Translations under genes and position numbers: made by a program | The notes under the pieces: generated by a model | Database searches by the model: none | What the model saw: only the letters and a program-made list of their open reading frames with translations | What the model was told of the DNA's origin: nothing | NCBI RefSeq assembly: GCF_025947065.1 | Contig: NZ_CP109994.1 | Coordinates: 3,968,001 to 4,032,000, forward strand | Direction: 5' to 3' | DNA length: 64,000 nucleotides | Origin: Flavobacterium sp. N1736 | Lineage (GTDB): Bacteria > Bacteroidota > Bacteroidia > Flavobacteriales > Flavobacteriaceae | Part shown: positions 1 to 64,000 of the stretch, one piece after another | How positions within the stretch are numbered: the first letter of the stretch is position 1 | Layout: the number at the start of each line of letters is the position of its first letter

Positions 1-1558
1 GAAAGTATTTCTGTTCGTAAAAGTACAATCCCGCTTTATAATATACAACCCAATAATCAGGGTTTAAAGATTGGTAATTCTGAATAAATTCGAAAGAAAT
101 TTTCGCTTTATTTTTCAAATACAAATCCATTTTACGATCTTCAATTTTAAACTTCTGATAGTTTGAAAAAGCCGCACTTTCTATAAAAGGATCTCTGGCA
201 ATATTAAGGTTTTCTTCTTCCATAGAAACAGCCGGAGCAGTTTTTCTTTCCTTAAAAATCGAATCTAAATTATAACAGACAAATTCGCCCAATTGATACG
301 GATTTGCAGAAACCCAAACTAATTTTTCTTTCGGTTTAAAAATAATTCCGTGATGTGCCATTAATTGGTTTAACGCTTTTTCGTTGCCATAACCCAAAGC
401 AATATCATGTAAACCTTCTGTATTTCGCAATATTTTTGAAGCAATTTCAGGATTAATTTTTGGGTTTTCACTAAAAAGTTCCTGCATTCTGTCATAGCGA
501 TATTTCGAATGACTATTTGCAATTTGCAATTGATTACGTTCATCATTTTTAAAAGCGTCACTTTGAAAATGATTCGAACAAATTAACTGATTACTGTTTG
601 GAACATCAAAGACATCCATTTTTTTAGGCGAAACTTCAATCAAAACAGCTTTATTATCCTTTGCGCTTCCAACCATAATAGATTCTGAAACAAATACTTC
701 CCTTTTTTTTGCAATGGTAATTGCTTCATCAATATTTTGGGCATGCTGCAAAATCTCACGGGTTAATATCGAAATAGGAGTTTTTGCAACGATCGGAATT
801 TTCGATTTTCCGGCATTAATCGTTACCGTTAAACCTTCCTTATTCATTCCGGAAACGGTACCAATCATTCCGGGCCAGGTAACCATCATAAACGGATAAC
901 CTTCTTTCGGATTTATAAACGCAGTTATCTTATTTTCTGCGAAAGCATCGTTAACATAAAAATCAAAATTTCGACCTAAAATTAAATCTCCATTTTCAGA
1001 TTTTTCGCCCCATGCAGCAAAAGAAGAACAGCCAACTAAAGCCAAATCCTGCAAAGCGTGCCCAATATCGTGCGCGCCGTGCAAATATAAACTGCGTTGA
1101 AATTGTGGTGCAATATTGTCAAAATTGGGAGACGTGTATTGCGAAATGCCATAAATTTCGGTTTGGTATTCTTCCGGAACATTCAGGTATAATTTTCGAT
1201 TGTACCATTTTAGAAAATTACGAAGCAGATTTTGTTGAAATCTTGACGGAACAATATCTTCAACTCTGGAGAAAAATATTTGTTCCTGCTTTTTTAAAAG
1301 AGAATCGGATAATGCTCCCGTTGCAAGTCCAATTTCTAAAGGATCACCTTCAACATATAATTCCCAAAGACCTTGTTTATTTTTTAATAAAGAGTTTTTT
1401 CCCGAAGTAAAAAGCTCCGGAGATTGTTTTATTACGATTGGTTTTTGTGCATCATAATGAGCAATATCAGGCAAATGACGCATTGATTTTGATGTACCGC
1501 AAGAAACAAATATCAATATAAATACTATAAAGAATAGAAGTAAACTTTGCTTTTTCAT
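1..1558 (-). CDS. C45-type autoproteolytic acyltransferase/hydrolase lipoprotein (partial)
   Basis: The reading frame is open from the ATG at 1558 to the window edge, about 519 residues, so the C-terminus is missing. Residues 1-20 form a lipoprotein signal with lipobox FVSC (Cys20). Around residues 176-200 is GCSSFAAWG followed by NGDLILGRNFDF. This is the N-terminal-nucleophile pattern of the acyl-CoA:6-aminopenicillanate acyltransferase (peptidase C45) family, with Cys177 as likely nucleophile. These enzymes cleave themselves and then hydrolyse or transfer acyl-amide or acyl-ester groups. It starts 8 nt after the upstream oxidoreductase and ends the visible pigment operon. Inference: an envelope acyl-transfer or hydrolysis step in flexirubin handling. 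The family call is fairly sure, the substrate unknown. Confidence 0.75.
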   Translation of the reverse strand, partial: MKKQSLLLFFIVFILIFVSCGTSKSMRHLPDIAHYDAQKPIVIKQSPELFTSGKNSLLKNKQGLWELYVEGDPLEIGLATGALSDSLLKKQEQIFFSRVEDIVPSRFQQNLLRNFLKWYNRKLYLNVPEEYQTEIYGISQYTSPNFDNIAPQFQRSLYLHGAHDIGHALQDLALVGCSSFAAWGEKSENGDLILGRNFDFYVNDAFAENKITAFINPKEGYPFMMVTWPGMIGTVSGMNKEGLTVTINAGKSKIPIVAKTPISILTREILQHAQNIDEAITIAKKREVFVSESIMVGSAKDNKAVLIEVSPKKMDVFDVPNSNQLICSNHFQSDAFKNDERNQLQIANSHSKYRYDRMQELFSENPKINPEIASKILRNTEGLHDIALGYGNEKALNQLMAHHGIIFKPKEKLVWVSANPYQLGEFVCYNLDSIFKERKTAPAVSMEEENLNIARDPFIESAAFSNYQKFKIEDRKMDLYLKNKAKISFEFIQNYQSLNPDYWVVYYKAGLYFYEQKYF

Positions 1559-1566
1559 ATCGCTAT

Positions 1567-3084
1567 TTATTCAGAGGCTTTGTTAATTTTAGTGACCAGA
1601 TATTCTTTTCCAAGAATTTCAGAACAAGTTACAACTGCACCAATTGTTACGCCCAAAACACCGTGCATATTAATGCTTTGTCCTGTAAGATAGAGATTGT
1701 CTAATTTTGTTTTTGACGGAATTAATGTTTTCATCGGGTTCGCAGCATCTTTTACATAACCGTACATATTGCCGTTTGTGCCGCCAATATAATCACGATA
1801 CGATAGCGGCGTAGATGTATGAATAGATTGAATACAATCTTTAATTCCCGGAAATTTTATCTCGATTTCATCTAAAAATTTTGCAACTTTTCTCGATTTA
1901 AATTCTTCATAACTTTCTCCACGATCGTTTTTTTCGACAGTTGTATTAAAGGTATTCGCCCAAAGACTAACATCGTCGTATTTCATGTAGGTTATAAAAG
2001 TCATTCCTTCTGCCCATTCTTCCTGTTTTTTTGAAGCATTCATTGATGCCATAAAAGCCTTTGGCCAGTTGGTTTCATCATAATCATGGCAAGTCCAGAC
2101 ATCATCGGCTTTCTTAAAATGATAATGGTTATGATTGATATATTTGAACGTTTCCGGTTTAAAAACAATATACAAGCTAAAGGCGGAAATGACACCTTCA
2201 AGACTTTGAACACGGCTAAAAAATGATTTTCTAAAATGTTCTTCACCTACCATTTTCAAGGTAGTTTTTGGTTCAATATTAGAAATGAAATAAGAGCCCG
2301 AAACCTGAGTTCCGTCTTTCATTTCAACACAAGTTACTTTATTATCTTCAACATTAAATTTGACAACTTCTTTGTATTTATAAAATTCGCCACCATACTT
2401 TTTAAGCTGTTTTAAAAGCTGTTTTGTAATCTGACTTCCGCCATTAATGCAACGCCACGAACTCTGAATATAAGAGTTTACCGAAAGGGCATGAACGTAA
2501 AAAGGCGATTTATCAGGAATACCTGCGTATAAAAAATTAGAACCCGCCAAAACGGCTTTTAATTTTTCATTTTTGGTACATTCTTCAATCGTTTCTTTTG
2601 CATTTAAAGCCAGGATTTCATTATCATATTTCCCCTCCCATTTTAAATTGTACAGCGGAAAAGAGTCACAGATAACTTTTATTTTATCGCAATAATTTTC
2701 AATATTTTCTTTTTCATCGGGAAAAAAAACACCCAGCTGATTGACAAAATTATCGTAACCCTGCGCATGCGGATATTCGTTTTTATCATCGCCAAAAGAG
2801 ATAATATCAAAGCCATTCTCATCCATTTTTTTTAAATTCAAATGGTCGATAATATCCAGATATTTAAAATATTTATACAAATTTTGTCCTTCACTTAAAC
2901 CTCCGATGTAATGAATTCCGGTGTCAAAAATGGTTTTATCACGCACAAAAGTTTGCAGATTTCCACCGTATTGATTGTTTTTTTCGAGCACACAAACGCT
3001 ATATCCTTCCTTTGCCAGAATAATTGCCGAGACCAAACCGCCTAAACCGCTGCCCACAATTATGACATCATACTGCTCTTTCAT
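1567..3084 (-). CDS. CrtI/retinol-saturase-like FAD oxidoreductase of the flexirubin cluster
   Basis: 505 residues. The N-terminus has a dinucleotide-binding GSGLGG (residues 11-16) followed by an acidic VLEKN at the end of the second strand and a YGG loop, as in phytoene desaturases and retinol 13,14-reductase-like enzymes. The C-terminus has LYLTGQSINMHGVLG, the typical second FAD contact. Such enzymes add or remove hydrogens in conjugated chains, so a role in setting polyene saturation fits the pigment cluster. It starts 1 nt after the stop of the MMPL fusion gene, so it is co-translated with it. No signal peptide is seen. Reaction direction cannot be read from the sequence. Confidence 0.8.
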   Translation of the reverse strand: MKEQYDVIIVGSGLGGLVSAIILAKEGYSVCVLEKNNQYGGNLQTFVRDKTIFDTGIHYIGGLSEGQNLYKYFKYLDIIDHLNLKKMDENGFDIISFGDDKNEYPHAQGYDNFVNQLGVFFPDEKENIENYCDKIKVICDSFPLYNLKWEGKYDNEILALNAKETIEECTKNEKLKAVLAGSNFLYAGIPDKSPFYVHALSVNSYIQSSWRCINGGSQITKQLLKQLKKYGGEFYKYKEVVKFNVEDNKVTCVEMKDGTQVSGSYFISNIEPKTTLKMVGEEHFRKSFFSRVQSLEGVISAFSLYIVFKPETFKYINHNHYHFKKADDVWTCHDYDETNWPKAFMASMNASKKQEEWAEGMTFITYMKYDDVSLWANTFNTTVEKNDRGESYEEFKSRKVAKFLDEIEIKFPGIKDCIQSIHTSTPLSYRDYIGGTNGNMYGYVKDAANPMKTLIPSKTKLDNLYLTGQSINMHGVLGVTIGAVVTCSEILGKEYLVTKINKASE

Positions 3085-3085
3085 T

Positions 3086-6000
3086 TTAATTTTTCTTTAA
3101 TATAATTAACGCGTTTTCTTCTAAAATAGAATCAAAACCAAAGTTAATCAATGTGTTTTTTAAACCCGGATTATCAATTAAAATAATACATGAAGCTGCA
3201 GCAATACTATTTTCAAGATCAATTTTGTACTCTTTATCAGAAATTAAAACAGCATCGTATTGATTTTCTAACAGAGATTCAAGGTTTTCTAAATACGTTA
3301 TTTTTCTTTTTCTAACAATATAATTGATTTTGGCAACGTCCTGTTTTTCCTTGTCAATGTTGTACGAATATATTTTTCTTTGCGGTTCCTGCAAGGTTAA
3401 CAATAAATCGAGCTGACCATAATCATTTGATATATGTAAAATTTTAGCTTTCGCCGAAAGATGTTTGTTTAAATGATGATATGTTTCTAATTGATTTTCT
3501 AAATTGTTTTTGACACTTTTTATAATTTCAATTTCCTTATAATCATAACTATGCAAAAGCATTTTTTTGAAATAAGAAGGACCCTCAAATTCCTGACGAA
3601 TCTTATGATATTCATTTTTAAAAAACGAACTTAACAGCTTGGTTCTTTCCGCATAATTTTTTCCAAAAGAAAAATTATTTGGCGCAATTCTTTCTAAAAT
3701 AGAAACCGTAAGATAACTATGGTGAATGACAAAATCGCCTTTCGGAATTGCTTCTGAAGCACCGTGAATAACTACAGGAATTATATCCAAATTAAATTCT
3801 TCGGCAAGATAAAAAGCACCTTTATGAAAACGCTTAATCTGATTACTTTCTGAACGGGTTCCTTCAGGAAAAATCATCAGTGAATATCCTTCGTTTACTT
3901 TTTGACGCAAATGTTCAACGCCGCCTTCAATTCCTTCAGAAACCGGATAAAAACCTGCCTTTCTTACCGTTCCGCCAAAAATAGGAGAGTTGTAAACCCA
4001 GTCGCTCACTAAAAATATTATTTTCGGGCTCAACATTCCCATTGCCAGAATATCTATAAACGACGAATGGTTGGCAATAATTATCGCTGGTTTTTCGAAA
4101 GTTTCATTAAATTTATTAATGACTTTTTTATGAATAAAAGGATTTGAATATAATACCGATTTCATGAATTTTGAAATCACATATCGAAATCCTTTCATTT
4201 TTGTTTTTTCATTTATTGGAATAATCGGCATAATTGTCATGCTGAAAATCGACATTAAAATACCGCCCATTCCGTAATAAAAAAACGAAATTACACCGTG
4301 AATAAAAGTGCGTAAAACAAAAGGAGGATTTCCTTTTTTTGATCGGTTTGAAATAAATAATTTAAAGAGAATCGGGTAGAAAATAAAGGTAATAATCAGC
4401 GCTGCAAAAACTCCAATTAAAGAAACAGATGAAATAGAACGCAATGCCGGATGCTTTGCAAAAATCATCGCGCCAATTCCCAGAATCGTAGTGATAACGG
4501 CCAAAATTATCGAAGTTCTGTAAATCGCAATCTCATTCTTTCCGTTCGTATATTCTTTTTGAAGCGCACTTGTCATAAAAATGCTAAAATCGACACCGTG
4601 ACCAAAAATCAACGTGCACACAATCATGCTGAAAATATTCATTTGAATGCCAAAAATGCCCATAATTCCTGCCGTAACAATTCCGGTTAAAGCAATTGGA
4701 ATACAGCTAACAATAACCAATTCAATTCTGCGGAAAAAGAAAAACAAAATCAAAATTACGGCAACAAACGAATAATTAACCAGCGAATTAAAATCAGTTT
4801 TTAAACTGCTGAAAAACGTTTCGTTCATTTGCTGACGGTCGATGGCAATACTATTATTTTTGGCTGCAGCCGATTTTATAAACGAATCACGCTGCTGTGG
4901 AGTAACTTTTACTAATGTCGAAATGGTATAAAAACCATTTTTTTCGGTTACAAATTCTTTTAATTGTAAAGCCTGAATTTTTAAATAATCTTGTGCCGAA
5001 ACAGGTTTGAAATCAAAATTTAAATGATCAAAAAATGCGCTGTACGTTGTAGGTTTGAATCCTAATTTTGAACCTTCGGCAATTAATTCTGATTTTAAAA
5101 TTTGTTTTTTATTGTTGTTCCAAAACGAATTCCATTGTTCGATCTTTTGTTTTTGCGCTTTCTGCGAAAGCATAATTCCTCCAACGGAACTGAAATTTAA
5201 AATTTGGTTACGTTGTTTATCTTTAGATAAATCGGTAAAAAGCTGTGTATTATGCTGCAAAACTTCTTCCATGCTATTTCCATAAGAAGCAACATAAATT
5301 GTTTTTGAAGTTAAACTCGTGCTTTCTTCAAGATCTTTTTCTGCGGATTTAATTTCTTTCGGAACAAAATTTAATTGCGACAAATCGTTATTGAACCCAA
5401 CATTATTATACGTAAAACAGCAAATAATGGTAATAAGAACGCAAAAGCCAATTAAGAATTTATTGTTATGAAATGAAAAATGAGCCAGTTTATCGATCAC
5501 ATTTTTCTTATGATCAAAATTATTTTCTTTCGGTTTGTACAAATGTGGAACTATCAAAAGAGAGAAAAAAGCCGAAGCCATGACAATTACCGCAGCAAAA
5601 ATACCTAAGTCGTTTAAGGCATCAGATTTTACAAAAAGCAAACATAAAAATGCAACAGCCGTTGTAGAACTGCTCATAATTACGGGCATCGTTATATCTT
5701 TATAAAGCGTTTTTACGTCACTGTTATGTTTGTAATGTGTTAGAATATGAATCGAATAATCGATCGTGATTCCTAATAAAATAGAACCAATTCCGAGAGA
5801 AATAGCTGAAATGGTTTCTTTTACAAAATATAAAAAAGCAACAGCAAACAAAGCGCCAAATACAGTTGGAAGAAAAATAATGAGCGGAATGAAAATCTTT
5901 CGATAAAATAAAATTAAAATCAACATCAGCGTAAACATGGCAATTGATGTCGTTAAAATAATATCGCTTTTAATTTGATTGGCATTTGCAACCGCAATTA

Positions 6001-6766
6001 ATGCTGAACCAAAATAACTAATGGAAGTTTTAGTTTTAAATTGCTGATTTAAATTATCCTGAATCGATTTTAGTTTAGCAGCAAAAATGGTGTTTTTTTC
6101 TGTTTCGCTGGATGGAAGATTTGACGTAAGAAATAGTAATAATTTCTTTTTGTCTTTCGTCATTACAAAACCATTGTCGAGTGTAAAATCGTCTCCGATA
6201 TTTAATTGCTGTAATTTTTTTAATGCGATAAAAGAAATTCCAAGCGGATCCTGCAGAATAAAATCTTTGGTTATAAAACCCGATGGCGAAATAATAGATT
6301 TGTAATTTCCCTGAACTGTTGCCGCAATACTATCTTTTTGAAGTTTATTTTCGATCGCAGCATAATCGTTATGATCTAAAAAAAGAGGTAAATTTTGATA
6401 AACAAAATCGATGGTTTCCTGAATGTTTTCTTCATCAATTTTTCCCTGAATTCCGGTTATGTAAGGTTTGCAGGATTTGGCAACACTGTCCGAAAACACG
6501 CTTGCCATTTCTTTCAAATCTTCATCGCTTCCGTTTTTTTCAAGTTTAAAAATAACGGTAATCTTATCGGCAAAATTAAGTTGTTTTAACACTTTTGCCG
6601 TAACATCTGCCTTATCGTTTGTTGGAATAAGTTTGGTAATATCTTCTTCAAATTTAATTTGGGAAGCAAAAAAACCAAAGGTAAAAAGCATCAAAATAGC
6701 CAGAAAAACCGACAAGGATTTTCTTCGGTTTACAAATAAATGAATGGCGTAGAAATAGTGATGCAT
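3086..6766 (-). CDS. MMPL/RND-type lipid transporter fused to 1-acylglycerol-phosphate-type acyltransferase
   Basis: 1226 residues with three parts. Residues about 15-815 have the MMPL/RND layout: a first membrane helix, a large periplasmic loop (about 40-265), a helix bundle, a second periplasmic loop and a second bundle. Residues about 860-1080 are a PlsC-type acyltransferase with the catalytic HX4D (NHSSFID, His900) and FPEGTRS near 966-972. Residues about 1095-1226 look like a small Rossmann-type, degenerate methyltransferase-like domain. The gene lies in the flexirubin operon between a GT2 glycosyltransferase and the CrtI-like enzyme. Inference: it moves a lipid or pigment to the outer envelope and acylates it. 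The first two domains are clear; the third is a guess. Confidence 0.85.
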   Translation of the reverse strand: MHHYFYAIHLFVNRRKSLSVFLAILMLFTFGFFASQIKFEEDITKLIPTNDKADVTAKVLKQLNFADKITVIFKLEKNGSDEDLKEMASVFSDSVAKSCKPYITGIQGKIDEENIQETIDFVYQNLPLFLDHNDYAAIENKLQKDSIAATVQGNYKSIISPSGFITKDFILQDPLGISFIALKKLQQLNIGDDFTLDNGFVMTKDKKKLLLFLTSNLPSSETEKNTIFAAKLKSIQDNLNQQFKTKTSISYFGSALIAVANANQIKSDIILTTSIAMFTLMLILILFYRKIFIPLIIFLPTVFGALFAVAFLYFVKETISAISLGIGSILLGITIDYSIHILTHYKHNSDVKTLYKDITMPVIMSSSTTAVAFLCLLFVKSDALNDLGIFAAVIVMASAFFSLLIVPHLYKPKENNFDHKKNVIDKLAHFSFHNNKFLIGFCVLITIICCFTYNNVGFNNDLSQLNFVPKEIKSAEKDLEESTSLTSKTIYVASYGNSMEEVLQHNTQLFTDLSKDKQRNQILNFSSVGGIMLSQKAQKQKIEQWNSFWNNNKKQILKSELIAEGSKLGFKPTTYSAFFDHLNFDFKPVSAQDYLKIQALQLKEFVTEKNGFYTISTLVKVTPQQRDSFIKSAAAKNNSIAIDRQQMNETFFSSLKTDFNSLVNYSFVAVILILFFFFRRIELVIVSCIPIALTGIVTAGIMGIFGIQMNIFSMIVCTLIFGHGVDFSIFMTSALQKEYTNGKNEIAIYRTSIILAVITTILGIGAMIFAKHPALRSISSVSLIGVFAALIITFIFYPILFKLFISNRSKKGNPPFVLRTFIHGVISFFYYGMGGILMSIFSMTIMPIIPINEKTKMKGFRYVISKFMKSVLYSNPFIHKKVINKFNETFEKPAIIIANHSSFIDILAMGMLSPKIIFLVSDWVYNSPIFGGTVRKAGFYPVSEGIEGGVEHLRQKVNEGYSLMIFPEGTRSESNQIKRFHKGAFYLAEEFNLDIIPVVIHGASEAIPKGDFVIHHSYLTVSILERIAPNNFSFGKNYAERTKLLSSFFKNEYHKIRQEFEGPSYFKKMLLHSYDYKEIEIIKSVKNNLENQLETYHHLNKHLSAKAKILHISNDYGQLDLLLTLQEPQRKIYSYNIDKEKQDVAKINYIVRKRKITYLENLESLLENQYDAVLISDKEYKIDLENSIAAASCIILIDNPGLKNTLINFGFDSILEENALIILKKN

Positions 6767-6784
6767 GGTATTGTTTTTTTTTCC

Positions 6785-6831
6785 GCCACGAATTTCACGA
6801 ATTAATTGTGTTGATTAGTGAAATTCGCGGC
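6785..6831. repeat. Palindromic CACGAATTTCAC intergenic repeat
   Basis: The left arm 6785-6801 (GCCACGAATTTCACGAA) pairs with the right arm 6815-6831, with two mismatches in 17. It occupies the only sizeable gap between the glycosyltransferase and MMPL genes. Similar CACGAATT words recur at 15,103-15,120, 48,640-48,690 and 57,333-57,356. Confidence 0.7.
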
Positions 6832-6839
6832 AAAAACTT

Positions 6840-8027
6840 TTACTTAATATTCGGTTTATTTTTAGAACTAAAAATGGTTAAAAGTAAGTAACTTAAAAGT
6901 CCGGATGATAGCGCTAAAACGGATGCTAAAATAAGACTTCCGACGATATATTGTGTAGCATTTTTTTGAATATCGTCAAGCGTAATTGAACTATCTAAAA
7001 TTAATGGAGCGTCGCCAGATACAAAAAAGCTTCCCATTTTTAGTGAACCGTAGATAACAAAAGGGATAAAAGGAGGAAAGCTCACGTTTGATGCCATATA
7101 GGCAATGACTTTATTGAGCTTAAAAATGGTAGCAAAAAATAACAGCAAAATCGTCTGAAATCCCCAAAATGGCGAAATTCCTATAAAAACGCCCAAAGCA
7201 ATTGCAGCAGATTTTTTAAAATTAGAATCGCCGCTTTCTAAAATATCTTCAAGAAAGAATTTTTTAAAACCTTTTTTTTTTGCTTTCCGAAAAAAGTTTC
7301 TTGGTTTAATGTAAAGCAAAGCATTTAAAACCAAAACAGTATTTAAGATACTAATTCTGGTAAAATCCTTAAATGGACGAAAATGCGAAACACGTTCTGC
7401 AGGATCGTATAAAATCTCGATAGGAATATTTTTTACCACAATTCCTTTCCATGCAGATCGCACAATTACTTCAATTTCGAATTCAAATTTGTTGGTATAA
7501 AATCGCTTCGGAAGTAATTGCAACGGATACAATCTAAAACCGGATTGTGTGTCGTCAAGTTTAATTCCCGTTTCGAACTGAAACCAGAAATTAGAAAATT
7601 TATTTCCAAAACTGCTTTTCTTCGGTACATTTTCCTGCGTCATATTACGGCTTCCAATCAATAGAGAATTTGGTTCTCTTTGAATTTCAGCAATAAAATT
7701 TGGAATATCAGCAGCAAAATGCTGTCCGTCAGAATCGATCGTAATGGCATATTCAAAATTCATTTCGATTGCTTTTCGAAACCCATTTCGTAACGCCCTT
7801 CCTTTTCCTATATTTTTAGGATGGTGAATTTGCGTGAATTGCGAATATTGTTTTAAAATTTCACTTGTTTCATCAGTCGATCCATCATTAACAATAATGA
7901 TGTTTTGAGTGAAATCTACAATAGAATCCAATACTCTTTTTAATGTTTTTTGATTATTGTAAGTTGGCACAATAACACAAAAATGAGTAGAACTAAGCAA
8001 TTCCTGCTGAGATAAAATTGGTTGCAT
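6840..8027 (-). CDS. GT2 glycosyltransferase with C-terminal DUF2062 membrane domain
   Basis: 395 residues. Residues 15-240 are a family 2 glycosyltransferase: VIVPTYNNQ, the nucleotide-binding IIVNDGSTDET and the metal-binding AITIDSDGQH (DxD-type). This resembles dolichyl-phosphate mannosyltransferase-like enzymes. Residues about 265-390 contain hydrophobic helices with GVFIGISPFWGFQT, the mark of DUF2062. GT2-DUF2062 fusions are common in Bacteroidota pigment clusters. The sugar donor and acceptor cannot be told from sequence; a lipid or pigment glycosylation at the inner membrane is inferred. It lies 20 nt downstream of the small secreted protein gene. Confidence 0.85.
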   Translation of the reverse strand: MQPILSQQELLSSTHFCVIVPTYNNQKTLKRVLDSIVDFTQNIIIVNDGSTDETSEILKQYSQFTQIHHPKNIGKGRALRNGFRKAIEMNFEYAITIDSDGQHFAADIPNFIAEIQREPNSLLIGSRNMTQENVPKKSSFGNKFSNFWFQFETGIKLDDTQSGFRLYPLQLLPKRFYTNKFEFEIEVIVRSAWKGIVVKNIPIEILYDPAERVSHFRPFKDFTRISILNTVLVLNALLYIKPRNFFRKAKKKGFKKFFLEDILESGDSNFKKSAAIALGVFIGISPFWGFQTILLLFFATIFKLNKVIAYMASNVSFPPFIPFVIYGSLKMGSFFVSGDAPLILDSSITLDDIQKNATQYIVGSLILASVLALSSGLLSYLLLTIFSSKNKPNIK

Positions 8028-8047
8028 GAGGGGATTTTTTTCTTTGC

Positions 8048-8533
8048 CTACTTCACAAATTGCTTCTCTTTTTCAGAGAAACTTTTCGATTGTAAAACAA
8101 AGTCTTTTAAATATTCCTTCAAAGCACCGCTTTGCTCAGCATAATGTGTGGTAATGAATTTTTTATCTTCTTTAATATTTTTTTTGTATCCTGTAATTCC
8201 GGGAACATCTTCCTGAATACTCAATCGGATCATTCTGATTTCGATATTGTTTGGATCGCTTTTTATGGTCGCTTCAAGAAGTTTTGCACCTTCTTTAAAA
8301 CGTGAAATTTTACTTCCGATAAGGCTTTCAAATTTAGAATCAACCAAGATTGAAGCCGCTTTGTAAGCCACTAGAATTTTCTCGTCGTTATTTGAAATTA
8401 CGGAAAGTTTTTCTGTAAATTCTTTAGCGTTTGCTTCTGATTTTGCCACATCAGGATATATTTTTCTAATAGCAGCCAAGTCTGGAGTTGTGGTAAAATT
8501 TACCAACAATAATAATGTCAATAGTAATTTCAT
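8048..8533 (-). CDS. Small secreted protein of unknown function, flexirubin cluster
   Basis: 161 residues starting with a short hydrophobic signal segment (MKLLLTLLLLVNF). The rest is soluble and mostly helical, with charged repeats and a TPR-like patch SDPNNIEIRMIRLSIQ near residues 94-110. No catalytic motif is visible. It starts only 2 nt after the stop of the hotdog protein gene, so it belongs to the operon. I recall a protein of this kind being usual in flavobacterial flexirubin clusters, but its job is not known to me. Confidence 0.7.
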   Translation of the reverse strand: MKLLLTLLLLVNFTTTPDLAAIRKIYPDVAKSEANAKEFTEKLSVISNNDEKILVAYKAASILVDSKFESLIGSKISRFKEGAKLLEATIKSDPNNIEIRMIRLSIQEDVPGITGYKKNIKEDKKFITTHYAEQSGALKEYLKDFVLQSKSFSEKEKQFVK

Positions 8534-8535
8534 AA

Positions 8536-8907
8536 TTATAATTTTTTATACACATTGCTTAATTTCAAAGCAACGGTGTCGTTAAAATAAGTCGTGTTTT
8601 TCACTTTAACCAAATCATCTTCGGTTGTAACAATGTCAAGTTCTAAGCGCAATTCCGGAGTCGCTTCCGGATTAATAAGCGCCATGAATTTTACATTCGA
8701 GAGCGTTTGAATCATCAAAGTACTTTGCGTAATTTTCTCCGTAAGTTCTTTGATAATCTGAATCATGCAAACGCCGGGCATGATAGGATTTCCAGGAAAA
8801 TGGCCTTTAAAAACATCATGTTTTTCATTGACCAAAATCGTAATTGTATATTTAGAATCAGTTATTTTTTCTTCTGACAGAACTTTATAAAAGTCTTTTA
8901 AAACCAT
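8536..8907 (-). CDS. FabZ-like hotdog 3-hydroxyacyl-ACP dehydratase
   Basis: 123 residues. The central KGHFPGNPIMPGVCMIQ (residues 34-50) is the FabA/FabZ active-site loop with catalytic His36. The usual acidic partner on the following helix is not obvious; KELTEK is the nearest. The family removes water from 3-hydroxyacyl-ACP, the step that leaves a double bond in each polyene extension cycle. It is shorter than E. coli FabZ (151 residues) but close to aryl-polyene cluster dehydratases. It is packed between the OMP gene (7-nt gap) and the small secreted protein gene. Confidence 0.75.
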   Translation of the reverse strand: MVLKDFYKVLSEEKITDSKYTITILVNEKHDVFKGHFPGNPIMPGVCMIQIIKELTEKITQSTLMIQTLSNVKFMALINPEATPELRLELDIVTTEDDLVKVKNTTYFNDTVALKLSNVYKKL

Positions 8908-8914
8908 ATATTTT

Positions 8915-9532
8915 TTACTTTACTTTAAATGTATAACTAATACCAATCTGGAAAACCTGATTTAAAATAAGATCTTCATAATAATAATTGTCATTATTAT
9001 CATAATCAAGACCATCATAACCATAAATATCAATTAATCCTTGTTTAAATCTTGCTTCAAATGTTAATCCGTTTGGCAAAGAATAACCAATTCCCGCTAT
9101 TACAGAAAAATCAAAATCTATTGGATTAAAGCCATATTGACCAAAATTATCACTTGTTTTAAAATCTGCAGAAGGACCGGCTAAAATATGAAAACCTTGT
9201 CCGCCAAAATGAAATTTAGCAACAGCATCTACGGATAGATAGTTTAATTCATATTTTGCAGGAGTGCCAAAATCGGGGTTTTGATCGCTGTAATATCTCC
9301 CTTCAGAACCTTGTTGAGAATACGTTAATTCAGGTTGAAGTGTAAAATATTTATTGAATTTTATAGCGACAAATCCGCCGGCATAGAAATCAGATTTCAA
9401 ACCATTATCATCAATATTGGTTAATCTTGAAAGATTTAAACCTCCGCGTAAACCCGGACTAACAGTTACTTGTGCCTGAGATGTTAGGATTCCGAGACAT
9501 AAAACAAATGCAATTATGGTTATTTTTCTCAT
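8915..9532 (-). CDS. Outer membrane beta-barrel protein (PorT/OmpW-like)
   Basis: 205 residues with a cleavable signal peptide ending TSQA. The rest is alternating beta strands: GLRGGLNLSRL, GGFVAIKFNKYFTLQPEL, then VIAGIGYSLPNGLTFEARF and a final aromatic strand IGISYTFKVK. This is the layout of the small eight-stranded barrel family common in Bacteroidota (PF13568 type). In the pigment operon it could help hold or insert flexirubin in the outer membrane. That role is inferred from position only. Confidence 0.75.
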   Translation of the reverse strand: MRKITIIAFVLCLGILTSQAQVTVSPGLRGGLNLSRLTNIDDNGLKSDFYAGGFVAIKFNKYFTLQPELTYSQQGSEGRYYSDQNPDFGTPAKYELNYLSVDAVAKFHFGGQGFHILAGPSADFKTSDNFGQYGFNPIDFDFSVIAGIGYSLPNGLTFEARFKQGLIDIYGYDGLDYDNNDNYYYEDLILNQVFQIGISYTFKVK

Positions 9533-9552
9533 TTTGATTTTAGTTTAAATTT

Positions 9553-10188
9553 CTACTCTGATTTAAAATAATTTAATTCAATTTTTAGTTTAATATTCTG
9601 ATGGATAATCTCAATTTTCTCGGCAAAAATATTGTTTTCTGAACTAAAAAGAAGCGTTATCTTTTCTTTTGTTTTCGACGAATTAATGACTTTCTCTAAT
9701 TTACGATCTTTTTTTGATATAAATAAATAATTATCTCGTTTTCCGTCAGCAGATTTGTAAATATCGTCTGACTCGTTTTCAAATTGTTCCTGAATTTGAA
9801 AATCCTTCTTTAAAAGCAAACGAAAATCTTCTTTCAAAGTATTGATTAAAATTTTTCGGTCTAATTCAGATACAATCGAATTGACTTTGAAATTTTTCTC
9901 AGAAATTTCAAAATCTAATAATTTGTTGCCAAACTCTGTTGTGAAAACAACGCGATGCGTCGTGTCATTTATTTTCTTGGCAATAAAAATTCCGGATAAG
10001 TCGTGACCATAAACCGTAATGTTTGTTTTATAAACATAATCGGTTTTCGAATCTTTAAAATAGGGAATTTCGTAAGCCGTTTTATCTAATTTTTTGGGTG
10101 TATAATTTTTTGCGACTGAGCCACAAGAAGCCAGAATAATTGCAAGAAAGCAATTAATTAGTAAAAACTGAATCGTCGATTTTTGCAT
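9553..10188 (-). CDS. Lipoprotein of unknown function next to LolA-like gene
   Basis: 211 residues. A lipoprotein signal ends in LASCG with Cys22. The body is beta-rich with lysine-rich turns and no visible catalytic motif. The start overlaps the end of the LolA-like gene by 35 nt in another frame. The start is kept because the signal peptide and lipobox lie exactly within the first 22 residues. The pair LolA-like plus partner lipoprotein resembles a LolA/LolB arrangement, so it may receive cargo at the outer membrane. This is inference. Confidence 0.7.
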   Translation of the reverse strand: MQKSTIQFLLINCFLAIILASCGSVAKNYTPKKLDKTAYEIPYFKDSKTDYVYKTNITVYGHDLSGIFIAKKINDTTHRVVFTTEFGNKLLDFEISEKNFKVNSIVSELDRKILINTLKEDFRLLLKKDFQIQEQFENESDDIYKSADGKRDNYLFISKKDRKLEKVINSSKTKEKITLLFSSENNIFAEKIEIIHQNIKLKIELNYFKSE

Positions 10189-10777
10189 TGATTACTTTAT
10201 TTTTAAGTACAATTCGGGTATAATCTTCAGATGATTCCAATAATTTTACTTGTTCTACCGTAGCTTCTTTATCAAAAGTCAACTCAATTTGTTTGATGTA
10301 TTTTTTTAAAGTTGCATCTTTCGGAATAAACTTCGCAATGTTTTGTCCTTTCGATTTAAAATAAGAAATCGTAAATTCTTTATCGTCAAACATATTTCCG
10401 CTCACGCTTCCAATAATTAATTTATTGATTCGGCTAAAAATTTTGCTGTTGCCAATATCAACGGCACTTTTTTTACCTTCATCATTAATCAAGATTTTAT
10501 TGTTTTTAAAAACGATACTATAATTGTACGGTTTTTTATATTGCCATTGCAGTAAATTGGGCTCTTTAAAAATCATTTTTCCTGAAGTTTCAATATCTTT
10601 CGATAAAAAATCCAAATGCTTATATTGTACAAAATCAGTACTTAGTGTTTTAATTTTTTTAGAAACTACATTTACATCTTCTTTAAAGGAAGCAATTTCT
10701 GCAGCAGTCATTTTTTGTTCCTGAGCAAATAAATTGCCTGAAATAAATAAAATTAGTAGTGCTATTTTAGTTTTCAT
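10154..10777 (-). CDS. LolA-like outer membrane lipoprotein carrier protein
   Basis: 207 residues with signal peptide ending NLFA. The mature part has the LolA pattern: a helix, then TLSTDFVQYKHLDFLSKDIETSG and FKEPNLLQWQYKKPY, where the family reads Fxq.k...... G.f.f..P...RW.Y..P. LolA folds into an open beta barrel that carries acylated cargo across the periplasm. A copy inside a pigment cluster suggests transport of the polyene or resorcinol lipid rather than general lipoproteins, as in aryl polyene clusters. Confidence 0.8.
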   Translation of the reverse strand: MKTKIALLILFISGNLFAQEQKMTAAEIASFKEDVNVVSKKIKTLSTDFVQYKHLDFLSKDIETSGKMIFKEPNLLQWQYKKPYNYSIVFKNNKILINDEGKKSAVDIGNSKIFSRINKLIIGSVSGNMFDDKEFTISYFKSKGQNIAKFIPKDATLKKYIKQIELTFDKEATVEQVKLLESSEDYTRIVLKNKVINAKIDDSVFTN

Positions 10778-11037
10778 ATTTTTTTAAAATTGTGCTTTAA
10801 AATATTTTGCCACAGATCATTATTGAATTGAATTAAAGCCATTGGGTGTAATTATTTTAACACATAGAAACATAGAATTATTGAACGCAAAAAAGGCGTT
10901 TCACTTGCATTAACAAACATAGCTATGTTTGATAAACGAGTTTCTTTTGATTTGTGTTTAATTAAATTTTTCAGCATTACACTTATGGTTAAGTTAAAAT
11001 CCGTTTTTATCCGCGTTTTCGCTTTAGCGAATCTGCG

Positions 11038-11823
11038 TTATCCGCGTTCAAAATAATAAGCATTGAGATTCAAAAGTTCTTCAATCGAAATCACTTTATA
11101 ATTGTTTTGCTGTAAAAATTGCAAAAACTGTTCCAATACCAAAACAGAGTGAGGTGCCGTATCATGCAAAAGTACAATTCCGCCGGGAGAAATACGTTTT
11201 ATTATGCGATTGAAAATTAAACTTTGATTTTTTGTTCCTCCGTCAAGTGACCGAATATTCCAGCCAATTACTTTATGACCGGTAATTTTTAATGCTCTTC
11301 TTATCGAAGGCGTTGTAACTCCGTAAGGCGGACGAAAGAAGTTTATTTTTTTGGAAGTATATTTTTCTAAAACGACATCTGTTTTTTCAATTTCTTCTCT
11401 GATTTTTTTTGCGTTATAAAAGTCAAAAAAAGGAGAATGATTGTACGAGTGATTTCCCACCAAATGCCCTTCGGCAATAACTTGTTTTAGAATTTCGGGA
11501 TGCGCTTCAATATTTTTTCCGATGCAAAAAAAAGTCGCTTTGACATTGTATTTTTTTAGAAGTTCTAAAATTTCCAAAGTAAAAATACTTGGTCCGTCAT
11601 CAAAAGTTATGGCAATTTTTTTTTCTGTTTCAGATGAGTTATTGCAGTATGCTTTTACATGATAATTAGAAGATATTCGGGCAGAACCAACACCATTAAT
11701 TATTAGCCAAATCAAAATAGAGAGAACAAACCACCCTATATTTATTGCTATATAAAAATTCAAAAGAAACAATAAAAGCAATAAAAAGATAAAAAATAGT
11801 GATATGTTTTTATGCGTTATCAT
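11038..11823 (-). CDS. Membrane-anchored polysaccharide deacetylase family protein (NodB domain)
   Basis: 261 residues. Residues 7-47 contain two closely spaced hydrophobic segments. The NodB domain has TFDDGP (residues 73-78), the metal-binding NHSYNHS, FFRPPYG and the closing GGIVLLHD. All metal and catalytic positions look intact. It hydrolyses N- or O-acetyl groups of carbohydrate. The start codon overlaps the stop of the KS-like gene as ATGA, so translation is coupled. It sits inside the pigment operon, but the substrate is unknown. Confidence 0.85.
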   Translation of the reverse strand: MITHKNISLFFIFLLLLLFLLNFYIAINIGWFVLSILIWLIINGVGSARISSNYHVKAYCNNSSETEKKIAITFDDGPSIFTLEILELLKKYNVKATFFCIGKNIEAHPEILKQVIAEGHLVGNHSYNHSPFFDFYNAKKIREEIEKTDVVLEKYTSKKINFFRPPYGVTTPSIRRALKITGHKVIGWNIRSLDGGTKNQSLIFNRIIKRISPGGIVLLHDTAPHSVLVLEQFLQFLQQNNYKVISIEELLNLNAYYFERG

Positions 11824-12887
11824 TTTGAGATTAACGTAAAACTATGATTTTTTCCGTTTAACTGATTGTATAACAAAATGGTTTTATAAGCTGTTTTTTC
11901 AACTGAATTTACTTTTATAATTTCCGGAATTTCCTGTGTTTTCAATACTTTTGCCGCCATCCATAAAGCAAATGCCGAAGCAGTATCATATTCGCCGCTT
12001 AAATGTTTGTAATACAATTGCGTTGTATTTGCAAAAGCATTTTCGCCCAGATTTCTATAATAAACCTCAAAATCGATATTGCCGTCAAAACCTAAAACCA
12101 AAGCATCGATATCTGAAATTTCTAAATTATTTGCTTTTAGAAAAGATTTGGTTTCAGCTTCGATTTCGTTTGGTTCCAATGTATTTATGATCGCAACGTC
12201 CAGAATTTCAGCATAAGTTGTTTCTTTTCTTTCGTTTTCTAAAACAAAAAAACTGGCGCCTTCTCCGTAAACTGCGCCGCTCGTATCAGAATCTAAAAGA
12301 TTATAAGGTTGCTTATTGTCTGGTTTTATACGTCCTGATAATTTAAAAAGCGCTGTCGTATACTCACCATTTTCATCTACTCCGCCAACCAAAACCGATT
12401 GTGCTTCGTCTTCTTCGATTTGCATTTTAGCATCTAAAAGAGCAGATTCAAAAGAAACCGCACCGTTTACATACGTAAAATTATATCCTTTACATTGCTG
12501 TAAAAGTGCAATTTGCGCACCAACTGTATTGTGTGTAGATTGAATAAACGATGTTGGCGTTAAAAATTCTTCGTTATTATCCAGAATATTTTTCAGGAAC
12601 TTTTCAGAATCTTCGATGCATCCCAAACCTGTTCCGGTAATAATCGCGTCTACATTTTCAACATTTGCATCTTTCATGGCAATTGCCGAAGCTACAATTC
12701 CGTTTTTTACCCCTTTTGCCATTCTTCTGGCGGCAGCAGGCGAAATAAAATCTTTGTAAACCGGCGGAACTATTTTAAAAACGTTCTCGTCATGATTGTG
12801 TACAGCTTCTTCTAAAAAAACGGTATCAAATGTTTTTTGAGTCGAAATACAACCTATTCCATTTATATATGTTTTTTTTAATTGCAT
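11820..12887 (-). CDS. Chain-length-factor-like beta-ketoacyl synthase without active-site Cys
   Basis: 355 residues from the ATG at 12887 (MQLKKTYINGIGC). An in-frame start 24 nt earlier is possible but deepens the overlap with the upstream ketosynthase gene from 10 to 34 nt. The fold follows KAS II, with GTGLGCIEDSEK and NGAVSFESALLDA. Where active synthases carry Cys (ACSS or ACAS), this one has NGAVSFES and no Cys. The later HGT and GH motifs are also missing. It lies directly after the intact ketosynthase, so it probably acts as its non-catalytic partner, like chain length factor in type II systems. Confidence 0.75.
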   Translation of the reverse strand: MQLKKTYINGIGCISTQKTFDTVFLEEAVHNHDENVFKIVPPVYKDFISPAAARRMAKGVKNGIVASAIAMKDANVENVDAIITGTGLGCIEDSEKFLKNILDNNEEFLTPTSFIQSTHNTVGAQIALLQQCKGYNFTYVNGAVSFESALLDAKMQIEEDEAQSVLVGGVDENGEYTTALFKLSGRIKPDNKQPYNLLDSDTSGAVYGEGASFFVLENERKETTYAEILDVAIINTLEPNEIEAETKSFLKANNLEISDIDALVLGFDGNIDFEVYYRNLGENAFANTTQLYYKHLSGEYDTASAFALWMAAKVLKTQEIPEIIKVNSVEKTAYKTILLYNQLNGKNHSFTLISK

Positions 12888-14080
12888 TTTGAAAATATAA
12901 GTGTAGAACAATTTCCTCCAAACCCGAATGAGTTGGATAAAACGTGCTCAATATTTTTATTTTTTAAAGATGTCTGTGGCTTCAAATCAAATTCTTCCAT
13001 TGGTGTTTCGAAATTCAGATTTGGGTAAACTACACTATTCTGAATTGCCAAAACACTGTAAACAGCTTCAATTGCTGCTGCGGCTGCCAATGTGTGTCCG
13101 GTAAAAGGCTTTGTAGAACTAAAATCCGGAACTTTTTCATCCTGATAAATTCTCTTTATCGCTCTTCCTTCAGATAAATCATTATTTGGAGTTGCAGTTC
13201 CGTGTACGTTGATGTAATCAATTTCAGAAGGTTTTAAACCTGAAACTTCAAACGCTTTTTTCATTGCCAAATAAGCGCCATCGCCATTTTCTGAAGAAGC
13301 AGTTTGATGAAAAGCGTCATTTGCATTTCCGTAACCGGAAACACGTGCGAGAACTTTTTTGTTTTGCTTTTCAACAATTTCATCTGATTCTAAAACTAAA
13401 TAAGCTGCAGCTTCGCCAAGGTTTAATCCTTTACGATTATTGTCAAAAGGTTTGTTATAATCGTCAGATAAAATCATCAGCGTTTTAAACCCGTTGATCG
13501 TGAATTTTGCCAAACCATCCGTACCGCCCACGATAACGCGATCCAGTTTTCCGGTTTTTATCAAGCGCGCGCCCAGCATAATTGCATTTGCTGCAGATGA
13601 ACAAGCGGTACTAATAGTGGTAACGAGTCCTTTTAAGCCTAATTCTTCAGCAATCTTTTCTGCCACGTCGCCGCCATCATGACAACTAATGTATTTTACA
13701 AGTTCAGGATGTTTGAAATAATCGTAATAATGTTTTTCAGTCATATCCATTCCGCCCACACTTGTAGCCGAAATAAGTCCGGTTCTGAATTCATTTATAG
13801 CACTAATTCCTGCATTTTCAACGGCTTGTTTGGCAGCAAAAGTACCAATCATAGCCGTTCTCGAAAAGTTATTATCTTCGTTAAGTTGTAATTCACTGAC
13901 CAATTCTTCATTGGTTTTTTTAATTTCACCTACTTTGATAATATCGGCGTGAACAGTCGAAATATTTTCGATACGGGTAACGCCAATTTTATTTTCAATC
14001 AACGAAATATAGTTTTCTTCGACTGAATTTCCAATCGAAGAGATAATTCCCATTCCCGTTATAGCAACACCTTTACTCAT
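12878..14080 (-). CDS. Beta-ketoacyl-ACP synthase (KAS II type), flexirubin polyene chain
   Basis: 400 residues with the full Cys-His-His triad: Cys160 in STACSSAAN, His293 in VHGTATPNN and His329 in GHTLAAAA. The N-terminus VAITGMGIISSIGNSVEEN is typical of FabF. It condenses malonyl-ACP onto the growing chain. It is paired with the overlapping Cys-less paralog downstream, as in minimal type II polyketide synthases and aryl polyene clusters. An ACP gene lies upstream after a 132-nt repeat-containing gap. Confidence 0.85.
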   Translation of the reverse strand: MSKGVAITGMGIISSIGNSVEENYISLIENKIGVTRIENISTVHADIIKVGEIKKTNEELVSELQLNEDNNFSRTAMIGTFAAKQAVENAGISAINEFRTGLISATSVGGMDMTEKHYYDYFKHPELVKYISCHDGGDVAEKIAEELGLKGLVTTISTACSSAANAIMLGARLIKTGKLDRVIVGGTDGLAKFTINGFKTLMILSDDYNKPFDNNRKGLNLGEAAAYLVLESDEIVEKQNKKVLARVSGYGNANDAFHQTASSENGDGAYLAMKKAFEVSGLKPSEIDYINVHGTATPNNDLSEGRAIKRIYQDEKVPDFSSTKPFTGHTLAAAAAIEAVYSVLAIQNSVVYPNLNFETPMEEFDLKPQTSLKNKNIEHVLSNSFGFGGNCSTLIFSKCN

Positions 14081-14206
14081 TTTAGATTTTAGATTTTTAG
14101 ATTTTAGATTATTAGACTATTCTTTTGGTTCGCAAAATTGAAAACCATTTTGAATTAGATTTTGAATATTTCTATCTAAGAAATCTAAAATCTAAAGTCT
14201 AAAATC
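14081..14206. repeat. Inverted TAGATTTTAGATT intergenic repeat
   Basis: The left part 14081-14110 is built of TTTAGATT units. The right part 14182-14206 is the reverse complement type (AATCTAAAATCTAAAG). They could form a long AT-rich hairpin between the ACP and ketosynthase genes. Related words occur at 54,365-54,400 before araA. This is ordinary Flavobacterium intergenic repeat material. Confidence 0.6.
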
Positions 14207-14212
14207 TTTAAT

Positions 14213-14470
14213 CTATTTAGTTCTGTTAGCGCTAATGTAAGCAGCCATACTTTCGATTGACTGAAAAATAGTTTTTCCTTCTTTTGGGTCGACCAATTTA
14301 ATTCCGTAATCTTTATCTAAAATCACGATCAATTCAAGTGCATCAATCGAGTCTAAACCCAAACCGTCACCAAACAAAGGATCGTTATCTGCAATATCTT
14401 CAATTGCAATATCTTCAAGGTTAAGAGTAGTAATGATTTTGTTTTTTAATTCTTCTTTTAATGCTTCCAT
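14213..14470 (-). CDS. Acyl carrier protein (first of two)
   Basis: 85 residues, acidic and helical. GLGLDSIDALEL holds the phosphopantetheine site at Ser41 in the DSID motif. It carries growing acyl chains on a 4'-phosphopantetheine arm. It starts 2 nt after the stop of the partial-KS gene and precedes a KAS II gene, so it likely serves the polyene synthase. The second ACP at 25,058 is distinct and may serve a different branch. Confidence 0.9.
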   Translation of the reverse strand: MEALKEELKNKIITTLNLEDIAIEDIADNDPLFGDGLGLDSIDALELIVILDKDYGIKLVDPKEGKTIFQSIESMAAYISANRTK

Positions 14471-14472
14471 GA

Positions 14473-15090
14473 TTATTTATTATATAATGTTTTGATAGTT
14501 TCGTTTTTATAGTTTTCGTTTTCTTCCTTACTAATTGTGCAAAGAAACGCTTTGTAATTGTCATTAAAAAATTCAACCCAGCCGCAAAGCACCATTTCTG
14601 CCTTATTTGAATTCAGCAGAATGTTGGAATAATTCGACATAAATTCAGGATTGAAAGCCTCAAATATAAAGAAAGAATTTTCACTTTTTAGCTGATGACG
14701 AATACTTATTTCGCCCAGGCAAATATTTGGCAGCGTATAAACAAAAACCGCCGGACTCGGAAAATAATTTTCTTTATCTGATATAGATTCCTGATACTTA
14801 ACATCTGTATCTAAACTTGATGATTTATTCGCCAAAACCAAAGCAATATTATTTTCTTGTTCAGTTGAAGTTATCGGACTCAAAAGCAATTCAGATCCTA
14901 AAAAAGCCAGTTTACTCAAAGCATCCATTTTGAAAAATTTCGGATATTGCATATCAAAATTTCGATATGCTTGTTTCGAGAAATCGGCAAAATCTGTTGG
15001 TTCAATTTTGAATACAGAAGTTCCGCTCAAAACAATTTCGTTGTTTTCGATACTTATGTAATCTTGTATGTAGGTTTTATTTTGAATCAT
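14473..15090 (-). CDS. Partial beta-ketoacyl synthase-like protein (Ketoacyl-synt_2 type)
   Basis: 205 residues. The middle NYFPSPAVFVYTLPNICLGE and IRHQLKSENSFFI resemble the N-terminal half of ketosynthases as found in aryl polyene clusters (the PF13723-like family). There is no full synthase domain and no HGT or GH motif, so it cannot be a complete condensing enzyme. Residues near 60-70 (LSKLAFLGSELLL) match the dimer-helix region of KAS II. Its role is unknown; a structural partner of a ketosynthase is a reasonable guess. Confidence 0.65.
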   Translation of the reverse strand: MIQNKTYIQDYISIENNEIVLSGTSVFKIEPTDFADFSKQAYRNFDMQYPKFFKMDALSKLAFLGSELLLSPITSTEQENNIALVLANKSSSLDTDVKYQESISDKENYFPSPAVFVYTLPNICLGEISIRHQLKSENSFFIFEAFNPEFMSNYSNILLNSNKAEMVLCGWVEFFNDNYKAFLCTISKEENENYKNETIKTLYNK

Positions 15091-15180
15091 TATTTTAATT
15101 TAACACGAATTCCACGAATTGGCACAGATTATTTTTGGGTTTAAATTACACTAATTAATCTGTGAAAATTATCTTCTTCT

Positions 15181-15792
15181 TTAAGAAACCCAAGTATCAA
15201 CAATATTTGTAATATGCCATTCTCCGGATTTGTTTTCAATTGTAATCTCAAATCCTCTTCCGCATTTTCCTCCCCCGCATGAAGCGTGGGCAGATAAAAC
15301 TCCATATGTCCTCGTTTTATTGAAATGAATTTTATAAACTTTAATAGTGCCAACCGGCATTTTGTTTTTTTTGTCGTTAAGGTCCCAATATATTTCTTCA
15401 GGAAATTTAGAACTATATTGAAAATCAAACTTTTTATTGTTTCTAAATGGAGACAAATCAAATTTTTCATCATTGATTTCATTACTTACTATAAAATCAT
15501 GAACACTAATTAAAATTCTTTTTTTATCATTTTTAATACTGTCTTGCTCAATCTGATATCTTTTTAATTTATCATGATATCCAACAGTATCTTCCTTATT
15601 AGTTTTAAAATCTATCCTTGGCATTGGTGGCGGTTCCATTGTTCTTCGATCCATATATATAGAATCAACAATTTCGACAAAAACATTATTTAAAACATCT
15701 TTTTCAAAATCAGATTCAGACACTTCTTTCTTTTTACATCCAAAAGATGACAGAAGAACTAGTGTTATAAATATGAATTTTGATAATTTCAT
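15181..15792 (-). CDS. Lipoprotein of unknown function inserted in the pigment cluster
   Basis: 203 residues. The lipoprotein signal ends SSFGC (Cys19) followed by KKKE, consistent with an exported lipoprotein. The mature part is charged. A C-terminal segment has HASCGGGKCGRGFEITIENK, with a Cys pair separated by four residues. I do not recognise the family. Both flanks carry the CACGAATT-type palindromic repeat words (15,103-15,120 and 15,880-15,908), and the function does not fit pigment synthesis. It may be a later insertion or cargo gene. Confidence 0.6.
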   Translation of the reverse strand: MKLSKFIFITLVLLSSFGCKKKEVSESDFEKDVLNNVFVEIVDSIYMDRRTMEPPPMPRIDFKTNKEDTVGYHDKLKRYQIEQDSIKNDKKRILISVHDFIVSNEINDEKFDLSPFRNNKKFDFQYSSKFPEEIYWDLNDKKNKMPVGTIKVYKIHFNKTRTYGVLSAHASCGGGKCGRGFEITIENKSGEWHITNIVDTWVS

Positions 15793-15903
15793 TTACTTCA
15801 AATTTTGAACTTTCAAGATTTCCTTGCAAGTTGGATTTTTTTATTTGAACTCTTCGGAATTTCCTAACAATTCAAACACCTTAATTCGTGAAAATTTGTG
15901 TAA

Positions 15904-17046
15904 TTAGTGTTTTATCTTTTCAAAAATCACAGCCGTATTACAACCCCCAAATCCAGAAGCCGTTTTCAAAAAATATTCAATCTTCTTTTCTTCGTTTTTT
16001 TCAATCACATTTATCGTTTCGCTCACGCCGATTTCATCAAAACCTTTCGATTCGAAAAGCATATTTTTATTGGCCGATTCTATTGCGATTACGGTTTCTA
16101 ATAATCCCGAAGCGCCTAATGTATGGCCGTAAAATCCTTTTAAACTATTTATTGGAACGGTTTGTAAATTTAACCGACTTAATGCAATCGCTTCCATTTC
16201 GTCGTTAAACGGAGTTGCAGTTCCGTGTGCTGAAATATAATCTAATTTATCAGCATCAATTTGAGCTTCTTTCAAAGCATTCTGAATACTTCTAAACAAA
16301 CCTTCTCCCGTTCTTGACGGTCCGGAAATATGATTGGCATCGTTTATTGAACTATCTCCAATCACTTTTATTTTAGCGTTTTTGGCTTTTGCCGAAACTA
16401 AAACGGCAGCTGTTGCTTCGCCTAAACTTACACCGGTTCTGTTTTTAGAATAGGGTTTACAAGGTAAATCGCTCATCGCCTGAAAAGCATTAAATCCCGA
16501 TAAAACAAATTCTGAAACTTCGTCGCCGGCAACAACAAAAATATTGTCGTACAACTCAGACTGAATCATTCTTTTAGCAATTGAAACGGCTAAAATTCCC
16601 GAAACACAAGCATTTGAAACGACAATTGGCTGTGTTTTGAATTGGAAGTAATCAGCAACATTTTTTGCTAAAACATCTAAATGTGCATTATTAAAACTTG
16701 TTTCTGAATCATTTTTTAACGCCGTAACATTTCCTTTTGTAGTCGAAAGTATAAAAGCAGTTTTCGAATTTAATTCAACTCCGGAGTTTTTTATAATCGG
16801 CTCTAAAGCCAAAATCATCATTTTTTCTAAACGAGAATATGTTGCGTCAGCACTAATTTTTTCAAAAGCACTGTTTATTTTTTCAGTAGAAATAATAGCC
16901 GCATAAAACGAATTCGGCATTAAAGAAATATCTCCATGTAATTGAATTCCAGATTCACCACGAATAATTGCTTCGGTATTTGATTCAACATCAAATCCTA
17001 AAGGTGTGATACAATTGGTTTCGGTAATGTATATTTCTCTTATCAT
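15904..17046 (-). CDS. Beta-ketoacyl-ACP synthase (KAS II type), second of the cluster
   Basis: 380 residues with a complete triad: Cys147 in SNACVSGIL, His274 in AHGTATPFND and His308 in YGHTLGASG. The N-terminus IYITETNCITPLG is more divergent than the 12,878 and 25,317 synthases. Its active-site context NACVSG also differs from theirs, so it may have a different chain-length or priming role. It stands between the unknown lipoprotein and a palindromic repeat next to the thioesterase gene. Confidence 0.85.
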   Translation of the reverse strand: MIREIYITETNCITPLGFDVESNTEAIIRGESGIQLHGDISLMPNSFYAAIISTEKINSAFEKISADATYSRLEKMMILALEPIIKNSGVELNSKTAFILSTTKGNVTALKNDSETSFNNAHLDVLAKNVADYFQFKTQPIVVSNACVSGILAVSIAKRMIQSELYDNIFVVAGDEVSEFVLSGFNAFQAMSDLPCKPYSKNRTGVSLGEATAAVLVSAKAKNAKIKVIGDSSINDANHISGPSRTGEGLFRSIQNALKEAQIDADKLDYISAHGTATPFNDEMEAIALSRLNLQTVPINSLKGFYGHTLGASGLLETVIAIESANKNMLFESKGFDEIGVSETINVIEKNEEKKIEYFLKTASGFGGCNTAVIFEKIKH

Positions 17047-17080
17047 TTTATCTTTTTTATTCCTGCAAAATTTTTATTCT

Positions 17081-17165
17081 CCTGCAAGGTTTTCAAAACC
17101 TTGTAGGTATAGGTTCAATAGGACTTTAAAAATTCAAACCTACAAGGTTCTGGAAACCTTGCAGG
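17081..17165. repeat. Nested palindromic repeat (CCTGCAAGGTTTTCAAAACC type)
   Basis: The left arm 17081-17108 and right arm 17138-17165 are 28 nt each and reverse-complementary with two mismatches. Each arm is itself nearly palindromic around AAGGTTTTCAAAACCTT. It fills the gap between the thioesterase and ketosynthase genes. It may form a cruciform or strong RNA hairpin and could dampen readthrough inside the operon. Confidence 0.75.
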
Positions 17166-17177
17166 AAGCGAATTAGA

Positions 17178-17627
17178 TTATTTTAGAAGTCCCACTTTTC
17201 GTTTCCATTCTTCATAAAAAGGAGGATTCGTAAGCATTAAATTTCCTTCTTTATCTAAAAAAACCTGAACAGTTTCGCCCGTACAGGCAACTTCTCCTTT
17301 TGCATCGATAATTTTAAAACGGTAAATCATTTTGGCTGCCGGCGTATCAATAACTGTTGTTTCTATTGTTACCACATCGCCGTAGCGCAATGACAATTTA
17401 TGTTCGCATTTTGATTTTACGATTGGAGTAGTATAACCGGTTTTTGCAATATCAAGATAGGTAAGTCCGTGCTGGCGTCCAAACGCTTCTCGTCCATCTT
17501 CAAAATAGGTAATATAATTGCCATGCCAAACGATTCCAAGTGGATCAGTTTCGTTAAAACGAATTCTGATTTCGTGAGAAACGGTTAGAGAAATGGCTTC
17601 GTTATACTGTTCTTTTCTTTTTGTCAT
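17178..17627 (-). CDS. 4HBT/YbgC-type hotdog acyl thioesterase
   Basis: 149 residues. The N-terminal ETDPLGIVWHGNYITYFEDGRE (residues 26-47) is the active-site region of the YbgC/4-hydroxybenzoyl-CoA thioesterase family, with Asp28, His35 and the Glu/Asp pair at 43-44. It hydrolyses acyl-ACP or acyl-CoA thioesters. In this operon it may release the aryl polyene acid or edit stalled chains. The start overlaps the end of the ABC permease gene by 26 nt, pointing to coupled translation. Confidence 0.8.
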   Translation of the reverse strand: MTKRKEQYNEAISLTVSHEIRIRFNETDPLGIVWHGNYITYFEDGREAFGRQHGLTYLDIAKTGYTTPIVKSKCEHKLSLRYGDVVTIETTVIDTPAAKMIYRFKIIDAKGEVACTGETVQVFLDKEGNLMLTNPPFYEEWKRKVGLLK

Positions 17628-18885
17628 AAAATAATGCGATGGATGTTGTACTAATAAAAAACAAAAACAATAAACTTATTTTTGGTATGATTTCCAAGAA
17701 AGAAGTGTTGCGTAATAAAACATCATAAAAACCTTCTAATGCCCAATTCATTGGTGATGATTTGGCAATAATCTGCATGATTTTTGGCATTGCAAAAACA
17801 GGAACCCATACGCCGCCAACGGCAGCTAAAATAATGACGCTTGTTGCACCAAAAGGAGCAGATTGTTCTTGTGTACTTGCAACGGTTCCTAATAAAATGC
17901 CGAAACCAATTGCTGCAAATCCGGAGAATAAAGCAACAATACTCATTAAAAATAAATGACCTTCGATGTTTAAGGAAGGCAAACCAATATGCGGAAATAA
18001 AAATACTGCAACGGCAACCATCATATAAAACTGAATCATACAAATGATGGAGTAGGTAATGGTTTTTCCGATAAAGACAACTAAGTTTGAAACCGGATTG
18101 GTTCTTAACCGAACAAAAGTTCCCTGTGTTTTTTCTTTTACAATATTAATAGACAACGGAATTACAATAAAAAATATTGCAAAAAGTGTCCAGGCGGGAA
18201 CATTATGCTGTACCGAGTTTGGGAGTACTTCTTTGTTGTTTATTTTCGGAATTATTTCTTTGAAAGTAATGAAACTCTTTTGTTCAAATTTGGCATTTCC
18301 TTCTCCTAACTGATTTTGAAAAGTGGTGTAAATTGATTTTGTTTCGATTTGAGAAATCATTTTGTCAATCGAATTCATAACCGCATTTTTAAAACTCAAT
18401 TGAACCGCTGGATCAAAATACAGTTTTACTTCTTTTTGTTTTATTGCTTTTGGCGTTGTTAACGGCGCTTCACTATTGGTTAAACCAATACTGCTTACAA
18501 TATTCTCTACGTTTTGATCAATTTTTGTCTGTAAATCAGTACTTAGATTTTCGGGAATTACAATGGCTAATTGAAATTTTCCTTTGTAAACGGCTTCGCG
18601 CGCGATATCTTCTGTAATTGTTTTATTGTCGATTTGAGTGACAACACTAAACAACTGGCTTTTTTCGAGATTATCAAAAACGGTTTTAGAAACAGAACCT
18701 TTGTCTTTATCGACCAATAAAATGGGAATTTTATTATCGCTAATGGTTTTAAAAGTACTGTCTTGTATTAATGTAACGGTAATTACAAGTACCAGTGGCA
18801 TTATAAACAAAATAATTAAACCGCCCAAATCTCGTTTTAGCAACAGGAATTCTTTTACGACCGACATCCAAATTTTATTCACCAT
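17602..18885 (-). CDS. ABC-2 type transporter permease
   Basis: 427 residues. There is one N-terminal membrane helix (about 20-40), a large extracytoplasmic domain (about 45-215), then five or six helices from about 220 to 420. This is the ABC-2 membrane layout (PF12698 type) of exporters such as YhhJ. It overlaps the ATPase gene by 11 nt, so the two form one transporter. In the pigment cluster it probably exports a lipid intermediate. Substrate is inferred from context only. Confidence 0.85.
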   Translation of the reverse strand: MVNKIWMSVVKEFLLLKRDLGGLIILFIMPLVLVITVTLIQDSTFKTISDNKIPILLVDKDKGSVSKTVFDNLEKSQLFSVVTQIDNKTITEDIAREAVYKGKFQLAIVIPENLSTDLQTKIDQNVENIVSSIGLTNSEAPLTTPKAIKQKEVKLYFDPAVQLSFKNAVMNSIDKMISQIETKSIYTTFQNQLGEGNAKFEQKSFITFKEIIPKINNKEVLPNSVQHNVPAWTLFAIFFIVIPLSINIVKEKTQGTFVRLRTNPVSNLVVFIGKTITYSIICMIQFYMMVAVAVFLFPHIGLPSLNIEGHLFLMSIVALFSGFAAIGFGILLGTVASTQEQSAPFGATSVIILAAVGGVWVPVFAMPKIMQIIAKSSPMNWALEGFYDVLLRNTSFLEIIPKISLLFLFFISTTSIALFYDKKKRTV

Positions 18886-19627
18886 CTCTGAATTCTTTAC
18901 CGGTTAATGAAATAAAAACATCTTCAAGATTTCTGGCTTCATCTGTAGAAGCGATTAAACTTGACGGCGTTCCCTGGGCAAAAATTCTGCCTCGGTCTAA
19001 AATAGCGATATTGCTGCAAAAATCTTCGGCTTCAGCCAAATGATGTGACGTATATATAATGGTCGTTCCGTTTTGATTTAAGAATTTTAAATAATCGATA
19101 ATGGCATTTTTAGATTGTACATCGACACCAACTGTTGGTTCATCCAAAAATAAAACTTTAGGATTGTGCAAAATTCCGGCAATCAGATTCACTCTTCGTT
19201 TCATTCCGCCCGAAAAGGTTTCAATGCGTTTATCGGCAAATTTTAATAAGCCTAAAAGGTCTAAAGTTTCCACCACTTTATCTTTTAAATGCGACCCTTT
19301 CAAGCCGTACATACTTCCAAAATAAAGCAAATTTTCACGAGCCGTAAGTGTAGGATATAAAGCATATTCCTGAGGTACGACACCGATAATTTTTTTGATT
19401 TTTTTAGAATGGTTTGCGTAGTTCAGATCATTAATGGTAAAATGTCCCGAAGTTGGTTTTACCAATCCGCAAAGCATAGAGATTAATGTGGTTTTTCCGG
19501 CACCATTTGGACCTAATAAACCAAAAATCTGACCTTCGTTTATGTTCAGCGAAAAATCATTCAAAGAATACATTTCTGCATTTTTGTATTTTTTCGAAAG
19601 TGATTCTATTTTAATTATTGGATGCAA
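18875..19627 (-). CDS. ABC transporter ATP-binding protein
   Basis: 250 residues with all nucleotide-binding motifs: Walker A GPNGAGKTT (39-47), Q-loop VVPQE, signature FSGGM (138-142), Walker B LFLDEP (159-164) and switch His195 in TSHH. It belongs to the DrrA-like class of drug and lipid exporters. It powers the permease encoded by the overlapping downstream gene and follows the BtrH-like gene by 7 nt. Confidence 0.9.
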   Translation of the reverse strand: MHPIIKIESLSKKYKNAEMYSLNDFSLNINEGQIFGLLGPNGAGKTTLISMLCGLVKPTSGHFTINDLNYANHSKKIKKIIGVVPQEYALYPTLTARENLLYFGSMYGLKGSHLKDKVVETLDLLGLLKFADKRIETFSGGMKRRVNLIAGILHNPKVLFLDEPTVGVDVQSKNAIIDYLKFLNQNGTTIIYTSHHLAEAEDFCSNIAILDRGRIFAQGTPSSLIASTDEARNLEDVFISLTGKEFRDGE

Positions 19628-19634
19628 AATATAT

Positions 19635-20633
19635 TTAGCTTATTGCTTTTTTAAGTTTTTTGAAAAAGATTTCTTCTCTATTGGCAATATCCAAAAGTTC
19701 ATCTGCGATGGTGTTATATGCATCTTCTTTGGCACTTCTGTTTTTGTAAATACGTGAAGCTTCTACGGCAAAATCACGCCATGAATCACCAATTTGAGTC
19801 ATTTCTTTCGACAGCACTTTTAATTCGTCATTATTTAAAATAACCGATGCTTCTTGTAAAAAAGCGGCATATATAAAACGAAAACCTCCGCCTCCGGTTC
19901 CTATTTCTTCCTGCATACGCACCATTTGTGCCAGATAATGATTGGCTTTTTTAGTACCGTGTTTTATAGGCCATTTTCTAATTTGCCTTGATACAAGTCT
20001 AATGCCGCGTACACCAACAATTGGCACGGGAGCAAGCATATCTCTGCATGTATTTTTAATTCCTTTGATGATCGCGCTTTTCAAATCAACAGTTTCCGGA
20101 ATTTGAATCGGATAGTACATTTGTCCTCTTGGAGCAAAAGCGCCTTTGGCAAAACGTACTTTATCAAGTTCATCGTGCGTAAGTGTTGTAACGCTTTCCA
20201 TAACCGGATCACTGATTAAATAATCAGTTTCGGTTTTTCCGTAAACGACTAAATTATGTGCGTTAAAATGAAAGCGATATTCATCAGGAAAATAACTTAA
20301 ATGATATACGCCAACTTGTAATCCGGTTGGAATATTATTTTTTAGATTTTCATCTAATGCTTTATTGGCATTTACTGAAGATGAAAATTTTTGTCTTTTT
20401 ATTTTTAAATTTAAACGGCTTGCGAGTTTATTAAAAATTTGCCCGGGTAAAGTTCTATAACTAATTGCAGGCGCATGATTTACTTTTATAAAAGGCAAAT
20501 ACACAAAAAGAAGTCCAGAACCAATACCAAAAACCATCGGCTCACTAATATTGAGACCGTTGTATTTTAACAAATTCGAAGCTACTCCGTTTTCGCAATG
20601 GGCAGATTGATGGTGTGTGAAATTTGTCTGCAT
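19635..20633 (-). CDS. BtrH N-terminal domain protein (acyl transfer), DUF4872 type
   Basis: 332 residues. The N-terminus HHQSAHCENGVASNLL has a conserved Cys13, followed by HNLVVYGK and DYLISDP further on, matching the BtrH_N cysteine-protease-like domain. BtrH in butirosin synthesis moves an acyl group from an ACP to the antibiotic. The C-terminal half (about 185-330) is helical, as in DUF4872. The start codon overlaps the preceding stop as TAATG. It is a good candidate for joining the ACP-bound aryl polyene to the resorcinol. This role is inferred. Confidence 0.75.
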   Translation of the reverse strand: MQTNFTHHQSAHCENGVASNLLKYNGLNISEPMVFGIGSGLLFVYLPFIKVNHAPAISYRTLPGQIFNKLASRLNLKIKRQKFSSSVNANKALDENLKNNIPTGLQVGVYHLSYFPDEYRFHFNAHNLVVYGKTETDYLISDPVMESVTTLTHDELDKVRFAKGAFAPRGQMYYPIQIPETVDLKSAIIKGIKNTCRDMLAPVPIVGVRGIRLVSRQIRKWPIKHGTKKANHYLAQMVRMQEEIGTGGGGFRFIYAAFLQEASVILNNDELKVLSKEMTQIGDSWRDFAVEASRIYKNRSAKEDAYNTIADELLDIANREEIFFKKLKKAIS

Positions 20634-21037
20634 TATTCTGTTATACTATTTTTTAATTGTTCTACCGAAATCTCAAAAGCATCGGCGTATTTTTGTAAAG
20701 TTTTATCGTTTAGTTTTGCAAAAACAGCGGGTTTAAAATGTCTTTTTACGCGCCATTTCCAAAGTCCTACGTAACTTGCTAAAATAGTTAAATCCATTTT
20801 GTTGACTTCCATAAAATAACAAATCGGACTAACTTCGCCAGTTTCTACTTGTTGTTTTGCTTCGGCAATTCGCTCGTTTATTTCGTCAATAGAATTTGAG
20901 AGTGCAATTGTTTTTGGCTCCCAACCAGTACTTAAAGTAGTGGTATAATCGCCATTTTCATCGGTTGCATAAAGCAATTCTTTCAGATTATTTTTGGTTA
21001 GATTGCCTTTGTCTTGTGGTACTTTTTCTTTTTCCAT
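20633..21037 (-). CDS. Conserved small protein of the flexirubin cluster, unknown function
   Basis: 134 residues, cytoplasmic, highly charged at the N-terminus and helical in the C-terminal half. The helical part is ILASYVGLWKWRVKRH, then DKTLQKYADAFEISVEQLK, which looks like a small helix-turn-helix-like bundle but has no clear DNA-binding signature. It is co-translated with the BtrH-like gene (1-nt overlap). I recall it as a regular member of flexirubin clusters; its job is unknown. Confidence 0.65.
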   Translation of the reverse strand: MEKEKVPQDKGNLTKNNLKELLYATDENGDYTTTLSTGWEPKTIALSNSIDEINERIAEAKQQVETGEVSPICYFMEVNKMDLTILASYVGLWKWRVKRHFKPAVFAKLNDKTLQKYADAFEISVEQLKNSITE

Positions 21038-21061
21038 GACTCTTTTTATTTTCGATAGAAA

Positions 21062-21529
21062 TTATGAAATAACCGAAATCGTTTTTTGAATGAACAAATT
21101 AATTTCGCATTCTAAAAGCTTTTTTTCGCCAAGTAAACTTTCGCATCTCATGGTGCATAAAGTATAATCGTCGCCTGAAAATTTTGAGACCAAATTTGCT
21201 TTGGTTATAATTGTGTCTCCCACTTTTGGCAATTCGTGTATTTTCAGATTTTTTATTGCACTGATAAAACCCAGTACATTTACGTTTTCATTTTCTGTTC
21301 CGTCATCTTCAAAAAAATATTTTTTCCCTACAATAGACGAACAGGTTTGTGCTGTGTTTTCGATTAAACCGGCTTCGATAAAAGTGTCTTTGTCAACAAA
21401 AATATTGTCGTCTTTTATCAAAAATACCGTTTCAACAAAGTCTGATTCGATTTCCAAAATCAAATCCACCATAAGCAACGGTGCCCGGTGTGGTAAGTAA
21501 TTTTGTATGTCGACAGCAGCAGTGTTCAT
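21062..21529 (-). CDS. Hotdog-fold 3-hydroxyacyl-ACP dehydratase-like protein (ApeP-like)
   Basis: 155 residues. YLPHRAPLLMVDLI (11-24) and FIEAGLIENTAQTCSS match the FabZ-like dehydratases of aryl polyene clusters, with His14 and the Glu in the LIENTAQ helix as likely active residues. It would dehydrate 3-hydroxyacyl-ACP to keep the polyene conjugated. It is a paralog of the adjacent 21,537 gene, which shares the FLEAGLIEHMAQ pattern, so the two may act as a heterodimer. Confidence 0.75.
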   Translation of the reverse strand: MNTAAVDIQNYLPHRAPLLMVDLILEIESDFVETVFLIKDDNIFVDKDTFIEAGLIENTAQTCSSIVGKKYFFEDDGTENENVNVLGFISAIKNLKIHELPKVGDTIITKANLVSKFSGDDYTLCTMRCESLLGEKKLLECEINLFIQKTISVIS

Positions 21530-21536
21530 ACTTATA

Positions 21537-21968
21537 TTATTTGGCTAAAACGGTTTTCATTTGCCCTTTAGCAATTTCTTCATTATTTAAAGTCGTTACG
21601 ATATCGACTAAAGTGATTCCTGCAAATTCCTGCAAAATCGTTACTGTTGACTGAATCGTATCGTCTATTTTCGGTAATTTTTTTATTTCAATTTCTTTAA
21701 TAGAGCCAATATATCCGGTTGGAGCGATTTCATTTCTTAAAAAATACTCGTAACCTGTATGTAAGGCAACAGATTGCGCCATGTGTTCGATTAATCCGGC
21801 TTCTAAAAAAGTATTATGATCAAAAAAAATATTGTCGTTTTGAATCTTTAAACCAGAAACTAATGAGGTTTCGGTATACGAATACATTTTATCGACCATT
21901 ACAAAAGGACACTTTTGTGGCAATAAATCCTCAACCGCATTTTTTTCTAAAAGTAAAGTTCTTTCCAT
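21537..21968 (-). CDS. Hotdog-fold dehydratase-like protein, paralog of the neighbour
   Basis: 143 residues from the ATG at 21968 (MERTLLLEK). An upstream TTG at 21974 is less likely. The chosen ATG overlaps the stop of darB by one base (TAATG), as at other junctions here. LLPQKCPFVMVDKM and FLEAGLIEHMAQSVAL follow the ApeP/FabZ-like pattern, but the first motif has Gln-Lys-Cys where the paralog has His-Arg-Ala. Loss of that His suggests altered or no catalysis, possibly a partner subunit. Confidence 0.72.
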   Translation of the reverse strand: MERTLLLEKNAVEDLLPQKCPFVMVDKMYSYTETSLVSGLKIQNDNIFFDHNTFLEAGLIEHMAQSVALHTGYEYFLRNEIAPTGYIGSIKEIEIKKLPKIDDTIQSTVTILQEFAGITLVDIVTTLNNEEIAKGQMKTVLAK

Positions 21969-23101
21969 TAACAAACTGTTAAATAAGCATAGGCAAAAGA
22001 AAATCTTCCGCTTTCAGGAACTGATAAAAGAATTCGTTCTCCTTTTTTTAATTTACCGGAATTCATCAATTCTTCAAGTGCCAAATAAATCGAGGCAGAA
22101 CCTACATTTCCAACTCTTGAAAGATTCATGAACCATTTTTCATCATCCATTCCAATTCCTTGTTCACGCAATCCTTTTTTTAATCCTTCAACAAAAAAGT
22201 TTGAAGAAACATGCGGAATAAAATAATCAACCTGATCTGATGTAATATTATTTTTAATCATGGCATCTTTCATACTCTCAGCACCTTTAGAAAGTATAAA
22301 TTCATCCAATAATTTCACGTCTTGTTTGATTGCGAAAACAGATTCGTTAAGCAATTGTTCCGGCTCATAATCACTCCATGATTTAATTTCGCCGTTTTCT
22401 AATTTATCACCACCTGCATACATACAAGTCTCTAATTCAAATGCATATGAAAAAGCTTCCATCCATTCGATTTTAAGAGAAATGTCTCCGCCTGGTTTAT
22501 TTTCTAATAAAAAAGCTCCTGCGCCATCCGATAACATCCAGCGTAAAAAATCTTTTTTGAAAGCAATAATTGGCTGCTCTTCAAGACTTTTTAAATTGTT
22601 AACTTCCTGACTGTATTTTTGTGCTATAAGCCAGGTCGAAACTTTTTCTGATCCTGTACAAACAGCATTTTTTGAATTTCCTGATTTTACAGAAAGAAAA
22701 CCAAATTTTAACGAATTCATTCCGGCACAACAAACTCCGGTTGAAGAATTTAGCTCGACTGATTTGTTTTTAAGTAAACCATGAACCATTGCAGCATGCG
22801 AAGGCAGAAAAATATCAGGTGTTGAGGTTCCGCAAGAAAGCACTTCTAAGTCCTGAGCTGTAAAATTTTTATCGAATAATTGCTCTACGGCATTTCGAGT
22901 TAACTCGGCATTACTATGCGTACTTTTTCCTGTTTTGTCAACAGCGTAATAGCGGCTTAAAATTTTATTATTGCGTAAAATAATACGTCTTGCTTTAGAA
23001 GCAGTATCATTTATAAGGCCTAAATAACTTTCCATTTCATCATTTGAAACAGCTTCGTTTGGCAAAAATTTTGCGGCTTTGGTAATATATACTTCAAACA
23101 T
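21968..23101 (-). CDS. darB: KAS III-type ketosynthase DarB (dialkylresorcinol synthesis)
   Basis: 377 residues with the FabH triad: Cys125 in VCCAGMNS, His297 in FIPHVSS and Asn332 in VGNVGSAS. DarB enzymes join two fatty acyl-derived units head to head to give a cyclohexanedione that becomes 2,5-dialkylresorcinol, the alcohol half of flexirubin. The assignment rests on the triad and on the gene following darA by 16 nt, the known darA-darB pairing. Another KAS III role is less likely in this context. Confidence 0.85.
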   Translation of the reverse strand: MFEVYITKAAKFLPNEAVSNDEMESYLGLINDTASKARRIILRNNKILSRYYAVDKTGKSTHSNAELTRNAVEQLFDKNFTAQDLEVLSCGTSTPDIFLPSHAAMVHGLLKNKSVELNSSTGVCCAGMNSLKFGFLSVKSGNSKNAVCTGSEKVSTWLIAQKYSQEVNNLKSLEEQPIIAFKKDFLRWMLSDGAGAFLLENKPGGDISLKIEWMEAFSYAFELETCMYAGGDKLENGEIKSWSDYEPEQLLNESVFAIKQDVKLLDEFILSKGAESMKDAMIKNNITSDQVDYFIPHVSSNFFVEGLKKGLREQGIGMDDEKWFMNLSRVGNVGSASIYLALEELMNSGKLKKGERILLSVPESGRFSFAYAYLTVC

Positions 23102-23117
23102 AATCTACTTTCGTCTT

Positions 23118-24020
23118 CTAAACTCCTTGATAATATTGAGTTTCTTTTTTTATGGTATTTAACTTAATGGGGTATGTAATAAGGTGCAATATATATACTA
23201 TTGGTGAGATTAACCATATCGCAAGGAATAAATAAACATTAAATACTTTAAGGAGCAGTTTTCTGTTATTTTTATTTTTATAAATCAGATTTGACCATTT
23301 ATTGAAAATTTTATTGGCAGTTTTGTCAACAGTCACAAGATACGAGCTAATTTTTACCGCACCAATTCCTGTTAATTTTGGCTGCAAATTGGCTAAATTA
23401 TTCTGGTTAAATTCAGAAAGCATTACTTTTCCAAATTTTTCTGATTCCCGGATGTCTTTTTCAGAAACGCCCGGTAGTGGGAAAATTCCCAGATATTTTT
23501 TCTTTACTCCGGAGAACATCCATTCTACAATAGTAATAACACTAATTAAATTTCCAACTCTGTCTACCAAAGCTACATTTCCTACCAATTTTGCATTGGC
23601 TTCTTTTAGCAATACTTTAATTTTTTCCTGCGCCATAATCCACATATTTCGAGAACCGCTAATGGTTATAACAGGCGTGTTGTCTAATATTTTTTTAGCA
23701 TCGGCACTTTTTAAAAATGAATTAACAGGAATTGACGGTGATAAATACCAAACCTGATAATGCATCAAAACAAGATCAAATTTTGTGTTTAAAATATCTT
23801 CCGGAATTGGTTTTAATGGGGTTGGAATTTGCAGAAAAGATTCTGGAAATGCATCAAAAAAAGAATTTTTATCCCAAGGAAAAGGGAAAGGTTTCTCTAG
23901 TTGAATTTCGTGAAAAGTTACTTTTATATCTTCTGAATTTAGAAATGGTTTAGCAACATTTCTTGCAATTTCTTCTAATTGCCCAGATTGAGAATAATAA
24001 ACAACAAGAACATTTTTCAT
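23118..24020 (-). CDS. darA: Dialkylresorcinol condensing enzyme DarA
   Basis: 300 residues. The N-terminus KNVLVVYYSQSGQLEEIARN is a flavodoxin-like phosphate-binding loop. The C-terminus has one or two hydrophobic segments (about 255-285). This matches the DarA family as I recall it, which works with DarB to aromatise the condensed product into a dialkylresorcinol. It heads the darA-darB pair, and the 159-nt gap upstream may carry an internal promoter, though I see no clear box. The fold is visible; the enzyme role comes from family knowledge. Confidence 0.8.
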   Translation of the reverse strand: MKNVLVVYYSQSGQLEEIARNVAKPFLNSEDIKVTFHEIQLEKPFPFPWDKNSFFDAFPESFLQIPTPLKPIPEDILNTKFDLVLMHYQVWYLSPSIPVNSFLKSADAKKILDNTPVITISGSRNMWIMAQEKIKVLLKEANAKLVGNVALVDRVGNLISVITIVEWMFSGVKKKYLGIFPLPGVSEKDIRESEKFGKVMLSEFNQNNLANLQPKLTGIGAVKISSYLVTVDKTANKIFNKWSNLIYKNKNNRKLLLKVFNVYLFLAIWLISPIVYILHLITYPIKLNTIKKETQYYQGV

Positions 24021-24179
24021 TTGAGATTGGTGGCTTTTTGGTTTAGTTGCAAAAGTAATTAATTTTATTAGAAGAATTCCTCTGTTTTTAGATGTTCATT
24101 TTTATGAATAAAATGAGGTGTTTAGAGGATGAATCGTATGAAAATTCATAAAAAAAGTAAAAAGCAGCCGAAGCGAATT

Positions 24180-25058
24180 TTACCTTAACTGATTCCAAAA
24201 ATCAAAGTAATTGAACCACTGTAAAGGATATTTTTGCAGCATTGATTCTACGCTTTCAACATATGATTTTAAAAGTGCTTTTTCGTCGCGATGTTTTACA
24301 ACGGCTTCGCGTGCGTATAAATGATAATGTAAATTTTGCTCTTTCATAACATAAACAAAAACTACCGGAACTTTTAAGCGCGATGCAATTAAAAACGGAC
24401 CTGCAGGAAAGTTGGCTTCCTGACCTAATATTTTTTCGGAAATTGATTTCGTTCCTTCAAAATAGCGATCACCGGTAAAACATATTAATTCATTATTGCC
24501 CAAAGCAGCATTTATTTCAAATATATGAGACAAATCGTCTTTGATAATGATGAATTTTACGGTTGGTTTTTGTGTAACGCTTTCCAGATATTTTTTAATA
24601 GCGGAATGTTCTAAATCTGTAGTCACGAGATTAATTTGGAAGTCAAGATCAATTTCTCCAAAAAAATGTTCAGCAATTTCAAAGTTTCCAATGTGAGCAC
24701 TAATTAAAACGCCGCCTTTTTTCTCGGCCAAAAGTTTTCTCAGAATGTCGATTCCGTCAAATTCGTACGTGAACTTATTTCGCATTCCTGCCGAAATAGA
24801 GATTTTATCAATAATGGTCTGTCCAAAAGTGTAATAACTTTTGAAAACCATTTTTTTAGATTTGAAGTAGGAATATTTTAGCCTTTCCTTAAAATAATAT
24901 GAAATTGCCCGATTACTTTTTTTTAGAAATAAAAAATAATAGGAAGCAACAAAATAAAGTAAGACATAAGCGGACTTAACACCCGCTTTTTGTATTAAAA
25001 AAACGAATATCTTATAGCCTAAAACTGTTCCTTTTGATTTGCCATCCCATTGACTCAT
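24180..25058 (-). CDS. LpxL/HtrB-type lysophospholipid acyltransferase
   Basis: 292 residues with an N-terminal hydrophobic segment. SAHIGNFEIAEHFFG holds the HX4E-type catalytic pair (His and Glu of HIGNFE) of the lipid A late acyltransferase family. CFTGDRYFEG and the later KVPVVFVYVM segment also fit. It uses acyl-ACP donors at the inner membrane. Next to an ACP gene (TAATG overlap) and the Dar genes, it may make the ester between the polyene acid and the resorcinol. BtrH and the MMPL fusion are rival candidates. Confidence 0.8.
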   Translation of the reverse strand: MSQWDGKSKGTVLGYKIFVFLIQKAGVKSAYVLLYFVASYYFLFLKKSNRAISYYFKERLKYSYFKSKKMVFKSYYTFGQTIIDKISISAGMRNKFTYEFDGIDILRKLLAEKKGGVLISAHIGNFEIAEHFFGEIDLDFQINLVTTDLEHSAIKKYLESVTQKPTVKFIIIKDDLSHIFEINAALGNNELICFTGDRYFEGTKSISEKILGQEANFPAGPFLIASRLKVPVVFVYVMKEQNLHYHLYAREAVVKHRDEKALLKSYVESVESMLQKYPLQWFNYFDFWNQLR

Positions 25059-25312
25059 TAAACGGCTTTAGCTTTTAATTTGTTTTCGATTAAGTCGTAG
25101 AAAGTTTGAAACGAAGAAATTCCAACAAAATCAGCTTCAACTAATTTTACACCAAAAGTAGCTTCAATAGAAACCACTAAATCAACATAGTCTAAACTAT
25201 CTAACCCTAGTGTATCTTTTAAATTTGCGTCTGGTTCAATATCATCATTGTCTACTTCAAATTCATCAACCAAAAAACCATTAATTTTTTTTATTATTTC
25301 TTCTTTATTCAT
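25058..25312 (-). CDS. Acyl carrier protein (second of two)
   Basis: 84 residues, acidic. DTLGLDSLDYVDLVV holds the 4'-phosphopantetheine Ser39. It is close to housekeeping AcpP in its DSLD motif. It is placed between a KAS II gene (4-nt gap) and the LpxL-type acyltransferase gene, which starts inside its stop codon. It probably carries the chain that the acyltransferase uses. Confidence 0.9.
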   Translation of the reverse strand: MNKEEIIKKINGFLVDEFEVDNDDIEPDANLKDTLGLDSLDYVDLVVSIEATFGVKLVEADFVGISSFQTFYDLIENKLKAKAV

Positions 25313-25316
25313 CGCT

Positions 25317-26540
25317 TCATTTAAACTTTTTAACTACCAGTGCAGAGTTGGTTCCTCCAAATCCGAAGGAATTTGACAAAAATATATCAATTTTTTTATT
25401 TAACGTAGTTTTAACTAAATTTAATTTAGCTGAGTCTTCGTCTGTATTTTCTAAATTGATATTTGGTGCTATAAAATCGTGCTGCATCATCAATGTTGAA
25501 TAAATTATTTCGCTTGCTCCTGCCATCCAGCATTCGTGACCAGTCATTGATTTTGTAGAACTTACGTAAGGATTGCTTTCTCCAAAGATTTCAAAAATAG
25601 CTTTGGCTTCGTTGCTGTCTCCAACCGGGGTCGAAGTTGCATGAGCGTTGATATAATCAATATCACTTGCTTTTAATTGTGCATCGTCAAGCGCTCTTTG
25701 CATGGCTGTTGCCGGTCCTTCAACATTTGGTGTCGAAATATGACCGCCGTTTGATGAGAATCCGTAACCGCCAATTTCGGCAATAATCGTAGCTCCACGC
25801 GCAATTGCTGATTCGTAACTTTCTAATATTAAGGTAGCGCCGCCGCCACTTGGGATTAATCCGTCGCGTCCGGCATCAAATGGTCTTGAGGCTTTTTCAG
25901 GATCACTTTCTCTAGATGAAAAAACGCCCAAACCATCAAAACTGCTCATGGCATATTTATTGATTTCCTGCGCTCCTCCGGTAATAATAATATCCTGAAA
26001 ACCGCTTTTGATTAAAAAATAAGCCAATCCAATAGAATGTGAACCGCTTGCACAAGCAGCACTTATAGTTAGATTGATGCCTCGAAGTTTAAAAATCGTT
26101 GACAAATTCATGGTAACTGTAGAATTCATCGATTTAAAAATCGCTCCTGAACCAATTAAAGCGGTGTCTTTTTTCTCACGTACAATATCTGTAGCTTCGA
26201 TAATTGCTTTTGATACACTATCGTTTCCGTACATAATACCAACTTCGCGCTCGTCAAAAAAAGCATCATCAATATTGGCATTTTTAAGTGCTTCAATTGT
26301 TGCCATATAAGCATATTCGGTTTCTTCACCAATGCTCATACGCTGTCTTCTGGTCAATAAAGATTTCAAATCAGTTTTTGGAACCATGCCTGTTAAGGCT
26401 GATTGAAAACCAAATTCTTTTCTTTCAGAATCAAACTGAATACCAGATTTTCCGTTGTATAATGACTCCTTTACTTCATCTAACGAAGTTCCTATACAAG
26501 AATAAATTCCCATTCCGGTAATTACAACTCTCTTATTCAT
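25317..26540 (-). CDS. Beta-ketoacyl-ACP synthase (FabF-like), third of the cluster
   Basis: 407 residues. The triad is complete: Cys163 in SAACASGSHS, His300 in NAHATSTPVGD and His335 in MTGHECWMAG. It is the most FabF-like of the cluster synthases in its N-terminus (VVITGMGIYSCIGTSLDEV). It lies 19 nt after fabG-type gene 26,560 and just before an ACP, forming a small elongation module: reductase, synthase, carrier. Confidence 0.87.
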   Translation of the reverse strand: MNKRVVITGMGIYSCIGTSLDEVKESLYNGKSGIQFDSERKEFGFQSALTGMVPKTDLKSLLTRRQRMSIGEETEYAYMATIEALKNANIDDAFFDEREVGIMYGNDSVSKAIIEATDIVREKKDTALIGSGAIFKSMNSTVTMNLSTIFKLRGINLTISAACASGSHSIGLAYFLIKSGFQDIIITGGAQEINKYAMSSFDGLGVFSSRESDPEKASRPFDAGRDGLIPSGGGATLILESYESAIARGATIIAEIGGYGFSSNGGHISTPNVEGPATAMQRALDDAQLKASDIDYINAHATSTPVGDSNEAKAIFEIFGESNPYVSSTKSMTGHECWMAGASEIIYSTLMMQHDFIAPNINLENTDEDSAKLNLVKTTLNKKIDIFLSNSFGFGGTNSALVVKKFK

Positions 26541-26559
26541 GGTCTTTCAAAGTAATTTT

Positions 26560-27291
26560 TTAAGAATATATTCCTCCGTTAATGTTGATAATTTCTCCGG
26601 TAATATAGCTTGATTTTTTAGAAATTAAAAAACTTACTAAATCGGCTACTTCTTCTGCTTCGCCAAAACGATTTACGGGAATTAGTTTTAGTAATTCTTT
26701 TTCGTCTAACTGGCTCGTCATATCTGTTCTTATAAAACCCGGAGCAACTGCATTTACAGTAATATTTCGTTTTGCAACTTCTTGAGCAAGTGCTTTTGTA
26801 GCTGCAACAATAGCACCTTTTGCTGCTGAATAATTGGTTTGTCCGGCAGTTCCTTTTACGCCCGAAACAGAAACCATATTTACAATTCGGCCATATTTAT
26901 TGCGTAACATTTTTTGAATAAAAAACTGTGTTACATTAAAAAAGCCATTCACACTTGTGTTTATAACGCCATTCCAGTCTTCGGGAGTCATCCACATAAA
27001 AAGACCGTCTTTTGTAATTCCGGCATTGTTTACAATTGCTTCAACGATAGCTTCCGGATTTGCTTCCTGCCATTGCGTTAATATTTTTTGTACTTCTTCA
27101 AAATTAGAAACATCAAAACCTAAGATTTCTCCGGTTGCGCCTAATTTTTGTATTTCCTGCAAAGTTTCTTCTGCAGCAGTTTTGTTAGAATGGTAATTAA
27201 TCAGAATATGATAGTTGGATTCAACGGCTAATTTTTTGCAAATAGCACTTCCAATTCCTCTTGAACCACCCGTTACTAATACACATTTCAT
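26560..27291 (-). CDS. FabG-type 3-oxoacyl-ACP reductase
   Basis: 243 residues of the short-chain dehydrogenase family. TGGSRGIG (7-14) binds NADPH, NNAG follows, and the catalytic Ser-Tyr-Lys lies in SVSGVKG, Tyr154 and Lys158 (NYSAAKGA). The end NAVAPGFIRTDMT and SSYITGEIININGG is typical of FabG. It reduces the 3-keto group after each condensation. As part of the pigment operon it is probably dedicated to the polyene; the housekeeping fabG should lie elsewhere. Confidence 0.87.
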   Translation of the reverse strand: MKCVLVTGGSRGIGSAICKKLAVESNYHILINYHSNKTAAEETLQEIQKLGATGEILGFDVSNFEEVQKILTQWQEANPEAIVEAIVNNAGITKDGLFMWMTPEDWNGVINTSVNGFFNVTQFFIQKMLRNKYGRIVNMVSVSGVKGTAGQTNYSAAKGAIVAATKALAQEVAKRNITVNAVAPGFIRTDMTSQLDEKELLKLIPVNRFGEAEEVADLVSFLISKKSSYITGEIININGGIYS

Positions 27292-27292
27292 T

Positions 27293-27404
27293 TATGTAAG
27301 TTTTATTTTTTATAGGTCATAAATGGTATCGCTTTTTATTGGTGTTTGTTTCACAAACGGTTATTTATTGGCGATTTCATTATGTAAGTTTTATTTTTTT
27401 ATAG
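27293..27404. repeat. Short direct repeat before the FabG-type gene
   Basis: TATGTAAGTTTTATTTTTTA occurs at 27293 and again, with one extra T, at 27381. The 88-nt spacing suggests a local duplication of the region just upstream of the reductase start. No gene lies in it. Confidence 0.6.
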
Positions 27405-27414
27405 AACACAACTG

Positions 27415-28632
27415 TTATTTCTTCTTTTTTGTTACTGTTTTTGCAGCTGCCGGTTTTGTTGTTTCCGGTTTCGCTTTTTCTGTAACGGCTTCAGTTGTGT
27501 TGTTTTTTTCTTTTGATTTCGAAAATAGTTCAGCGTTATCAAACCATTGATTTCCTATTACAGTTCCGTCTGGTTTAAGAAATCCCCATTTTCCTTCGTT
27601 TTTTACTCTGGCAACACCATCAATAAATCCTTTATCTTGTTGTACAAACAATGCAATAACAAATCCGTTTGAAGTAATGCCATATTGAGTTGGTATGACC
27701 AATTTTCCGGTTTCATTGATAAATCCCCAATTACTTTCTTTGACAGGAGCCAATCCATTTGGACTAAAAACTTCTGCATCACTATATGTTGGCGAAATAA
27801 CAAATTCTGCTTTTGGATTTATATATCCCCATTTAGATCCTACACAAACCGGCGCTAAATTTTTAGAGAATGCTTTTGCTTTATCGTAAATAGGTGTAAT
27901 TACCCAATTTCCTTTAAGATCGATGAAACCAATTTTCCCGTTTTTTTTGGCATAAGTCAAATCCTGCGTTTCAAAATCCCAAATTTTTTCGGCACCATCA
28001 ACCGGAATAAATTTTCCGGCACTTACAATTCCAAAAGTTTTGTCTTTTCTCGCCCAGGCAGTACTTTTAAAGTAATTTCCAATTTCAGAATAAGCAGGCT
28101 CAATTACTTCTTTACCGGAAGCATTTATAATTCCCCAGTTTTTATTAAGTTCAACTCTTGCAAAACCATTTTCAAAAGGTTTTATCATGTCGTATTTTGG
28201 TTCTAAAACAACGGTCATTTTTGAATTAATTAATCCAATTTTGTTTCCTTGTTTTATAAACGCTACACCATTGTTAAAATCAAATAATTTTTCAGAAGCA
28301 GGAGCTTTCAAAACCTCTCCTTTTTCATTTATGTAAACCCAATCCTTACCTTGTTGTACGATCGCAATTCCGCTGTTAAAATCTTTGGCATTTTCAAAAG
28401 ATGCAGGAATTACCCAGCTTCCTTTTGTATCGATAAATCCCCATTTTCCGTTATTTTCAACAGCTGCCAAACCTTCAGAAAAACTTTTAGCAGATTTGTA
28501 TTGAGGTTCGATTTTAAAAGATCCGTCTTTAGATATATATCCAATTTTCGAATTCTTTTTAACTAATGCCAATTCCTGACTATTAACAAATTGAATAAAG
28601 AATAGCAACAAAAAAATAAGTGGTTTTTTCAT
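27415..28632 (-). CDS. Secreted WG-repeat protein of the flexirubin cluster
   Basis: 405 residues from the ATG at 28632 (MKKPLIFLL), which opens directly into a signal peptide ending NSQE. An ATG 15 nt upstream is in frame but would place charged residues before the signal. From about residue 30 to 370 there are some fourteen WG-type repeats (GKWGFI, NWGIIN, GKIGFID). These form beta solenoid or propeller-like surfaces for binding. The C-terminal 40 residues are rich in Lys, Thr, Ala and Pro. Its role is unknown; scaffold or surface binding is inferred. Confidence 0.8.
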   Translation of the reverse strand: MKKPLIFLLLFFIQFVNSQELALVKKNSKIGYISKDGSFKIEPQYKSAKSFSEGLAAVENNGKWGFIDTKGSWVIPASFENAKDFNSGIAIVQQGKDWVYINEKGEVLKAPASEKLFDFNNGVAFIKQGNKIGLINSKMTVVLEPKYDMIKPFENGFARVELNKNWGIINASGKEVIEPAYSEIGNYFKSTAWARKDKTFGIVSAGKFIPVDGAEKIWDFETQDLTYAKKNGKIGFIDLKGNWVITPIYDKAKAFSKNLAPVCVGSKWGYINPKAEFVISPTYSDAEVFSPNGLAPVKESNWGFINETGKLVIPTQYGITSNGFVIALFVQQDKGFIDGVARVKNEGKWGFLKPDGTVIGNQWFDNAELFSKSKEKNNTTEAVTEKAKPETTKPAAAKTVTKKKK

Positions 28633-28669
28633 GGTTTTAAAATTCAATATTAATAATATAAGTAAAAGC

Positions 28670-30190
28670 TTAACTATTGATAAGATAATCTTTTACCTGC
28701 TGAACAAACGGATACATAACCTGATCTTCCTTAAATACAGGAATTATTTTTCGAACATCATCGTACCATTTTCTGGTAACAGATGAAATTTTATCTTTTT
28801 GTGCCAAATAATCAATCGCCTGAACAATGGTAATCAATTCAATCGCCAAAACTTCAAATGAATTTTCGATTACTTTTGATGTAATAACGGCAGCGTTTGT
28901 ACCCATACTTACAATGTCTTGATTGTCATTGTTGTTCGGGATACTATGAACGTACATTGGGTTTGATAACATCTGACTTTCGGCAGTTGTTGAGGTTGCA
29001 ACAAATTGAACGCCCTGCATTCCGAAATTAAATCCTAATGTTCCTAAATTGACAAACGGAGGAAGAATTTCGTTGATTTTTGAATTCAACAGATAATTCA
29101 ACTGACGTTCTGCCAACATCGTTAATTTGGTAATAACAATTTTTAATTTATCCATTTCAAGCGAAATATAATCGCCGTGAAAATTACCTCCGTGATAAAC
29201 ATGTTTGTTTTTTACGTCGATAATTGGGTTGTCGTTTGCCGAGTTAAATTCGTCTTCAAGAATAGAGGCAACGTTATTTATTGTTTCAAGAACCGGACCT
29301 AAAATTTGAGGTACGCAACGCAGTGAATAATATTCCTGAACTTTTTCTTTAAAAATTTCCTCTGTATTTTCGCCGGAATATAAGTGATCTTCTCTTTTAC
29401 GGATTAAAGTACTGTCAGAAAGATTGGCTCTCATTTTTGCAGCCACTTCCTGTTGTCCTTTATGACGTTTTGTTTGGTTTAATTCTTCAGAAAAGTGATC
29501 ATCATAAGCCTGAACCAATTCGTTTATGGCGCAAGAAGCTTTTAATGACCAGTCTAATAATTTATTTGCATGATGAACATTTACAACTCCAATTCCGGTC
29601 ATTACAGATGTTCCGTTTATTAAAGCCAGACCTTCTCTGATTTCTACCTGAATTGGTTTTAAACCTTCAATTTCAAAAACTTCCTGAGTTGGTCTTCTGT
29701 CACCTTTATAAAAAACTTCGCCTTCGCCAATTAAAACTAAAGCTAAGTGTGATAATTGTACTAAATCACCGCTGGCTCCAACGCCGCCGTGTTCAAAAAT
29801 TAACGGAGTAATATCTCTGTTAATCAACTCAGCCATTAAATGAATTACAGAAGGATGAACTCCAGAATTACCTAATGACAAGGTATTTAATCGGGCCAAA
29901 ATTGCTGCTTTTGCACAAACAGGGCTTAATGGTTTTCCTGTTCCCGAAGAGTGGCTTCTAATTAAATTGTATTGTAATTGAATCTGGTCAGATTCTTTAA
30001 TTCGGTATTGAGCCATTGGGCCAAAACCAGTATTTACGCCATAAATAACTTTATTTCCTGAAAATTCTTTTAGGAAATTAAAGCTTTCATTAACTCGATT
30101 TAAAACAACGTCGCTCACAACAACTTTGTTATTTCCAAATATTATGGATTCGAATTCTGCTAAACTTAAATATTCATTAATTGTGTTCAT
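28670..30190 (-). CDS. Tyrosine ammonia-lyase (aromatic amino acid ammonia-lyase)
   Basis: 506 residues. The MIO prosthetic group forms from Ala139-Ser140-Gly141 in GGVGASGDLVQLSHL. The catalytic Tyr50 lies in IYGVNTGFG. His80 in RSHSSGTG occupies the position that selects tyrosine in known tyrosine ammonia-lyases. The sequence is, from memory, very similar to the characterised F. johnsoniae enzyme. It converts L-tyrosine to 4-hydroxycinnamate and ammonia, supplying the aryl starter of flexirubin. It is the first gene of the long minus-strand operon. Histidine ammonia-lyase is less likely. Confidence 0.9.
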   Translation of the reverse strand: MNTINEYLSLAEFESIIFGNNKVVVSDVVLNRVNESFNFLKEFSGNKVIYGVNTGFGPMAQYRIKESDQIQLQYNLIRSHSSGTGKPLSPVCAKAAILARLNTLSLGNSGVHPSVIHLMAELINRDITPLIFEHGGVGASGDLVQLSHLALVLIGEGEVFYKGDRRPTQEVFEIEGLKPIQVEIREGLALINGTSVMTGIGVVNVHHANKLLDWSLKASCAINELVQAYDDHFSEELNQTKRHKGQQEVAAKMRANLSDSTLIRKREDHLYSGENTEEIFKEKVQEYYSLRCVPQILGPVLETINNVASILEDEFNSANDNPIIDVKNKHVYHGGNFHGDYISLEMDKLKIVITKLTMLAERQLNYLLNSKINEILPPFVNLGTLGFNFGMQGVQFVATSTTAESQMLSNPMYVHSIPNNNDNQDIVSMGTNAAVITSKVIENSFEVLAIELITIVQAIDYLAQKDKISSVTRKWYDDVRKIIPVFKEDQVMYPFVQQVKDYLINS

Positions 30191-30245
30191 TAAATTGTTT
30201 TTGGTTGCGCTAATTTAATTTTATTTATCAAAATAAATGTAGTTA

Positions 30246-30277
30246 TTTTGATGATGGCAAATGTAGGTTAATAATTG
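30246..30277 (+). promoter_or_regulatory. Possible promoter of the divergent flavoenzyme gene
   Basis: TTTTG (30246-30250) is followed after 18 nt by TAATAATTG (30269-30277), near the Bacteroidota -33/-7 pattern. The leader would be very short. The 101-nt gap must also hold the promoter of the pigment operon on the minus strand. Confidence 0.35.
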
Positions 30278-30291
30278 ATAACATTTTTAAT

Positions 30292-31554
30292 ATGATAAAG
30301 GAGTTTGTTGATGTTTTAGTAATAGGTGCAGGACCATCCGGATGTGTTTCGGCATCTTATCTTCATAAAAACAATATTAAGGTAAAAGTTGTAGAAAAAA
30401 CAAAGTTTCCAAGGCTTGTTGTTGGCGAAAGCCTTATCCCAAGAGTTATGGATCATTTTGATGAAGCAGGACTTTTGGACAGCCTTAATGCGATGAATTT
30501 CGAGAAAAAACTGGGCGCACGTTTTATCAGAGGCGAAGAAATTTGTGTTTTTGATTTTAGTCAAAAATTTGGAGAAGGCTGGGATTGGACATGGCAGGTT
30601 CCAAGAGCTGATTTTGACAACACAATGGCGCAGGAAGTTGTTAGAAAAGGAATCGATCTTGAATTTGAATCGGAAGTTTTGGAAGTTTCCTTTGAAGGAA
30701 AAAATTCGAAAACAATCGTAAAAGATAAAGACGGAAACCTAAAAGAAATTCACGCTAAATTTATTATTGATTCCAGCGGATACGGACGCGTTTTACCAAG
30801 ACTTTTAGATCTTGATACGCCATCAAAACTAGATCCGCATTCTTCGATTTTTACGCATGTAAAAGATATTAACAGAGAAGAAGGCGAAGAAGGAACTCAA
30901 ATTTCGTTTGATATTCTGGAGACCGAAGTTTGGTTATGGGTAATTCCATTTTCTAACGGAAATACAAGTTTGGGCGTTGTTGGTCCAACAGATTTTATCA
31001 ATTCACTTTCAGAAAATAAAGATAATTCCGAAGCTTTGAGAAACGCAATTCAAAAGTCGGATTATTATATTAAAAGATTTAAAGGAACAGAGTTTTTGTT
31101 TGAACCCGTGAAATTAGAAAATTATTCAAGAGCGGTAAAAAGAATGTATGGCGATGGTTTTGCCTTAACGGGAAATAGTTCTGAATTTTTAGATCCTGTT
31201 TTTTCTTCGGGAGTTGCTTTCGCGACAGAATCCGGAATGCTGGCAGCGAAATTATATATTAAAGAATCGCAGGGAATTGCTGTAGATTGGGAAACTGAAT
31301 TTACAGAATATATGAAAAGCGGAATTGCTGTTTTTACCACTTACGTGAAAGAATGGTATACCGGAAATTTACAAACTTTATTTTTTCACCAACCGGAAAA
31401 TCCGGAAGTAAAAGAAAAAATTTGTTCGGTTCTCGCAGGTTATGTTTGGAACGAAGAAAACCCGTTTGTAAAAAAACATGATCACGTAATTAAGAATATG
31501 GCCTATTTACTGAATATGCAGAAGGAAGAAAAAGAAAACGAAGGTTCTAAGTAA
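30292..31554 (+). CDS. FAD-dependent oxidoreductase/halogenase-like enzyme divergent from the pigment operon
   Basis: 420 residues. GAGPSG (12-17) binds FAD, followed by VVGESLIP. WLWVIP (214-219) matches the WxWxIP mark of flavin-dependent halogenases, and FLDPVFSSG (299-307) fits their Fx.Px.Sx.G pattern. FEKKLGARF (70-78) offers a possible catalytic Lys. The family also contains non-halogenating hydroxylases and geranylgeranyl-reductase-like enzymes. Transcribed away from the ammonia-lyase gene, it probably modifies the aromatic ring or polyene. I recall chlorinated flexirubin-type pigments being described, so ring chlorination is possible but unproven. Confidence 0.75.
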   Translation: MIKEFVDVLVIGAGPSGCVSASYLHKNNIKVKVVEKTKFPRLVVGESLIPRVMDHFDEAGLLDSLNAMNFEKKLGARFIRGEEICVFDFSQKFGEGWDWTWQVPRADFDNTMAQEVVRKGIDLEFESEVLEVSFEGKNSKTIVKDKDGNLKEIHAKFIIDSSGYGRVLPRLLDLDTPSKLDPHSSIFTHVKDINREEGEEGTQISFDILETEVWLWVIPFSNGNTSLGVVGPTDFINSLSENKDNSEALRNAIQKSDYYIKRFKGTEFLFEPVKLENYSRAVKRMYGDGFALTGNSSEFLDPVFSSGVAFATESGMLAAKLYIKESQGIAVDWETEFTEYMKSGIAVFTTYVKEWYTGNLQTLFFHQPENPEVKEKICSVLAGYVWNEENPFVKKHDHVIKNMAYLLNMQKEEKENEGSK

Positions 31555-31593
31555 AAAAAAGCGCAAACGTCTATTTAGACTTTGCGCTTTTTT
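31555..31593. terminator. Bidirectional intrinsic terminator
   Basis: A 13-bp perfect stem, AAAAAAGCGCAAA (31555-31567) with TTTGCGCTTTTTT (31581-31593), lies between the convergent flavoenzyme and rseP genes. A and T runs flank both sides, so it can stop both. Confidence 0.85.
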
Positions 31594-31631
31594 ATAAAAT
31601 TATATACTAAGAATATTATTCCCGTTATGAA

Positions 31632-32939
31632 CTATTTGAATGCCTTATAAATATCATTTCCATTCGCAAATAGAAGTAGGGCAATAAGTAATACAAAACC
31701 AATAATTTGAGCGTTTTCCAGGAATTTGTCACTAGGTTTTTTACCACTTATTATTTCGTAAAGTAAAAACATTACGTGACCTCCATCGAGTGCAGGAATA
31801 GGTAACAGGTTCATTACTCCAAGCATAATAGATAAAAGAGCTGTGTTACTCCAAAACGTTTCCCAGTTCCATACACTAGGGAAAATTTTATAAATAGCTG
31901 CAAATCCACCAACTTGTTTATACAATTTTGTTTCAGGACTAAAAATCATTTTGAGTTGATTGCCATAGCTTACTAATTGCTCTTTTCCTTTTTGAAGTCC
32001 TGCAAAGATAGATTCCGAAAAATTGAATTCTTGTTTTTTATTTTTGTAAAATTCAAATTGAACTCCTATTTTTCCTTCGTTAGAAACAATAATCGGAATT
32101 TGTTTTTCTTCCCCATTTCTAATTAAAGTGACCGTTATGCTTTTGTTTTTATTTTTTTCTAATATCGCTTCTACTTCGTATAGATACCTTGACTCTTGAC
32201 CATTTAAAGATATAAAAACATCTTTTGGCTTTAATTCCTTGTTTATTGAATTAGGGTCAACTTCAGAAACTGTAGATGGTACCCTAATTGATATTACAGG
32301 CTTTTTTTTATCTGTTTTTGATAATTGATCTACAAAATCAATTGGCATTTTAATTTCTTTTTGAATACCATTTCTTTCAATAAGCACTTTTTTAGACATC
32401 ATGATTTTCATGATCATATCTGTGTTGAACTTTTTAATTTTTTCATCATCTATTGATAGGATTTTATCTCCAGTTTTAAATCCAGCCGCAATCATTACTT
32501 CATTCTCAATTAGAAGGCCATCTTTGAGATCGGCATTTGCAAGATAGGAATCGCCATATGTAAAAGCCATTCCAATATAAATGATAAAAGCTAAAATAAA
32601 ATTGACTGTCACGCCACCTAACATAATAATTAAACGTTGCCAAGCTGGTTTAGAGCGAAATTCCCAAGACTTGGCAGGCAAAACCATTTGTTCTTTGTCC
32701 ATACTTTCGTCGATCATTCCTGAAATTTTTACATAACCACCAAGTGGTAACCAGCCAATTCCATATTCAGTTTCGCCAATTTTCTTTTTTAACAGAGAAT
32801 ATTTAACATCAAAAAATAAGTAAAATTTTTCAACTCTTGTTTTAAATAATTTTGCAGGAATAAAATGTCCTAGTTCATGTAATATTATAAGCAACGATAA
32901 ACTCAATAAAAATTGAGAAAGTTTGATGATTATTTCCAT
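31632..32939 (-). CDS. rseP: Site-2 protease RseP (M50 intramembrane zinc metalloprotease)
   Basis: 435 residues. HELGH (21-25) in the first membrane helix binds zinc, and NLLPIPALDGGH near the C-terminus supplies the third ligand. Between them is a periplasmic PDZ region (about 135-330). The layout of four membrane helices fits RseP/MucP, which cuts anti-sigma factors inside the membrane. It is a single gene with a terminator at its end and a 280-nt AT-rich upstream gap. Confidence 0.9.
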   Translation of the reverse strand: MEIIIKLSQFLLSLSLLIILHELGHFIPAKLFKTRVEKFYLFFDVKYSLLKKKIGETEYGIGWLPLGGYVKISGMIDESMDKEQMVLPAKSWEFRSKPAWQRLIIMLGGVTVNFILAFIIYIGMAFTYGDSYLANADLKDGLLIENEVMIAAGFKTGDKILSIDDEKIKKFNTDMIMKIMMSKKVLIERNGIQKEIKMPIDFVDQLSKTDKKKPVISIRVPSTVSEVDPNSINKELKPKDVFISLNGQESRYLYEVEAILEKNKNKSITVTLIRNGEEKQIPIIVSNEGKIGVQFEFYKNKKQEFNFSESIFAGLQKGKEQLVSYGNQLKMIFSPETKLYKQVGGFAAIYKIFPSVWNWETFWSNTALLSIMLGVMNLLPIPALDGGHVMFLLYEIISGKKPSDKFLENAQIIGFVLLIALLLFANGNDIYKAFK

Positions 32940-33219
32940 AGCGACTATTGAGTTTATTTTTTTGTATTAATTTATTTACAAATAAAGAGAAAAACATCTT
33001 AAAAAAGTAAGAAATCGTTTGAAAATTTAATAAACACACTCTTAAATGTTGTAAATCAGTTAATTATATTTTGTATACATTTTAAATAATTTTGAGGTTT
33101 AAGTTTAAAATATGTTCGGTTTTTTCAGGTTATGGTTATTTCTGGAACGAATAAAATTCATTTATAAAAAACGCGAAAAGTATTGTCGGCTCTTTTTTTT
33201 GTTTTATATAAAATGAGAT
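32940..33219. other. AT-rich intergenic region
   Basis: 280 nt between rseP and the O-antigen-ligase gene, both on the minus strand. I see no gene or clear repeat. It should hold the rseP promoter and the end of the ligase transcript. Confidence 0.5.
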
Positions 33220-34962
33220 TCATTTTTTAGTTTTTCTTAAATAAAGTATTGCTTCTTTTTTGTAGTCATTAATTTTCTCAGATGGAATTTTGATTGGTAA
33301 ATGGATAATTCTAAAAGCCATTTCCCTGGCTTTTGCTTCATGATTTGTTTTAACATATAATCTAAACAAATCCATATTAGCATCATACCTAAAGGGCTCA
33401 ACATTCATATTGTATAAATAAATTTTTTCCGCTTCATTGTATTTCCCTTGTTTTTGATAAAATCCGGCTAAAATTTTTCCCAAACTTGGTTTCCCTGAAT
33501 ATTCGAAACCTTTTGCTAAATAATGAATACCTTCTGATGGATATTTATTTTTTAGTAAAACTCCACCAGTCATAAAAAATTCTTCTCCTTTTGCATCAAT
33601 TCGCGTTATGTAGCTTTCAATATTTTTTAAGCTTGTAAAATGTCGTTTTCCATTATAATAATCTAGTAACTTATATTCTGCATTTAGTCTTAAAAAAATA
33701 ATTGCTAAAAACAAACATGGAATTACGACAATTCCTATTTGAAAAAAAACATAATTATTAAAGGTATAAATTGGTTTATTGTCAATCAAATTAATAATAT
33801 TTACAAAGCAATAACAGCCAATAATAAGAAAAAGAGGAACTGACAATATGCTATTTGTCAATGCGAAAAACAGGAGGCAAATTAAAATTAGTGCACATGT
33901 TTGCGTTTCCGTGCTTTGAAGTGAATAAGAAAGCAACCTGATTATAAGATAAGTAAAAATAAGCATCCATAATATACCAAATTCAAAAGCTAATTCAATA
34001 AAATCGTTATTGGCACTATAAATATAGCTTGCATTTTTAATTTCATTCCACGGTCTTTCTGTTGCAAAATAGTTCGCTTTGGCTGCATTATATTTTAATG
34101 AAAACGAATCAATTCCATAACCCGCTAAAGGATTTTTCATAATTTGTTCAAATGTTTGTTTTATGATGAACATTCTGCCTGAAACTGACTCTGATTTTAC
34201 CGAATTGGTGTTTCCAATTATTAAAAATAGCGCCAAAGTTATAAGTAAGATAGCCGCAGATAATTTTGGTTTAGAATAGTTTTTTATTTTTTGTCTTACT
34301 ATATACAAGCGAAATAAAATAGCGGCACTTACTCCTAAATAAGCGCCTCTGCATTCAGACAAATACAAACCATACAACAGAACAATAAGCGTAATGCATA
34401 AAATGATTCTGATACTTTTTTTGGTAGCATTTCTAAGTATTTCAAAAGTACTTATCAAGCCAAGAGCAAGATAAATCCCTAATTGATTTGGCGAAAAAAA
34501 TAATCCGGTTGAACTAAAATATTCATTTGACGAATGAAGAATATAAATATTCTGTAAAACAGCAATAATGACATTTAAAAGAGCTGTTATACTTATAAAA
34601 TAAAGTACAAAGCGTAGATTTTTTTGAATGACTTCTTTGCCAAAAAGTTTTTGTCTCAACGTAATATATAGCATAAGATAGCCGAAATAATACCAAATAG
34701 TTACATTATAAATTGTTGCGTTAGACAGATAAATGAAGTTTAATAAACCTATAGAGGTAAGAATTAAGACAATAATGTCAAAGTAGTTTAACTTATATGG
34801 CTGTTTTTGAAGGTTTACCAACAGAAAAAGGCTTCCAAATGTACTTGCAATTAGCCAATAAATATATTTTCCTTTCAAAAATGGCAACAATTCAATCTTA
34901 CAGCTAAATAGTGATAATGCTAGTAAAATCAACAGGTAACAAGTTATTTTTTGAATTTTCAT
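33220..34962 (-). CDS. O-antigen ligase family membrane protein with C-terminal TPR-like domain
   Basis: 580 residues with about eleven membrane helices up to residue 430. The loop with SGRMFIIKQTFEQIMKNPLAGYGIDSF matches the Wzy_C/WaaL family, which transfers glycan from a lipid carrier. The C-terminal 140 residues contain TPR-like helices (NEAEKIYLYNMNVEP). No glycan synthesis genes surround it, so the substrate could be a surface polysaccharide or a glycoprotein. The start was chosen for its basic N-terminus followed at once by a membrane helix. Confidence 0.75.
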   Translation of the reverse strand: MKIQKITCYLLILLALSLFSCKIELLPFLKGKYIYWLIASTFGSLFLLVNLQKQPYKLNYFDIIVLILTSIGLLNFIYLSNATIYNVTIWYYFGYLMLYITLRQKLFGKEVIQKNLRFVLYFISITALLNVIIAVLQNIYILHSSNEYFSSTGLFFSPNQLGIYLALGLISTFEILRNATKKSIRIILCITLIVLLYGLYLSECRGAYLGVSAAILFRLYIVRQKIKNYSKPKLSAAILLITLALFLIIGNTNSVKSESVSGRMFIIKQTFEQIMKNPLAGYGIDSFSLKYNAAKANYFATERPWNEIKNASYIYSANNDFIELAFEFGILWMLIFTYLIIRLLSYSLQSTETQTCALILICLLFFALTNSILSVPLFLIIGCYCFVNIINLIDNKPIYTFNNYVFFQIGIVVIPCLFLAIIFLRLNAEYKLLDYYNGKRHFTSLKNIESYITRIDAKGEEFFMTGGVLLKNKYPSEGIHYLAKGFEYSGKPSLGKILAGFYQKQGKYNEAEKIYLYNMNVEPFRYDANMDLFRLYVKTNHEAKAREMAFRIIHLPIKIPSEKINDYKKEAILYLRKTKK

Positions 34963-35065
34963 ATTGTATTCGAGATTAAATCCTAAGAAAGCCGCGTAAA
35001 TTTAACATTTTTTATTTTTTTTCTTACTTTTTTAGTATAAAATTGTAATCTTTAACTTATATAAA

Positions 35066-36598
35066 ATGATAAAGATATTTACAATTACTTTTTTGCTGGT
35101 TTCTTATACTTTTTTCTCGCAATCGATTTCGCAATTTGATGTTTTGAAAGTTAATTTAGAGAAAACCGTTTTAAACCATTATCAATTCGACTCAGAAAAG
35201 CAGGAAGCTGCGCGGTTTTTAATTTCAAATATGGATATTCATTATAGCGAAAACTATAATTGGGTAGACAAAAGTGATGCAATAATTGATTTTAATGAAT
35301 TCAATTATCCTAATCTGGAAATTGCTGTAAAAGCTTTTAAAAAACTACAGGACAGTATACAGATTACTCCGAAAGTTTATAAAATAATGGATGTTAATCT
35401 GATAACTCCCGAGTTATTAATTAAGAATATTAATCTGGCTTTTCATGTATGGAAAAATAATCCGTGGTCGAAATCCTACGATTTTAAAACTTTTTGCGAA
35501 TACATTTTACCTTACAGAAGTTTAACAGAACCTTTAGAAGACTGGCGTGAGGATTATAGCGTTCTTGTTTCCGGTGCTGTTAATACGGTTACTAACAAAG
35601 AAGATCCTGTAGATGTAGCCACTCAAACAATTTTGGCTCTCAAAAATTTTAGATTTTTAGATAGCCGCCCGGATCCAATTGCTTATTTGAGTCCTGCACA
35701 ATTGCTTTTTAGACGTGAAGGCGCCTGCAACGATCTTGCGAACTTAACCTTGCTCGCCTGCAGATCTGTAGGTCTTGCCATAACTTTTGATTTTACGCCT
35801 TTTTATGGAGCATCTTCCAAAAGACATTTTTGGGATACTGTAATTGATGAAAACGGAAAACATATTCCGTTTAACGGAAACTGTTTTGGTAATCCTAAAG
35901 GTCTGCCTTATGCTTATAACGCAACCGAAAAACGCCTAGCAAAAGTTTTTAGAAAAACCTATTCTATCCAGAAAAATACGCTGGCTTTTTTGCAGGACAC
36001 GTTATCAATACCAAAAGGTTTTTTGAGAGAGAAAAATATTCTCGATGTAACGGCAGAATATGTTCCTACAGCAAAAATAATTTGTCCGGTTGCAGCTGCA
36101 AACAAAGATACTATTGGTTATCTCAATGTATTTAATCTCACTAAATGGAATGTAATTGATTGGGGAAAAAGAGTCAATAACACTATTGAATTTGAAAACG
36201 CAGGTACTAAAATAGTGTATTTACCGAGCTTCTATAATTCAAACACACAAAAAATGAATTATGCTCATTATCCAATTTTTTTAGATCAGGATAAAAAACA
36301 GCAATTGCTGCGTCCTGATTATTCAAAAACTTTTTCGTACAACATAAGCCGTGATAAAACCATAAAAGGACCAACACTTGATTTTAATTCATTTGAAGTA
36401 TTCGAAAATGAAATTTTTAAACTCTATGTCTGGGACAATGGCTGGAAAAAAATCGAGGAAGCCAAAGCACAAAATGATTTTATCAGATTTTCTAAAATAC
36501 CGGACAACGGATTGTTTTTAGTGTTATGCCCAAAAAGTAATGGTTACGAGCGCATTTTTAGAATTAATTCCCAAACAAAACAAATAGAATGGTACTAA
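35066..36598 (+). CDS. Secreted transglutaminase-like protein
   Basis: 510 residues with signal peptide (IFTITFLLVSYTFFSQS). The transglutaminase core has Cys221 in EGACNDLANL, His254 in RHFWDTVI and a following Asp, the usual protease-like triad. The region before it (30-200) is helical. The C-terminal 120 residues look like a beta domain (KLYVWDNGWKKIEE). Such proteins in Bacteroidota cut or crosslink peptides outside the cell. It opens an accessory block on the plus strand. Confidence 0.75.
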   Translation: MIKIFTITFLLVSYTFFSQSISQFDVLKVNLEKTVLNHYQFDSEKQEAARFLISNMDIHYSENYNWVDKSDAIIDFNEFNYPNLEIAVKAFKKLQDSIQITPKVYKIMDVNLITPELLIKNINLAFHVWKNNPWSKSYDFKTFCEYILPYRSLTEPLEDWREDYSVLVSGAVNTVTNKEDPVDVATQTILALKNFRFLDSRPDPIAYLSPAQLLFRREGACNDLANLTLLACRSVGLAITFDFTPFYGASSKRHFWDTVIDENGKHIPFNGNCFGNPKGLPYAYNATEKRLAKVFRKTYSIQKNTLAFLQDTLSIPKGFLREKNILDVTAEYVPTAKIICPVAAANKDTIGYLNVFNLTKWNVIDWGKRVNNTIEFENAGTKIVYLPSFYNSNTQKMNYAHYPIFLDQDKKQQLLRPDYSKTFSYNISRDKTIKGPTLDFNSFEVFENEIFKLYVWDNGWKKIEEAKAQNDFIRFSKIPDNGLFLVLCPKSNGYERIFRINSQTKQIEWY

Positions 36599-36633
36599 TT
36601 GTACCGCATTATAAATAATTAAAATTTTTTAAT

Positions 36634-37308
36634 ATGAAAAAACTAATCGCTCCCGTTTTCGCCATCTTCTTTTTTATGACGGGACTTTATGCACAAAATC
36701 CAGAATCGAAAGGAATGAACATTCAGGATGAAAAAGAAAATTTAACCGAATCTGCCATACAGCAAAATTTTTATGAAAGTGCCAAACGAGCGGGTTTAAC
36801 AGATACTAAAATGACTGAACTGCTTAAAATAATTGAAGAAAGAAATAAGGTGCTAAAAGATTTAGATACAAAAAAGAAACAGGCATCTGCGCCGTATAGT
36901 ATTCAGGATCCGGGAACACTTTACAATTTTAAAATTAACAATGCCAGAAATTATTACGCTAAAAAAATAAGCGGTTTCCTGACTTATAAAGAATACTGTG
37001 AGTTTGCTATGGCAGATTACAGGACAGAAGCGAACGAGAGCGCCAGATTAGAGTTTAGGCAAATAATTGCTAGTAATGACAATCTAAACGATGATCAGAA
37101 AAAGAAACTTTCCGGTTTGGTGTATCATTATCACTTACATCAGCTCGTAACATCAGCGTATTACAGTTATGATAAAACACTGCAAAAACCAAAACTCGGA
37201 ATTCTGAGATTCAATTTTGAAAAAGATTTAAAAAAAATGTGCAAAGAATATAATATAAAAGCTTCTGAAGGAGGGGAAGGAAATACAAACAGTTTCCAAT
37301 GGAACTGA
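36634..37308 (+). CDS. Secreted helical protein of unknown function
   Basis: 224 residues with signal peptide ending GLYAQ. The mature part is almost all helical and charged, with no catalytic motif. It starts 35 nt after the transglutaminase-like gene and is probably in the same transcript. I do not recognise the family. Confidence 0.65.
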   Translation: MKKLIAPVFAIFFFMTGLYAQNPESKGMNIQDEKENLTESAIQQNFYESAKRAGLTDTKMTELLKIIEERNKVLKDLDTKKKQASAPYSIQDPGTLYNFKINNARNYYAKKISGFLTYKEYCEFAMADYRTEANESARLEFRQIIASNDNLNDDQKKKLSGLVYHYHLHQLVTSAYYSYDKTLQKPKLGILRFNFEKDLKKMCKEYNIKASEGGEGNTNSFQWN

Positions 37309-37364
37309 TATGAACTAAATGCCACAATCAATACGAATACTAACTATTAGCCAAAAAAAAGAAT

Positions 37365-38825
37365 ATGAAAAAGATGTATACCCTTATTTTCCTGTTCACA
37401 GCTCTGGGAGCTGTAGCGCAGGTTGACTGCACAGTCAAATTAGCAAAAGCTAAACAAATTTTAGACAGTAATAAACTTTATAAAAATTACAGTCAGCTAT
37501 TTCAGGACATTTCATCGTGCGCAGAGTCCGGAGATCCAATGGCTCAAAACTATGTGGGACTTATGTATGTGTACGGCATGGGTACAGAAAAAGATGAAGC
37601 CAAAGGATTTACCTATATCGAAAATGCAGCCAAAAGTGGCAACGCGATAGCCCAAAACAATTTGGCGGTTTTATATCTCCACGGATATGGCTGTAAAATA
37701 GATTTAAACAAGGCTATTGAATGGTTTCATAAGGCTATTGATCAAAAAAATGCCCGGGCCACTTACTTATTAGGCTATATGTACATGAAAGGTTTTGGTG
37801 TACCGCAAAATTACAAACTGGCAACAGAATGGTATAAAAAAAGCGACTATGAAATGGCAAAACACTGGTTGGGAGTTTGCTATTATTTAGGATACGGTGT
37901 GCCTCAGGATACAGAGAAAGCTCTGGAATGTTTCTACGGAAATAAAACGCCTAACAGTGTCGCTTTTTTAAGAAACCTAAAAACAGAAAAACGAGATCTG
38001 GTTTTAAATCAGGCAGAAAATGCCATTCATGAAGCCAATAAAGGAGATAAAAAAATTGATCCTGAACTAATTGCTGACAGCAGGGAAATTGTGGTTTCGG
38101 GAGAAGCGCTACACCAAAATATCAAACAAAAAAACATTGTAGGCGAATGGACAGGACGTTTTGTAGAATACGACTGGTCAGGAACTACACCGCAGCGCAT
38201 TTTGCCTATAGACATAAGTTTAAGTAAAAATGAACAAGGCGATTTACACACTAAAATAATTTTTGAAGGCAAAACTTTTGAAAATACGGCTTTGCTTAAA
38301 GACAATGTTTTGTTTGTTAACGATTTAAAGTTTAAACTGGATCAGTTATATCCGCATGATTTTAAAAACGAAAAGCTCAATTTTGAAATTTTAGGAATGA
38401 ACCTAACGCTGAAAACCCATAACAATGTACCGTATTTATTAGCAGACATAGATAGTTTTATTGATAACTGGCGTGAACCGGGAATGCCTGTAACATTGGT
38501 TTTGAGACCAAAAAACAATACCGTTTCTGCTCAGGACGAAGCACTGCTTTTAGCATTAGCATCGCAAAAAGCAGAGTTTATTAAGGTATATCCTGTGCCG
38601 TTTAATGAGCAGTTATATATTGCCTTTGATTTAAAAGAACCTGCCCAAGTACAGCTTAATCTTATTAGCGTAGCCACGGCACAAACACAAAAAGTTGCGG
38701 TAACAAATCTTGAAGCGGGAAACCAGTCCTTTACAGTAGATACAGCAAATTTATCCAAAGGCTTTTACATTGTACAAGTGCAGGAAAATAGTAAGGTACA
38801 CACCAGAACCATAATAAAAAAATAA
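37365..38825 (+). CDS. Sel1-repeat protein with T9SS type A sorting domain
   Basis: 486 residues. After a signal peptide (ending AVAQ), residues about 55-215 are Sel1-like repeats (AQNYVGLMYVYGMGTEKDEA, AQNNLAVLYLHGYG). Residues about 245-390 form a beta-rich domain. The last 75 residues have VYPVPFNEQLYIAF and a final KGFYIVQVQ with TRTIIKK, the type A C-terminal domain that directs proteins through the type IX secretion system to the surface. It lies 3 nt before the HEXXH protein gene, so the two are made together. Confidence 0.85.
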   Translation: MKKMYTLIFLFTALGAVAQVDCTVKLAKAKQILDSNKLYKNYSQLFQDISSCAESGDPMAQNYVGLMYVYGMGTEKDEAKGFTYIENAAKSGNAIAQNNLAVLYLHGYGCKIDLNKAIEWFHKAIDQKNARATYLLGYMYMKGFGVPQNYKLATEWYKKSDYEMAKHWLGVCYYLGYGVPQDTEKALECFYGNKTPNSVAFLRNLKTEKRDLVLNQAENAIHEANKGDKKIDPELIADSREIVVSGEALHQNIKQKNIVGEWTGRFVEYDWSGTTPQRILPIDISLSKNEQGDLHTKIIFEGKTFENTALLKDNVLFVNDLKFKLDQLYPHDFKNEKLNFEILGMNLTLKTHNNVPYLLADIDSFIDNWREPGMPVTLVLRPKNNTVSAQDEALLLALASQKAEFIKVYPVPFNEQLYIAFDLKEPAQVQLNLISVATAQTQKVAVTNLEAGNQSFTVDTANLSKGFYIVQVQENSKVHTRTIIKK

Positions 38826-38828
38826 GCC

Positions 38829-40274
38829 ATGATAAAAAATTTAAAACAAGGCAGTACCATATTGTTACTGTTTGTATTGTTTATTTTTAGCAGTACACTA
38901 ACGGCACAACCTCCTGAAGGCGGTGAGGTTCCATTTGATTTTCACGGATTGAATGAATTAGATAATCTGGATATTCCGCCAAAAAATGAACACGAGGCTC
39001 CACCGGATTTTGCATATGATTATGATTGGGACAATCTTGGTAAAGATTCTACCCCGCATAGTGATAACCCGAACAACGATGAAAATACTAATTACCCTAC
39101 CAATCCGGGGCAGGCAAGCTCCGGTGGTGGCTTTAGTAATGCTGTAAATCGACAAACGAGTTCTTTAATTACTTTGACAAAAGCAGTAAAACCCGGGCAA
39201 ACACATACCCAGGCGGTAAAAGTGCTGCGTGACACAAGTAATAGTGCGAACAAATATGTTTCGAATTTAGTTATAAACGGAGTTGTAGTGGGAACCATAA
39301 CCTTTTCTGATCCTCAAAAAGATGAGAACGGAATTGATATTTATACCAAATTAACCGTCGAAGTATTTTCGAATTCGCCAATTGCTATAGCCAGTTTATC
39401 ACCTCAGGATGCCGAAACATCAGAGTATGAAGGTTCACAGCATAGTACAGATGGTAATTTGAAGACTGTAATGGCAAATGTGGTTTTTGTTGATAACATT
39501 ATGAAGATAGAATTTGTCTTGCCCGTTAATGATAACGAAGATTTGATTATTGGCGGAATGGATATGCCTGTAGATACACCACAATCGTATGAAAATGCCC
39601 TGAATGCCGTAAGCAACGGAGACTACATTATTACCAATGGTGTCGTTAAAATAAAGGCAGATAAAGGAAATATTTATACCTTAGTCTCAGAGGCAGATGT
39701 AAATTCGCCAAGTGTTTTGCAAAGGGTAAAAAATCTAGCAGCGATTATAGCAAAAAGTCTCGGAGGTAGCGGAAAAGACATTTTGATTAATGTGGAGAAA
39801 GGAGATGTATTATCTTCAAAAAATCCTGCATGGACTCGAAAAGTTAGTACAATTATTTTTAATAGTAATGGTGGGTTAAGTCCTTTTTTGAATAATATTA
39901 ATAACTTTAAAAGTGTTATTAAACATGAGATTTTTCATGTTGAGGATAATAGAAAATCAGGATTTAAAACTGATATTTCTACGCACGCAGATGTCTACGT
40001 TAAAGCAGCAAATGATTATACCTTTAATAATACTACTGATGATTTTAAAAAAGATATTGCAGGTTCTTTTGCTAAATATTTATTAAATATGGCAACCGAT
40101 GCTAATATCTCGCTCAGCGACATTTTAGCAAAAATTGATTCATTTAATAAGAACAATGCAGGAGTGCAAATTCTAAAACCCATTGGTATAATTACCAAAG
40201 CAAATTTAAGTTTACGAGTACAATATAAAAATGTAATATCTGATTCTATAAAATATGAAAAAATCGATGTATAA
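38829..40274 (+). CDS. Secreted HEXXH metallopeptidase-like protein, candidate toxin
   Basis: 481 residues. The signal peptide ends TLTAQ. A low-complexity acidic Pro/Asn-rich stretch follows (28-100), then a beta-rich middle (110-250), then a C-terminal part with VIKHEIFHVED: HEIFH at 366-370 is a zincin zinc site, with Asp372 or the later His in ISTHAD as possible third ligand. There is no T9SS domain at its end. The next gene, a small lipoprotein, overlaps its stop by 20 nt and is followed by two related copies. The layout resembles a toxin with immunity proteins. The family is unknown to me. Confidence 0.65.
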   Translation: MIKNLKQGSTILLLFVLFIFSSTLTAQPPEGGEVPFDFHGLNELDNLDIPPKNEHEAPPDFAYDYDWDNLGKDSTPHSDNPNNDENTNYPTNPGQASSGGGFSNAVNRQTSSLITLTKAVKPGQTHTQAVKVLRDTSNSANKYVSNLVINGVVVGTITFSDPQKDENGIDIYTKLTVEVFSNSPIAIASLSPQDAETSEYEGSQHSTDGNLKTVMANVVFVDNIMKIEFVLPVNDNEDLIIGGMDMPVDTPQSYENALNAVSNGDYIITNGVVKIKADKGNIYTLVSEADVNSPSVLQRVKNLAAIIAKSLGGSGKDILINVEKGDVLSSKNPAWTRKVSTIIFNSNGGLSPFLNNINNFKSVIKHEIFHVEDNRKSGFKTDISTHADVYVKAANDYTFNNTTDDFKKDIAGSFAKYLLNMATDANISLSDILAKIDSFNKNNAGVQILKPIGIITKANLSLRVQYKNVISDSIKYEKIDV

Positions 40275-40719
40275 AACTAAACTAATAATGGTATTTTTTA
40301 TTGTACTATGTATTTCATGCAGCAAAAAAAGTAAAATTGAATCCATATTTATGACTAATAAAAATGAATATTGGCAATATAGAGACTATTGCTGGAACAC
40401 TAAAGGTATTTACTTTCGTTATAATAAAGATGGAAGCAGCAATCAATATTTTTTGCATATTAATGATGGATTTACTTTGTATGATAAAAATGGAACTTTG
40501 CGAAATGGTTCTGCTCTTTGGTCAATAAAAAATGATTCAACTTTTGTATTTGACGATTTAGAGTACAAAATAGAAAAAATTACTAACAAAGAAATTTTAC
40601 TTTCATACTATAATCCAGAATTTAAAGATAAAAAGTGTTTTGTAAAACTTTCAAAATGGATAGATGGTCCAGAAGGTCCTAAACCATTAAATAATCAAGA
40701 TAAACATGAAAAAATATAA
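40255..40719 (+). CDS. Small lipoprotein A, candidate immunity protein
   Basis: 154 residues. The lipoprotein signal is VLCISC followed by SKKSK. The mature part shares a pattern with the next two genes: IF(M/I)(T/S), YYWQ-like (EYWQY), F(R/K)(Y/F), SIKNDS, Y.I..I and a final KLSKW or LKVV. It overlaps the candidate toxin gene by 20 nt and the next copy by 14 nt, showing tight coupling. The last 90 nt of the gene recur exactly 1000 nt downstream as a broken fragment. Its role as protection from the secreted metallopeptidase-like protein is inferred. Confidence 0.7.
   Translation: MKKSMYKTKLIMVFFIVLCISCSKKSKIESIFMTNKNEYWQYRDYCWNTKGIYFRYNKDGSSNQYFLHINDGFTLYDKNGTLRNGSALWSIKNDSTFVFDDLEYKIEKITNKEILLSYYNPEFKDKKCFVKLSKWIDGPEGPKPLNNQDKHEKI
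40624..40713. repeat. Direct repeat copy 1 (3' end of lipoprotein A)
   Basis: 90 nt that recur at 41624-41713 with two mismatches (positions 41671 and 41706). The offset is exactly 1000 nt. This marks a past tandem duplication of the lipoprotein array. Confidence 0.9.
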
Positions 40720-41119
40720 ATTTTTATTAGTATTCCTATTGGTATTGTCAATATCATGTACAAGAAAAAATAAGATAGAGGATATTTTTATTACCTCTGA
40801 AAATTATTATTGGCAATTCAACAGTGAATGTCAGGGAGCTTTTGGACATTCTATCAATTTTAAATTTGATAAAGATGGTTTGTCTCATCAGTATGGCTTT
40901 AGTGTAGAAAAAAGTTATCATTCAGTTGAGGGTGAGTCTCTAGCTCCTAAAAAATGGTTTATAAAAAACGACTCTATCTTATCATGGGATGATATGGATT
41001 ATAAAATTGAACATATTGATGCTACAATAATTATTTTAAGTCGTTACCATCCAATTGACAAAAAACAAAAATGTAAAATAAGTTTCCTTAAAGTCGTCGA
41101 TGGTAAATTAATCAATTAA
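40706..41119 (+). CDS. Small lipoprotein B, candidate immunity protein
   Basis: 137 residues with lipobox SISC followed by TRKNK. It is closest to lipoprotein C: both have NFKFD, GLSHQY, VEGESLA and IKNDSIL. It starts inside the end of lipoprotein A. A hairpin terminator follows 22 nt after its stop. It is probably an outer-membrane-anchored binding protein facing the periplasm; a partner role with the HEXXH protein is inferred. Confidence 0.7.
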   Translation: MKKYKFLLVFLLVLSISCTRKNKIEDIFITSENYYWQFNSECQGAFGHSINFKFDKDGLSHQYGFSVEKSYHSVEGESLAPKKWFIKNDSILSWDDMDYKIEHIDATIIILSRYHPIDKKQKCKISFLKVVDGKLIN

Positions 41120-41141
41120 AGCTATAAGATTTAAATTAAAT

Positions 41142-41168
41142 AAAAGCACAGTGAGAGCTGTGCTTTTT
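41142..41168 (+). terminator. Intrinsic terminator after lipoprotein B
   Basis: A 10-bp perfect stem, AAAAGCACAG (41142-41151) and CTGTGCTTTT (41158-41167), with a 6-nt loop and a T run. Lipoprotein C must use readthrough or its own promoter. Confidence 0.75.
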
Positions 41169-41182
41169 AATAAATCATAAAT

Positions 41183-41596
41183 ATGAAAAAAATTAAACGA
41201 ATTGTCGTTCTGTTTTTTTTGTTCATGACTTTTATTTCATGTAATAAAAAAAATAAATTGAAAGGTATTTTTATTTCTTCCAAAGATTACTATTGGCAAT
41301 ATAACGATGAATGTCATCCAAATGGGGGCTTAGGATCGATAAATTTTAAGTTTGATGATAAAGGTTTATCACATCAATATTCACTTGGTGCAACTAAGGG
41401 TTATGCTTTAGTTGAAGGAGAATCTCTTGCTGCTGAAACATGGTCAATAAAAAATGACTCTATCTTAACATGGGGAAATCGAGATTATACAATTAATCAT
41501 ATTGATAAGCGACTAATTGTATTAGTTTATAAAGATTCTAACAATAAAGATAAGAATTGCGTTATAAGACTTTTAAAAGTTGTAGATGATAAGTAA
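41183..41596 (+). CDS. Small lipoprotein C, candidate immunity protein
   Basis: 137 residues with lipobox FISC followed by NKKNK. Clearly a paralog of lipoprotein B (YYWQY, INFKFD, GLSHQY, LVEGESLA, SIKNDSIL). It starts 63 nt after B, beyond a terminator hairpin, and is followed by a truncated relic of lipoprotein A. Several diverged copies in a row are typical of immunity gene arrays, where orphan copies can guard against related toxins. Confidence 0.68.
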   Translation: MKKIKRIVVLFFLFMTFISCNKKNKLKGIFISSKDYYWQYNDECHPNGGLGSINFKFDDKGLSHQYSLGATKGYALVEGESLAAETWSIKNDSILTWGNRDYTINHIDKRLIVLVYKDSNNKDKNCVIRLLKVVDDK

Positions 41597-41623
41597 TTGA
41601 ATAATTGCTTTTTTTATAAAATA

Positions 41624-41716
41624 AAAGATAAAAAGTGTTTTGTAAAACTTTCAAAATGGATAGATGGTCCGGAAGGTCCTAAACCATTAAATAATCAAGA
41701 TAAACTTGAAAAATAA
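41624..41716 (+). pseudogene. 3' fragment of a duplicated lipoprotein A gene
   Basis: The frame KDKKCFVKLSKWIDGPEG...LEK ends in TAA at 41714 and matches the last 30 codons of lipoprotein A with two base changes. There is no start or signal sequence before it. It is a relic of a lost copy. Confidence 0.85.
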
Positions 41717-41720
41717 ACTT

Positions 41721-41751
41721 TTTTGCAGCTAATTTAATGTTAGCTGCAAAA
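41721..41751. repeat. 12-bp inverted repeat
   Basis: TTTTGCAGCTAA (41721-41732) and TTAGCTGCAAAA (41740-41751) are perfect reverse complements with a 7-nt loop. There is no T run after it, so it is listed as a hairpin rather than a terminator. Confidence 0.7.
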
Positions 41752-41776
41752 TACTGTAAGGCATTAAAATTTAAAG

Positions 41777-41807
41777 AAGCCGAATCTTATTAAGATTCGG
41801 CTTTTTT
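41777..41807. terminator. Intrinsic terminator ending the lipoprotein array
   Basis: AAGCCGAATCTTA (41777-41789) and TAAGATTCGGCTT (41791-41803) form a 13-bp arm pair followed by T's on the plus strand. It separates the array from the convergent rhamnose-mutarotase gene. Confidence 0.8.
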
Positions 41808-41837
41808 AAATTTTAGAAATGAGAATAAGAATAGAAT

Positions 41838-42173
41838 CTACAACTCAAAAATCCTTTCCATTAAAACCCATTTTTCGCCTTCTTTTGCCCAGGGCAAAGC
41901 TTGTTGAAATTTCCACATTAAGGTTTCCCATTCCTGAACTTTTGGGTTTTCAGCATCTGATTTTGATTTTTTTTCGAATGAAAAATAAGCATCAGCTTCA
42001 ATAATCATAAACAATCTGTTGCCGGTACAATAAATATCCAAAACAGAAATTCCGCTGCTTTTGATGCTTTCAATAATCTCTGGCCAAACGTTTTTATGGA
42101 GTGTTGTATATTCGCTAATTAAAGCAGGATCGTCTTTTAAATCTAAGGCTAAACAAATTTTTTGTGTGGTCAT
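41838..42173 (-). CDS. L-rhamnose mutarotase family protein
   Basis: 111 residues, the full length for the family (PF05336 type). LHKNVWPEIIESIKSSGI gives the conserved His-Trp-Pro-Glu patch, then YCTGNRLFMIIE and the end WKFQQALPWAKEGEKWVLMERIFEL. It interconverts alpha and beta forms of L-rhamnose or a similar sugar. No rhamnose genes are near; it lies alone after the symporter terminator, so the sugar is uncertain. Confidence 0.8.
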   Translation of the reverse strand: MTTQKICLALDLKDDPALISEYTTLHKNVWPEIIESIKSSGISVLDIYCTGNRLFMIIEADAYFSFEKKSKSDAENPKVQEWETLMWKFQQALPWAKEGEKWVLMERIFEL

Positions 42174-42228
42174 ACTATGTAGATAGAAAGTTGGATTGTT
42201 GTTTTTCTGAATGCATTAATTTACAAAA

Positions 42229-42257
42229 AAAAGACTGTCATTTGCAGACAGTCTTTT
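42229..42257 (-). terminator. Intrinsic terminator of the symporter gene
   Basis: AAAAGACTGTC (42229-42239) and GACAGTCTTTT (42247-42257) form an 11-bp stem. Read on the minus strand it ends in eight T's, 30 nt after the symporter stop. Confidence 0.85.
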
Positions 42258-42289
42258 ATTCTTCAAAAATAATATAGTAAAAAATTATA

Positions 42290-43975
42290 CTACCAGAATT
42301 TAACGTAAAGCGCAATAATTGCCAATACGGTGATTACGATTAAAACAGTTGTTTGAGGTTTTACTTTAAACATTTCTGTATCTAATTCAAAAGCTTTTGG
42401 ATTAATTTTTGGACCGGCAAAACTGATAGCAACCATCGCTAATGTTGTAAAGAAGAATGATAATCCCATACAAATATGGAACGGAATTTCGAATCCGCCT
42501 TTACCGTTGTTATAAGCTGTGTATAATAAAGTTTCGTTTCCAAATAAAGCAGGTGCATATTCGTTGAATAAAACAGATAATAAAAATCCTAAAATTACCC
42601 CAACAATAGCAGCCGCTCCTGTTGTTCTTTTCCAGAACATACCCAGAATAAACATAGCAAATACTCCAGGGCTAATAAAACCGGTATATTTTTGAATGTA
42701 GGTGAATCCACCAACACCGCCAATACCAAGAACGTCATTCCATGTAAATAAAACAGCTAAAAGCATTGCAGCAAAAACAGCAATTCGACCAATGTTTACC
42801 TGTTGTTTTTCACCAGCGTCTTTTTGAATATATTTTTTATGAATATCTAAAGTATAAATCGTAGAAATACTGTTTACTTTTCCGGCTAACGAAGCTACAA
42901 TTGCAGCCGTTAATGCAGCAACCGAAAGTCCTTTTAAACCGGTTGGCAAGAACGTTAATACAGCAGAATAAGCGCCATCTTTTCCTCCAACTAATTGAGG
43001 TAAATGTCCGTTTTGGTATAAAACATAAGCAGCAATACCAGGAAGCATTACGATTAAAGGCATTAATAATTTTAAGAAACCTGCAAATAAAATACCTGTA
43101 CGGGCAGTTTGCAAATCAGCGCCCAAAGCTCTTTGAGTAATATATTGGTTACAACCCCAGTAGTTTAAGTTGATAATCCAGATTCCGGCAAGGTAAGATA
43201 GCAAACCAGGAAAAGTTAAGTATTTATCAATATCAAGTTGAGATGAAGTCGCAGTTGGTTTTGGAATAATCATTTTGAAATGTTCCGGAGCTTCTCTCAT
43301 TAAAACCTTGAAACCGGCAATAGCATTTTCGCCTACGCCAAAATATTGTCCTACAGTTGTTAATGCAATGTATGAAGTTACTAAACCACCAATGATTAAA
43401 ACAGCAACCTGAATAACATCAGTATAAGCTACAACTTTCATTCCTCCCAAAGAAATAAACAAGGCAAAAACTGCTAATCCTACCATAATAACATGAAGAT
43501 ATTCTCCTCCGGCAAGACCGTTAATCGCAACAGCACCTAAATATAAGATCGAAGTTAAGTTTACAAATACATATAAAAACAACCAGAAAACGGCCATAAT
43601 CAATGCAGTCGATTCGTTATAACGTGTTTTTAAGAATTGAGGCATTGTGTAAATCTTATTTTTAAGATAAACAGGAATAAACCAAACGGCTACAATTATC
43701 AAAGCAATAGCAGCAATCCATTCGTAGGCAGCAACGGCAATTCCTAAAAAGAAACCTTCACCGCTCATTCCGATGAATTGTTCTGCCGAAATATTTGAGG
43801 CGATTAAAGATGCTCCAATTGCCCACCAGGTTAAATTTCCTTCGGCCAAAAAGTAAGCTTTAGCATCTTGTTCGTCTTTTTTACGTTTGTGGTAAATTGT
43901 ATAACCGTAGGATGCCACTACGATAAAGTAGATAATAAAAACCGCATAATCTGCGAAAGCAAGGTTCTGGTTCAT
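42290..43975 (-). CDS. Sodium/solute symporter (SSS family, SGLT-like sugar transporter)
   Basis: 561 residues with about fourteen membrane helices. The start DYAVFIIYFIVVASYGY and NLTWWAIGASLIASNISAEQFIGMSG are typical of the SGLT branch (as in Vibrio vSGLT). It imports a sugar with Na+. A 21-bp palindrome like those before the arabinose genes lies at 44,127-44,147, about 150 nt upstream, so L-arabinose is the likely cargo. The galactose genes lie upstream on the same strand, so galactose cannot be excluded. Confidence 0.87.
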   Translation of the reverse strand: MNQNLAFADYAVFIIYFIVVASYGYTIYHKRKKDEQDAKAYFLAEGNLTWWAIGASLIASNISAEQFIGMSGEGFFLGIAVAAYEWIAAIALIIVAVWFIPVYLKNKIYTMPQFLKTRYNESTALIMAVFWLFLYVFVNLTSILYLGAVAINGLAGGEYLHVIMVGLAVFALFISLGGMKVVAYTDVIQVAVLIIGGLVTSYIALTTVGQYFGVGENAIAGFKVLMREAPEHFKMIIPKPTATSSQLDIDKYLTFPGLLSYLAGIWIINLNYWGCNQYITQRALGADLQTARTGILFAGFLKLLMPLIVMLPGIAAYVLYQNGHLPQLVGGKDGAYSAVLTFLPTGLKGLSVAALTAAIVASLAGKVNSISTIYTLDIHKKYIQKDAGEKQQVNIGRIAVFAAMLLAVLFTWNDVLGIGGVGGFTYIQKYTGFISPGVFAMFILGMFWKRTTGAAAIVGVILGFLLSVLFNEYAPALFGNETLLYTAYNNGKGGFEIPFHICMGLSFFFTTLAMVAISFAGPKINPKAFELDTEMFKVKPQTTVLIVITVLAIIALYVKFW

Positions 43976-44126
43976 TGTTAGTATTTTAAAAATTAGTATA
44001 GGGTGATTGTTTGTTTAATTTTTTGTTTTAAAAAGCAGTACTTTCTAAAACCGGTTTATTTATTGTTTTTATTTTTATAAAAAAGAGAGCAAAAACTCAG
44101 ATAAAAATCTTAATATCAAACTCATG

Positions 44127-44147
44127 CAAATGTGTTTTTTACATTTA
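44127..44147. promoter_or_regulatory. Predicted AraR operator 1 (symporter)
   Basis: CAAATGT-N7-ACATTTA: arms of 7 nt with a 7-nt spacer, one mismatch from a perfect palindrome. It shares size, spacing and bases with four other sites at 48,779, 49,733, 50,112 and 51,920. Confidence 0.55.
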
Positions 44148-44190
44148 TATAAAGCGTAATTGTGTTAAGATTATTTTCTTTTTGTTATAC

Positions 44191-45255
44191 TTATACTTTA
44201 CTTTTTTCTTTGTTTTTATAATGTACAGTTGATAATTCTCTTAAAACTTCTGCGCTCTTTTCAGGTGAAATATCTCGTTGCGATTCGCCCAGCATTTCGT
44301 AACCCACCATGAATTTTTTTACACTTGCAGATCGCAATAACGGCGGATAAAAATGCATGTGAAAATGCCATCCCGGATGTTCTAAACCATCTGTTGGCGC
44401 CTGATGAATTCCTGACGAATACGGAAAAGAAGTATTGAATAAATTATCGTATTTTGTCGTTAACTCTTTCAATGTTTTGGCATAAGCAAGCGTTTCTTCC
44501 GGAGTAAAATCAGTGATTTTTCCAAAAGCCCTTTTGCTGATAATCATCGTTTCATAAGGCCATATTGCCCAAAACGGAACCAAAGCTACAAAGTGTTCGT
44601 TTTCGATTACAATGCGTTCTCCGGATCTTAATTCGGCATGAAGATAATCTGCCAGTAATGTTTTTTGGTTTTTATCGTAGTAGGCTTTTAGGCTGTTATG
44701 CGTTTTTTCAACCTGAGTTGGCAATGATGATTGTGCCCAGATTTGTCCATGCGGATGCGGGTTGCTGCAACCCATAACACTTCCTTTATTTTCAAAAATC
44801 TGAACGTAATTGATGTATTTAATATTTCCTAAATCAGTATATTCTTTTTGCCATGTTTTAATGATGTTTTCGATTTCATCAATAGTCATTTCAGGCAAAG
44901 TAAGATCGTGTCTTGGCGAAAAACAAACCACTCTCGAAATTCCACGTTCCGGTTGTGCTTTAAAAAAAGTGTGTTTAATATCTTCTTCAAAAATAATTTC
45001 GTCCTGTTTCATGGCTGCAAAATCATTTTCAAAAACAAAACTGTCCTTATAATCCGGATTGTTTACTCCGTTTGCACGAACATTTCCCGGGCATAAATAA
45101 CAGGTAGAATCGTATTTTGGCAATGTTTCAGTTAAAACGGTTTCGTTTTGTCCTTGCCACGGACGTTTGGCGCGATGAGGTGATACTAGAACCCATTCAT
45201 TAATTAATGGGTTGTAACGTCTGTGCGGGTCTTCGTTAATGTCAAAATTTTTCAT
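44191..45255 (-). CDS. galT: Galactose-1-phosphate uridylyltransferase
   Basis: 354 residues, the usual length. NPHPHGQIWA contains the active His-Pro-His whose second His carries the UMP. RRYNPLINEWVLVSPHRAKRPWQG at the start and HFHMHFYPPLLRS with the zinc and substrate-site residues also match. It swaps UMP between UDP-glucose and galactose-1-phosphate in the Leloir pathway. It follows galK by 16 nt. Confidence 0.93.
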   Translation of the reverse strand: MKNFDINEDPHRRYNPLINEWVLVSPHRAKRPWQGQNETVLTETLPKYDSTCYLCPGNVRANGVNNPDYKDSFVFENDFAAMKQDEIIFEEDIKHTFFKAQPERGISRVVCFSPRHDLTLPEMTIDEIENIIKTWQKEYTDLGNIKYINYVQIFENKGSVMGCSNPHPHGQIWAQSSLPTQVEKTHNSLKAYYDKNQKTLLADYLHAELRSGERIVIENEHFVALVPFWAIWPYETMIISKRAFGKITDFTPEETLAYAKTLKELTTKYDNLFNTSFPYSSGIHQAPTDGLEHPGWHFHMHFYPPLLRSASVKKFMVGYEMLGESQRDISPEKSAEVLRELSTVHYKNKEKSKV

Positions 45256-45271
45256 TGTAATTGTTGTCGTA

Positions 45272-46432
45272 TTAAAGTAGTGTTGTTCCGTTTGCGATTT
45301 TTACATCGTAAAATTTTAGTTCGATACCAAATATATCTAAATAAAGATTTGCAAACTTATTTTTCACCTCATTTTCGTGACCTTTTTTAATTAAATTTAT
45401 GGTACAGCCTCCAAAACCACCACCCATTAATCGCGAACCAATTACATTATCATCTGCTTTTGCGGTATCTACAAGCATATCCAGCTCCTCGCAACTCACT
45501 GCATATTCCTGAGACAAACCATAATGGGTCTCAAAAAGCAATTGTCCTAAAAGTTCTATATTTCCATTATCCAAAGCCTCGCAAGCCTTCGTTACACGAC
45601 CAATTTCTTTTACTACAAAATGAACCCTTTTAAAAACCGTTTCATTCATTTTATCACGAATACTCAAAATTTGTTCTTCCGTACAATCCCTGAAACTTTT
45701 TACCTCCGGAAAATGATTTTTGATAATCGATAATCCTTCTTCACACTCCATTCTTCTTGTATTATATTCAGATGTAAAAAGCGAATGTTTTACATTACTG
45801 TCGAATAAAACCAAAGAATAATCTTTGAAATTTGCATCGTGATATTCAAATTCAAGCGTATTGCAATCTAATTTTATAACCTTATTTTCAAGTCCGTGAA
45901 CACTCGAAAACTGATCCATAATACCACAATTAATACCAACCCAATGTTCAGCTTTTTGCCCCATTAACGCAATATCAACCTTATTAATCGTAAGATTAAA
46001 AAGAGCAGCAATACCAAAAAGCATCCCGCATTCTAAAGCTGCAGAAGACGATAATCCGGAACCAACCGGAATATTACTGCTAAAAACACAATTAAAACCT
46101 TCAAACGAAAAACCATTATCCTGCAATTGTTTAATAACACCGCGAATATAATTCGTCCAGACAACATCACTTAATGTAACTTCCTGAGTTAAATCAATTT
46201 CAAATTCTTCTTTTAAATCGATCGCAATTATTTTTGATTTTGAAGAATTGCTTTTTTCAAATGCGAAACAAATTATTTTGTCGATCGCAGCAGGCAAAAC
46301 ATAACCGTCGTTATAATCTACGTGTTCTCCAATAATATTAATTCGGCCGGGAGAAAGCACCACTTTTTGAGGAACAGATCCAAAAGATTGCTCAAAAAAT
46401 GCGGTTGTGTTTTGTATTAAAATGTCATTCAT
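45272..46432 (-). CDS. galK: Galactokinase
   Basis: 386 residues of the GHMP kinase family. SPGRINIIGEHVDYNDGYVL is the galactokinase signature and binds galactose. PVGSGLSSSAALE is the ATP loop, and MGGGFGGCTINL the C-terminal GHMP motif. It phosphorylates alpha-D-galactose at C1. It lies between galM (25-nt gap) and galT in a galM-galK-galT operon. Confidence 0.93.
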   Translation of the reverse strand: MNDILIQNTTAFFEQSFGSVPQKVVLSPGRINIIGEHVDYNDGYVLPAAIDKIICFAFEKSNSSKSKIIAIDLKEEFEIDLTQEVTLSDVVWTNYIRGVIKQLQDNGFSFEGFNCVFSSNIPVGSGLSSSAALECGMLFGIAALFNLTINKVDIALMGQKAEHWVGINCGIMDQFSSVHGLENKVIKLDCNTLEFEYHDANFKDYSLVLFDSNVKHSLFTSEYNTRRMECEEGLSIIKNHFPEVKSFRDCTEEQILSIRDKMNETVFKRVHFVVKEIGRVTKACEALDNGNIELLGQLLFETHYGLSQEYAVSCEELDMLVDTAKADDNVIGSRLMGGGFGGCTINLIKKGHENEVKNKFANLYLDIFGIELKFYDVKIANGTTLL

Positions 46433-46457
46433 TGGGGTAATAACTAAATGTTGTTTT

Positions 46458-47522
46458 TTATAATTTATAGTTTATGGTTTGAAACTGATAAACTGTTTTT
46501 TGGTGGTATTGTTCTCCTTTTTTCAAAACCGAATTTGGAAAATGAGCATGATTTGGTGCGTCAGGAAAATTTTGCGTTTCAAAACAAATTCCGCTTGACG
46601 GGTGATAAGCCGCATTTTCCTTTCCTTTTAAAATGTCAAAACAATTTCCGCCTACATAGACATGCACACTTGGCTGATCTGTATAAACGTTTAGTTGCAA
46701 ATTGTTTTTTGTGCTCAATAAAGTCGCAGCAATTTCATTTTTAGATTCAACCACAAATGAATTATCAATTACAGCAGGACAATTTTTTGGCGAACTGAAA
46801 TCAAAAGCATGATTCGCAAGATTCGTGAATTTTCCTGATGGAATATTTTCGTCGTCTGTCTCTAAAATTTTATCAGAATTGACAAACATTTCCTGATCCA
46901 GAACGGTAGAATCATGACCGTTGAGGTTAAAATAACTATGATGCGTCAGGTTTATAACCGTATCTTCAGTCGTTGTAGCATTATATTCTAATTGTAATTC
47001 GTTTTCTTCCGTTAGTGTATACGTTAAATCGGCGTGTAATTCTCCCGGAAAATTTTCGTCTAAATTTTCACTTAACAAACTAAAAGTTATCGATGGGTTT
47101 TTACCTTGAGTGAATGCGGTAACAAACCATACTTTTTTTCCAAAACCAATATTTCCGCCGTGTAAAGTATTACCGTTGTTATTACCGGCTAATTGAAATT
47201 TTTTATCATTTAAAGTAAAAATTCCTTTATTGATTCTTCCGGCATATCGCCCAACAGTAGTTCCAAAATAAGGAGCGCTTGGCAAATTGTAAGATTGCAG
47301 ATACGCATCTAAATTGTCGAAACCTAAAACAACATCAACGAGTTTTCCGTTTTCAAGAGGAATTTGTAAGGAAGTAACCGTTGCACCATAATTGATGATC
47401 TGTACTTTCATTCCTTTTTCGTTGGATAATTCAAAAGAATAAATCTTCTCTCCATCTGGCATTAAACCAAACAATTTAGCGGAAGATATATCTATTAAAT
47501 GTGATATGTGTTTTAATTTCAT
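46458..47522 (-). CDS. galM: Galactose mutarotase (aldose 1-epimerase)
   Basis: 354 residues from the ATG at 47522 (MKLKHISHLIDIS). An open frame continues to 47663 but would run through the divergent regulator's start and operator, so the shorter form is preferred. HGGNIGFGKKVW and HHSYFNLNGHD carry the two catalytic His residues, and the C-terminal FETQNFPDAPNHAHFP carries the Glu. It equilibrates alpha and beta galactose for GalK. First gene of galM-galK-galT. Confidence 0.88.
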   Translation of the reverse strand: MKLKHISHLIDISSAKLFGLMPDGEKIYSFELSNEKGMKVQIINYGATVTSLQIPLENGKLVDVVLGFDNLDAYLQSYNLPSAPYFGTTVGRYAGRINKGIFTLNDKKFQLAGNNNGNTLHGGNIGFGKKVWFVTAFTQGKNPSITFSLLSENLDENFPGELHADLTYTLTEENELQLEYNATTTEDTVINLTHHSYFNLNGHDSTVLDQEMFVNSDKILETDDENIPSGKFTNLANHAFDFSSPKNCPAVIDNSFVVESKNEIAATLLSTKNNLQLNVYTDQPSVHVYVGGNCFDILKGKENAAYHPSSGICFETQNFPDAPNHAHFPNSVLKKGEQYHQKTVYQFQTINYKL

Positions 47523-47575
47523 AAAAAAATTACTAAAAATGAAATCCAAAAATAGAAACATTTTAAAATTATACA

Positions 47576-47592
47576 TACCAGTACCTACCAGT
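47576..47592. promoter_or_regulatory. TACCAGT direct repeat between galM and the GntR-type regulator
   Basis: TACCAGT occurs at 47576 and 47586, one helical turn apart, in the 101-nt divergent gap. It is placed where an operator for the galactose operon would be expected. Regulator binding is inferred. Confidence 0.45.
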
Positions 47593-47623
47593 TTTTTGTA
47601 TATTGCCAAAAAATTCTGTTTCC

Positions 47624-48621
47624 ATGAATATAATTTCCATTCAAAACAATCTTGGATTGCCAAAATATAAACAGATTATTCTTTCAATTGAAAAAGCAAT
47701 CGAAGACGAACAATTGATAAAAGGAGACCGGCTTCCATCTGTAAATAAAGTTTGTCTCGCTTTTAATTTGTCTCGCGATACCGTTTTACAAGGTTATGAT
47801 GAACTCAAAAAAAGAGGAATTATTTATGCCATTCCGGAAAAGGATATTACGTTAAAAGCGTTGAAATCACTATAAAACAAAAGATTTTTTTACTTTTTGA
47901 TGAATTAAATATTTTCAAGGAAGATATTTATAATTCGTTTTTAAAGCATATCGGAAAAAATGTTCAGGTCGATATTTTCTTTCATCATTTTAACGTTCAG
48001 GTTTTCCAAAAGCTGATAAATGACAGCATCGGAAATTACACAAAATACATTATTATGCCCACAAACTTAATCGATATAGTTTATTCGATAAAAACCCTAC
48101 CAGTAGGTGACGTAATTATACTCGATCAAACCAATCCTGATTTAAAAATATATCCTGCAATTTATCAAAACCACCAAAAAGATATTTTTGAAGGTTTACA
48201 AAAAGGAAAATCCAGATTAAATAAATACAAAAAACTGATTTTGATTTTTCCCGGATTTCGGGAACCACTGGGAATGAAAATTGGGTTCGAAAATTTTTGT
48301 GCCGAATATCATTTTGAATCTGAAATAATAACAGAATTTACCAACAGAGAAATTACCGTGGGTGATCTTTATATTATTCCGAATGACCGGGATTTGGTTC
48401 GCGTAATCGAAAATGCCAGAAATAAAAACTTGAAACTTGGAGTTGATTTTGGAATTATCTCGTATAATGAAACGCCTCTCAAAAAAATTGTAGCCAACGG
48501 AATAACCACAATTTCAACCCATTTTGAAGCGATGGGGAAAATTTTGGCCGAAATGGTTTTAAAAGGAATAAAAGATCAAATAGAAAACAAATCTTCGTTG
48601 ATCATGCGAAACTCGTTGTAA
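47624..48621 (+). pseudogene. Frameshifted GntR-type regulator with sugar-binding domain
   Basis: The first part (from ATG 47624) is a GntR winged helix: KYKQIILSIEKAIEDEQL, GDRLPSVNKVC, LSRDTVLQGYDELKKRGI. It would normally run into the GKG wing motif, but the frame breaks near 47,836-47,843. One added G in the CCGGAAAAGG tract restores IPGKGYYVKSVEIT and an open frame to 48,621. That second part (FPGFREPLGMKIGF, FGIISYNETPLKKIVANGIT, HFEAMGKILAEM) is a periplasmic-binding-protein-like domain. Intact relatives are about 330 residues. It is either a true pseudogene or a sequencing error. It is divergent from galM, so it probably controlled the galactose genes. Confidence 0.8.
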
Positions 48622-48778
48622 ACACAGATTTTACAAACTGAACAACTATACAAATTCGTGTAAATCCGTAAAATTCGTGTTTAATATCACAGTCAAATCA
48701 AGTTTTGTTTAATAAACCTTTAAGCTTTTAATTAAAAAATAATTATTTGTTTTAATAGAATTATTTTACATACATTTG

Positions 48779-48799
48779 TAAATGTAAATTCTACACTTA
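48779..48799. promoter_or_regulatory. Predicted AraR operator 2 (gene-free gap)
   Basis: TAAATGT-N7-ACACTTA, 6 of 7 arm positions pairing. It lies exactly between TTTG (48775-48778) and TATTTTTA (48798-48805), which are 19 nt apart and resemble the -33 and -7 boxes. A repressor here would block a promoter that reads towards 48,900. Confidence 0.55.
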
Positions 48800-48811
48800 T
48801 TTTTATTAATG

Positions 48812-48908
48812 TGGATTAAAAAGAAAATAATTTGTTAGTTTTTTAATTAGTAGTTTTATTGAAGGAAAAAAACCCTGAAAGATTGTAGCTTTCAGGGTTT
48901 GTTTTTTT
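48812..48908 (+). ncRNA. Candidate arabinose-controlled small RNA
   Basis: No protein gene lies here, yet a promoter-like pair with an operator is followed about 95 nt later by a 12-bp hairpin and seven T's. The predicted start is near 48,812 and the end near 48,908. Nothing in the body is recognised. Expression is not shown by sequence. Confidence 0.3.
48870..48908 (+). terminator. Strong intrinsic terminator
   Basis: AAACCCTGAAAG (48870-48881) pairs perfectly with CTTTCAGGGTTT (48889-48900), followed by G and seven T's. It is not next to any plus-strand gene end (the regulator stops 249 nt before). Confidence 0.85.
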
Positions 48909-48918
48909 ATAGAATCGT

Positions 48919-48974
48919 CACAGATTAAAAGATTAAAATGATTAAAAAAATGTGTGTAAATCCTTTAATCTGTG
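48919..48974. repeat. CACAGATTAAA inverted repeat
   Basis: CACAGATTAAAAGATT (48919-48934) and AATCCTTTAATCTGTG (48959-48974) pair with one mismatch. It is a common kind of Flavobacterium intergenic palindrome and lies just downstream of araR. Confidence 0.65.
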
Positions 48975-48989
48975 GGTAAAAACTTTTCG

Positions 48990-49679
48990 TTATAAATTCA
49001 GAATAAAATCGTTCAATAACTTTTCTTCGTATTTTTCTTTGTTGAACGTATATAAATAAGATCCTTTTCTGGAAGACTGCATATCTTTTTCATCTAACTT
49101 ATTTAGAATTTCCAGAGAATTAATTTTACTGATAAAATTTCGTTTGTCTAATTCTTTGCTCAAAATAGCTTCATATAATTCCAGTAATTGACGCATTGTG
49201 AATTTTTCCGGCAGCAATTCAAACCCAATTGGTTTTATCGAAGTTCTGTAACGTAATCTTCTAATGGCGTAATCAACCATTTCGTTATGGTCAAAAATTA
49301 AATGCGGCGCTTCGGCAATACTAAACCATTGCGCATTATAATTTTGAATCAATTCAGTATTATGATTTTCAATATTAATCAATGCATAATAAGAAACCGA
49401 AATTGTTCTTTCTACCGGGTCACGATCGATTTCACTGTAAGCATATAATTGCTCCATATATATATCATTCAAACCCGTATACGTTTTCAAAATTCTAATG
49501 GCAGCATTGTCTAATACTTCATCGCGCTTTAAAAACCCGCCAATTAAAGACCATTTTCCCTTTTCAGGTTCAAAGTCTCTTTGAATGAGAAGGATTTTTA
49601 ACCCCTCGTGGTCAAATCCAAAAATGATACAATCTACTGCTAATAAAACCTTATCGGCAGAGCTATAACTGTTTAGCAT
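48990..49679 (-). CDS. araR: NUDIX-type transcriptional regulator AraR (NrtR-like)
   Basis: 229 residues. Residues 10-145 are a NUDIX domain (LLAVDCIIFGFDHEGLKILL, KGKWSLIGGFL). The NUDIX box is degenerate: after GGFL the usual Glu-rich REUxEE becomes AIRILKTYTGL, so hydrolase activity is probably lost. Residues 150-229 are a winged helix with FTMRQLLELYEAIL and RNFISKI. Bacteroidota AraR proteins of this form bind L-arabinose and repress arabinose genes. It is divergent from the arabinofuranosidase gene, and a palindrome at 49,733 lies in its own upstream region. Confidence 0.82.
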   Translation of the reverse strand: MLNSYSSADKVLLAVDCIIFGFDHEGLKILLIQRDFEPEKGKWSLIGGFLKRDEVLDNAAIRILKTYTGLNDIYMEQLYAYSEIDRDPVERTISVSYYALINIENHNTELIQNYNAQWFSIAEAPHLIFDHNEMVDYAIRRLRYRTSIKPIGFELLPEKFTMRQLLELYEAILSKELDKRNFISKINSLEILNKLDEKDMQSSRKGSYLYTFNKEKYEEKLLNDFILNL

Positions 49680-49732
49680 ATTTAATAATTTATTGGTAAA
49701 TATATAAACTTATTAAGTTGTTTCATAATTTA

Positions 49733-49753
49733 TTAATGTATTATGCACACTTA
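49733..49753. promoter_or_regulatory. Predicted AraR operator 3 (araR)
   Basis: TTAATGT-N7-ACACTTA, 54 nt upstream of the araR start. A TATATTTA box for the minus strand lies at 49,697-49,704. Autoregulation is inferred. Confidence 0.55.
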
Positions 49754-50111
49754 TAAAGGTGAATTGACAAATAAAATAAAGTTTTAACAATTAAGAATTG
49801 TCTAAAACTAAAATGATTTGTTCTGTTTATTACTCATTTTAATGTTCAAATCAAGGTCAAAGGTAAAAACATTTTTAAAAGAAAATTCGTATAATTATTA
49901 TTTTTCTTTCAAAAATTTAAACGCGTAATCTATTGTGAAAATAATGATGTTTAAGATTTTGATGTTTTCCTGGCTTATTCTTAAACGATTTTCAATGCTA
50001 CAAATTGCTATATTTTTAGATTGTTTAAAATGTAATTACGAAATGTGTTTTTTGCAACCAGTTGTTTTGAGAAATTAATTTGTTTTTGAGATCTTTTTTT
50101 ATTTAAATTTA

Positions 50112-50132
50112 CAAATGTTGAAAAAACACTTA
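50112..50132. promoter_or_regulatory. Predicted AraR operator 4 (arabinofuranosidase)
   Basis: CAAATGT-N7-ACACTTA followed by TAA, 62 nt upstream of the arabinofuranosidase start. It shares ACACTTATAA with operators 3 and 5. Confidence 0.6.
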
Positions 50133-50194
50133 TAAAATAACAATTAACCAAAGAAATAGTCTAACCAACTTTATTTAAATAACCACAAAACCTC

Positions 50195-51739
50195 ATGAAA
50201 AAACCATTTTTTATATTGTTTGCTATACTATGTATACAAACAATGTCAGCACAAAAAGATCCCACAGTTATAACAATAAAAGACGATGTTTCGTCGCCTA
50301 TTATCAACAAAAATATTTACGGACATTTTGCAGAGCACTTAGGACGATGTATTTACGGCGGATTTTTTGTTGGCGATACCTCAAAAATTCCAAATACAAA
50401 CGGAGTGCGAAATGATGTTATTAAAGCACTGAAAGATTTAAAAATTCCAAATTTAAGATGGCCCGGCGGATGTTTTGCAGATACCTATCATTGGAAAGAC
50501 GGAATTGGACCAAAAGAACAAAGACCAACAATTGTAAACCAATGGTGGGGCGGCGTAACAGAAGATAACAGTTTTGGCACGCACGACTTTTTAAATCTTT
50601 GTGAAGTGCTTGGCGCCGAACCTTATTTATCCGGAAATGTGGGAAGCGGAACCGTTCAGGAATTTGCAGATTGGATGCAGTATGCCAATTTTGGAGGTAA
50701 AAGCCCTATGAGCGATTTGCGAAAAAAGAACGGAAGAACAGAGCCGTGGAAAGTTAAATTTTGGGGAATTGGAAATGAAGCCTGGGGCTGCGGAGGAAAT
50801 ATGACGGCAGAATATTACGCAGGCGAATATAGAAAGTTTGCCACTTTTATGACGGACTGGAATAATAGCGGCGGCATTAATCGTATTGCATCAGGAGCAA
50901 ATAGCAGCGATTATAACTGGACAGAAGTTTTAATGAAAAACATTCCGTTAAAAATGCTGGGTGGTATTGGCGTACATCATTATTCTGTAATTGACTGGAA
51001 TAAAAAAGGTGATGCTGTTAATTTTTCTGAAGAAGAATATTTTAAAACCATGAAGCAGGCTTTAAAAATGGAAGAATTAGTAACAAAACATGCCGCTGTA
51101 ATGGACAAATACGATCCGGAGAAAAAAGTTGCGATGGTTGTAGACGAATGGGGCGGCTGGTATGATGTAGAAAAAGGAACAAATCCGGGATTTTTATATC
51201 AGCAAAATACAATACGAGATGCCGTTTTGGCCGGAGCAACACTAAACATTTTCAACAATCACGCTGATAGAGTTCGAATGGCAAATTTAGCGCAATGTGT
51301 AAACGTGCTTCAGGCTGTAATACTTACAGATAAAACAAAAATGATTTTAACGCCAACGTATTATGTCATGCAAATGTACAACGTGCATCAGGATGCAAAA
51401 TTATTACCGTTGAGTTTTAATTCGCCATTATATACGTTTAAAGATCAAACAATTCCGGCAGTTTCTGCATCGGCATCAAAAGATAAAAATGGTGCAATTC
51501 ATATTTCGCTGGTAAATATTGACGCAAAAAACAAACACACAATTGAGATTGATACAAAAGATTTAGGTGTTAAAAATTTCACGGCAAATATCATTACTTC
51601 ATCAAAATTGCAAGATTATAATTCTTTTGAAAATCCAAATAAAATTAGTCCTGTAGCTTTTAAATATTTTGAGAATAAGAAAGGAAAATTAGAAATCAAT
51701 ATACCTCCTTTTTCTGTTTTGGTTTTAGAAGGAAAGTAA
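50195..51739 (+). CDS. Secreted alpha-L-arabinofuranosidase, GH51
   Basis: 514 residues with signal peptide ending TMSAQ. The GH51 barrel shows GHFAEHLGRCIYGGFF and NLRWPGGCFADTYHW early. The acid/base Glu195 is in GIGNEAWGCGG and the nucleophile Glu318 in VVDEWGGWYD. It releases terminal L-arabinose from arabinan or arabinoxylan side chains outside the cytoplasm. A predicted AraR operator lies 62 nt upstream, and the araBDA genes follow. Confidence 0.92.
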   Translation: MKKPFFILFAILCIQTMSAQKDPTVITIKDDVSSPIINKNIYGHFAEHLGRCIYGGFFVGDTSKIPNTNGVRNDVIKALKDLKIPNLRWPGGCFADTYHWKDGIGPKEQRPTIVNQWWGGVTEDNSFGTHDFLNLCEVLGAEPYLSGNVGSGTVQEFADWMQYANFGGKSPMSDLRKKNGRTEPWKVKFWGIGNEAWGCGGNMTAEYYAGEYRKFATFMTDWNNSGGINRIASGANSSDYNWTEVLMKNIPLKMLGGIGVHHYSVIDWNKKGDAVNFSEEEYFKTMKQALKMEELVTKHAAVMDKYDPEKKVAMVVDEWGGWYDVEKGTNPGFLYQQNTIRDAVLAGATLNIFNNHADRVRMANLAQCVNVLQAVILTDKTKMILTPTYYVMQMYNVHQDAKLLPLSFNSPLYTFKDQTIPAVSASASKDKNGAIHISLVNIDAKNKHTIEIDTKDLGVKNFTANIITSSKLQDYNSFENPNKISPVAFKYFENKKGKLEINIPPFSVLVLEGK

Positions 51740-51919
51740 TTCAAAGGAGAAAAATTCAGATAAAATAGAGTCAGAAAAGCAGTTTGCATACCACAGTTTT
51801 TAATCTAAAGATGAAATAATCGCAACATAATAAATGTTATTCATACGTTTATTTTTTGATTTACTCTTAAAAGGCTGTTTCAGTGCAATATCTGCAAAAA
51901 ATCACTGATGTTTTTTTGT

Positions 51920-51940
51920 TAAGTGTTTTTTACACACTTA
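51920..51940. promoter_or_regulatory. Predicted AraR operator 5 (araBDA)
   Basis: TAAGTGT-N7-ACACTTA is a perfect 7-bp palindrome with a 7-nt spacer. It ends 13 nt before the -7 box at 51,954, so a bound repressor would cover the -33 region. Confidence 0.65.
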
Positions 51941-51953
51941 TAATATTTATAAG

Positions 51954-51961
51954 TATATTTG
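51954..51961 (+). promoter_or_regulatory. araB promoter -7 box
   Basis: TATATTTG is a perfect TAnnTTTG box. It predicts a start near 51,968 and a leader of about 17 nt before the araB ATG at 51,985. It excludes the longer open frame that begins at 51,883. Confidence 0.6.
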
Positions 51962-51984
51962 TCACCATTAAAAATAAAATCAGA

Positions 51985-53676
51985 ATGAAAAAATATGTAA
52001 TAGGATTAGACTACGGAACAGATTCTGTTCGCGCGGTGCTGATTGATACTGAAAATGGACAGGAGTTAGCATCAAATGTTTCTCATTACAAAAGATGGAA
52101 AAACAAACAATATTGTGACGCATCGATAAATCAATTTCGCCAGCATCCATTAGACCATATTGAAGGTCTGGAAAGCACGATTCAGAATGTTATAAAAGAA
52201 AGTAAAGTTGATGCTTCGCAAGTACGCGGAATTTGTATTGATACAACTGGATCTTCTCCGGTTCCGGTTACGAAAGACGGAATTCCGTTAGCATTAACAA
52301 AAGGTTTTGAAGAAAACCCGAATGCGATGATGGTGCTTTGGAAAGATCATACTGCAATAAACGAAGCAAACGAAATCAACGAACTGGCAGTTAGCTGGGG
52401 CGGAGAAAACGTAACGAAATATGTAGGGGGAATTTATTCATCGGAATGGTTTTGGGCAAAAATCCTGCACATTGCCAGAGAAGATGAAGCCGTTAGAAAT
52501 GCAGCTCATACGTGGATGGAGCATTGCGATTTAATGACCTATTTATTGATTGAAGATAAAGATTTAAAATCATTTAAAAGAAGCCGTTGCGCTGCGGGAC
52601 ACAAAGCAATGTGGCACGAAGACTGGAATGGTTTGCCTCCAACAGAATTTTTAGAAAAACTACACCCGTATTTGGCAACGCTTCGCGGAAATTTATATGA
52701 CGAAACGTATACATCTGATTTAGTTGCCGGAAAATTAAGCCAGGAATGGGCAGATCGTTTAGGACTTTCGACAGAAACAGTTGTAGCTGTAGGAACTTTC
52801 GACGCACATTCTGGAGCCGTTGGAGCAAAAATTGGAGAAAACACTTTGGTTCGCGTTATGGGAACTTCAACCTGCGATATTTTGGTGGGTTCTTATGATG
52901 AAGTAGGAACGAAAACTATTCGTGGAATTTGCGGACAAGTGGACGGATCTGTAATTCCGGGTTATATTGGTTTAGAAGCCGGACAATCTGCTTTTGGAGA
53001 TTTATTGGCTTGGTACAAAGAATTATTGCTTTGGCCAACAGATCATTTATTGACTTCTTCAACTGTTTTAAATGACGCTCAAAAAGAACAATTAAGAGAA
53101 GAATTCAGCGATAAATTAATTGTTGAATTAACGAAAGAGGCCGAGAAAATTCCAGTTTCAGATAGTCTTCCAATTGCTTTAGACTGGATTAACGGGCGTA
53201 GAACTCCGGATGCCAATCAGGAATTAAAAAGCGCGATTTCGAATTTATCATTAGGAACAAAAGCGCCGCATATTTTTAAAGCTTTGGTAAATGCTATTTG
53301 CTTTGGAGCGAAAAAAATCGTCGATCGTTTTGAAGAAGAAGGCGTAAAAATTGACAGCGTTATCGGAATTGGCGGCGTTGCTCGTAAATCTCCTTTTATC
53401 ATGCAGACTTTGGCAAACGTATTAAACAAGCCAATTAAAATTGCAGCCTCAGACCAAACTCCTGCTTTGGGAGCGGCAATTTATGCAGCAGTTGCAGCCG
53501 GAATTTATCCAAACGTAATTGAAGCAAGTCAAAAAATAGGAAGTGATTTTGATGGAGAATATTTCCCTCAATTAGACAAAGTAGCAGCATATCACAAATT
53601 GTTGTTGGCGTACGATCAATTAAGTGCTTTTGAAGATCCAACTATAAAAACATCACAACATGAGTTCTCTTTATAA
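51985..53676 (+). CDS. araB: Ribulokinase AraB
   Basis: 563 residues from the ATG at 51985 (MKKYVIGLDYGTDSVR), close to E. coli AraB (566). The frame is open further upstream, but that part would be a spurious hydrophobic stretch lying before the promoter. It is an FGGY kinase: LDYGTDSVR binds phosphate, GTSTCDIL and GGVARKSPFIMQ are later motifs. It phosphorylates L-ribulose. First gene of araB-araD-araA. Confidence 0.93.
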   Translation: MKKYVIGLDYGTDSVRAVLIDTENGQELASNVSHYKRWKNKQYCDASINQFRQHPLDHIEGLESTIQNVIKESKVDASQVRGICIDTTGSSPVPVTKDGIPLALTKGFEENPNAMMVLWKDHTAINEANEINELAVSWGGENVTKYVGGIYSSEWFWAKILHIAREDEAVRNAAHTWMEHCDLMTYLLIEDKDLKSFKRSRCAAGHKAMWHEDWNGLPPTEFLEKLHPYLATLRGNLYDETYTSDLVAGKLSQEWADRLGLSTETVVAVGTFDAHSGAVGAKIGENTLVRVMGTSTCDILVGSYDEVGTKTIRGICGQVDGSVIPGYIGLEAGQSAFGDLLAWYKELLLWPTDHLLTSSTVLNDAQKEQLREEFSDKLIVELTKEAEKIPVSDSLPIALDWINGRRTPDANQELKSAISNLSLGTKAPHIFKALVNAICFGAKKIVDRFEEEGVKIDSVIGIGGVARKSPFIMQTLANVLNKPIKIAASDQTPALGAAIYAAVAAGIYPNVIEASQKIGSDFDGEYFPQLDKVAAYHKLLLAYDQLSAFEDPTIKTSQHEFSL

Positions 53677-54361
53677 AGATTTAAAACAGGAATGTTACGA
53701 AGCCAACATGCAGTTAAACGCATTGAATTTGGTTGTATATACTTTTGGAAATGTGAGTGCGGTTGATAGAAAAAATGGTGTTTTTGCTATTAAACCAAGC
53801 GGTGTTCCGTATGAAGATTTAAAACCGGAAGATATTGTTATCGTAGATTTTGACAATAATATTATTGAAGGAACAATGCGTCCGTCATCAGACACAAAAA
53901 CGCATGCTTATTTGTATAAAAACTGGCCAAATATTGGAGGCGTTGCACATACTCACGCCACATATTCGGTTGCCTGGGCGCAATCACAGCATGATATTCC
54001 AATTTTTGGAACTACGCATGCCGACCATTTAACGGCTGATATTCCGTGTGCTCCACCAATGGCAGATGCACTTATAGAAGGAAACTACGAACACAATACC
54101 GGAATTCAGATTTTGGATTGCTTCAAAGAAAAAAATCTTTCATACGAAGAAGTAGAAATGGTTCTAATTGGAAATCACGGTCCATTTGCATGGGGAAAAA
54201 ATGCAGCAAAAGCCGTTTATAACAGTAAAGTTCTTGAAGTCGTTGCCGAAATGGCGTATCTGACTTTGCAAATAAACCCAAACGCACCAAGATTAAAAGA
54301 TTCTTTAATAAATAAACATTACAATCGTAAACACGGAAAAGACTCGTATTACGGACAATAA
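53660..54361 (+). CDS. araD: L-ribulose-5-phosphate 4-epimerase AraD
   Basis: 233 residues of the class II aldolase/epimerase family. SSDTKTHAYLY and GGVAHTHATYSVAWAQ carry the phosphate-binding residues and the zinc-binding His-Thr-His. It makes D-xylulose-5-phosphate. The start overlaps araB by 17 nt. Confidence 0.93.
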   Translation: MSSLYKDLKQECYEANMQLNALNLVVYTFGNVSAVDRKNGVFAIKPSGVPYEDLKPEDIVIVDFDNNIIEGTMRPSSDTKTHAYLYKNWPNIGGVAHTHATYSVAWAQSQHDIPIFGTTHADHLTADIPCAPPMADALIEGNYEHNTGIQILDCFKEKNLSYEEVEMVLIGNHGPFAWGKNAAKAVYNSKVLEVVAEMAYLTLQINPNAPRLKDSLINKHYNRKHGKDSYYGQ

Positions 54362-54447
54362 GGAATTTTAGATTGCAGATTATTGATTTTAGATTTAAGA
54401 TCAAACGAAAAAACGATTAAACAGTTCAACAAAATAACGATTAAACA

Positions 54448-55956
54448 ATGATAGATATATCTCAAAAAGAAGTATGGTTTGTAGTAGGAAGCCAGGAATT
54501 ATACGGTGAAGAAACTTTAAGAAAAGTGGCAGAACATTCGCAAATAATTGCGAAAGGATTAGGAGCTTCATCTCAAATTCCGGTAAAAGTGGTTTATAAA
54601 GATGTGGTAAAATCACCTTCTCAGATTCTGGATGTATGTTTAGCGGCAAATTCGGCTAAAAACTGTATCGGAATTATAGCCTGGATGCATACTTTTTCTC
54701 CGGCAAAAATGTGGATTGGCGGTTTGAGTATCCTGAAAAAACCTTTGTGTCATTTACATACACAATATAATGCTGAAATTCCGTGGGGAACTATCGATAT
54801 GGATTTCATGAACCTGAATCAGTCTGCACACGGAGATCGCGAATTTGGTTTTATTATGTCAAGAATGCGCAAAAAGCGTAAAGTCGTTGTTGGACATTGG
54901 GAAGACGAAAGAGTTCAGAAAAAATTAGGTATCTGGACAAGAGTAGCTCTTGGTTGGGATGAACTTCAAAACTTAAAAGTAGCTCGTATTGGAGATAATA
55001 TGCGTGAAGTTGCGGTTACGGAAGGTGATAAAGTAGAGGCTCAAATTCGTTTCGGAATGTCGGTTAACGGTTTTGATTCTTCAGATGTTACAAAGTATAT
55101 CGAGAAAGTTACGGATAAGGAATTGAATGATTTATTAGCAGTTTACGAGGCTTCTTATACTTTAACTGATGCTTTAAAAGAAGGCGGAGCGCAAAGAAGT
55201 TCTTTAGCGGAAGCGGCAAAAATTGAATTAGGTTTAAGAGCTTTTCTTGAAGAAGGAGGTTTTGGAGCTTTTACAGATACGTTTGAAAATCTTGGTGTTT
55301 GGAAACAATTACCTGGAATTGCAACACAAAGATTAATGGCTGATGGTTATGGTTTTGGTGGCGAAGGCGACTGGAAAACAGCAGCAATGGTTCGTGCATT
55401 AAAAGTGATGAATGTGGGTCTTGAAGGAGGAACTTCTTTCATGGAAGATTATACGTATCATTTTACACCACAAAAATCGTATGTTTTAGGATCACATATG
55501 TTAGAAATTTGCCCGTCTATTGCAGATGGAAAACCTTCTTGCGAAGTACATCCTTTAGGAATTGGAGGAAAAGAAGATCCTGCTCGTTTGGTATTTAATT
55601 CACCTGCGGGAGATGCAATCAACGTTTCTTTGGTTGATATGGGAACTCGTTTCCGTTTGATTGTTAACGAAGTGGAAGCGATTAAACCTATGGCTGAATT
55701 ACCAAAATTACCGGTTGCCAGAGTTTTATGGGATTGTAAACCAAATCTTGATATTGCTGCAACAGCCTGGATTCTTGCCGGAGGAGCGCATCATACGGTT
55801 TACAGCCAGTCAATTACAACAGAATACATGGAAGATTTCGCTGATATTGCCGGAATCGAATTATTGGTTATTGATGAAAAAACTACCGTAAGAGACTTTA
55901 AAGATAAGATTAATGCGAATGAAGCTTATTATCATTTGTTTCAACATGGGCTGTAA
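54448..55956 (+). CDS. araA: L-arabinose isomerase AraA
   Basis: 502 residues, the family length. [30 protein letters not shown] and [12 protein letters not shown] hold the metal-binding Glu and His residues, and [10 protein letters not shown] the last His. It converts L-arabinose to L-ribulose. An 86-nt gap with TTTAGATT-type repeat separates it from araD, but no terminator is seen, so it belongs to the same transcript. Confidence 0.94.
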
Positions 55957-55964
55957 TCTGAGGT

Positions 55965-56010
55965 GCTGAGGTTCTAAGTTGCTAAGATTCTAAGTTTTTG
56001 TTACTTTTAG
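55965..56010. repeat. Degenerate CTAAGNTNCTAAG-type repeat
   Basis: The stretch after araA is made of imperfect short units such as GAGGTGCTGAGGTTC and TAAGTTGCTAAGATTC. It is a common Flavobacterium intergenic sequence and has no visible gene. Confidence 0.5.
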
Positions 56011-56061
56011 ACTTTCACATCTTACATTTAACATTTTACAACAATTAAAAAATATCATTAT

Positions 56062-57246
56062 ATGAATGTATTAAAACGTTGCGTTTTTGGAATTGGCCTA
56101 ATGAGTTTGGCTACAGTTTCAGTTCAATGTAAAAGCGATAAAAAAACGGATGCTACAACAGTTTCTTCAGATGAAAAAGCTACGGTTACAATCGAAAAAT
56201 CTTCTTACGGAACAACTGCTAAAGGAGAAAAAGTCGACAGTTATAAGCTGAAAAACCAAAATGGGATGGAAGTTGATATCATCACTTTTGGTGGAAGAAT
56301 TACAGATTTAAAAGTGCCTAATAAAGAAGGTGTTTCTGAAAATGTAGTGATCGGGTTTAATTCTTTGGCACAATATGAAAAAGAAAATCCATTTTTTGGA
56401 GCTTTAATTGGAAGATACGGCAACCGAATTGCGAAAGGAAAATTTACTTTAGACGGAAAAGAGTATAAGTTAGTAATCAATAACGCACCAAATGCTTTAC
56501 ACGGTGGACCGCAAGGATATTTTAATGTTGTTTGGAAAGCCGATGAGGTAAAATCCGGAAATACAGCTTCTTTAAAATTATCCTATTTAAGTAAAGATAT
56601 GGAAGAAGGTTATCCGGGAAATTTACAGGTTTTTGTAACCTATACTTTGACAAATGATAATCAATTAGAAGTACTTTATGAAGCAACGACTGATAAGAAA
56701 ACAGTTGTGAATTTAACGCAGCATTCGTATTTTAATTTATCGGGAGATTTTACAAAAACAATCTTAGATCATGAATTGACTTTAAATGCGGATAAATTAG
56801 TTCCGGTTGACGCTACTTTAATTCCAACAGGAAAATTAGAAGATGTTGCCAATACGCCTTTCGATTTTAGAACTCCAAAATTAATTGCAAAGGACATCGA
56901 AGTGAAAAACGAACAATTAGAAAGAGGAAAAGGTTACGATCATTGCTGGGTATTGAACAATCCTGAAAAAGGAAAAACAATCATAGCAAAAGTATATCAC
57001 GCAGCAAGCGGAAGAGTTATGGAAATGACAACTGACGAACCCGGAATTCAGTTTTACTCTGGAAATTTCCTTGACGGAACTTTGCCAACACGCGACGGAA
57101 AAACGTATGCACACAGAACAGGATTATGTTTAGAAACAGAACATTATCCAGATTCGCCAAATCAGAAAAACTTCCCGACAACGGTTTTAAACCCGGGAGA
57201 AAATTATAAAACTAAAACTACTTTTAAATTTTCTGTGAAAAAATAG
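56062..57246 (+). CDS. Lipoprotein aldose 1-epimerase (mutarotase)
   Basis: 394 residues. A lipoprotein signal (SVQC, Cys23) is followed by a linker and then the epimerase domain. HGGPQGYFNVVW and TQHSYFNLSGD hold the catalytic His residues, and CLETEHYPDSPNQ the Glu. It is a paralog of GalM at 46,458 but exported. Placed after araA, it probably equilibrates released arabinose or similar sugar at the envelope. A terminator follows. Confidence 0.88.
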   Translation: MNVLKRCVFGIGLMSLATVSVQCKSDKKTDATTVSSDEKATVTIEKSSYGTTAKGEKVDSYKLKNQNGMEVDIITFGGRITDLKVPNKEGVSENVVIGFNSLAQYEKENPFFGALIGRYGNRIAKGKFTLDGKEYKLVINNAPNALHGGPQGYFNVVWKADEVKSGNTASLKLSYLSKDMEEGYPGNLQVFVTYTLTNDNQLEVLYEATTDKKTVVNLTQHSYFNLSGDFTKTILDHELTLNADKLVPVDATLIPTGKLEDVANTPFDFRTPKLIAKDIEVKNEQLERGKGYDHCWVLNNPEKGKTIIAKVYHAASGRVMEMTTDEPGIQFYSGNFLDGTLPTRDGKTYAHRTGLCLETEHYPDSPNQKNFPTTVLNPGENYKTKTTFKFSVKK

Positions 57247-57283
57247 TTTTGGAATTATGTTAATTAGTTAGTAATTCTCTAAG

Positions 57284-57313
57284 AAACCTCGAAAGCATTT
57301 TCGAGGTTTTTTT
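57284..57313 (+). terminator. Intrinsic terminator of the arabinose operon
   Basis: AAACCTCGAAA (57284-57294) pairs with TTTCGAGGTTT (57298-57308), then more T's. It lies 38 nt after the mutarotase stop. Confidence 0.88.
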
Positions 57314-57357
57314 ATATTTTAAGTTTGACACTAATTTCACGAATTAGCACGAATTTT

Positions 57358-57459
57358 TGTCGTTTCGACGTGAGGAGAAACCTAACTCGTAACTCTACAA
57401 AGATTGGCACTTTTAGGCACTGAGTTTCTTGTGTGATTTCTCCTCACGTCGAAATGACA
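57358..57459. repeat. 23-bp inverted repeat (TTTCGACGTGAGGAGAAA)
   Basis: Arms 57358-57380 and 57437-57459 pair with one mismatch around a 56-nt centre. It is a typical dispersed Flavobacterium palindrome that may form a long hairpin in RNA. Confidence 0.75.
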
Positions 57460-57548
57460 ATATTGTGTTTAAACTTTGCGGCTTTGCGTGATTAATTCAT
57501 TTGCAGCTTATAAAGTTTTAATTTAGCAATAGCAAAATCAAATATAAA

Positions 57549-58007
57549 ATGAAACATCTATTTAAAGCAGCATTAAATTGGACTTCTACCAAAAATCAGG
57601 AAGAAGCAACTTCAAAATTTTACAGTAAAAGTCATAAGATTACTATAGAAGGAAAACCAGTTTTAAATGTTTCAGCAGCCAAAGCTTTCAAAGGCGATCC
57701 TGAATTATACAACCCCGAAGATTTATTATTGAGCAGTTTGGTTTCCTGTCATATGATGTCCTATTTATATGTATGCTCTCAAAACGGAATAGAAGTTATG
57801 GAATATTCAGATAACGCCCAAGCAACACTTGAAGTTTATGCCGATGGAAGCGGACGTTTTACGGAAGTTAGACTAAATCCTAAAGTGAAAATTTCAAATC
57901 CAGATAAAATTGAATTAGCAAATGAACTTCATAAAGAGGCAAATCGATTGTGTTTTATAGCTAATTCTTGCAATTTCCCTGTTTTGCATGAGGTGAGTTG
58001 TGAGTGA
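57549..58007 (+). CDS. OsmC family peroxiredoxin-like protein
   Basis: 152 residues. GDPELYNPEDLLLSSLVSCHMMSYLYV holds the first redox Cys, and RLCFIANSCNFPV the second region. The family reduces organic hydroperoxides with a Cys pair. It is a single gene between two terminators. Confidence 0.87.
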   Translation: MKHLFKAALNWTSTKNQEEATSKFYSKSHKITIEGKPVLNVSAAKAFKGDPELYNPEDLLLSSLVSCHMMSYLYVCSQNGIEVMEYSDNAQATLEVYADGSGRFTEVRLNPKVKISNPDKIELANELHKEANRLCFIANSCNFPVLHEVSCE

Positions 58008-58026
58008 AATGAAAACATATAAAATC

Positions 58027-58060
58027 AAAAAAACCTCTTCCGTTAAGAAGAGGTTTTTTG
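58027..58060. terminator. Bidirectional terminator of OsmC gene and tRNA-Leu
   Basis: AAAAAACCTCTTC (58028-58040) pairs with GAAGAGGTTTTTT (58047-58059). A and T runs on both sides serve the convergent OsmC and tRNA transcripts. Confidence 0.85.
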
Positions 58061-58140
58061 TACCCGGAGCCGGAGTCGAACCGGCACGGTTTCCCACAGG
58101 TGTTTGAGACCAGCGCGTCTACCAATTCCGCCATCCGGGC
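58061..58140 (-). tRNA. tRNA-Leu(CAA)
   Basis: On the minus strand the acceptor GCCCGGA pairs with TCCGGGT, the T arm is GCCGG-TTCGACT-CCGGC, and the anticodon loop CTCAAAC gives anticodon CAA. The variable arm is long, as for leucine, but short for the class. The anticodon stem CTGGT/ACCTG has one U-U mismatch. CCA is not encoded. Confidence 0.92.
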
Positions 58141-58288
58141 TTAGCAGACGAAAAAACAATCAATAAATTAATTATTTTAACGCAATAGAATAAGTGATTA
58201 TGATGCCATAAATGTGCTTATTCCTTTAACACGGTGCAAATGTAAAAAATAAAATTAAATGTTCTACTAAAAATACTTAAATATTTCC

Positions 58289-58318
58289 TTTCAGTGTCCA
58301 ATAAATTTTCTAAATTTG
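58289..58318 (+). promoter_or_regulatory. prs promoter
   Basis: TAAATTTG (58311-58318) is a perfect -7 box, with TTTC (58289-58292) 18 nt before it as a weak -33. The transcript would start near 58,325 and give a leader of about 45 nt. Confidence 0.55.
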
Positions 58319-58369
58319 CACCTCGTTAAAACGACGCACACACAACTAACTACAAAACAACAAATTATA

Positions 58370-59311
58370 ATGTCGCACCTAGAACCAGAAGCTAAAATTT
58401 TTGCGTGTTCAAAAAGTGTTTATCTTGCAGAGAAAATTGCAGAACAATACGGAATTCCGTTAGGTAAAGTAACGATGTCAACGTATAGCGATGGTGAATT
58501 TCAACCATCTTACGAAGAGTCAATCAGAGGATTACGTGTTTTTATCGTGTGCTCAACTTTCCCATCGGCAGATAATTTGATGGAATTGTTACTAATGATT
58601 GATGCAGCAAAACGCGCATCGGCAAGACATATTACAGCTGTTATGCCTTATTTTGGTTGGGCAAGACAGGATAGAAAAGACAAACCAAGAGTTCCGATTG
58701 GAGCGAAGTTAGTAGCTAATTTACTAACCGCTGCAGGAGCAACAAGAATTATGACAATGGATTTGCACGCAGATCAAATTCAGGGATTCTTTGAAAAGCC
58801 GGTAGATCATTTATTTGCATCAACCATCTTTTTGCCATATGTGCAGAGTTTAAATTTAGAAAATTTAACTATTGCATCTCCGGATATGGGAGGTTCAAAA
58901 AGAGCATATGCTTACTCTAAGTTTTTAGAATCAGATGTAGTAATCTGTTACAAACAAAGAAAAGCAGCCAACGTTATCGACACTATGGAGCTAATTGGTG
59001 AAGTAAAAGGCCGTAACGTAATATTAGTAGACGACATGATCGATACTGGAGGTACATTAGCGAAAGCAGCAGATTTAATGATCGAAAAAGGAGCATTAAG
59101 CGTTAGAGCAATTTGTACACACGCTATTTTATCAGGTGGCGCTTACGAAAAAATTGAGAATTCGAAGTTAAGCGAATTAATAGTTACCGATTCTATTCCG
59201 TTAAAGAAAGAATCAAAAAAAATCAGAGTAGTGAGTTGTGCACCTCTTTTTGCCGAAGTTATGCACATGGTGCACCACAACAATTCCATTAGTGGAAAGT
59301 TTATAATGTAG
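58370..59311 (+). CDS. prs: Ribose-phosphate pyrophosphokinase
   Basis: 313 residues from the ATG at 58370 (MSHLEPEAKIF). An in-frame TTG at 58316 overlaps the promoter -7 box and is rejected. WARQDRKDKPRVPIGAK is the ATP-binding flexible loop region and VILVDDMIDTGGT the PRPP-binding loop. It makes PRPP for nucleotide, histidine and tryptophan synthesis. rplY follows 72 nt later. Confidence 0.94.
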   Translation: MSHLEPEAKIFACSKSVYLAEKIAEQYGIPLGKVTMSTYSDGEFQPSYEESIRGLRVFIVCSTFPSADNLMELLLMIDAAKRASARHITAVMPYFGWARQDRKDKPRVPIGAKLVANLLTAAGATRIMTMDLHADQIQGFFEKPVDHLFASTIFLPYVQSLNLENLTIASPDMGGSKRAYAYSKFLESDVVICYKQRKAANVIDTMELIGEVKGRNVILVDDMIDTGGTLAKAADLMIEKGALSVRAICTHAILSGGAYEKIENSKLSELIVTDSIPLKKESKKIRVVSCAPLFAEVMHMVHHNNSISGKFIM

Positions 59312-59383
59312 TCATTGCGAGGAACGAAGCAATGTCATTACAATAAGGATTAGAATATTTATTAATAACTATATTTTTTTACA

Positions 59384-59995
59384 ATGAAATCGATTACAAT
59401 TAAAGGATCAGAAAGAGAAAGCGTGGGCAAAGTGTCAACTAAAGCCTTACGTAATGCTGGAGCGGTTCCTTGCGTGTTATACGGAGGAAATCAAGCAGTA
59501 CACTTCTCAGCAGACGCTGCAGCGTTCAAAAACTTGGTTTACACTCCAAACGCACACACAGTTGTGATTGAGCTTGGAAAAGGAAAATCATTCAATGCAA
59601 TTTTACAAGATATTCAGGTTCACCCGGTATCTGACAAAATCTTACACATTGACTTCTTTCAATTATTTGATGACAAAGAAATCACTATGGAAGTTCCGGT
59701 AAAAGTTGTAGGTACATCTAAAGGTGTTCTTGCAGGTGGTGTTTTACGTTTGAACACTCGTAAATTAAAAGTAAAAGCTTTACCTAAAAATCTTCCTGAT
59801 TTTGTTGAAGCTGATATTACTCCACTTGAAATGGGTAACAAATTATATGTTACTAAAGTTGGTACACCAGATTACAAAGTTATGCACCCGGAGAACACAG
59901 TTGTTGCACAAGTAAGAATTTCTCGTGCTGCTATGAAAGCTGCTCAAGAAGCTGCAAAAGCTGCAAAAGCTCCTGCAAAAGGAAAGAAAAAATAA
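59384..59995 (+). CDS. rplY: 50S ribosomal protein L25 (CTC form)
   Basis: 203 residues. The start [27 protein letters not shown] and [27 protein letters not shown] are typical of L25. It is the long CTC form with a second beta domain and an Ala/Lys-rich tail ([14 protein letters not shown]). It binds 5S rRNA. It is usually next to prs and pth, as here. Confidence 0.94.
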
Positions 59996-60015
59996 TTTTT
60001 TTCAAATTCAATATC

Positions 60016-60048
60016 AAAGCATCAATCGAAAGATTGGTGCTTTTTTTT
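60016..60048 (+). terminator. Intrinsic terminator of rplY
   Basis: AAAGCATCAATC (60016-60027), loop GAAA, then GATTGGTGCTTT (60032-60043) with one G-U pair and eight or more T's. Confidence 0.88.
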
Positions 60049-60263
60049 GCTTTAAAGGTTTTCTAAGAAAAGGTACAAAGGATCAAAGAGGCAAAGTTGT
60101 AAAGTGCAAAAACGCATTGATCAGTTTAAATGTGCATCATCTCCGTGCCATTCTTAGCGCGCTTTGCGTAAAACAGGGCTTATTTGCGGTTAAGTTCAAA
60201 TTATTTAATTGCCACATTTCCTAATTATCTAATTAACACATTTTCTAATTACCAAATTAACCC

Positions 60264-60271
60264 TATTTTTG
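60264..60271 (+). promoter_or_regulatory. pth promoter -7 box
   Basis: TATTTTTG is a perfect TAnnTTTG box. It predicts transcription starting near 60,278, just at or after the in-frame ATG 60,277. Confidence 0.5.
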
Positions 60272-60336
60272 CAAACATGATAAAATGGATAACAAAACTG
60301 TTTTCATCAACACAAAAAGAAGAGAACATAGATAAT

Positions 60337-60903
60337 ATGAAAAAATATTTAATCGTAGGACTTGGTAATATTGGAGCCGAATACGTAAATACAAGACATA
60401 ATATAGGATTTAAAGTCCTTGATTTTTTAGCCAAAAAAGAAAGCCTTTCATTTGAAACTGCAAAACTTGGCGCTTTAGCCGAATATAAATTTAAAGGAAG
60501 AACCTTCTTTTTGCTTAAACCAAACACGTACATGAATTTAAGCGGGAAGGCGGTAAAATACTGGATGGACAAAGAAAACATTCCATTAGAGAATATTCTG
60601 GTGATTACAGACGATTTAAACTTGTCATTCGGTACTATCCGGATTAAACCAAAAGGCAGCGATGGCGGTCACAACGGATTAAAAAACATCAACCTGGTAT
60701 TAAATACACAACAATATACCCGTTTTAGATTTGGTATAAGCGACCAGTTTAAAAAAGGACAACAAATAGATTATGTTTTAGGCGACTGGGACGAAGAAGA
60801 AAAAGCAAAATTACCGGAACGCTTAGAGGTCGCTTCCGAAATTATTAAATCTTTTGGAACAGCAGGATTAGAAAATACAATGACAACTTTTAATGGAAAA
60901 TAA
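60337..60903 (+). CDS. pth: Peptidyl-tRNA hydrolase
   Basis: 188 residues from the ATG at 60337 (MKKYLIVGLGNIGAEY), matching the family length. An in-frame ATG at 60277 would add 20 residues (MIKWITKLFSSTQ) but lies at the predicted transcription start; it remains possible. TRHNIGFKVLD holds the catalytic His, NTYMNLSGKAV and SDGGHNGLKNI the peptide-binding Asn and conserved loop. It frees peptides from stalled tRNA. Confidence 0.9.
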   Translation: MKKYLIVGLGNIGAEYVNTRHNIGFKVLDFLAKKESLSFETAKLGALAEYKFKGRTFFLLKPNTYMNLSGKAVKYWMDKENIPLENILVITDDLNLSFGTIRIKPKGSDGGHNGLKNINLVLNTQQYTRFRFGISDQFKKGQQIDYVLGDWDEEEKAKLPERLEVASEIIKSFGTAGLENTMTTFNGK

Positions 60904-60998
60904 AGATTTCCAACTATTTACGCATTAAATAACTAAATTATTAATTAATTAAATGGAATTATAACGAAATAGTATTTTCTATTCCAAAGTTAAATGTT

Positions 60999-61006
60999 TA
61001 AATTTG
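60999..61006 (+). promoter_or_regulatory. Superoxide dismutase promoter -7 box
   Basis: TAAATTTG is a perfect -7 box, 35 nt before the dismutase ATG. TTTC about 19 nt before it may be the -33. Confidence 0.5.
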
Positions 61007-61041
61007 GGATAAATTATTATAAACCATAAAATCATAATATC

Positions 61042-61650
61042 ATGGCTTTTGAATTACCACAATTACCTTATGCATATGATGCATTAGAACCACATATTGA
61101 TGCACGTACAATGGAAATTCACCATTCAAAACATCATAATGCATACACAACAAATCTTAATGCAGCAATTGCAGGTACAGATTTGGAAGGAAAAACAATC
61201 GAAAACATCTTAATCAACTTAGATAAATCAAACGCTGCAGTTCGTAACAATGGTGGAGGTTTTTACAACCACAATTTGTTCTGGACTGTAATGACTCCAA
61301 ACGGTGGTGGATTACCAACAGGTGATTTGTTAGCTGCAATTGAGTCTTCTTTTGGAACTTTTGAAGAGTTTAAAGCAAAATTTGCCAAAGCCGGTGCAAC
61401 ACAATTTGGTTCAGGATGGGCTTGGTTATGTGTGCAAAAAGGTGGAAAATTAGATGTTTGCGGAACTCCAAACCAAGACAACCCATTAATGCCGGAAGTT
61501 GGCTGCGGTGGAACTCCAATTTTAGGAATGGATGTTTGGGAGCACGCTTATTATTTAAACTACCAAAACAGAAGACCAGATTATATTGAAGCTTTCTTCA
61601 ACGTAATTAACTGGACAGAAGTTGCAAGAAGATATGCTTTAGAAAAATAG
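61042..61650 (+). CDS. Iron/manganese superoxide dismutase
   Basis: 202 residues. The four metal ligands are visible: His27 (EIHHSKHH), His77 (YNHNLFW), Asp164 and His168 (MDVWEHAYY). FGSGWAWL follows the family pattern. It turns superoxide into peroxide and oxygen in the cytoplasm. Metal choice cannot be read with certainty. A single gene with promoter and terminator. Confidence 0.93.
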
Positions 61651-61678
61651 TCTGGAGATAATAGAATAAAGAGTAAAG

Positions 61679-61717
61679 AAAAAAGACGAATGACCCGATG
61701 GTTATTCGTCTTTTTTT
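61679..61717 (+). terminator. Intrinsic terminator of superoxide dismutase
   Basis: AAAAAAGACGAAT (61679-61691) pairs with ATTCGTCTTTTTT (61704-61716), followed by T. It cuts the dismutase transcript off from the repeat units. Confidence 0.88.
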
Positions 61718-61791
61718 ATTTATACATTTCCTTGTCTTACTATTTTCTTTTCTCTTTGTTCTTTTCTCTTTGTTCTTTTCTTTCTTTGTGA

Positions 61792-61875
61792 GAGTTTATT
61801 CCAATAAAAAAGGTGAAATTTCTTTCACCCTTTTTGCCCCAAATCTACCATATACTTAACCTACTAATGTTATGG
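61792..61875 (-). ncRNA. Tandem 84-nt element copy 1, candidate small RNA
   Basis: Read on the minus strand: a CCATA/TATGG stem around TTAGTAGGTTAAG, a GGGGC box, then a GGTGAAA-GAAA-TTTCACC hairpin and six T's. A CAAATATT box (minus AATATTTG) lies at 61909-61916, 33 nt upstream. Identical to copy 2 over all 84 nt. Confidence 0.5.
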
Positions 61876-61975
61876 TGTAATAAATTTATGACAGCTATTT
61901 TGTTTTGCCAAATATTTTAGACGAAATGCAAGAATAATCGATGAAATGCGTAATTTCTTACTTTAGAAAGGTTTT

Positions 61976-62059
61976 GAGTTTATTCCAATAAAAAAGGTGA
62001 AATTTCTTTCACCCTTTTTGCCCCAAATCTACCATATACTTAACCTACTAATGTTATGG
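61976..62059 (-). ncRNA. Tandem 84-nt element copy 2, candidate small RNA
   Basis: Identical to copy 1 over 84 nt while the sequence between units has diverged. The promoter-like AATATTTG (minus) is at 62093-62100, again 33 nt upstream. Confidence 0.5.
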
Positions 62060-62161
62060 TATAGTAAATGTATGATAGCTATATCGTTTTCACAAATATT
62101 CTAGATAAAGTGCAAATAAATTCGACGAAATACGTAATTTCTTACTTTGGGTGGTTTTCTT

Positions 62162-62245
62162 GAGTTTATTCCAATAAAAAAGGTGGAATTGCTTCCACCC
62201 TTTTTGCCCCAAATCTACCATAAACTTAACCTACTAATGTTATGG
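62162..62245 (-). ncRNA. Tandem 84-nt element copy 3, candidate small RNA
   Basis: It differs from the others at four positions. Two of these (62186 A to G, 62195 T to C) are opposite each other in the hairpin stem and keep pairing. A third is in the hairpin loop. A TATGTTTG box (minus) is at 62279-62286, 33 nt upstream, matching TAnnTTTG. Confidence 0.5.
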
Positions 62246-62346
62246 TTTCCCAAAAGTATCGTAGCTGTTCGATTTTGCCAAACATATAGGACGAACGGCA
62301 AAAAAAACCGATAAACTGCACAATTTAACCTTTTGTTAGTATTTTT

Positions 62347-64000
62347 TTAATATGCTCTTGCATCTTTTCCTTCATAAAAATTCATGAATGCTCTATTTAC
62401 AACACGATTTCCTCCCGGTGTAGGATAGTCTCCTGTAAAATACCAATCACCAAGATTTTTAGGACATGCTATATGTAAATCTTCTACTTTTTGGAAAATA
62501 ATTTTTACCTCGGCATTAATTTCCGGAGAACTCAACATTTCGGCAATTTTGTCTGAAATTTCTTCAGGAGTAAATTGATCATAAATTGCGGTTACATAAT
62601 TTACAACATCTGTATCAATATAATTTTCCTGAGCTTTACATTTAGCATAAACTTCATCTACGATATGGTATAGGTTTCTTTCTTTCAACAAAGCCAAAGC
62701 TGCTCTAAAAGCAACAAGACCTTCCAGTTTTGCCATATCAATTCCGTAACAATCAGGGTAACGAATTTGTGGAGCCGAAGAAACGATAACGATACGTTTT
62801 GGTTTTAAACGATCCATCATTTTAATGATGCTCATTTTTAAAGTAGTTCCACGAACAATACTGTCATCAATAATAACTAAATTATCAGTTGGTTTGATAA
62901 CTCCATAAGTTACATCATAAACGTGAGCAACTAAATCATCACGACTACTGTCTTCTGTAATAAAGGTTCTTAGTTTAGCATCTTTTATTGCAACTTTTTC
63001 AGTACGAATTTTTACAGCTAATAATTCCTGTAAAGTTTCGGCTGTAAGTGTATTTCTGTTTTCCAGAATATAATTATTTTTTCTCTGATTTAAGAAATCC
63101 TGTGCAGCTTCGATTAGACCATAAAAGGAAGTTTCGGCAGTGTTAGGAATATAAGAGAAAACAGTATTGTCTGTATCGCTGTCAATTGATTTAAGAACGG
63201 CTGGTAAAATTAATTTTCCTAAATTTTTACGTTCCTGATAAATTTCAGCATCACTTCCTCTGGAGAAATAGATTCTTTCAAAAGAACACGCTTTTTTAAC
63301 GGTTGGTTCCAGAATTTGTTCCATCGAAACTTTTCCGCTTTTTTTGATGATCAAAGCATTTCCGGGTTCAATTTCCTGAACTTTTTCAAAAGGAACATTA
63401 AATACCGTTTGAATAACCGGACGCTCAGAGGCAACAACTACAACTTCATCATCCTGATAAAAATAAGCAGGACGAATTCCAGCGGGATCTCTAAATACAA
63501 AAGCATCACCGTGACCTAATAATCCGGCCATTGCATAACCTCCATCAAGATTTTTTGCTGAGCGGGATAATATTTTTGTGATATCCAATCGTTCTGCAAT
63601 TACCGGAGAAGCTTCTCTTTTAGAATAACCTTCCATTTTACAATCCTGGTAAAGCTGCATAACTTCCTTGTCAAGAAAATGCCCAATCTTTTCCATTACG
63701 GTAACAGTGTCGGCCATTTCTTTTGGATGCTGTCCAAGCTCTACTAAGTTTTCGAAAAGCTCTTTAACATTTGTCATATTAAAGTTTCCTGCCAAAATCA
63801 AATTACGGTGCATCCAGTTACTTTGACGTAAAAATGGGTGAACACTTTCGATGCTGTTTTTTCCGAAAGTTCCGTAACGAACGTGACCTAAAAATAATTC
63901 TCCTATATAAGGAATGTTTGCTTTTTGAGCTGCAACATCATCTGCATATTCCGGATGAGCACCTAACTCTTCATTAATACGATCATTAATTTGGGCAAAA
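62347..64000 (-). CDS. purF: Amidophosphoribosyltransferase (partial, N-terminus outside window)
   Basis: About 551 residues are visible; the frame stays open to the window edge, through FLGHVRYGTFG and HPFLRQSNWMHRNL of the glutaminase domain. The catalytic N-terminal Cys lies beyond 64,000. The later IIDDSIVRGTTLKMS is the PRPP-binding loop. It makes phosphoribosylamine, the first step of purine synthesis. The end FTGDYPTPGGNRVVNRAFMN and the long form fit Bacteroidota enzymes. No clear terminator of its own follows the stop; the first is in 84-nt copy 3. Confidence 0.93.
   Translation of the reverse strand, partial: FAQINDRINEELGAHPEYADDVAAQKANIPYIGELFLGHVRYGTFGKNSIESVHPFLRQSNWMHRNLILAGNFNMTNVKELFENLVELGQHPKEMADTVTVMEKIGHFLDKEVMQLYQDCKMEGYSKREASPVIAERLDITKILSRSAKNLDGGYAMAGLLGHGDAFVFRDPAGIRPAYFYQDDEVVVVASERPVIQTVFNVPFEKVQEIEPGNALIIKKSGKVSMEQILEPTVKKACSFERIYFSRGSDAEIYQERKNLGKLILPAVLKSIDSDTDNTVFSYIPNTAETSFYGLIEAAQDFLNQRKNNYILENRNTLTAETLQELLAVKIRTEKVAIKDAKLRTFITEDSSRDDLVAHVYDVTYGVIKPTDNLVIIDDSIVRGTTLKMSIIKMMDRLKPKRIVIVSSAPQIRYPDCYGIDMAKLEGLVAFRAALALLKERNLYHIVDEVYAKCKAQENYIDTDVVNYVTAIYDQFTPEEISDKIAEMLSSPEINAEVKIIFQKVEDLHIACPKNLGDWYFTGDYPTPGGNRVVNRAFMNFYEGKDARAY

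Follow-up and report, generated by a model that had tools for sequence, protein, structure and literature searches.

What are the three closely similar units that lie in tandem on the minus strand, between a PurF-like gene and sodA, in the 64,000-nt stretch of Flavobacterium sp. N1736 DNA analysed here (the window)? A first-pass annotation, made from the letters alone, had described them as small-RNA-like. Here we present a description of the units, their relatives and their complements, on the basis of which they are read, with a probability of about 0.8, as genes of a trans-acting base-pairing sRNA family of Flavobacteriaceae that carries two seeds and would repress translation of envelope-protein mRNAs.

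Each unit is composed of a Bacteroidetes-type promoter and a predicted RNA of ~73 nt, in which a hairpin with a 13-nt loop is followed by a single-stranded linker and a covarying terminator (Table 1). The spacing of 184 and 186 nt given in the first-pass annotation for a threefold 84-nt element was reproduced. It had also stated that copies 1 and 2 are identical and that the stretch between them has diverged; counted from the predicted +1, the two copies agree over 85 nt, with a mismatch already at the base just before +1 and an identity of 77.5% over the 80 nt that precede it. Between copy 3 and copy 1 there are four mismatches in 84 positions (62223, 62195, 62191 and 62186), and the A-T to G-C change that had been noticed at 62186 and 62195 is indeed compensatory, preserving what is now assigned as the terminator stem. 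In the array of another locus (L022) the third unit is decayed, its loop, linker and terminator all being altered; copies seem to arise and disappear within the array.

Table 1. Position of the sRNA units, their parts and their neighbours (coordinates of the window)
Feature	Position	Strand	Basis
sRNA copy 1, predicted transcript of 73 nt, +1 = 61876	61804..61876	-	repeat, fold, covariance model 98.4 bits
sRNA copy 2, predicted transcript, +1 = 62060	61988..62060	-	85 nt same as copy 1; covariance model 98.4 bits
sRNA copy 3, predicted transcript, +1 = 62246	62174..62246	-	covariance model 103 bits; compensatory pair 62186/62195
Loop seed AGTAGGTTAA	copy 3 62226..62235; copy 1 61856-61865; copy 2 62040-62049	-	invariant in 32 copies; exact complement enriched at start codons
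Linker seed AGATTTGGGGC	copy 3 62206..62216; copy 1 61836-61846; copy 2 62020-62030	-	conserved, single-stranded; complement in CAP start regions and near loop sites
Terminator hairpin and T run, copy 3	62175..62205	-	7/13 pairs changed on both sides (32 copies); fold
Terminator hairpin, copy 1	61805..61835	-	fold
Terminator hairpin, copy 2	61989..62019	-	fold
-7 box	copy 3 TACTTTTG 62251..62258; copy 2 TACATTTA 62065-62072; copy 1 TAAATTTA 61881-61888	-	TAnnTTHR fit in genus
TTTG of the -33 region	copy 3 62279..62282; copy 2 62093-62096; copy 1 61909-61912	-	
Proximal upstream repeat GCCGTTCGTCC	copy 3 62289..62299; copy 2 62103-62113; copy 1 61919-61929	-	genus TTYRTC at -49
Distal upstream repeat GCAGTTTATCG	copy 3 62309..62319; copy 2 62123-62133; copy 1 61939-61949	-	genus TTYRTC at -69
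PurF-like amidotransferase gene, upstream neighbour, cut by window end	62347..63999	-	NCBIfam purF 102.9 bits, below cut-off 350; conserved neighbour
Superoxide dismutase gene (sodA), convergent neighbour	61042..61650	+	Pfam Sod_Fe_N and Sod_Fe_C; conserved neighbour

The fold z-scores of the three units were -2.99, -3.43 and -3.77 (200 dinucleotide shuffles each), in keeping with the hairpin and T run that had been seen to end each unit on the minus strand. An alignment of 32 copies from the genus and from other genera showed changes on both sides in seven of the 13 terminator pairs, i.e., the structure-preserving changes in homologues on which the first-pass annotation had staked its reading. 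Helix 1 was paired in 98.4% of the cells of this alignment, with variation only to G-U or unpaired; the loop AGTAGGTTAAG, earlier called exposed and constant, was invariant in all 32 copies, and the linker was nearly invariant. Two hairpins are predicted per RNA, with the first loop and the linker as the candidate pairing parts, and a longer transcript is possible. By inspection, the conserved body holds no ATG-started frame of note.

When copy 3 and its upstream stretch were used as a DNA query, 210 of 249 genomes of the genus were matched, with one to five matches per positive genome, a result that was used to exclude chance for the array. The covariance-model search in Flavobacteriaceae that had been proposed was carried out with a model built from 20 genus copies (threshold E 0.01 or better), and gave matches in 246 of 299 genomes, representing 199 of 236 genera (84%), with one to seven matches per positive genome; the figure of 246 is slightly high, as the best E lies above 1e-5 in seven of these genomes. 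In at least one of the seven, G378, the weak match (L225) was rejected as not being the RNA. With looser filters, five family genomes that had been scored as lacking the RNA gave nothing better than E 0.026. The model passed in 40 of 196 genomes of the order and in 23 of 247 of the class, outside the family only at E 4e-5 to 0.01; three of these outside matches (L212, L213 and L214) were read and look like gene ends with ordinary terminators, and no convincing match outside Flavobacteriaceae was found in the order and class sets.

The usual location of the RNA is between the purF-like gene and sodA. Regarding the 203 loci with the core motif, a set that overlaps internally and counts some loci more than once, the PurF-like gene was present in 190, sodA in 171, both in 167 and neither in nine. 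The stretches of four copies from other genera (L045, L053, L056 and L058) hold neither gene. This location and the family-wide spread, like the linker seed and the upstream direct repeats described below, go beyond what the first-pass annotation had recorded. They bear on the reading of the array as a DNA repeat or mobile element rather than as transcribed RNA genes, for which the tandem arrangement and the identical copies could be cited; this reading is very improbable indeed, given a location mostly fixed across the family, a promoter and a terminator in every unit, and an identity of copies 1 and 2 that begins exactly at the predicted +1. By sequence, each unit has the make-up of a free-standing sRNA gene with its own promoter and terminator.

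The predicted +1 is the first A of ACCATAAC, as placed from the position of the sigma-A boxes of F. psychrophilum, which lie at -12 to -5 according to the part of PMC9723704 that was available. The motif TAnnTTHR occurs at -12 to -5 in 232 of 236 distinct upstream regions of the genus and in 60 of 77 of other genera, and TTTG stands at -36 to -33 in all three window units, which bears out the earlier statement that a TTTG-ending box lies exactly 33 nt upstream of each. Identity with Rfp11 was rejected, the accessible description of Rfp11 giving an ECF-type SM6 promoter and the present units having sigma-A-type boxes.

The unit reaches further upstream than had been seen: each of the three units of the window has two direct repeats with a period of 20 nt, at about -72 and -52. 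Among the 236 genus upstream regions, TTYRTC is found at -49 in 176 and at -69 in 129. A pair of half-sites 20-22 nt apart was detected in 97 of 243 genus upstream regions and in 24 of 122 from other genera; the corresponding maxima among 50 shuffles were two and zero. The AlgR consensus CCGTTCGTC is present in the proximal repeat of copy 3, and the purF-adjoining copy carries CCGTTCATC, which equals the AlgR site of rhlI, in 27 of 30 loci (consensus and site from the available part of PMC4064291). LytTR direct repeats are mostly 12 bp apart, in a minority 11 or 13, and are situated just upstream of -35 (PMC6193735, in the portion at hand). Two direct repeats just upstream of -35, sought as a LytTR-type arrangement of 11-13 bp, were counted as present in three of three copies, their period being 20 nt. 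The likeness to LytTR and AlgR sites consists of direct repeats upstream of -35 together with AlgR-type motifs and is one of resemblance only; the period of 20 nt sets this sRNA array apart. The repeats look like a LytTR-type activator site, and the units are perhaps controlled by an activator of that type.

All occurrences of the exact loop complement and of the linker complement were searched for in the window genome. The loop complement occurs seven times, three times in the sRNA genes and four times elsewhere; two of these four begin 14 nt before a gene-opening ATG, namely those of a LysM protein (L227) and an M48-like peptidase (L230). The linker complement occurs five times, three of them self, and one of the other two also begins 14 nt before an ATG (L238). 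The same genome has 21 occurrences of the loop complement with its letters reversed, as against the seven (three self) of the true one, which hints at avoidance of off-target sites.

The genus set comprised 61 genomes with 143 rows, of which 23 were dropped by a regular expression as the RNA's own antisense (two of them, G035:C16 and G014:C27, may not be) and 120 were kept, all mapped; the gene start was taken as the first ATG opening 60 or more codons. Gene starts numbered 27 at 0-29 nt downstream of the 120 sites, vs. ~0.8 per 10-nt bin in the other bins up to 300 nt. A start codon follows the loop complement TTAACCTACT at a distance of 0-18 nt at 24 of the 120 genus sites, two of which (L281 and L294) belong to short ORFs that may be spurious, and at 14 of 126 sites in other genera (59 genomes), vs. 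two of 150 cases, among the matches listed, for the dinucleotide-matched control TTAACTACCT (Fisher p 1e-7 for the genus, 5e-4 for other genera; the genomes share ancestry and the counts are not independent). Control and family rows were evaluated only where an ATG fell inside 21 nt and were picked by eye; a recount showed that four of 38 such control rows and two of 51 such family rows had been left out. One of the two family rows runs straight into a stop and the other was counted as no hit; taking all four control rows as hits gives 6/150 among the matches listed, with p 3e-5 for the genus and 0.02 for other genera. With each protein family counted once, after a collapse to 16 families by hand, the figures were 16/112 vs. 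2/150 (p 4e-5) or vs. 6/150 (p 0.003), again for the control matches listed. The first-pass annotation had suggested that the loop could pair with target RNAs and that complements near start codons be sought; such complements are enriched there, and together with the recurrent CAP mRNA described below they favour pairing.

The linker complement accompanies 17 of 38 start-region loop sites and three of 96 other sites, and the reversed linker motif three of 38 and one of 96, respectively. Among the genes with a start-region site are those of CAP lipoproteins, of a membrane histidine kinase (in five species) and of M48, L,D-transpeptidase and DUF1287 proteins; the conserved, exposed seed of the RNA has complementary sites at translation starts. 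In the histidine kinase of five Flavobacterium genomes (L269-L273), TTAACCTACTAAT, a 13-nt complement of the genus loop, ends 12 nt before the ATG, and four of the five leaders have CCCCAAA or CCCAAA ~50 nt further upstream; this site may provide feedback on envelope signalling. In two genomes the loop complement is placed 22-24 nt before the start codon of gldN of type IX secretion (L322 and L358, the former Pfam-confirmed). The leader of a 71-aa ORF (L282, L326) shows near-complementarity to the sRNA all the way from loop through stem to linker, and may represent either a strong target or what is left of an antisense sRNA copy.

CAP-domain (PF00188) lipoproteins have a loop site in four independent places (G040/G048, G019, G290 and G257). 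A protein search found CAP homologues in 57 of 80 family genomes, and 50 CAP leaders were taken by protein homology only, 42 from RNA-bearing genomes and eight from two genomes without the RNA; a seed match was defined as 7 nt or more, and 433 other start regions served as background. Regarding the 42 leaders, a loop match was present in 27, a linker match in 31, either in 38 and both in 20. The corresponding numbers were 0, 2, 2 and 0 for the eight leaders without the RNA, and 45, 21, 64 and 2 for the 433 background regions. Many CAP leaders read like CCAAATCTAaatttACCTACTTATG, whose first block would pair with the linker and whose second block, which includes the start codon, would pair with the loop. 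Leaders L514, L522, L531 and L534 (4/42) have neither match, and the sole match of L528 is inside the coding region. A different CAP leader, with GCCCCAAATTTGATG and then a C run, was observed in five genera (L525, L527, L530, L532 and L533) and matches mainly the linker.

The mean duplex energy was -24.4 kcal/mol for 55 CAP regions, a set in which five leaders detected through their seed and the eight of RNA-less genomes are counted, vs. -16.0 kcal/mol for the 433 others; it was -24.6 kcal/mol for the 42 leaders alone and -17.2 kcal/mol for the eight. Compared with their own shuffles, 27 of the 55 regions had z below -2 (mean -2.04). The CAP leader of the window genome (L485) pairs at -31.2 kcal/mol and is without the full loop complement. 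Of the genomes with the RNA, 55 of 63 have the CAP gene, vs. two of 17 of those without it; this co-loss may reflect genome reduction. The CAP leaders of the various genera have a common origin, and other causes could lie behind their conservation.

Rsm/CsrB-type RNAs titrate an RNA-binding protein. The present RNA, being multicopy and having an invariant loop on a stem, might likewise serve mainly to titrate such a protein, with the loop as the protein site, and the paralogous FopS sRNAs of Bacteroides do bind RbpB (PMC11697453, available in part). We regard this as improbable, since it leaves unexplained both the start-codon enrichment of the exact complement over the dinucleotide-matched control and the linker complement in CAP leaders.

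According to the preferred reading, that of a base-pairing sRNA, each unit would be transcribed separately from its sigma-A-type promoter, which is preceded by the two LytTR-like direct repeats, as far as its own terminator. In the ~73-nt RNA the hairpin loop CAUwAGUAGGUUAA and the linker AGAUUUGGGGC would be exposed as two fixed seeds and would pair with mRNAs over their short 5' leader and start codon, the CAP-domain lipoprotein being the best supported target and other secreted and envelope proteins further candidates. Such pairing would block initiation of translation, and tandem copies with their own promoters would raise the dosage. The block is proposed because the pairing covers the short leader and the start codon, as in the case of the FopS sRNAs, which block initiation at SusC mRNAs in Bacteroides (PMC11697453, part available). 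That the same pairing should result mainly in activation or mRNA processing is unlikely: deletion of rfp18 did lower two predicted target mRNAs in F. psychrophilum (accessible part of PMC9723704), but the present sites either stop 0-18 nt short of the start codon or take it in, and pairing at such positions as a rule prevents initiation.

A wider reading is put forward tentatively, at slightly less than even odds, in which the RNA is the core post-transcriptional regulator of the envelope in Flavobacteriaceae, a hub of ancient origin that is tuned by dosage and controlled by a LytTR-type sensor. With its two separate seeds it would clamp the start codon and the entire short leader in the mRNA of an ancestral partner, the CAP lipoprotein, with which it would be gained and lost together, and further envelope mRNAs (histidine kinase, LysM, L,D-transpeptidase and GldN) would have been recruited lineage by lineage.

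As for known RNAs, no Rfam 15 family was matched at gathering score by the window array and six homologous loci, in line with the earlier remark that no known family was recognised. The best sub-threshold match, HrrF (28.1 bits vs. 77), as well as STnc40 and FopS (RF04319; 16.9 bits vs. a cut-off of 56), were read as chance matches resting largely on the terminator. Literature searches in the main text of articles found no description of this RNA as such; it may be the same as one of the transcripts (the Rfp set) that have been mapped in F. psychrophilum. Rfp18 of that species is similar in being an sRNA widely conserved in Flavobacterium with predicted pairing to secreted-protein mRNAs, and it differs, in the available part of its description (PMC9723704), by having at least three stem-loops, of which the third pairs, and metalloproteases and an adhesin as predicted targets. 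That the present RNA is Rfp18 is rather unlikely, with two hairpins predicted here and one metallopeptidase (L230, M48-like) among 13 Pfam-scanned hit proteins.

In the literature examined, part of it available as excerpts, no flavobacterial sRNA other than Rfp18 has targets that were put to the test. The present RNA, which occurs in 84% of the genera sampled from the family, brings a concrete candidate target along with two defined seeds and a putative activator site, and its alignment is ready material for an RNA-family model. Flavobacterial leaders are without Shine-Dalgarno sequences (PMC9723704, in the part available), and the RNA offers a case for how pairing may work with short leaders of this kind.

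One close parallel is FopS/GibS of Bacteroides thetaiotaomicron (Rfam RF04319), which are paralogous sRNAs of ~65-70 nt, in the case of FopS with canonical sigma-ABfr promoters that resemble those of the present units, and which pair with initiation regions of envelope-protein mRNAs (available part of PMC11697453). The FopS copies are at many loci and their seed is in the 5' part, whereas the copies described here are in tandem, mostly at one locus, with the hairpin loop and the linker as seeds and with other targets. By model score the RNA is outside FopS and any Rfam 15 family, and its mode of action would be that of the envelope-directed multicopy sRNAs known from other bacteria. Among these, LhrC1-5 of Listeria monocytogenes are multicopy, partly tandem and two-component-controlled, and repress mRNAs of envelope lipoproteins through base pairing at their ribosome-binding sites; the sRNA array of the window is like them in its multicopy tandem design and differs in phylum, sequence and seeds.
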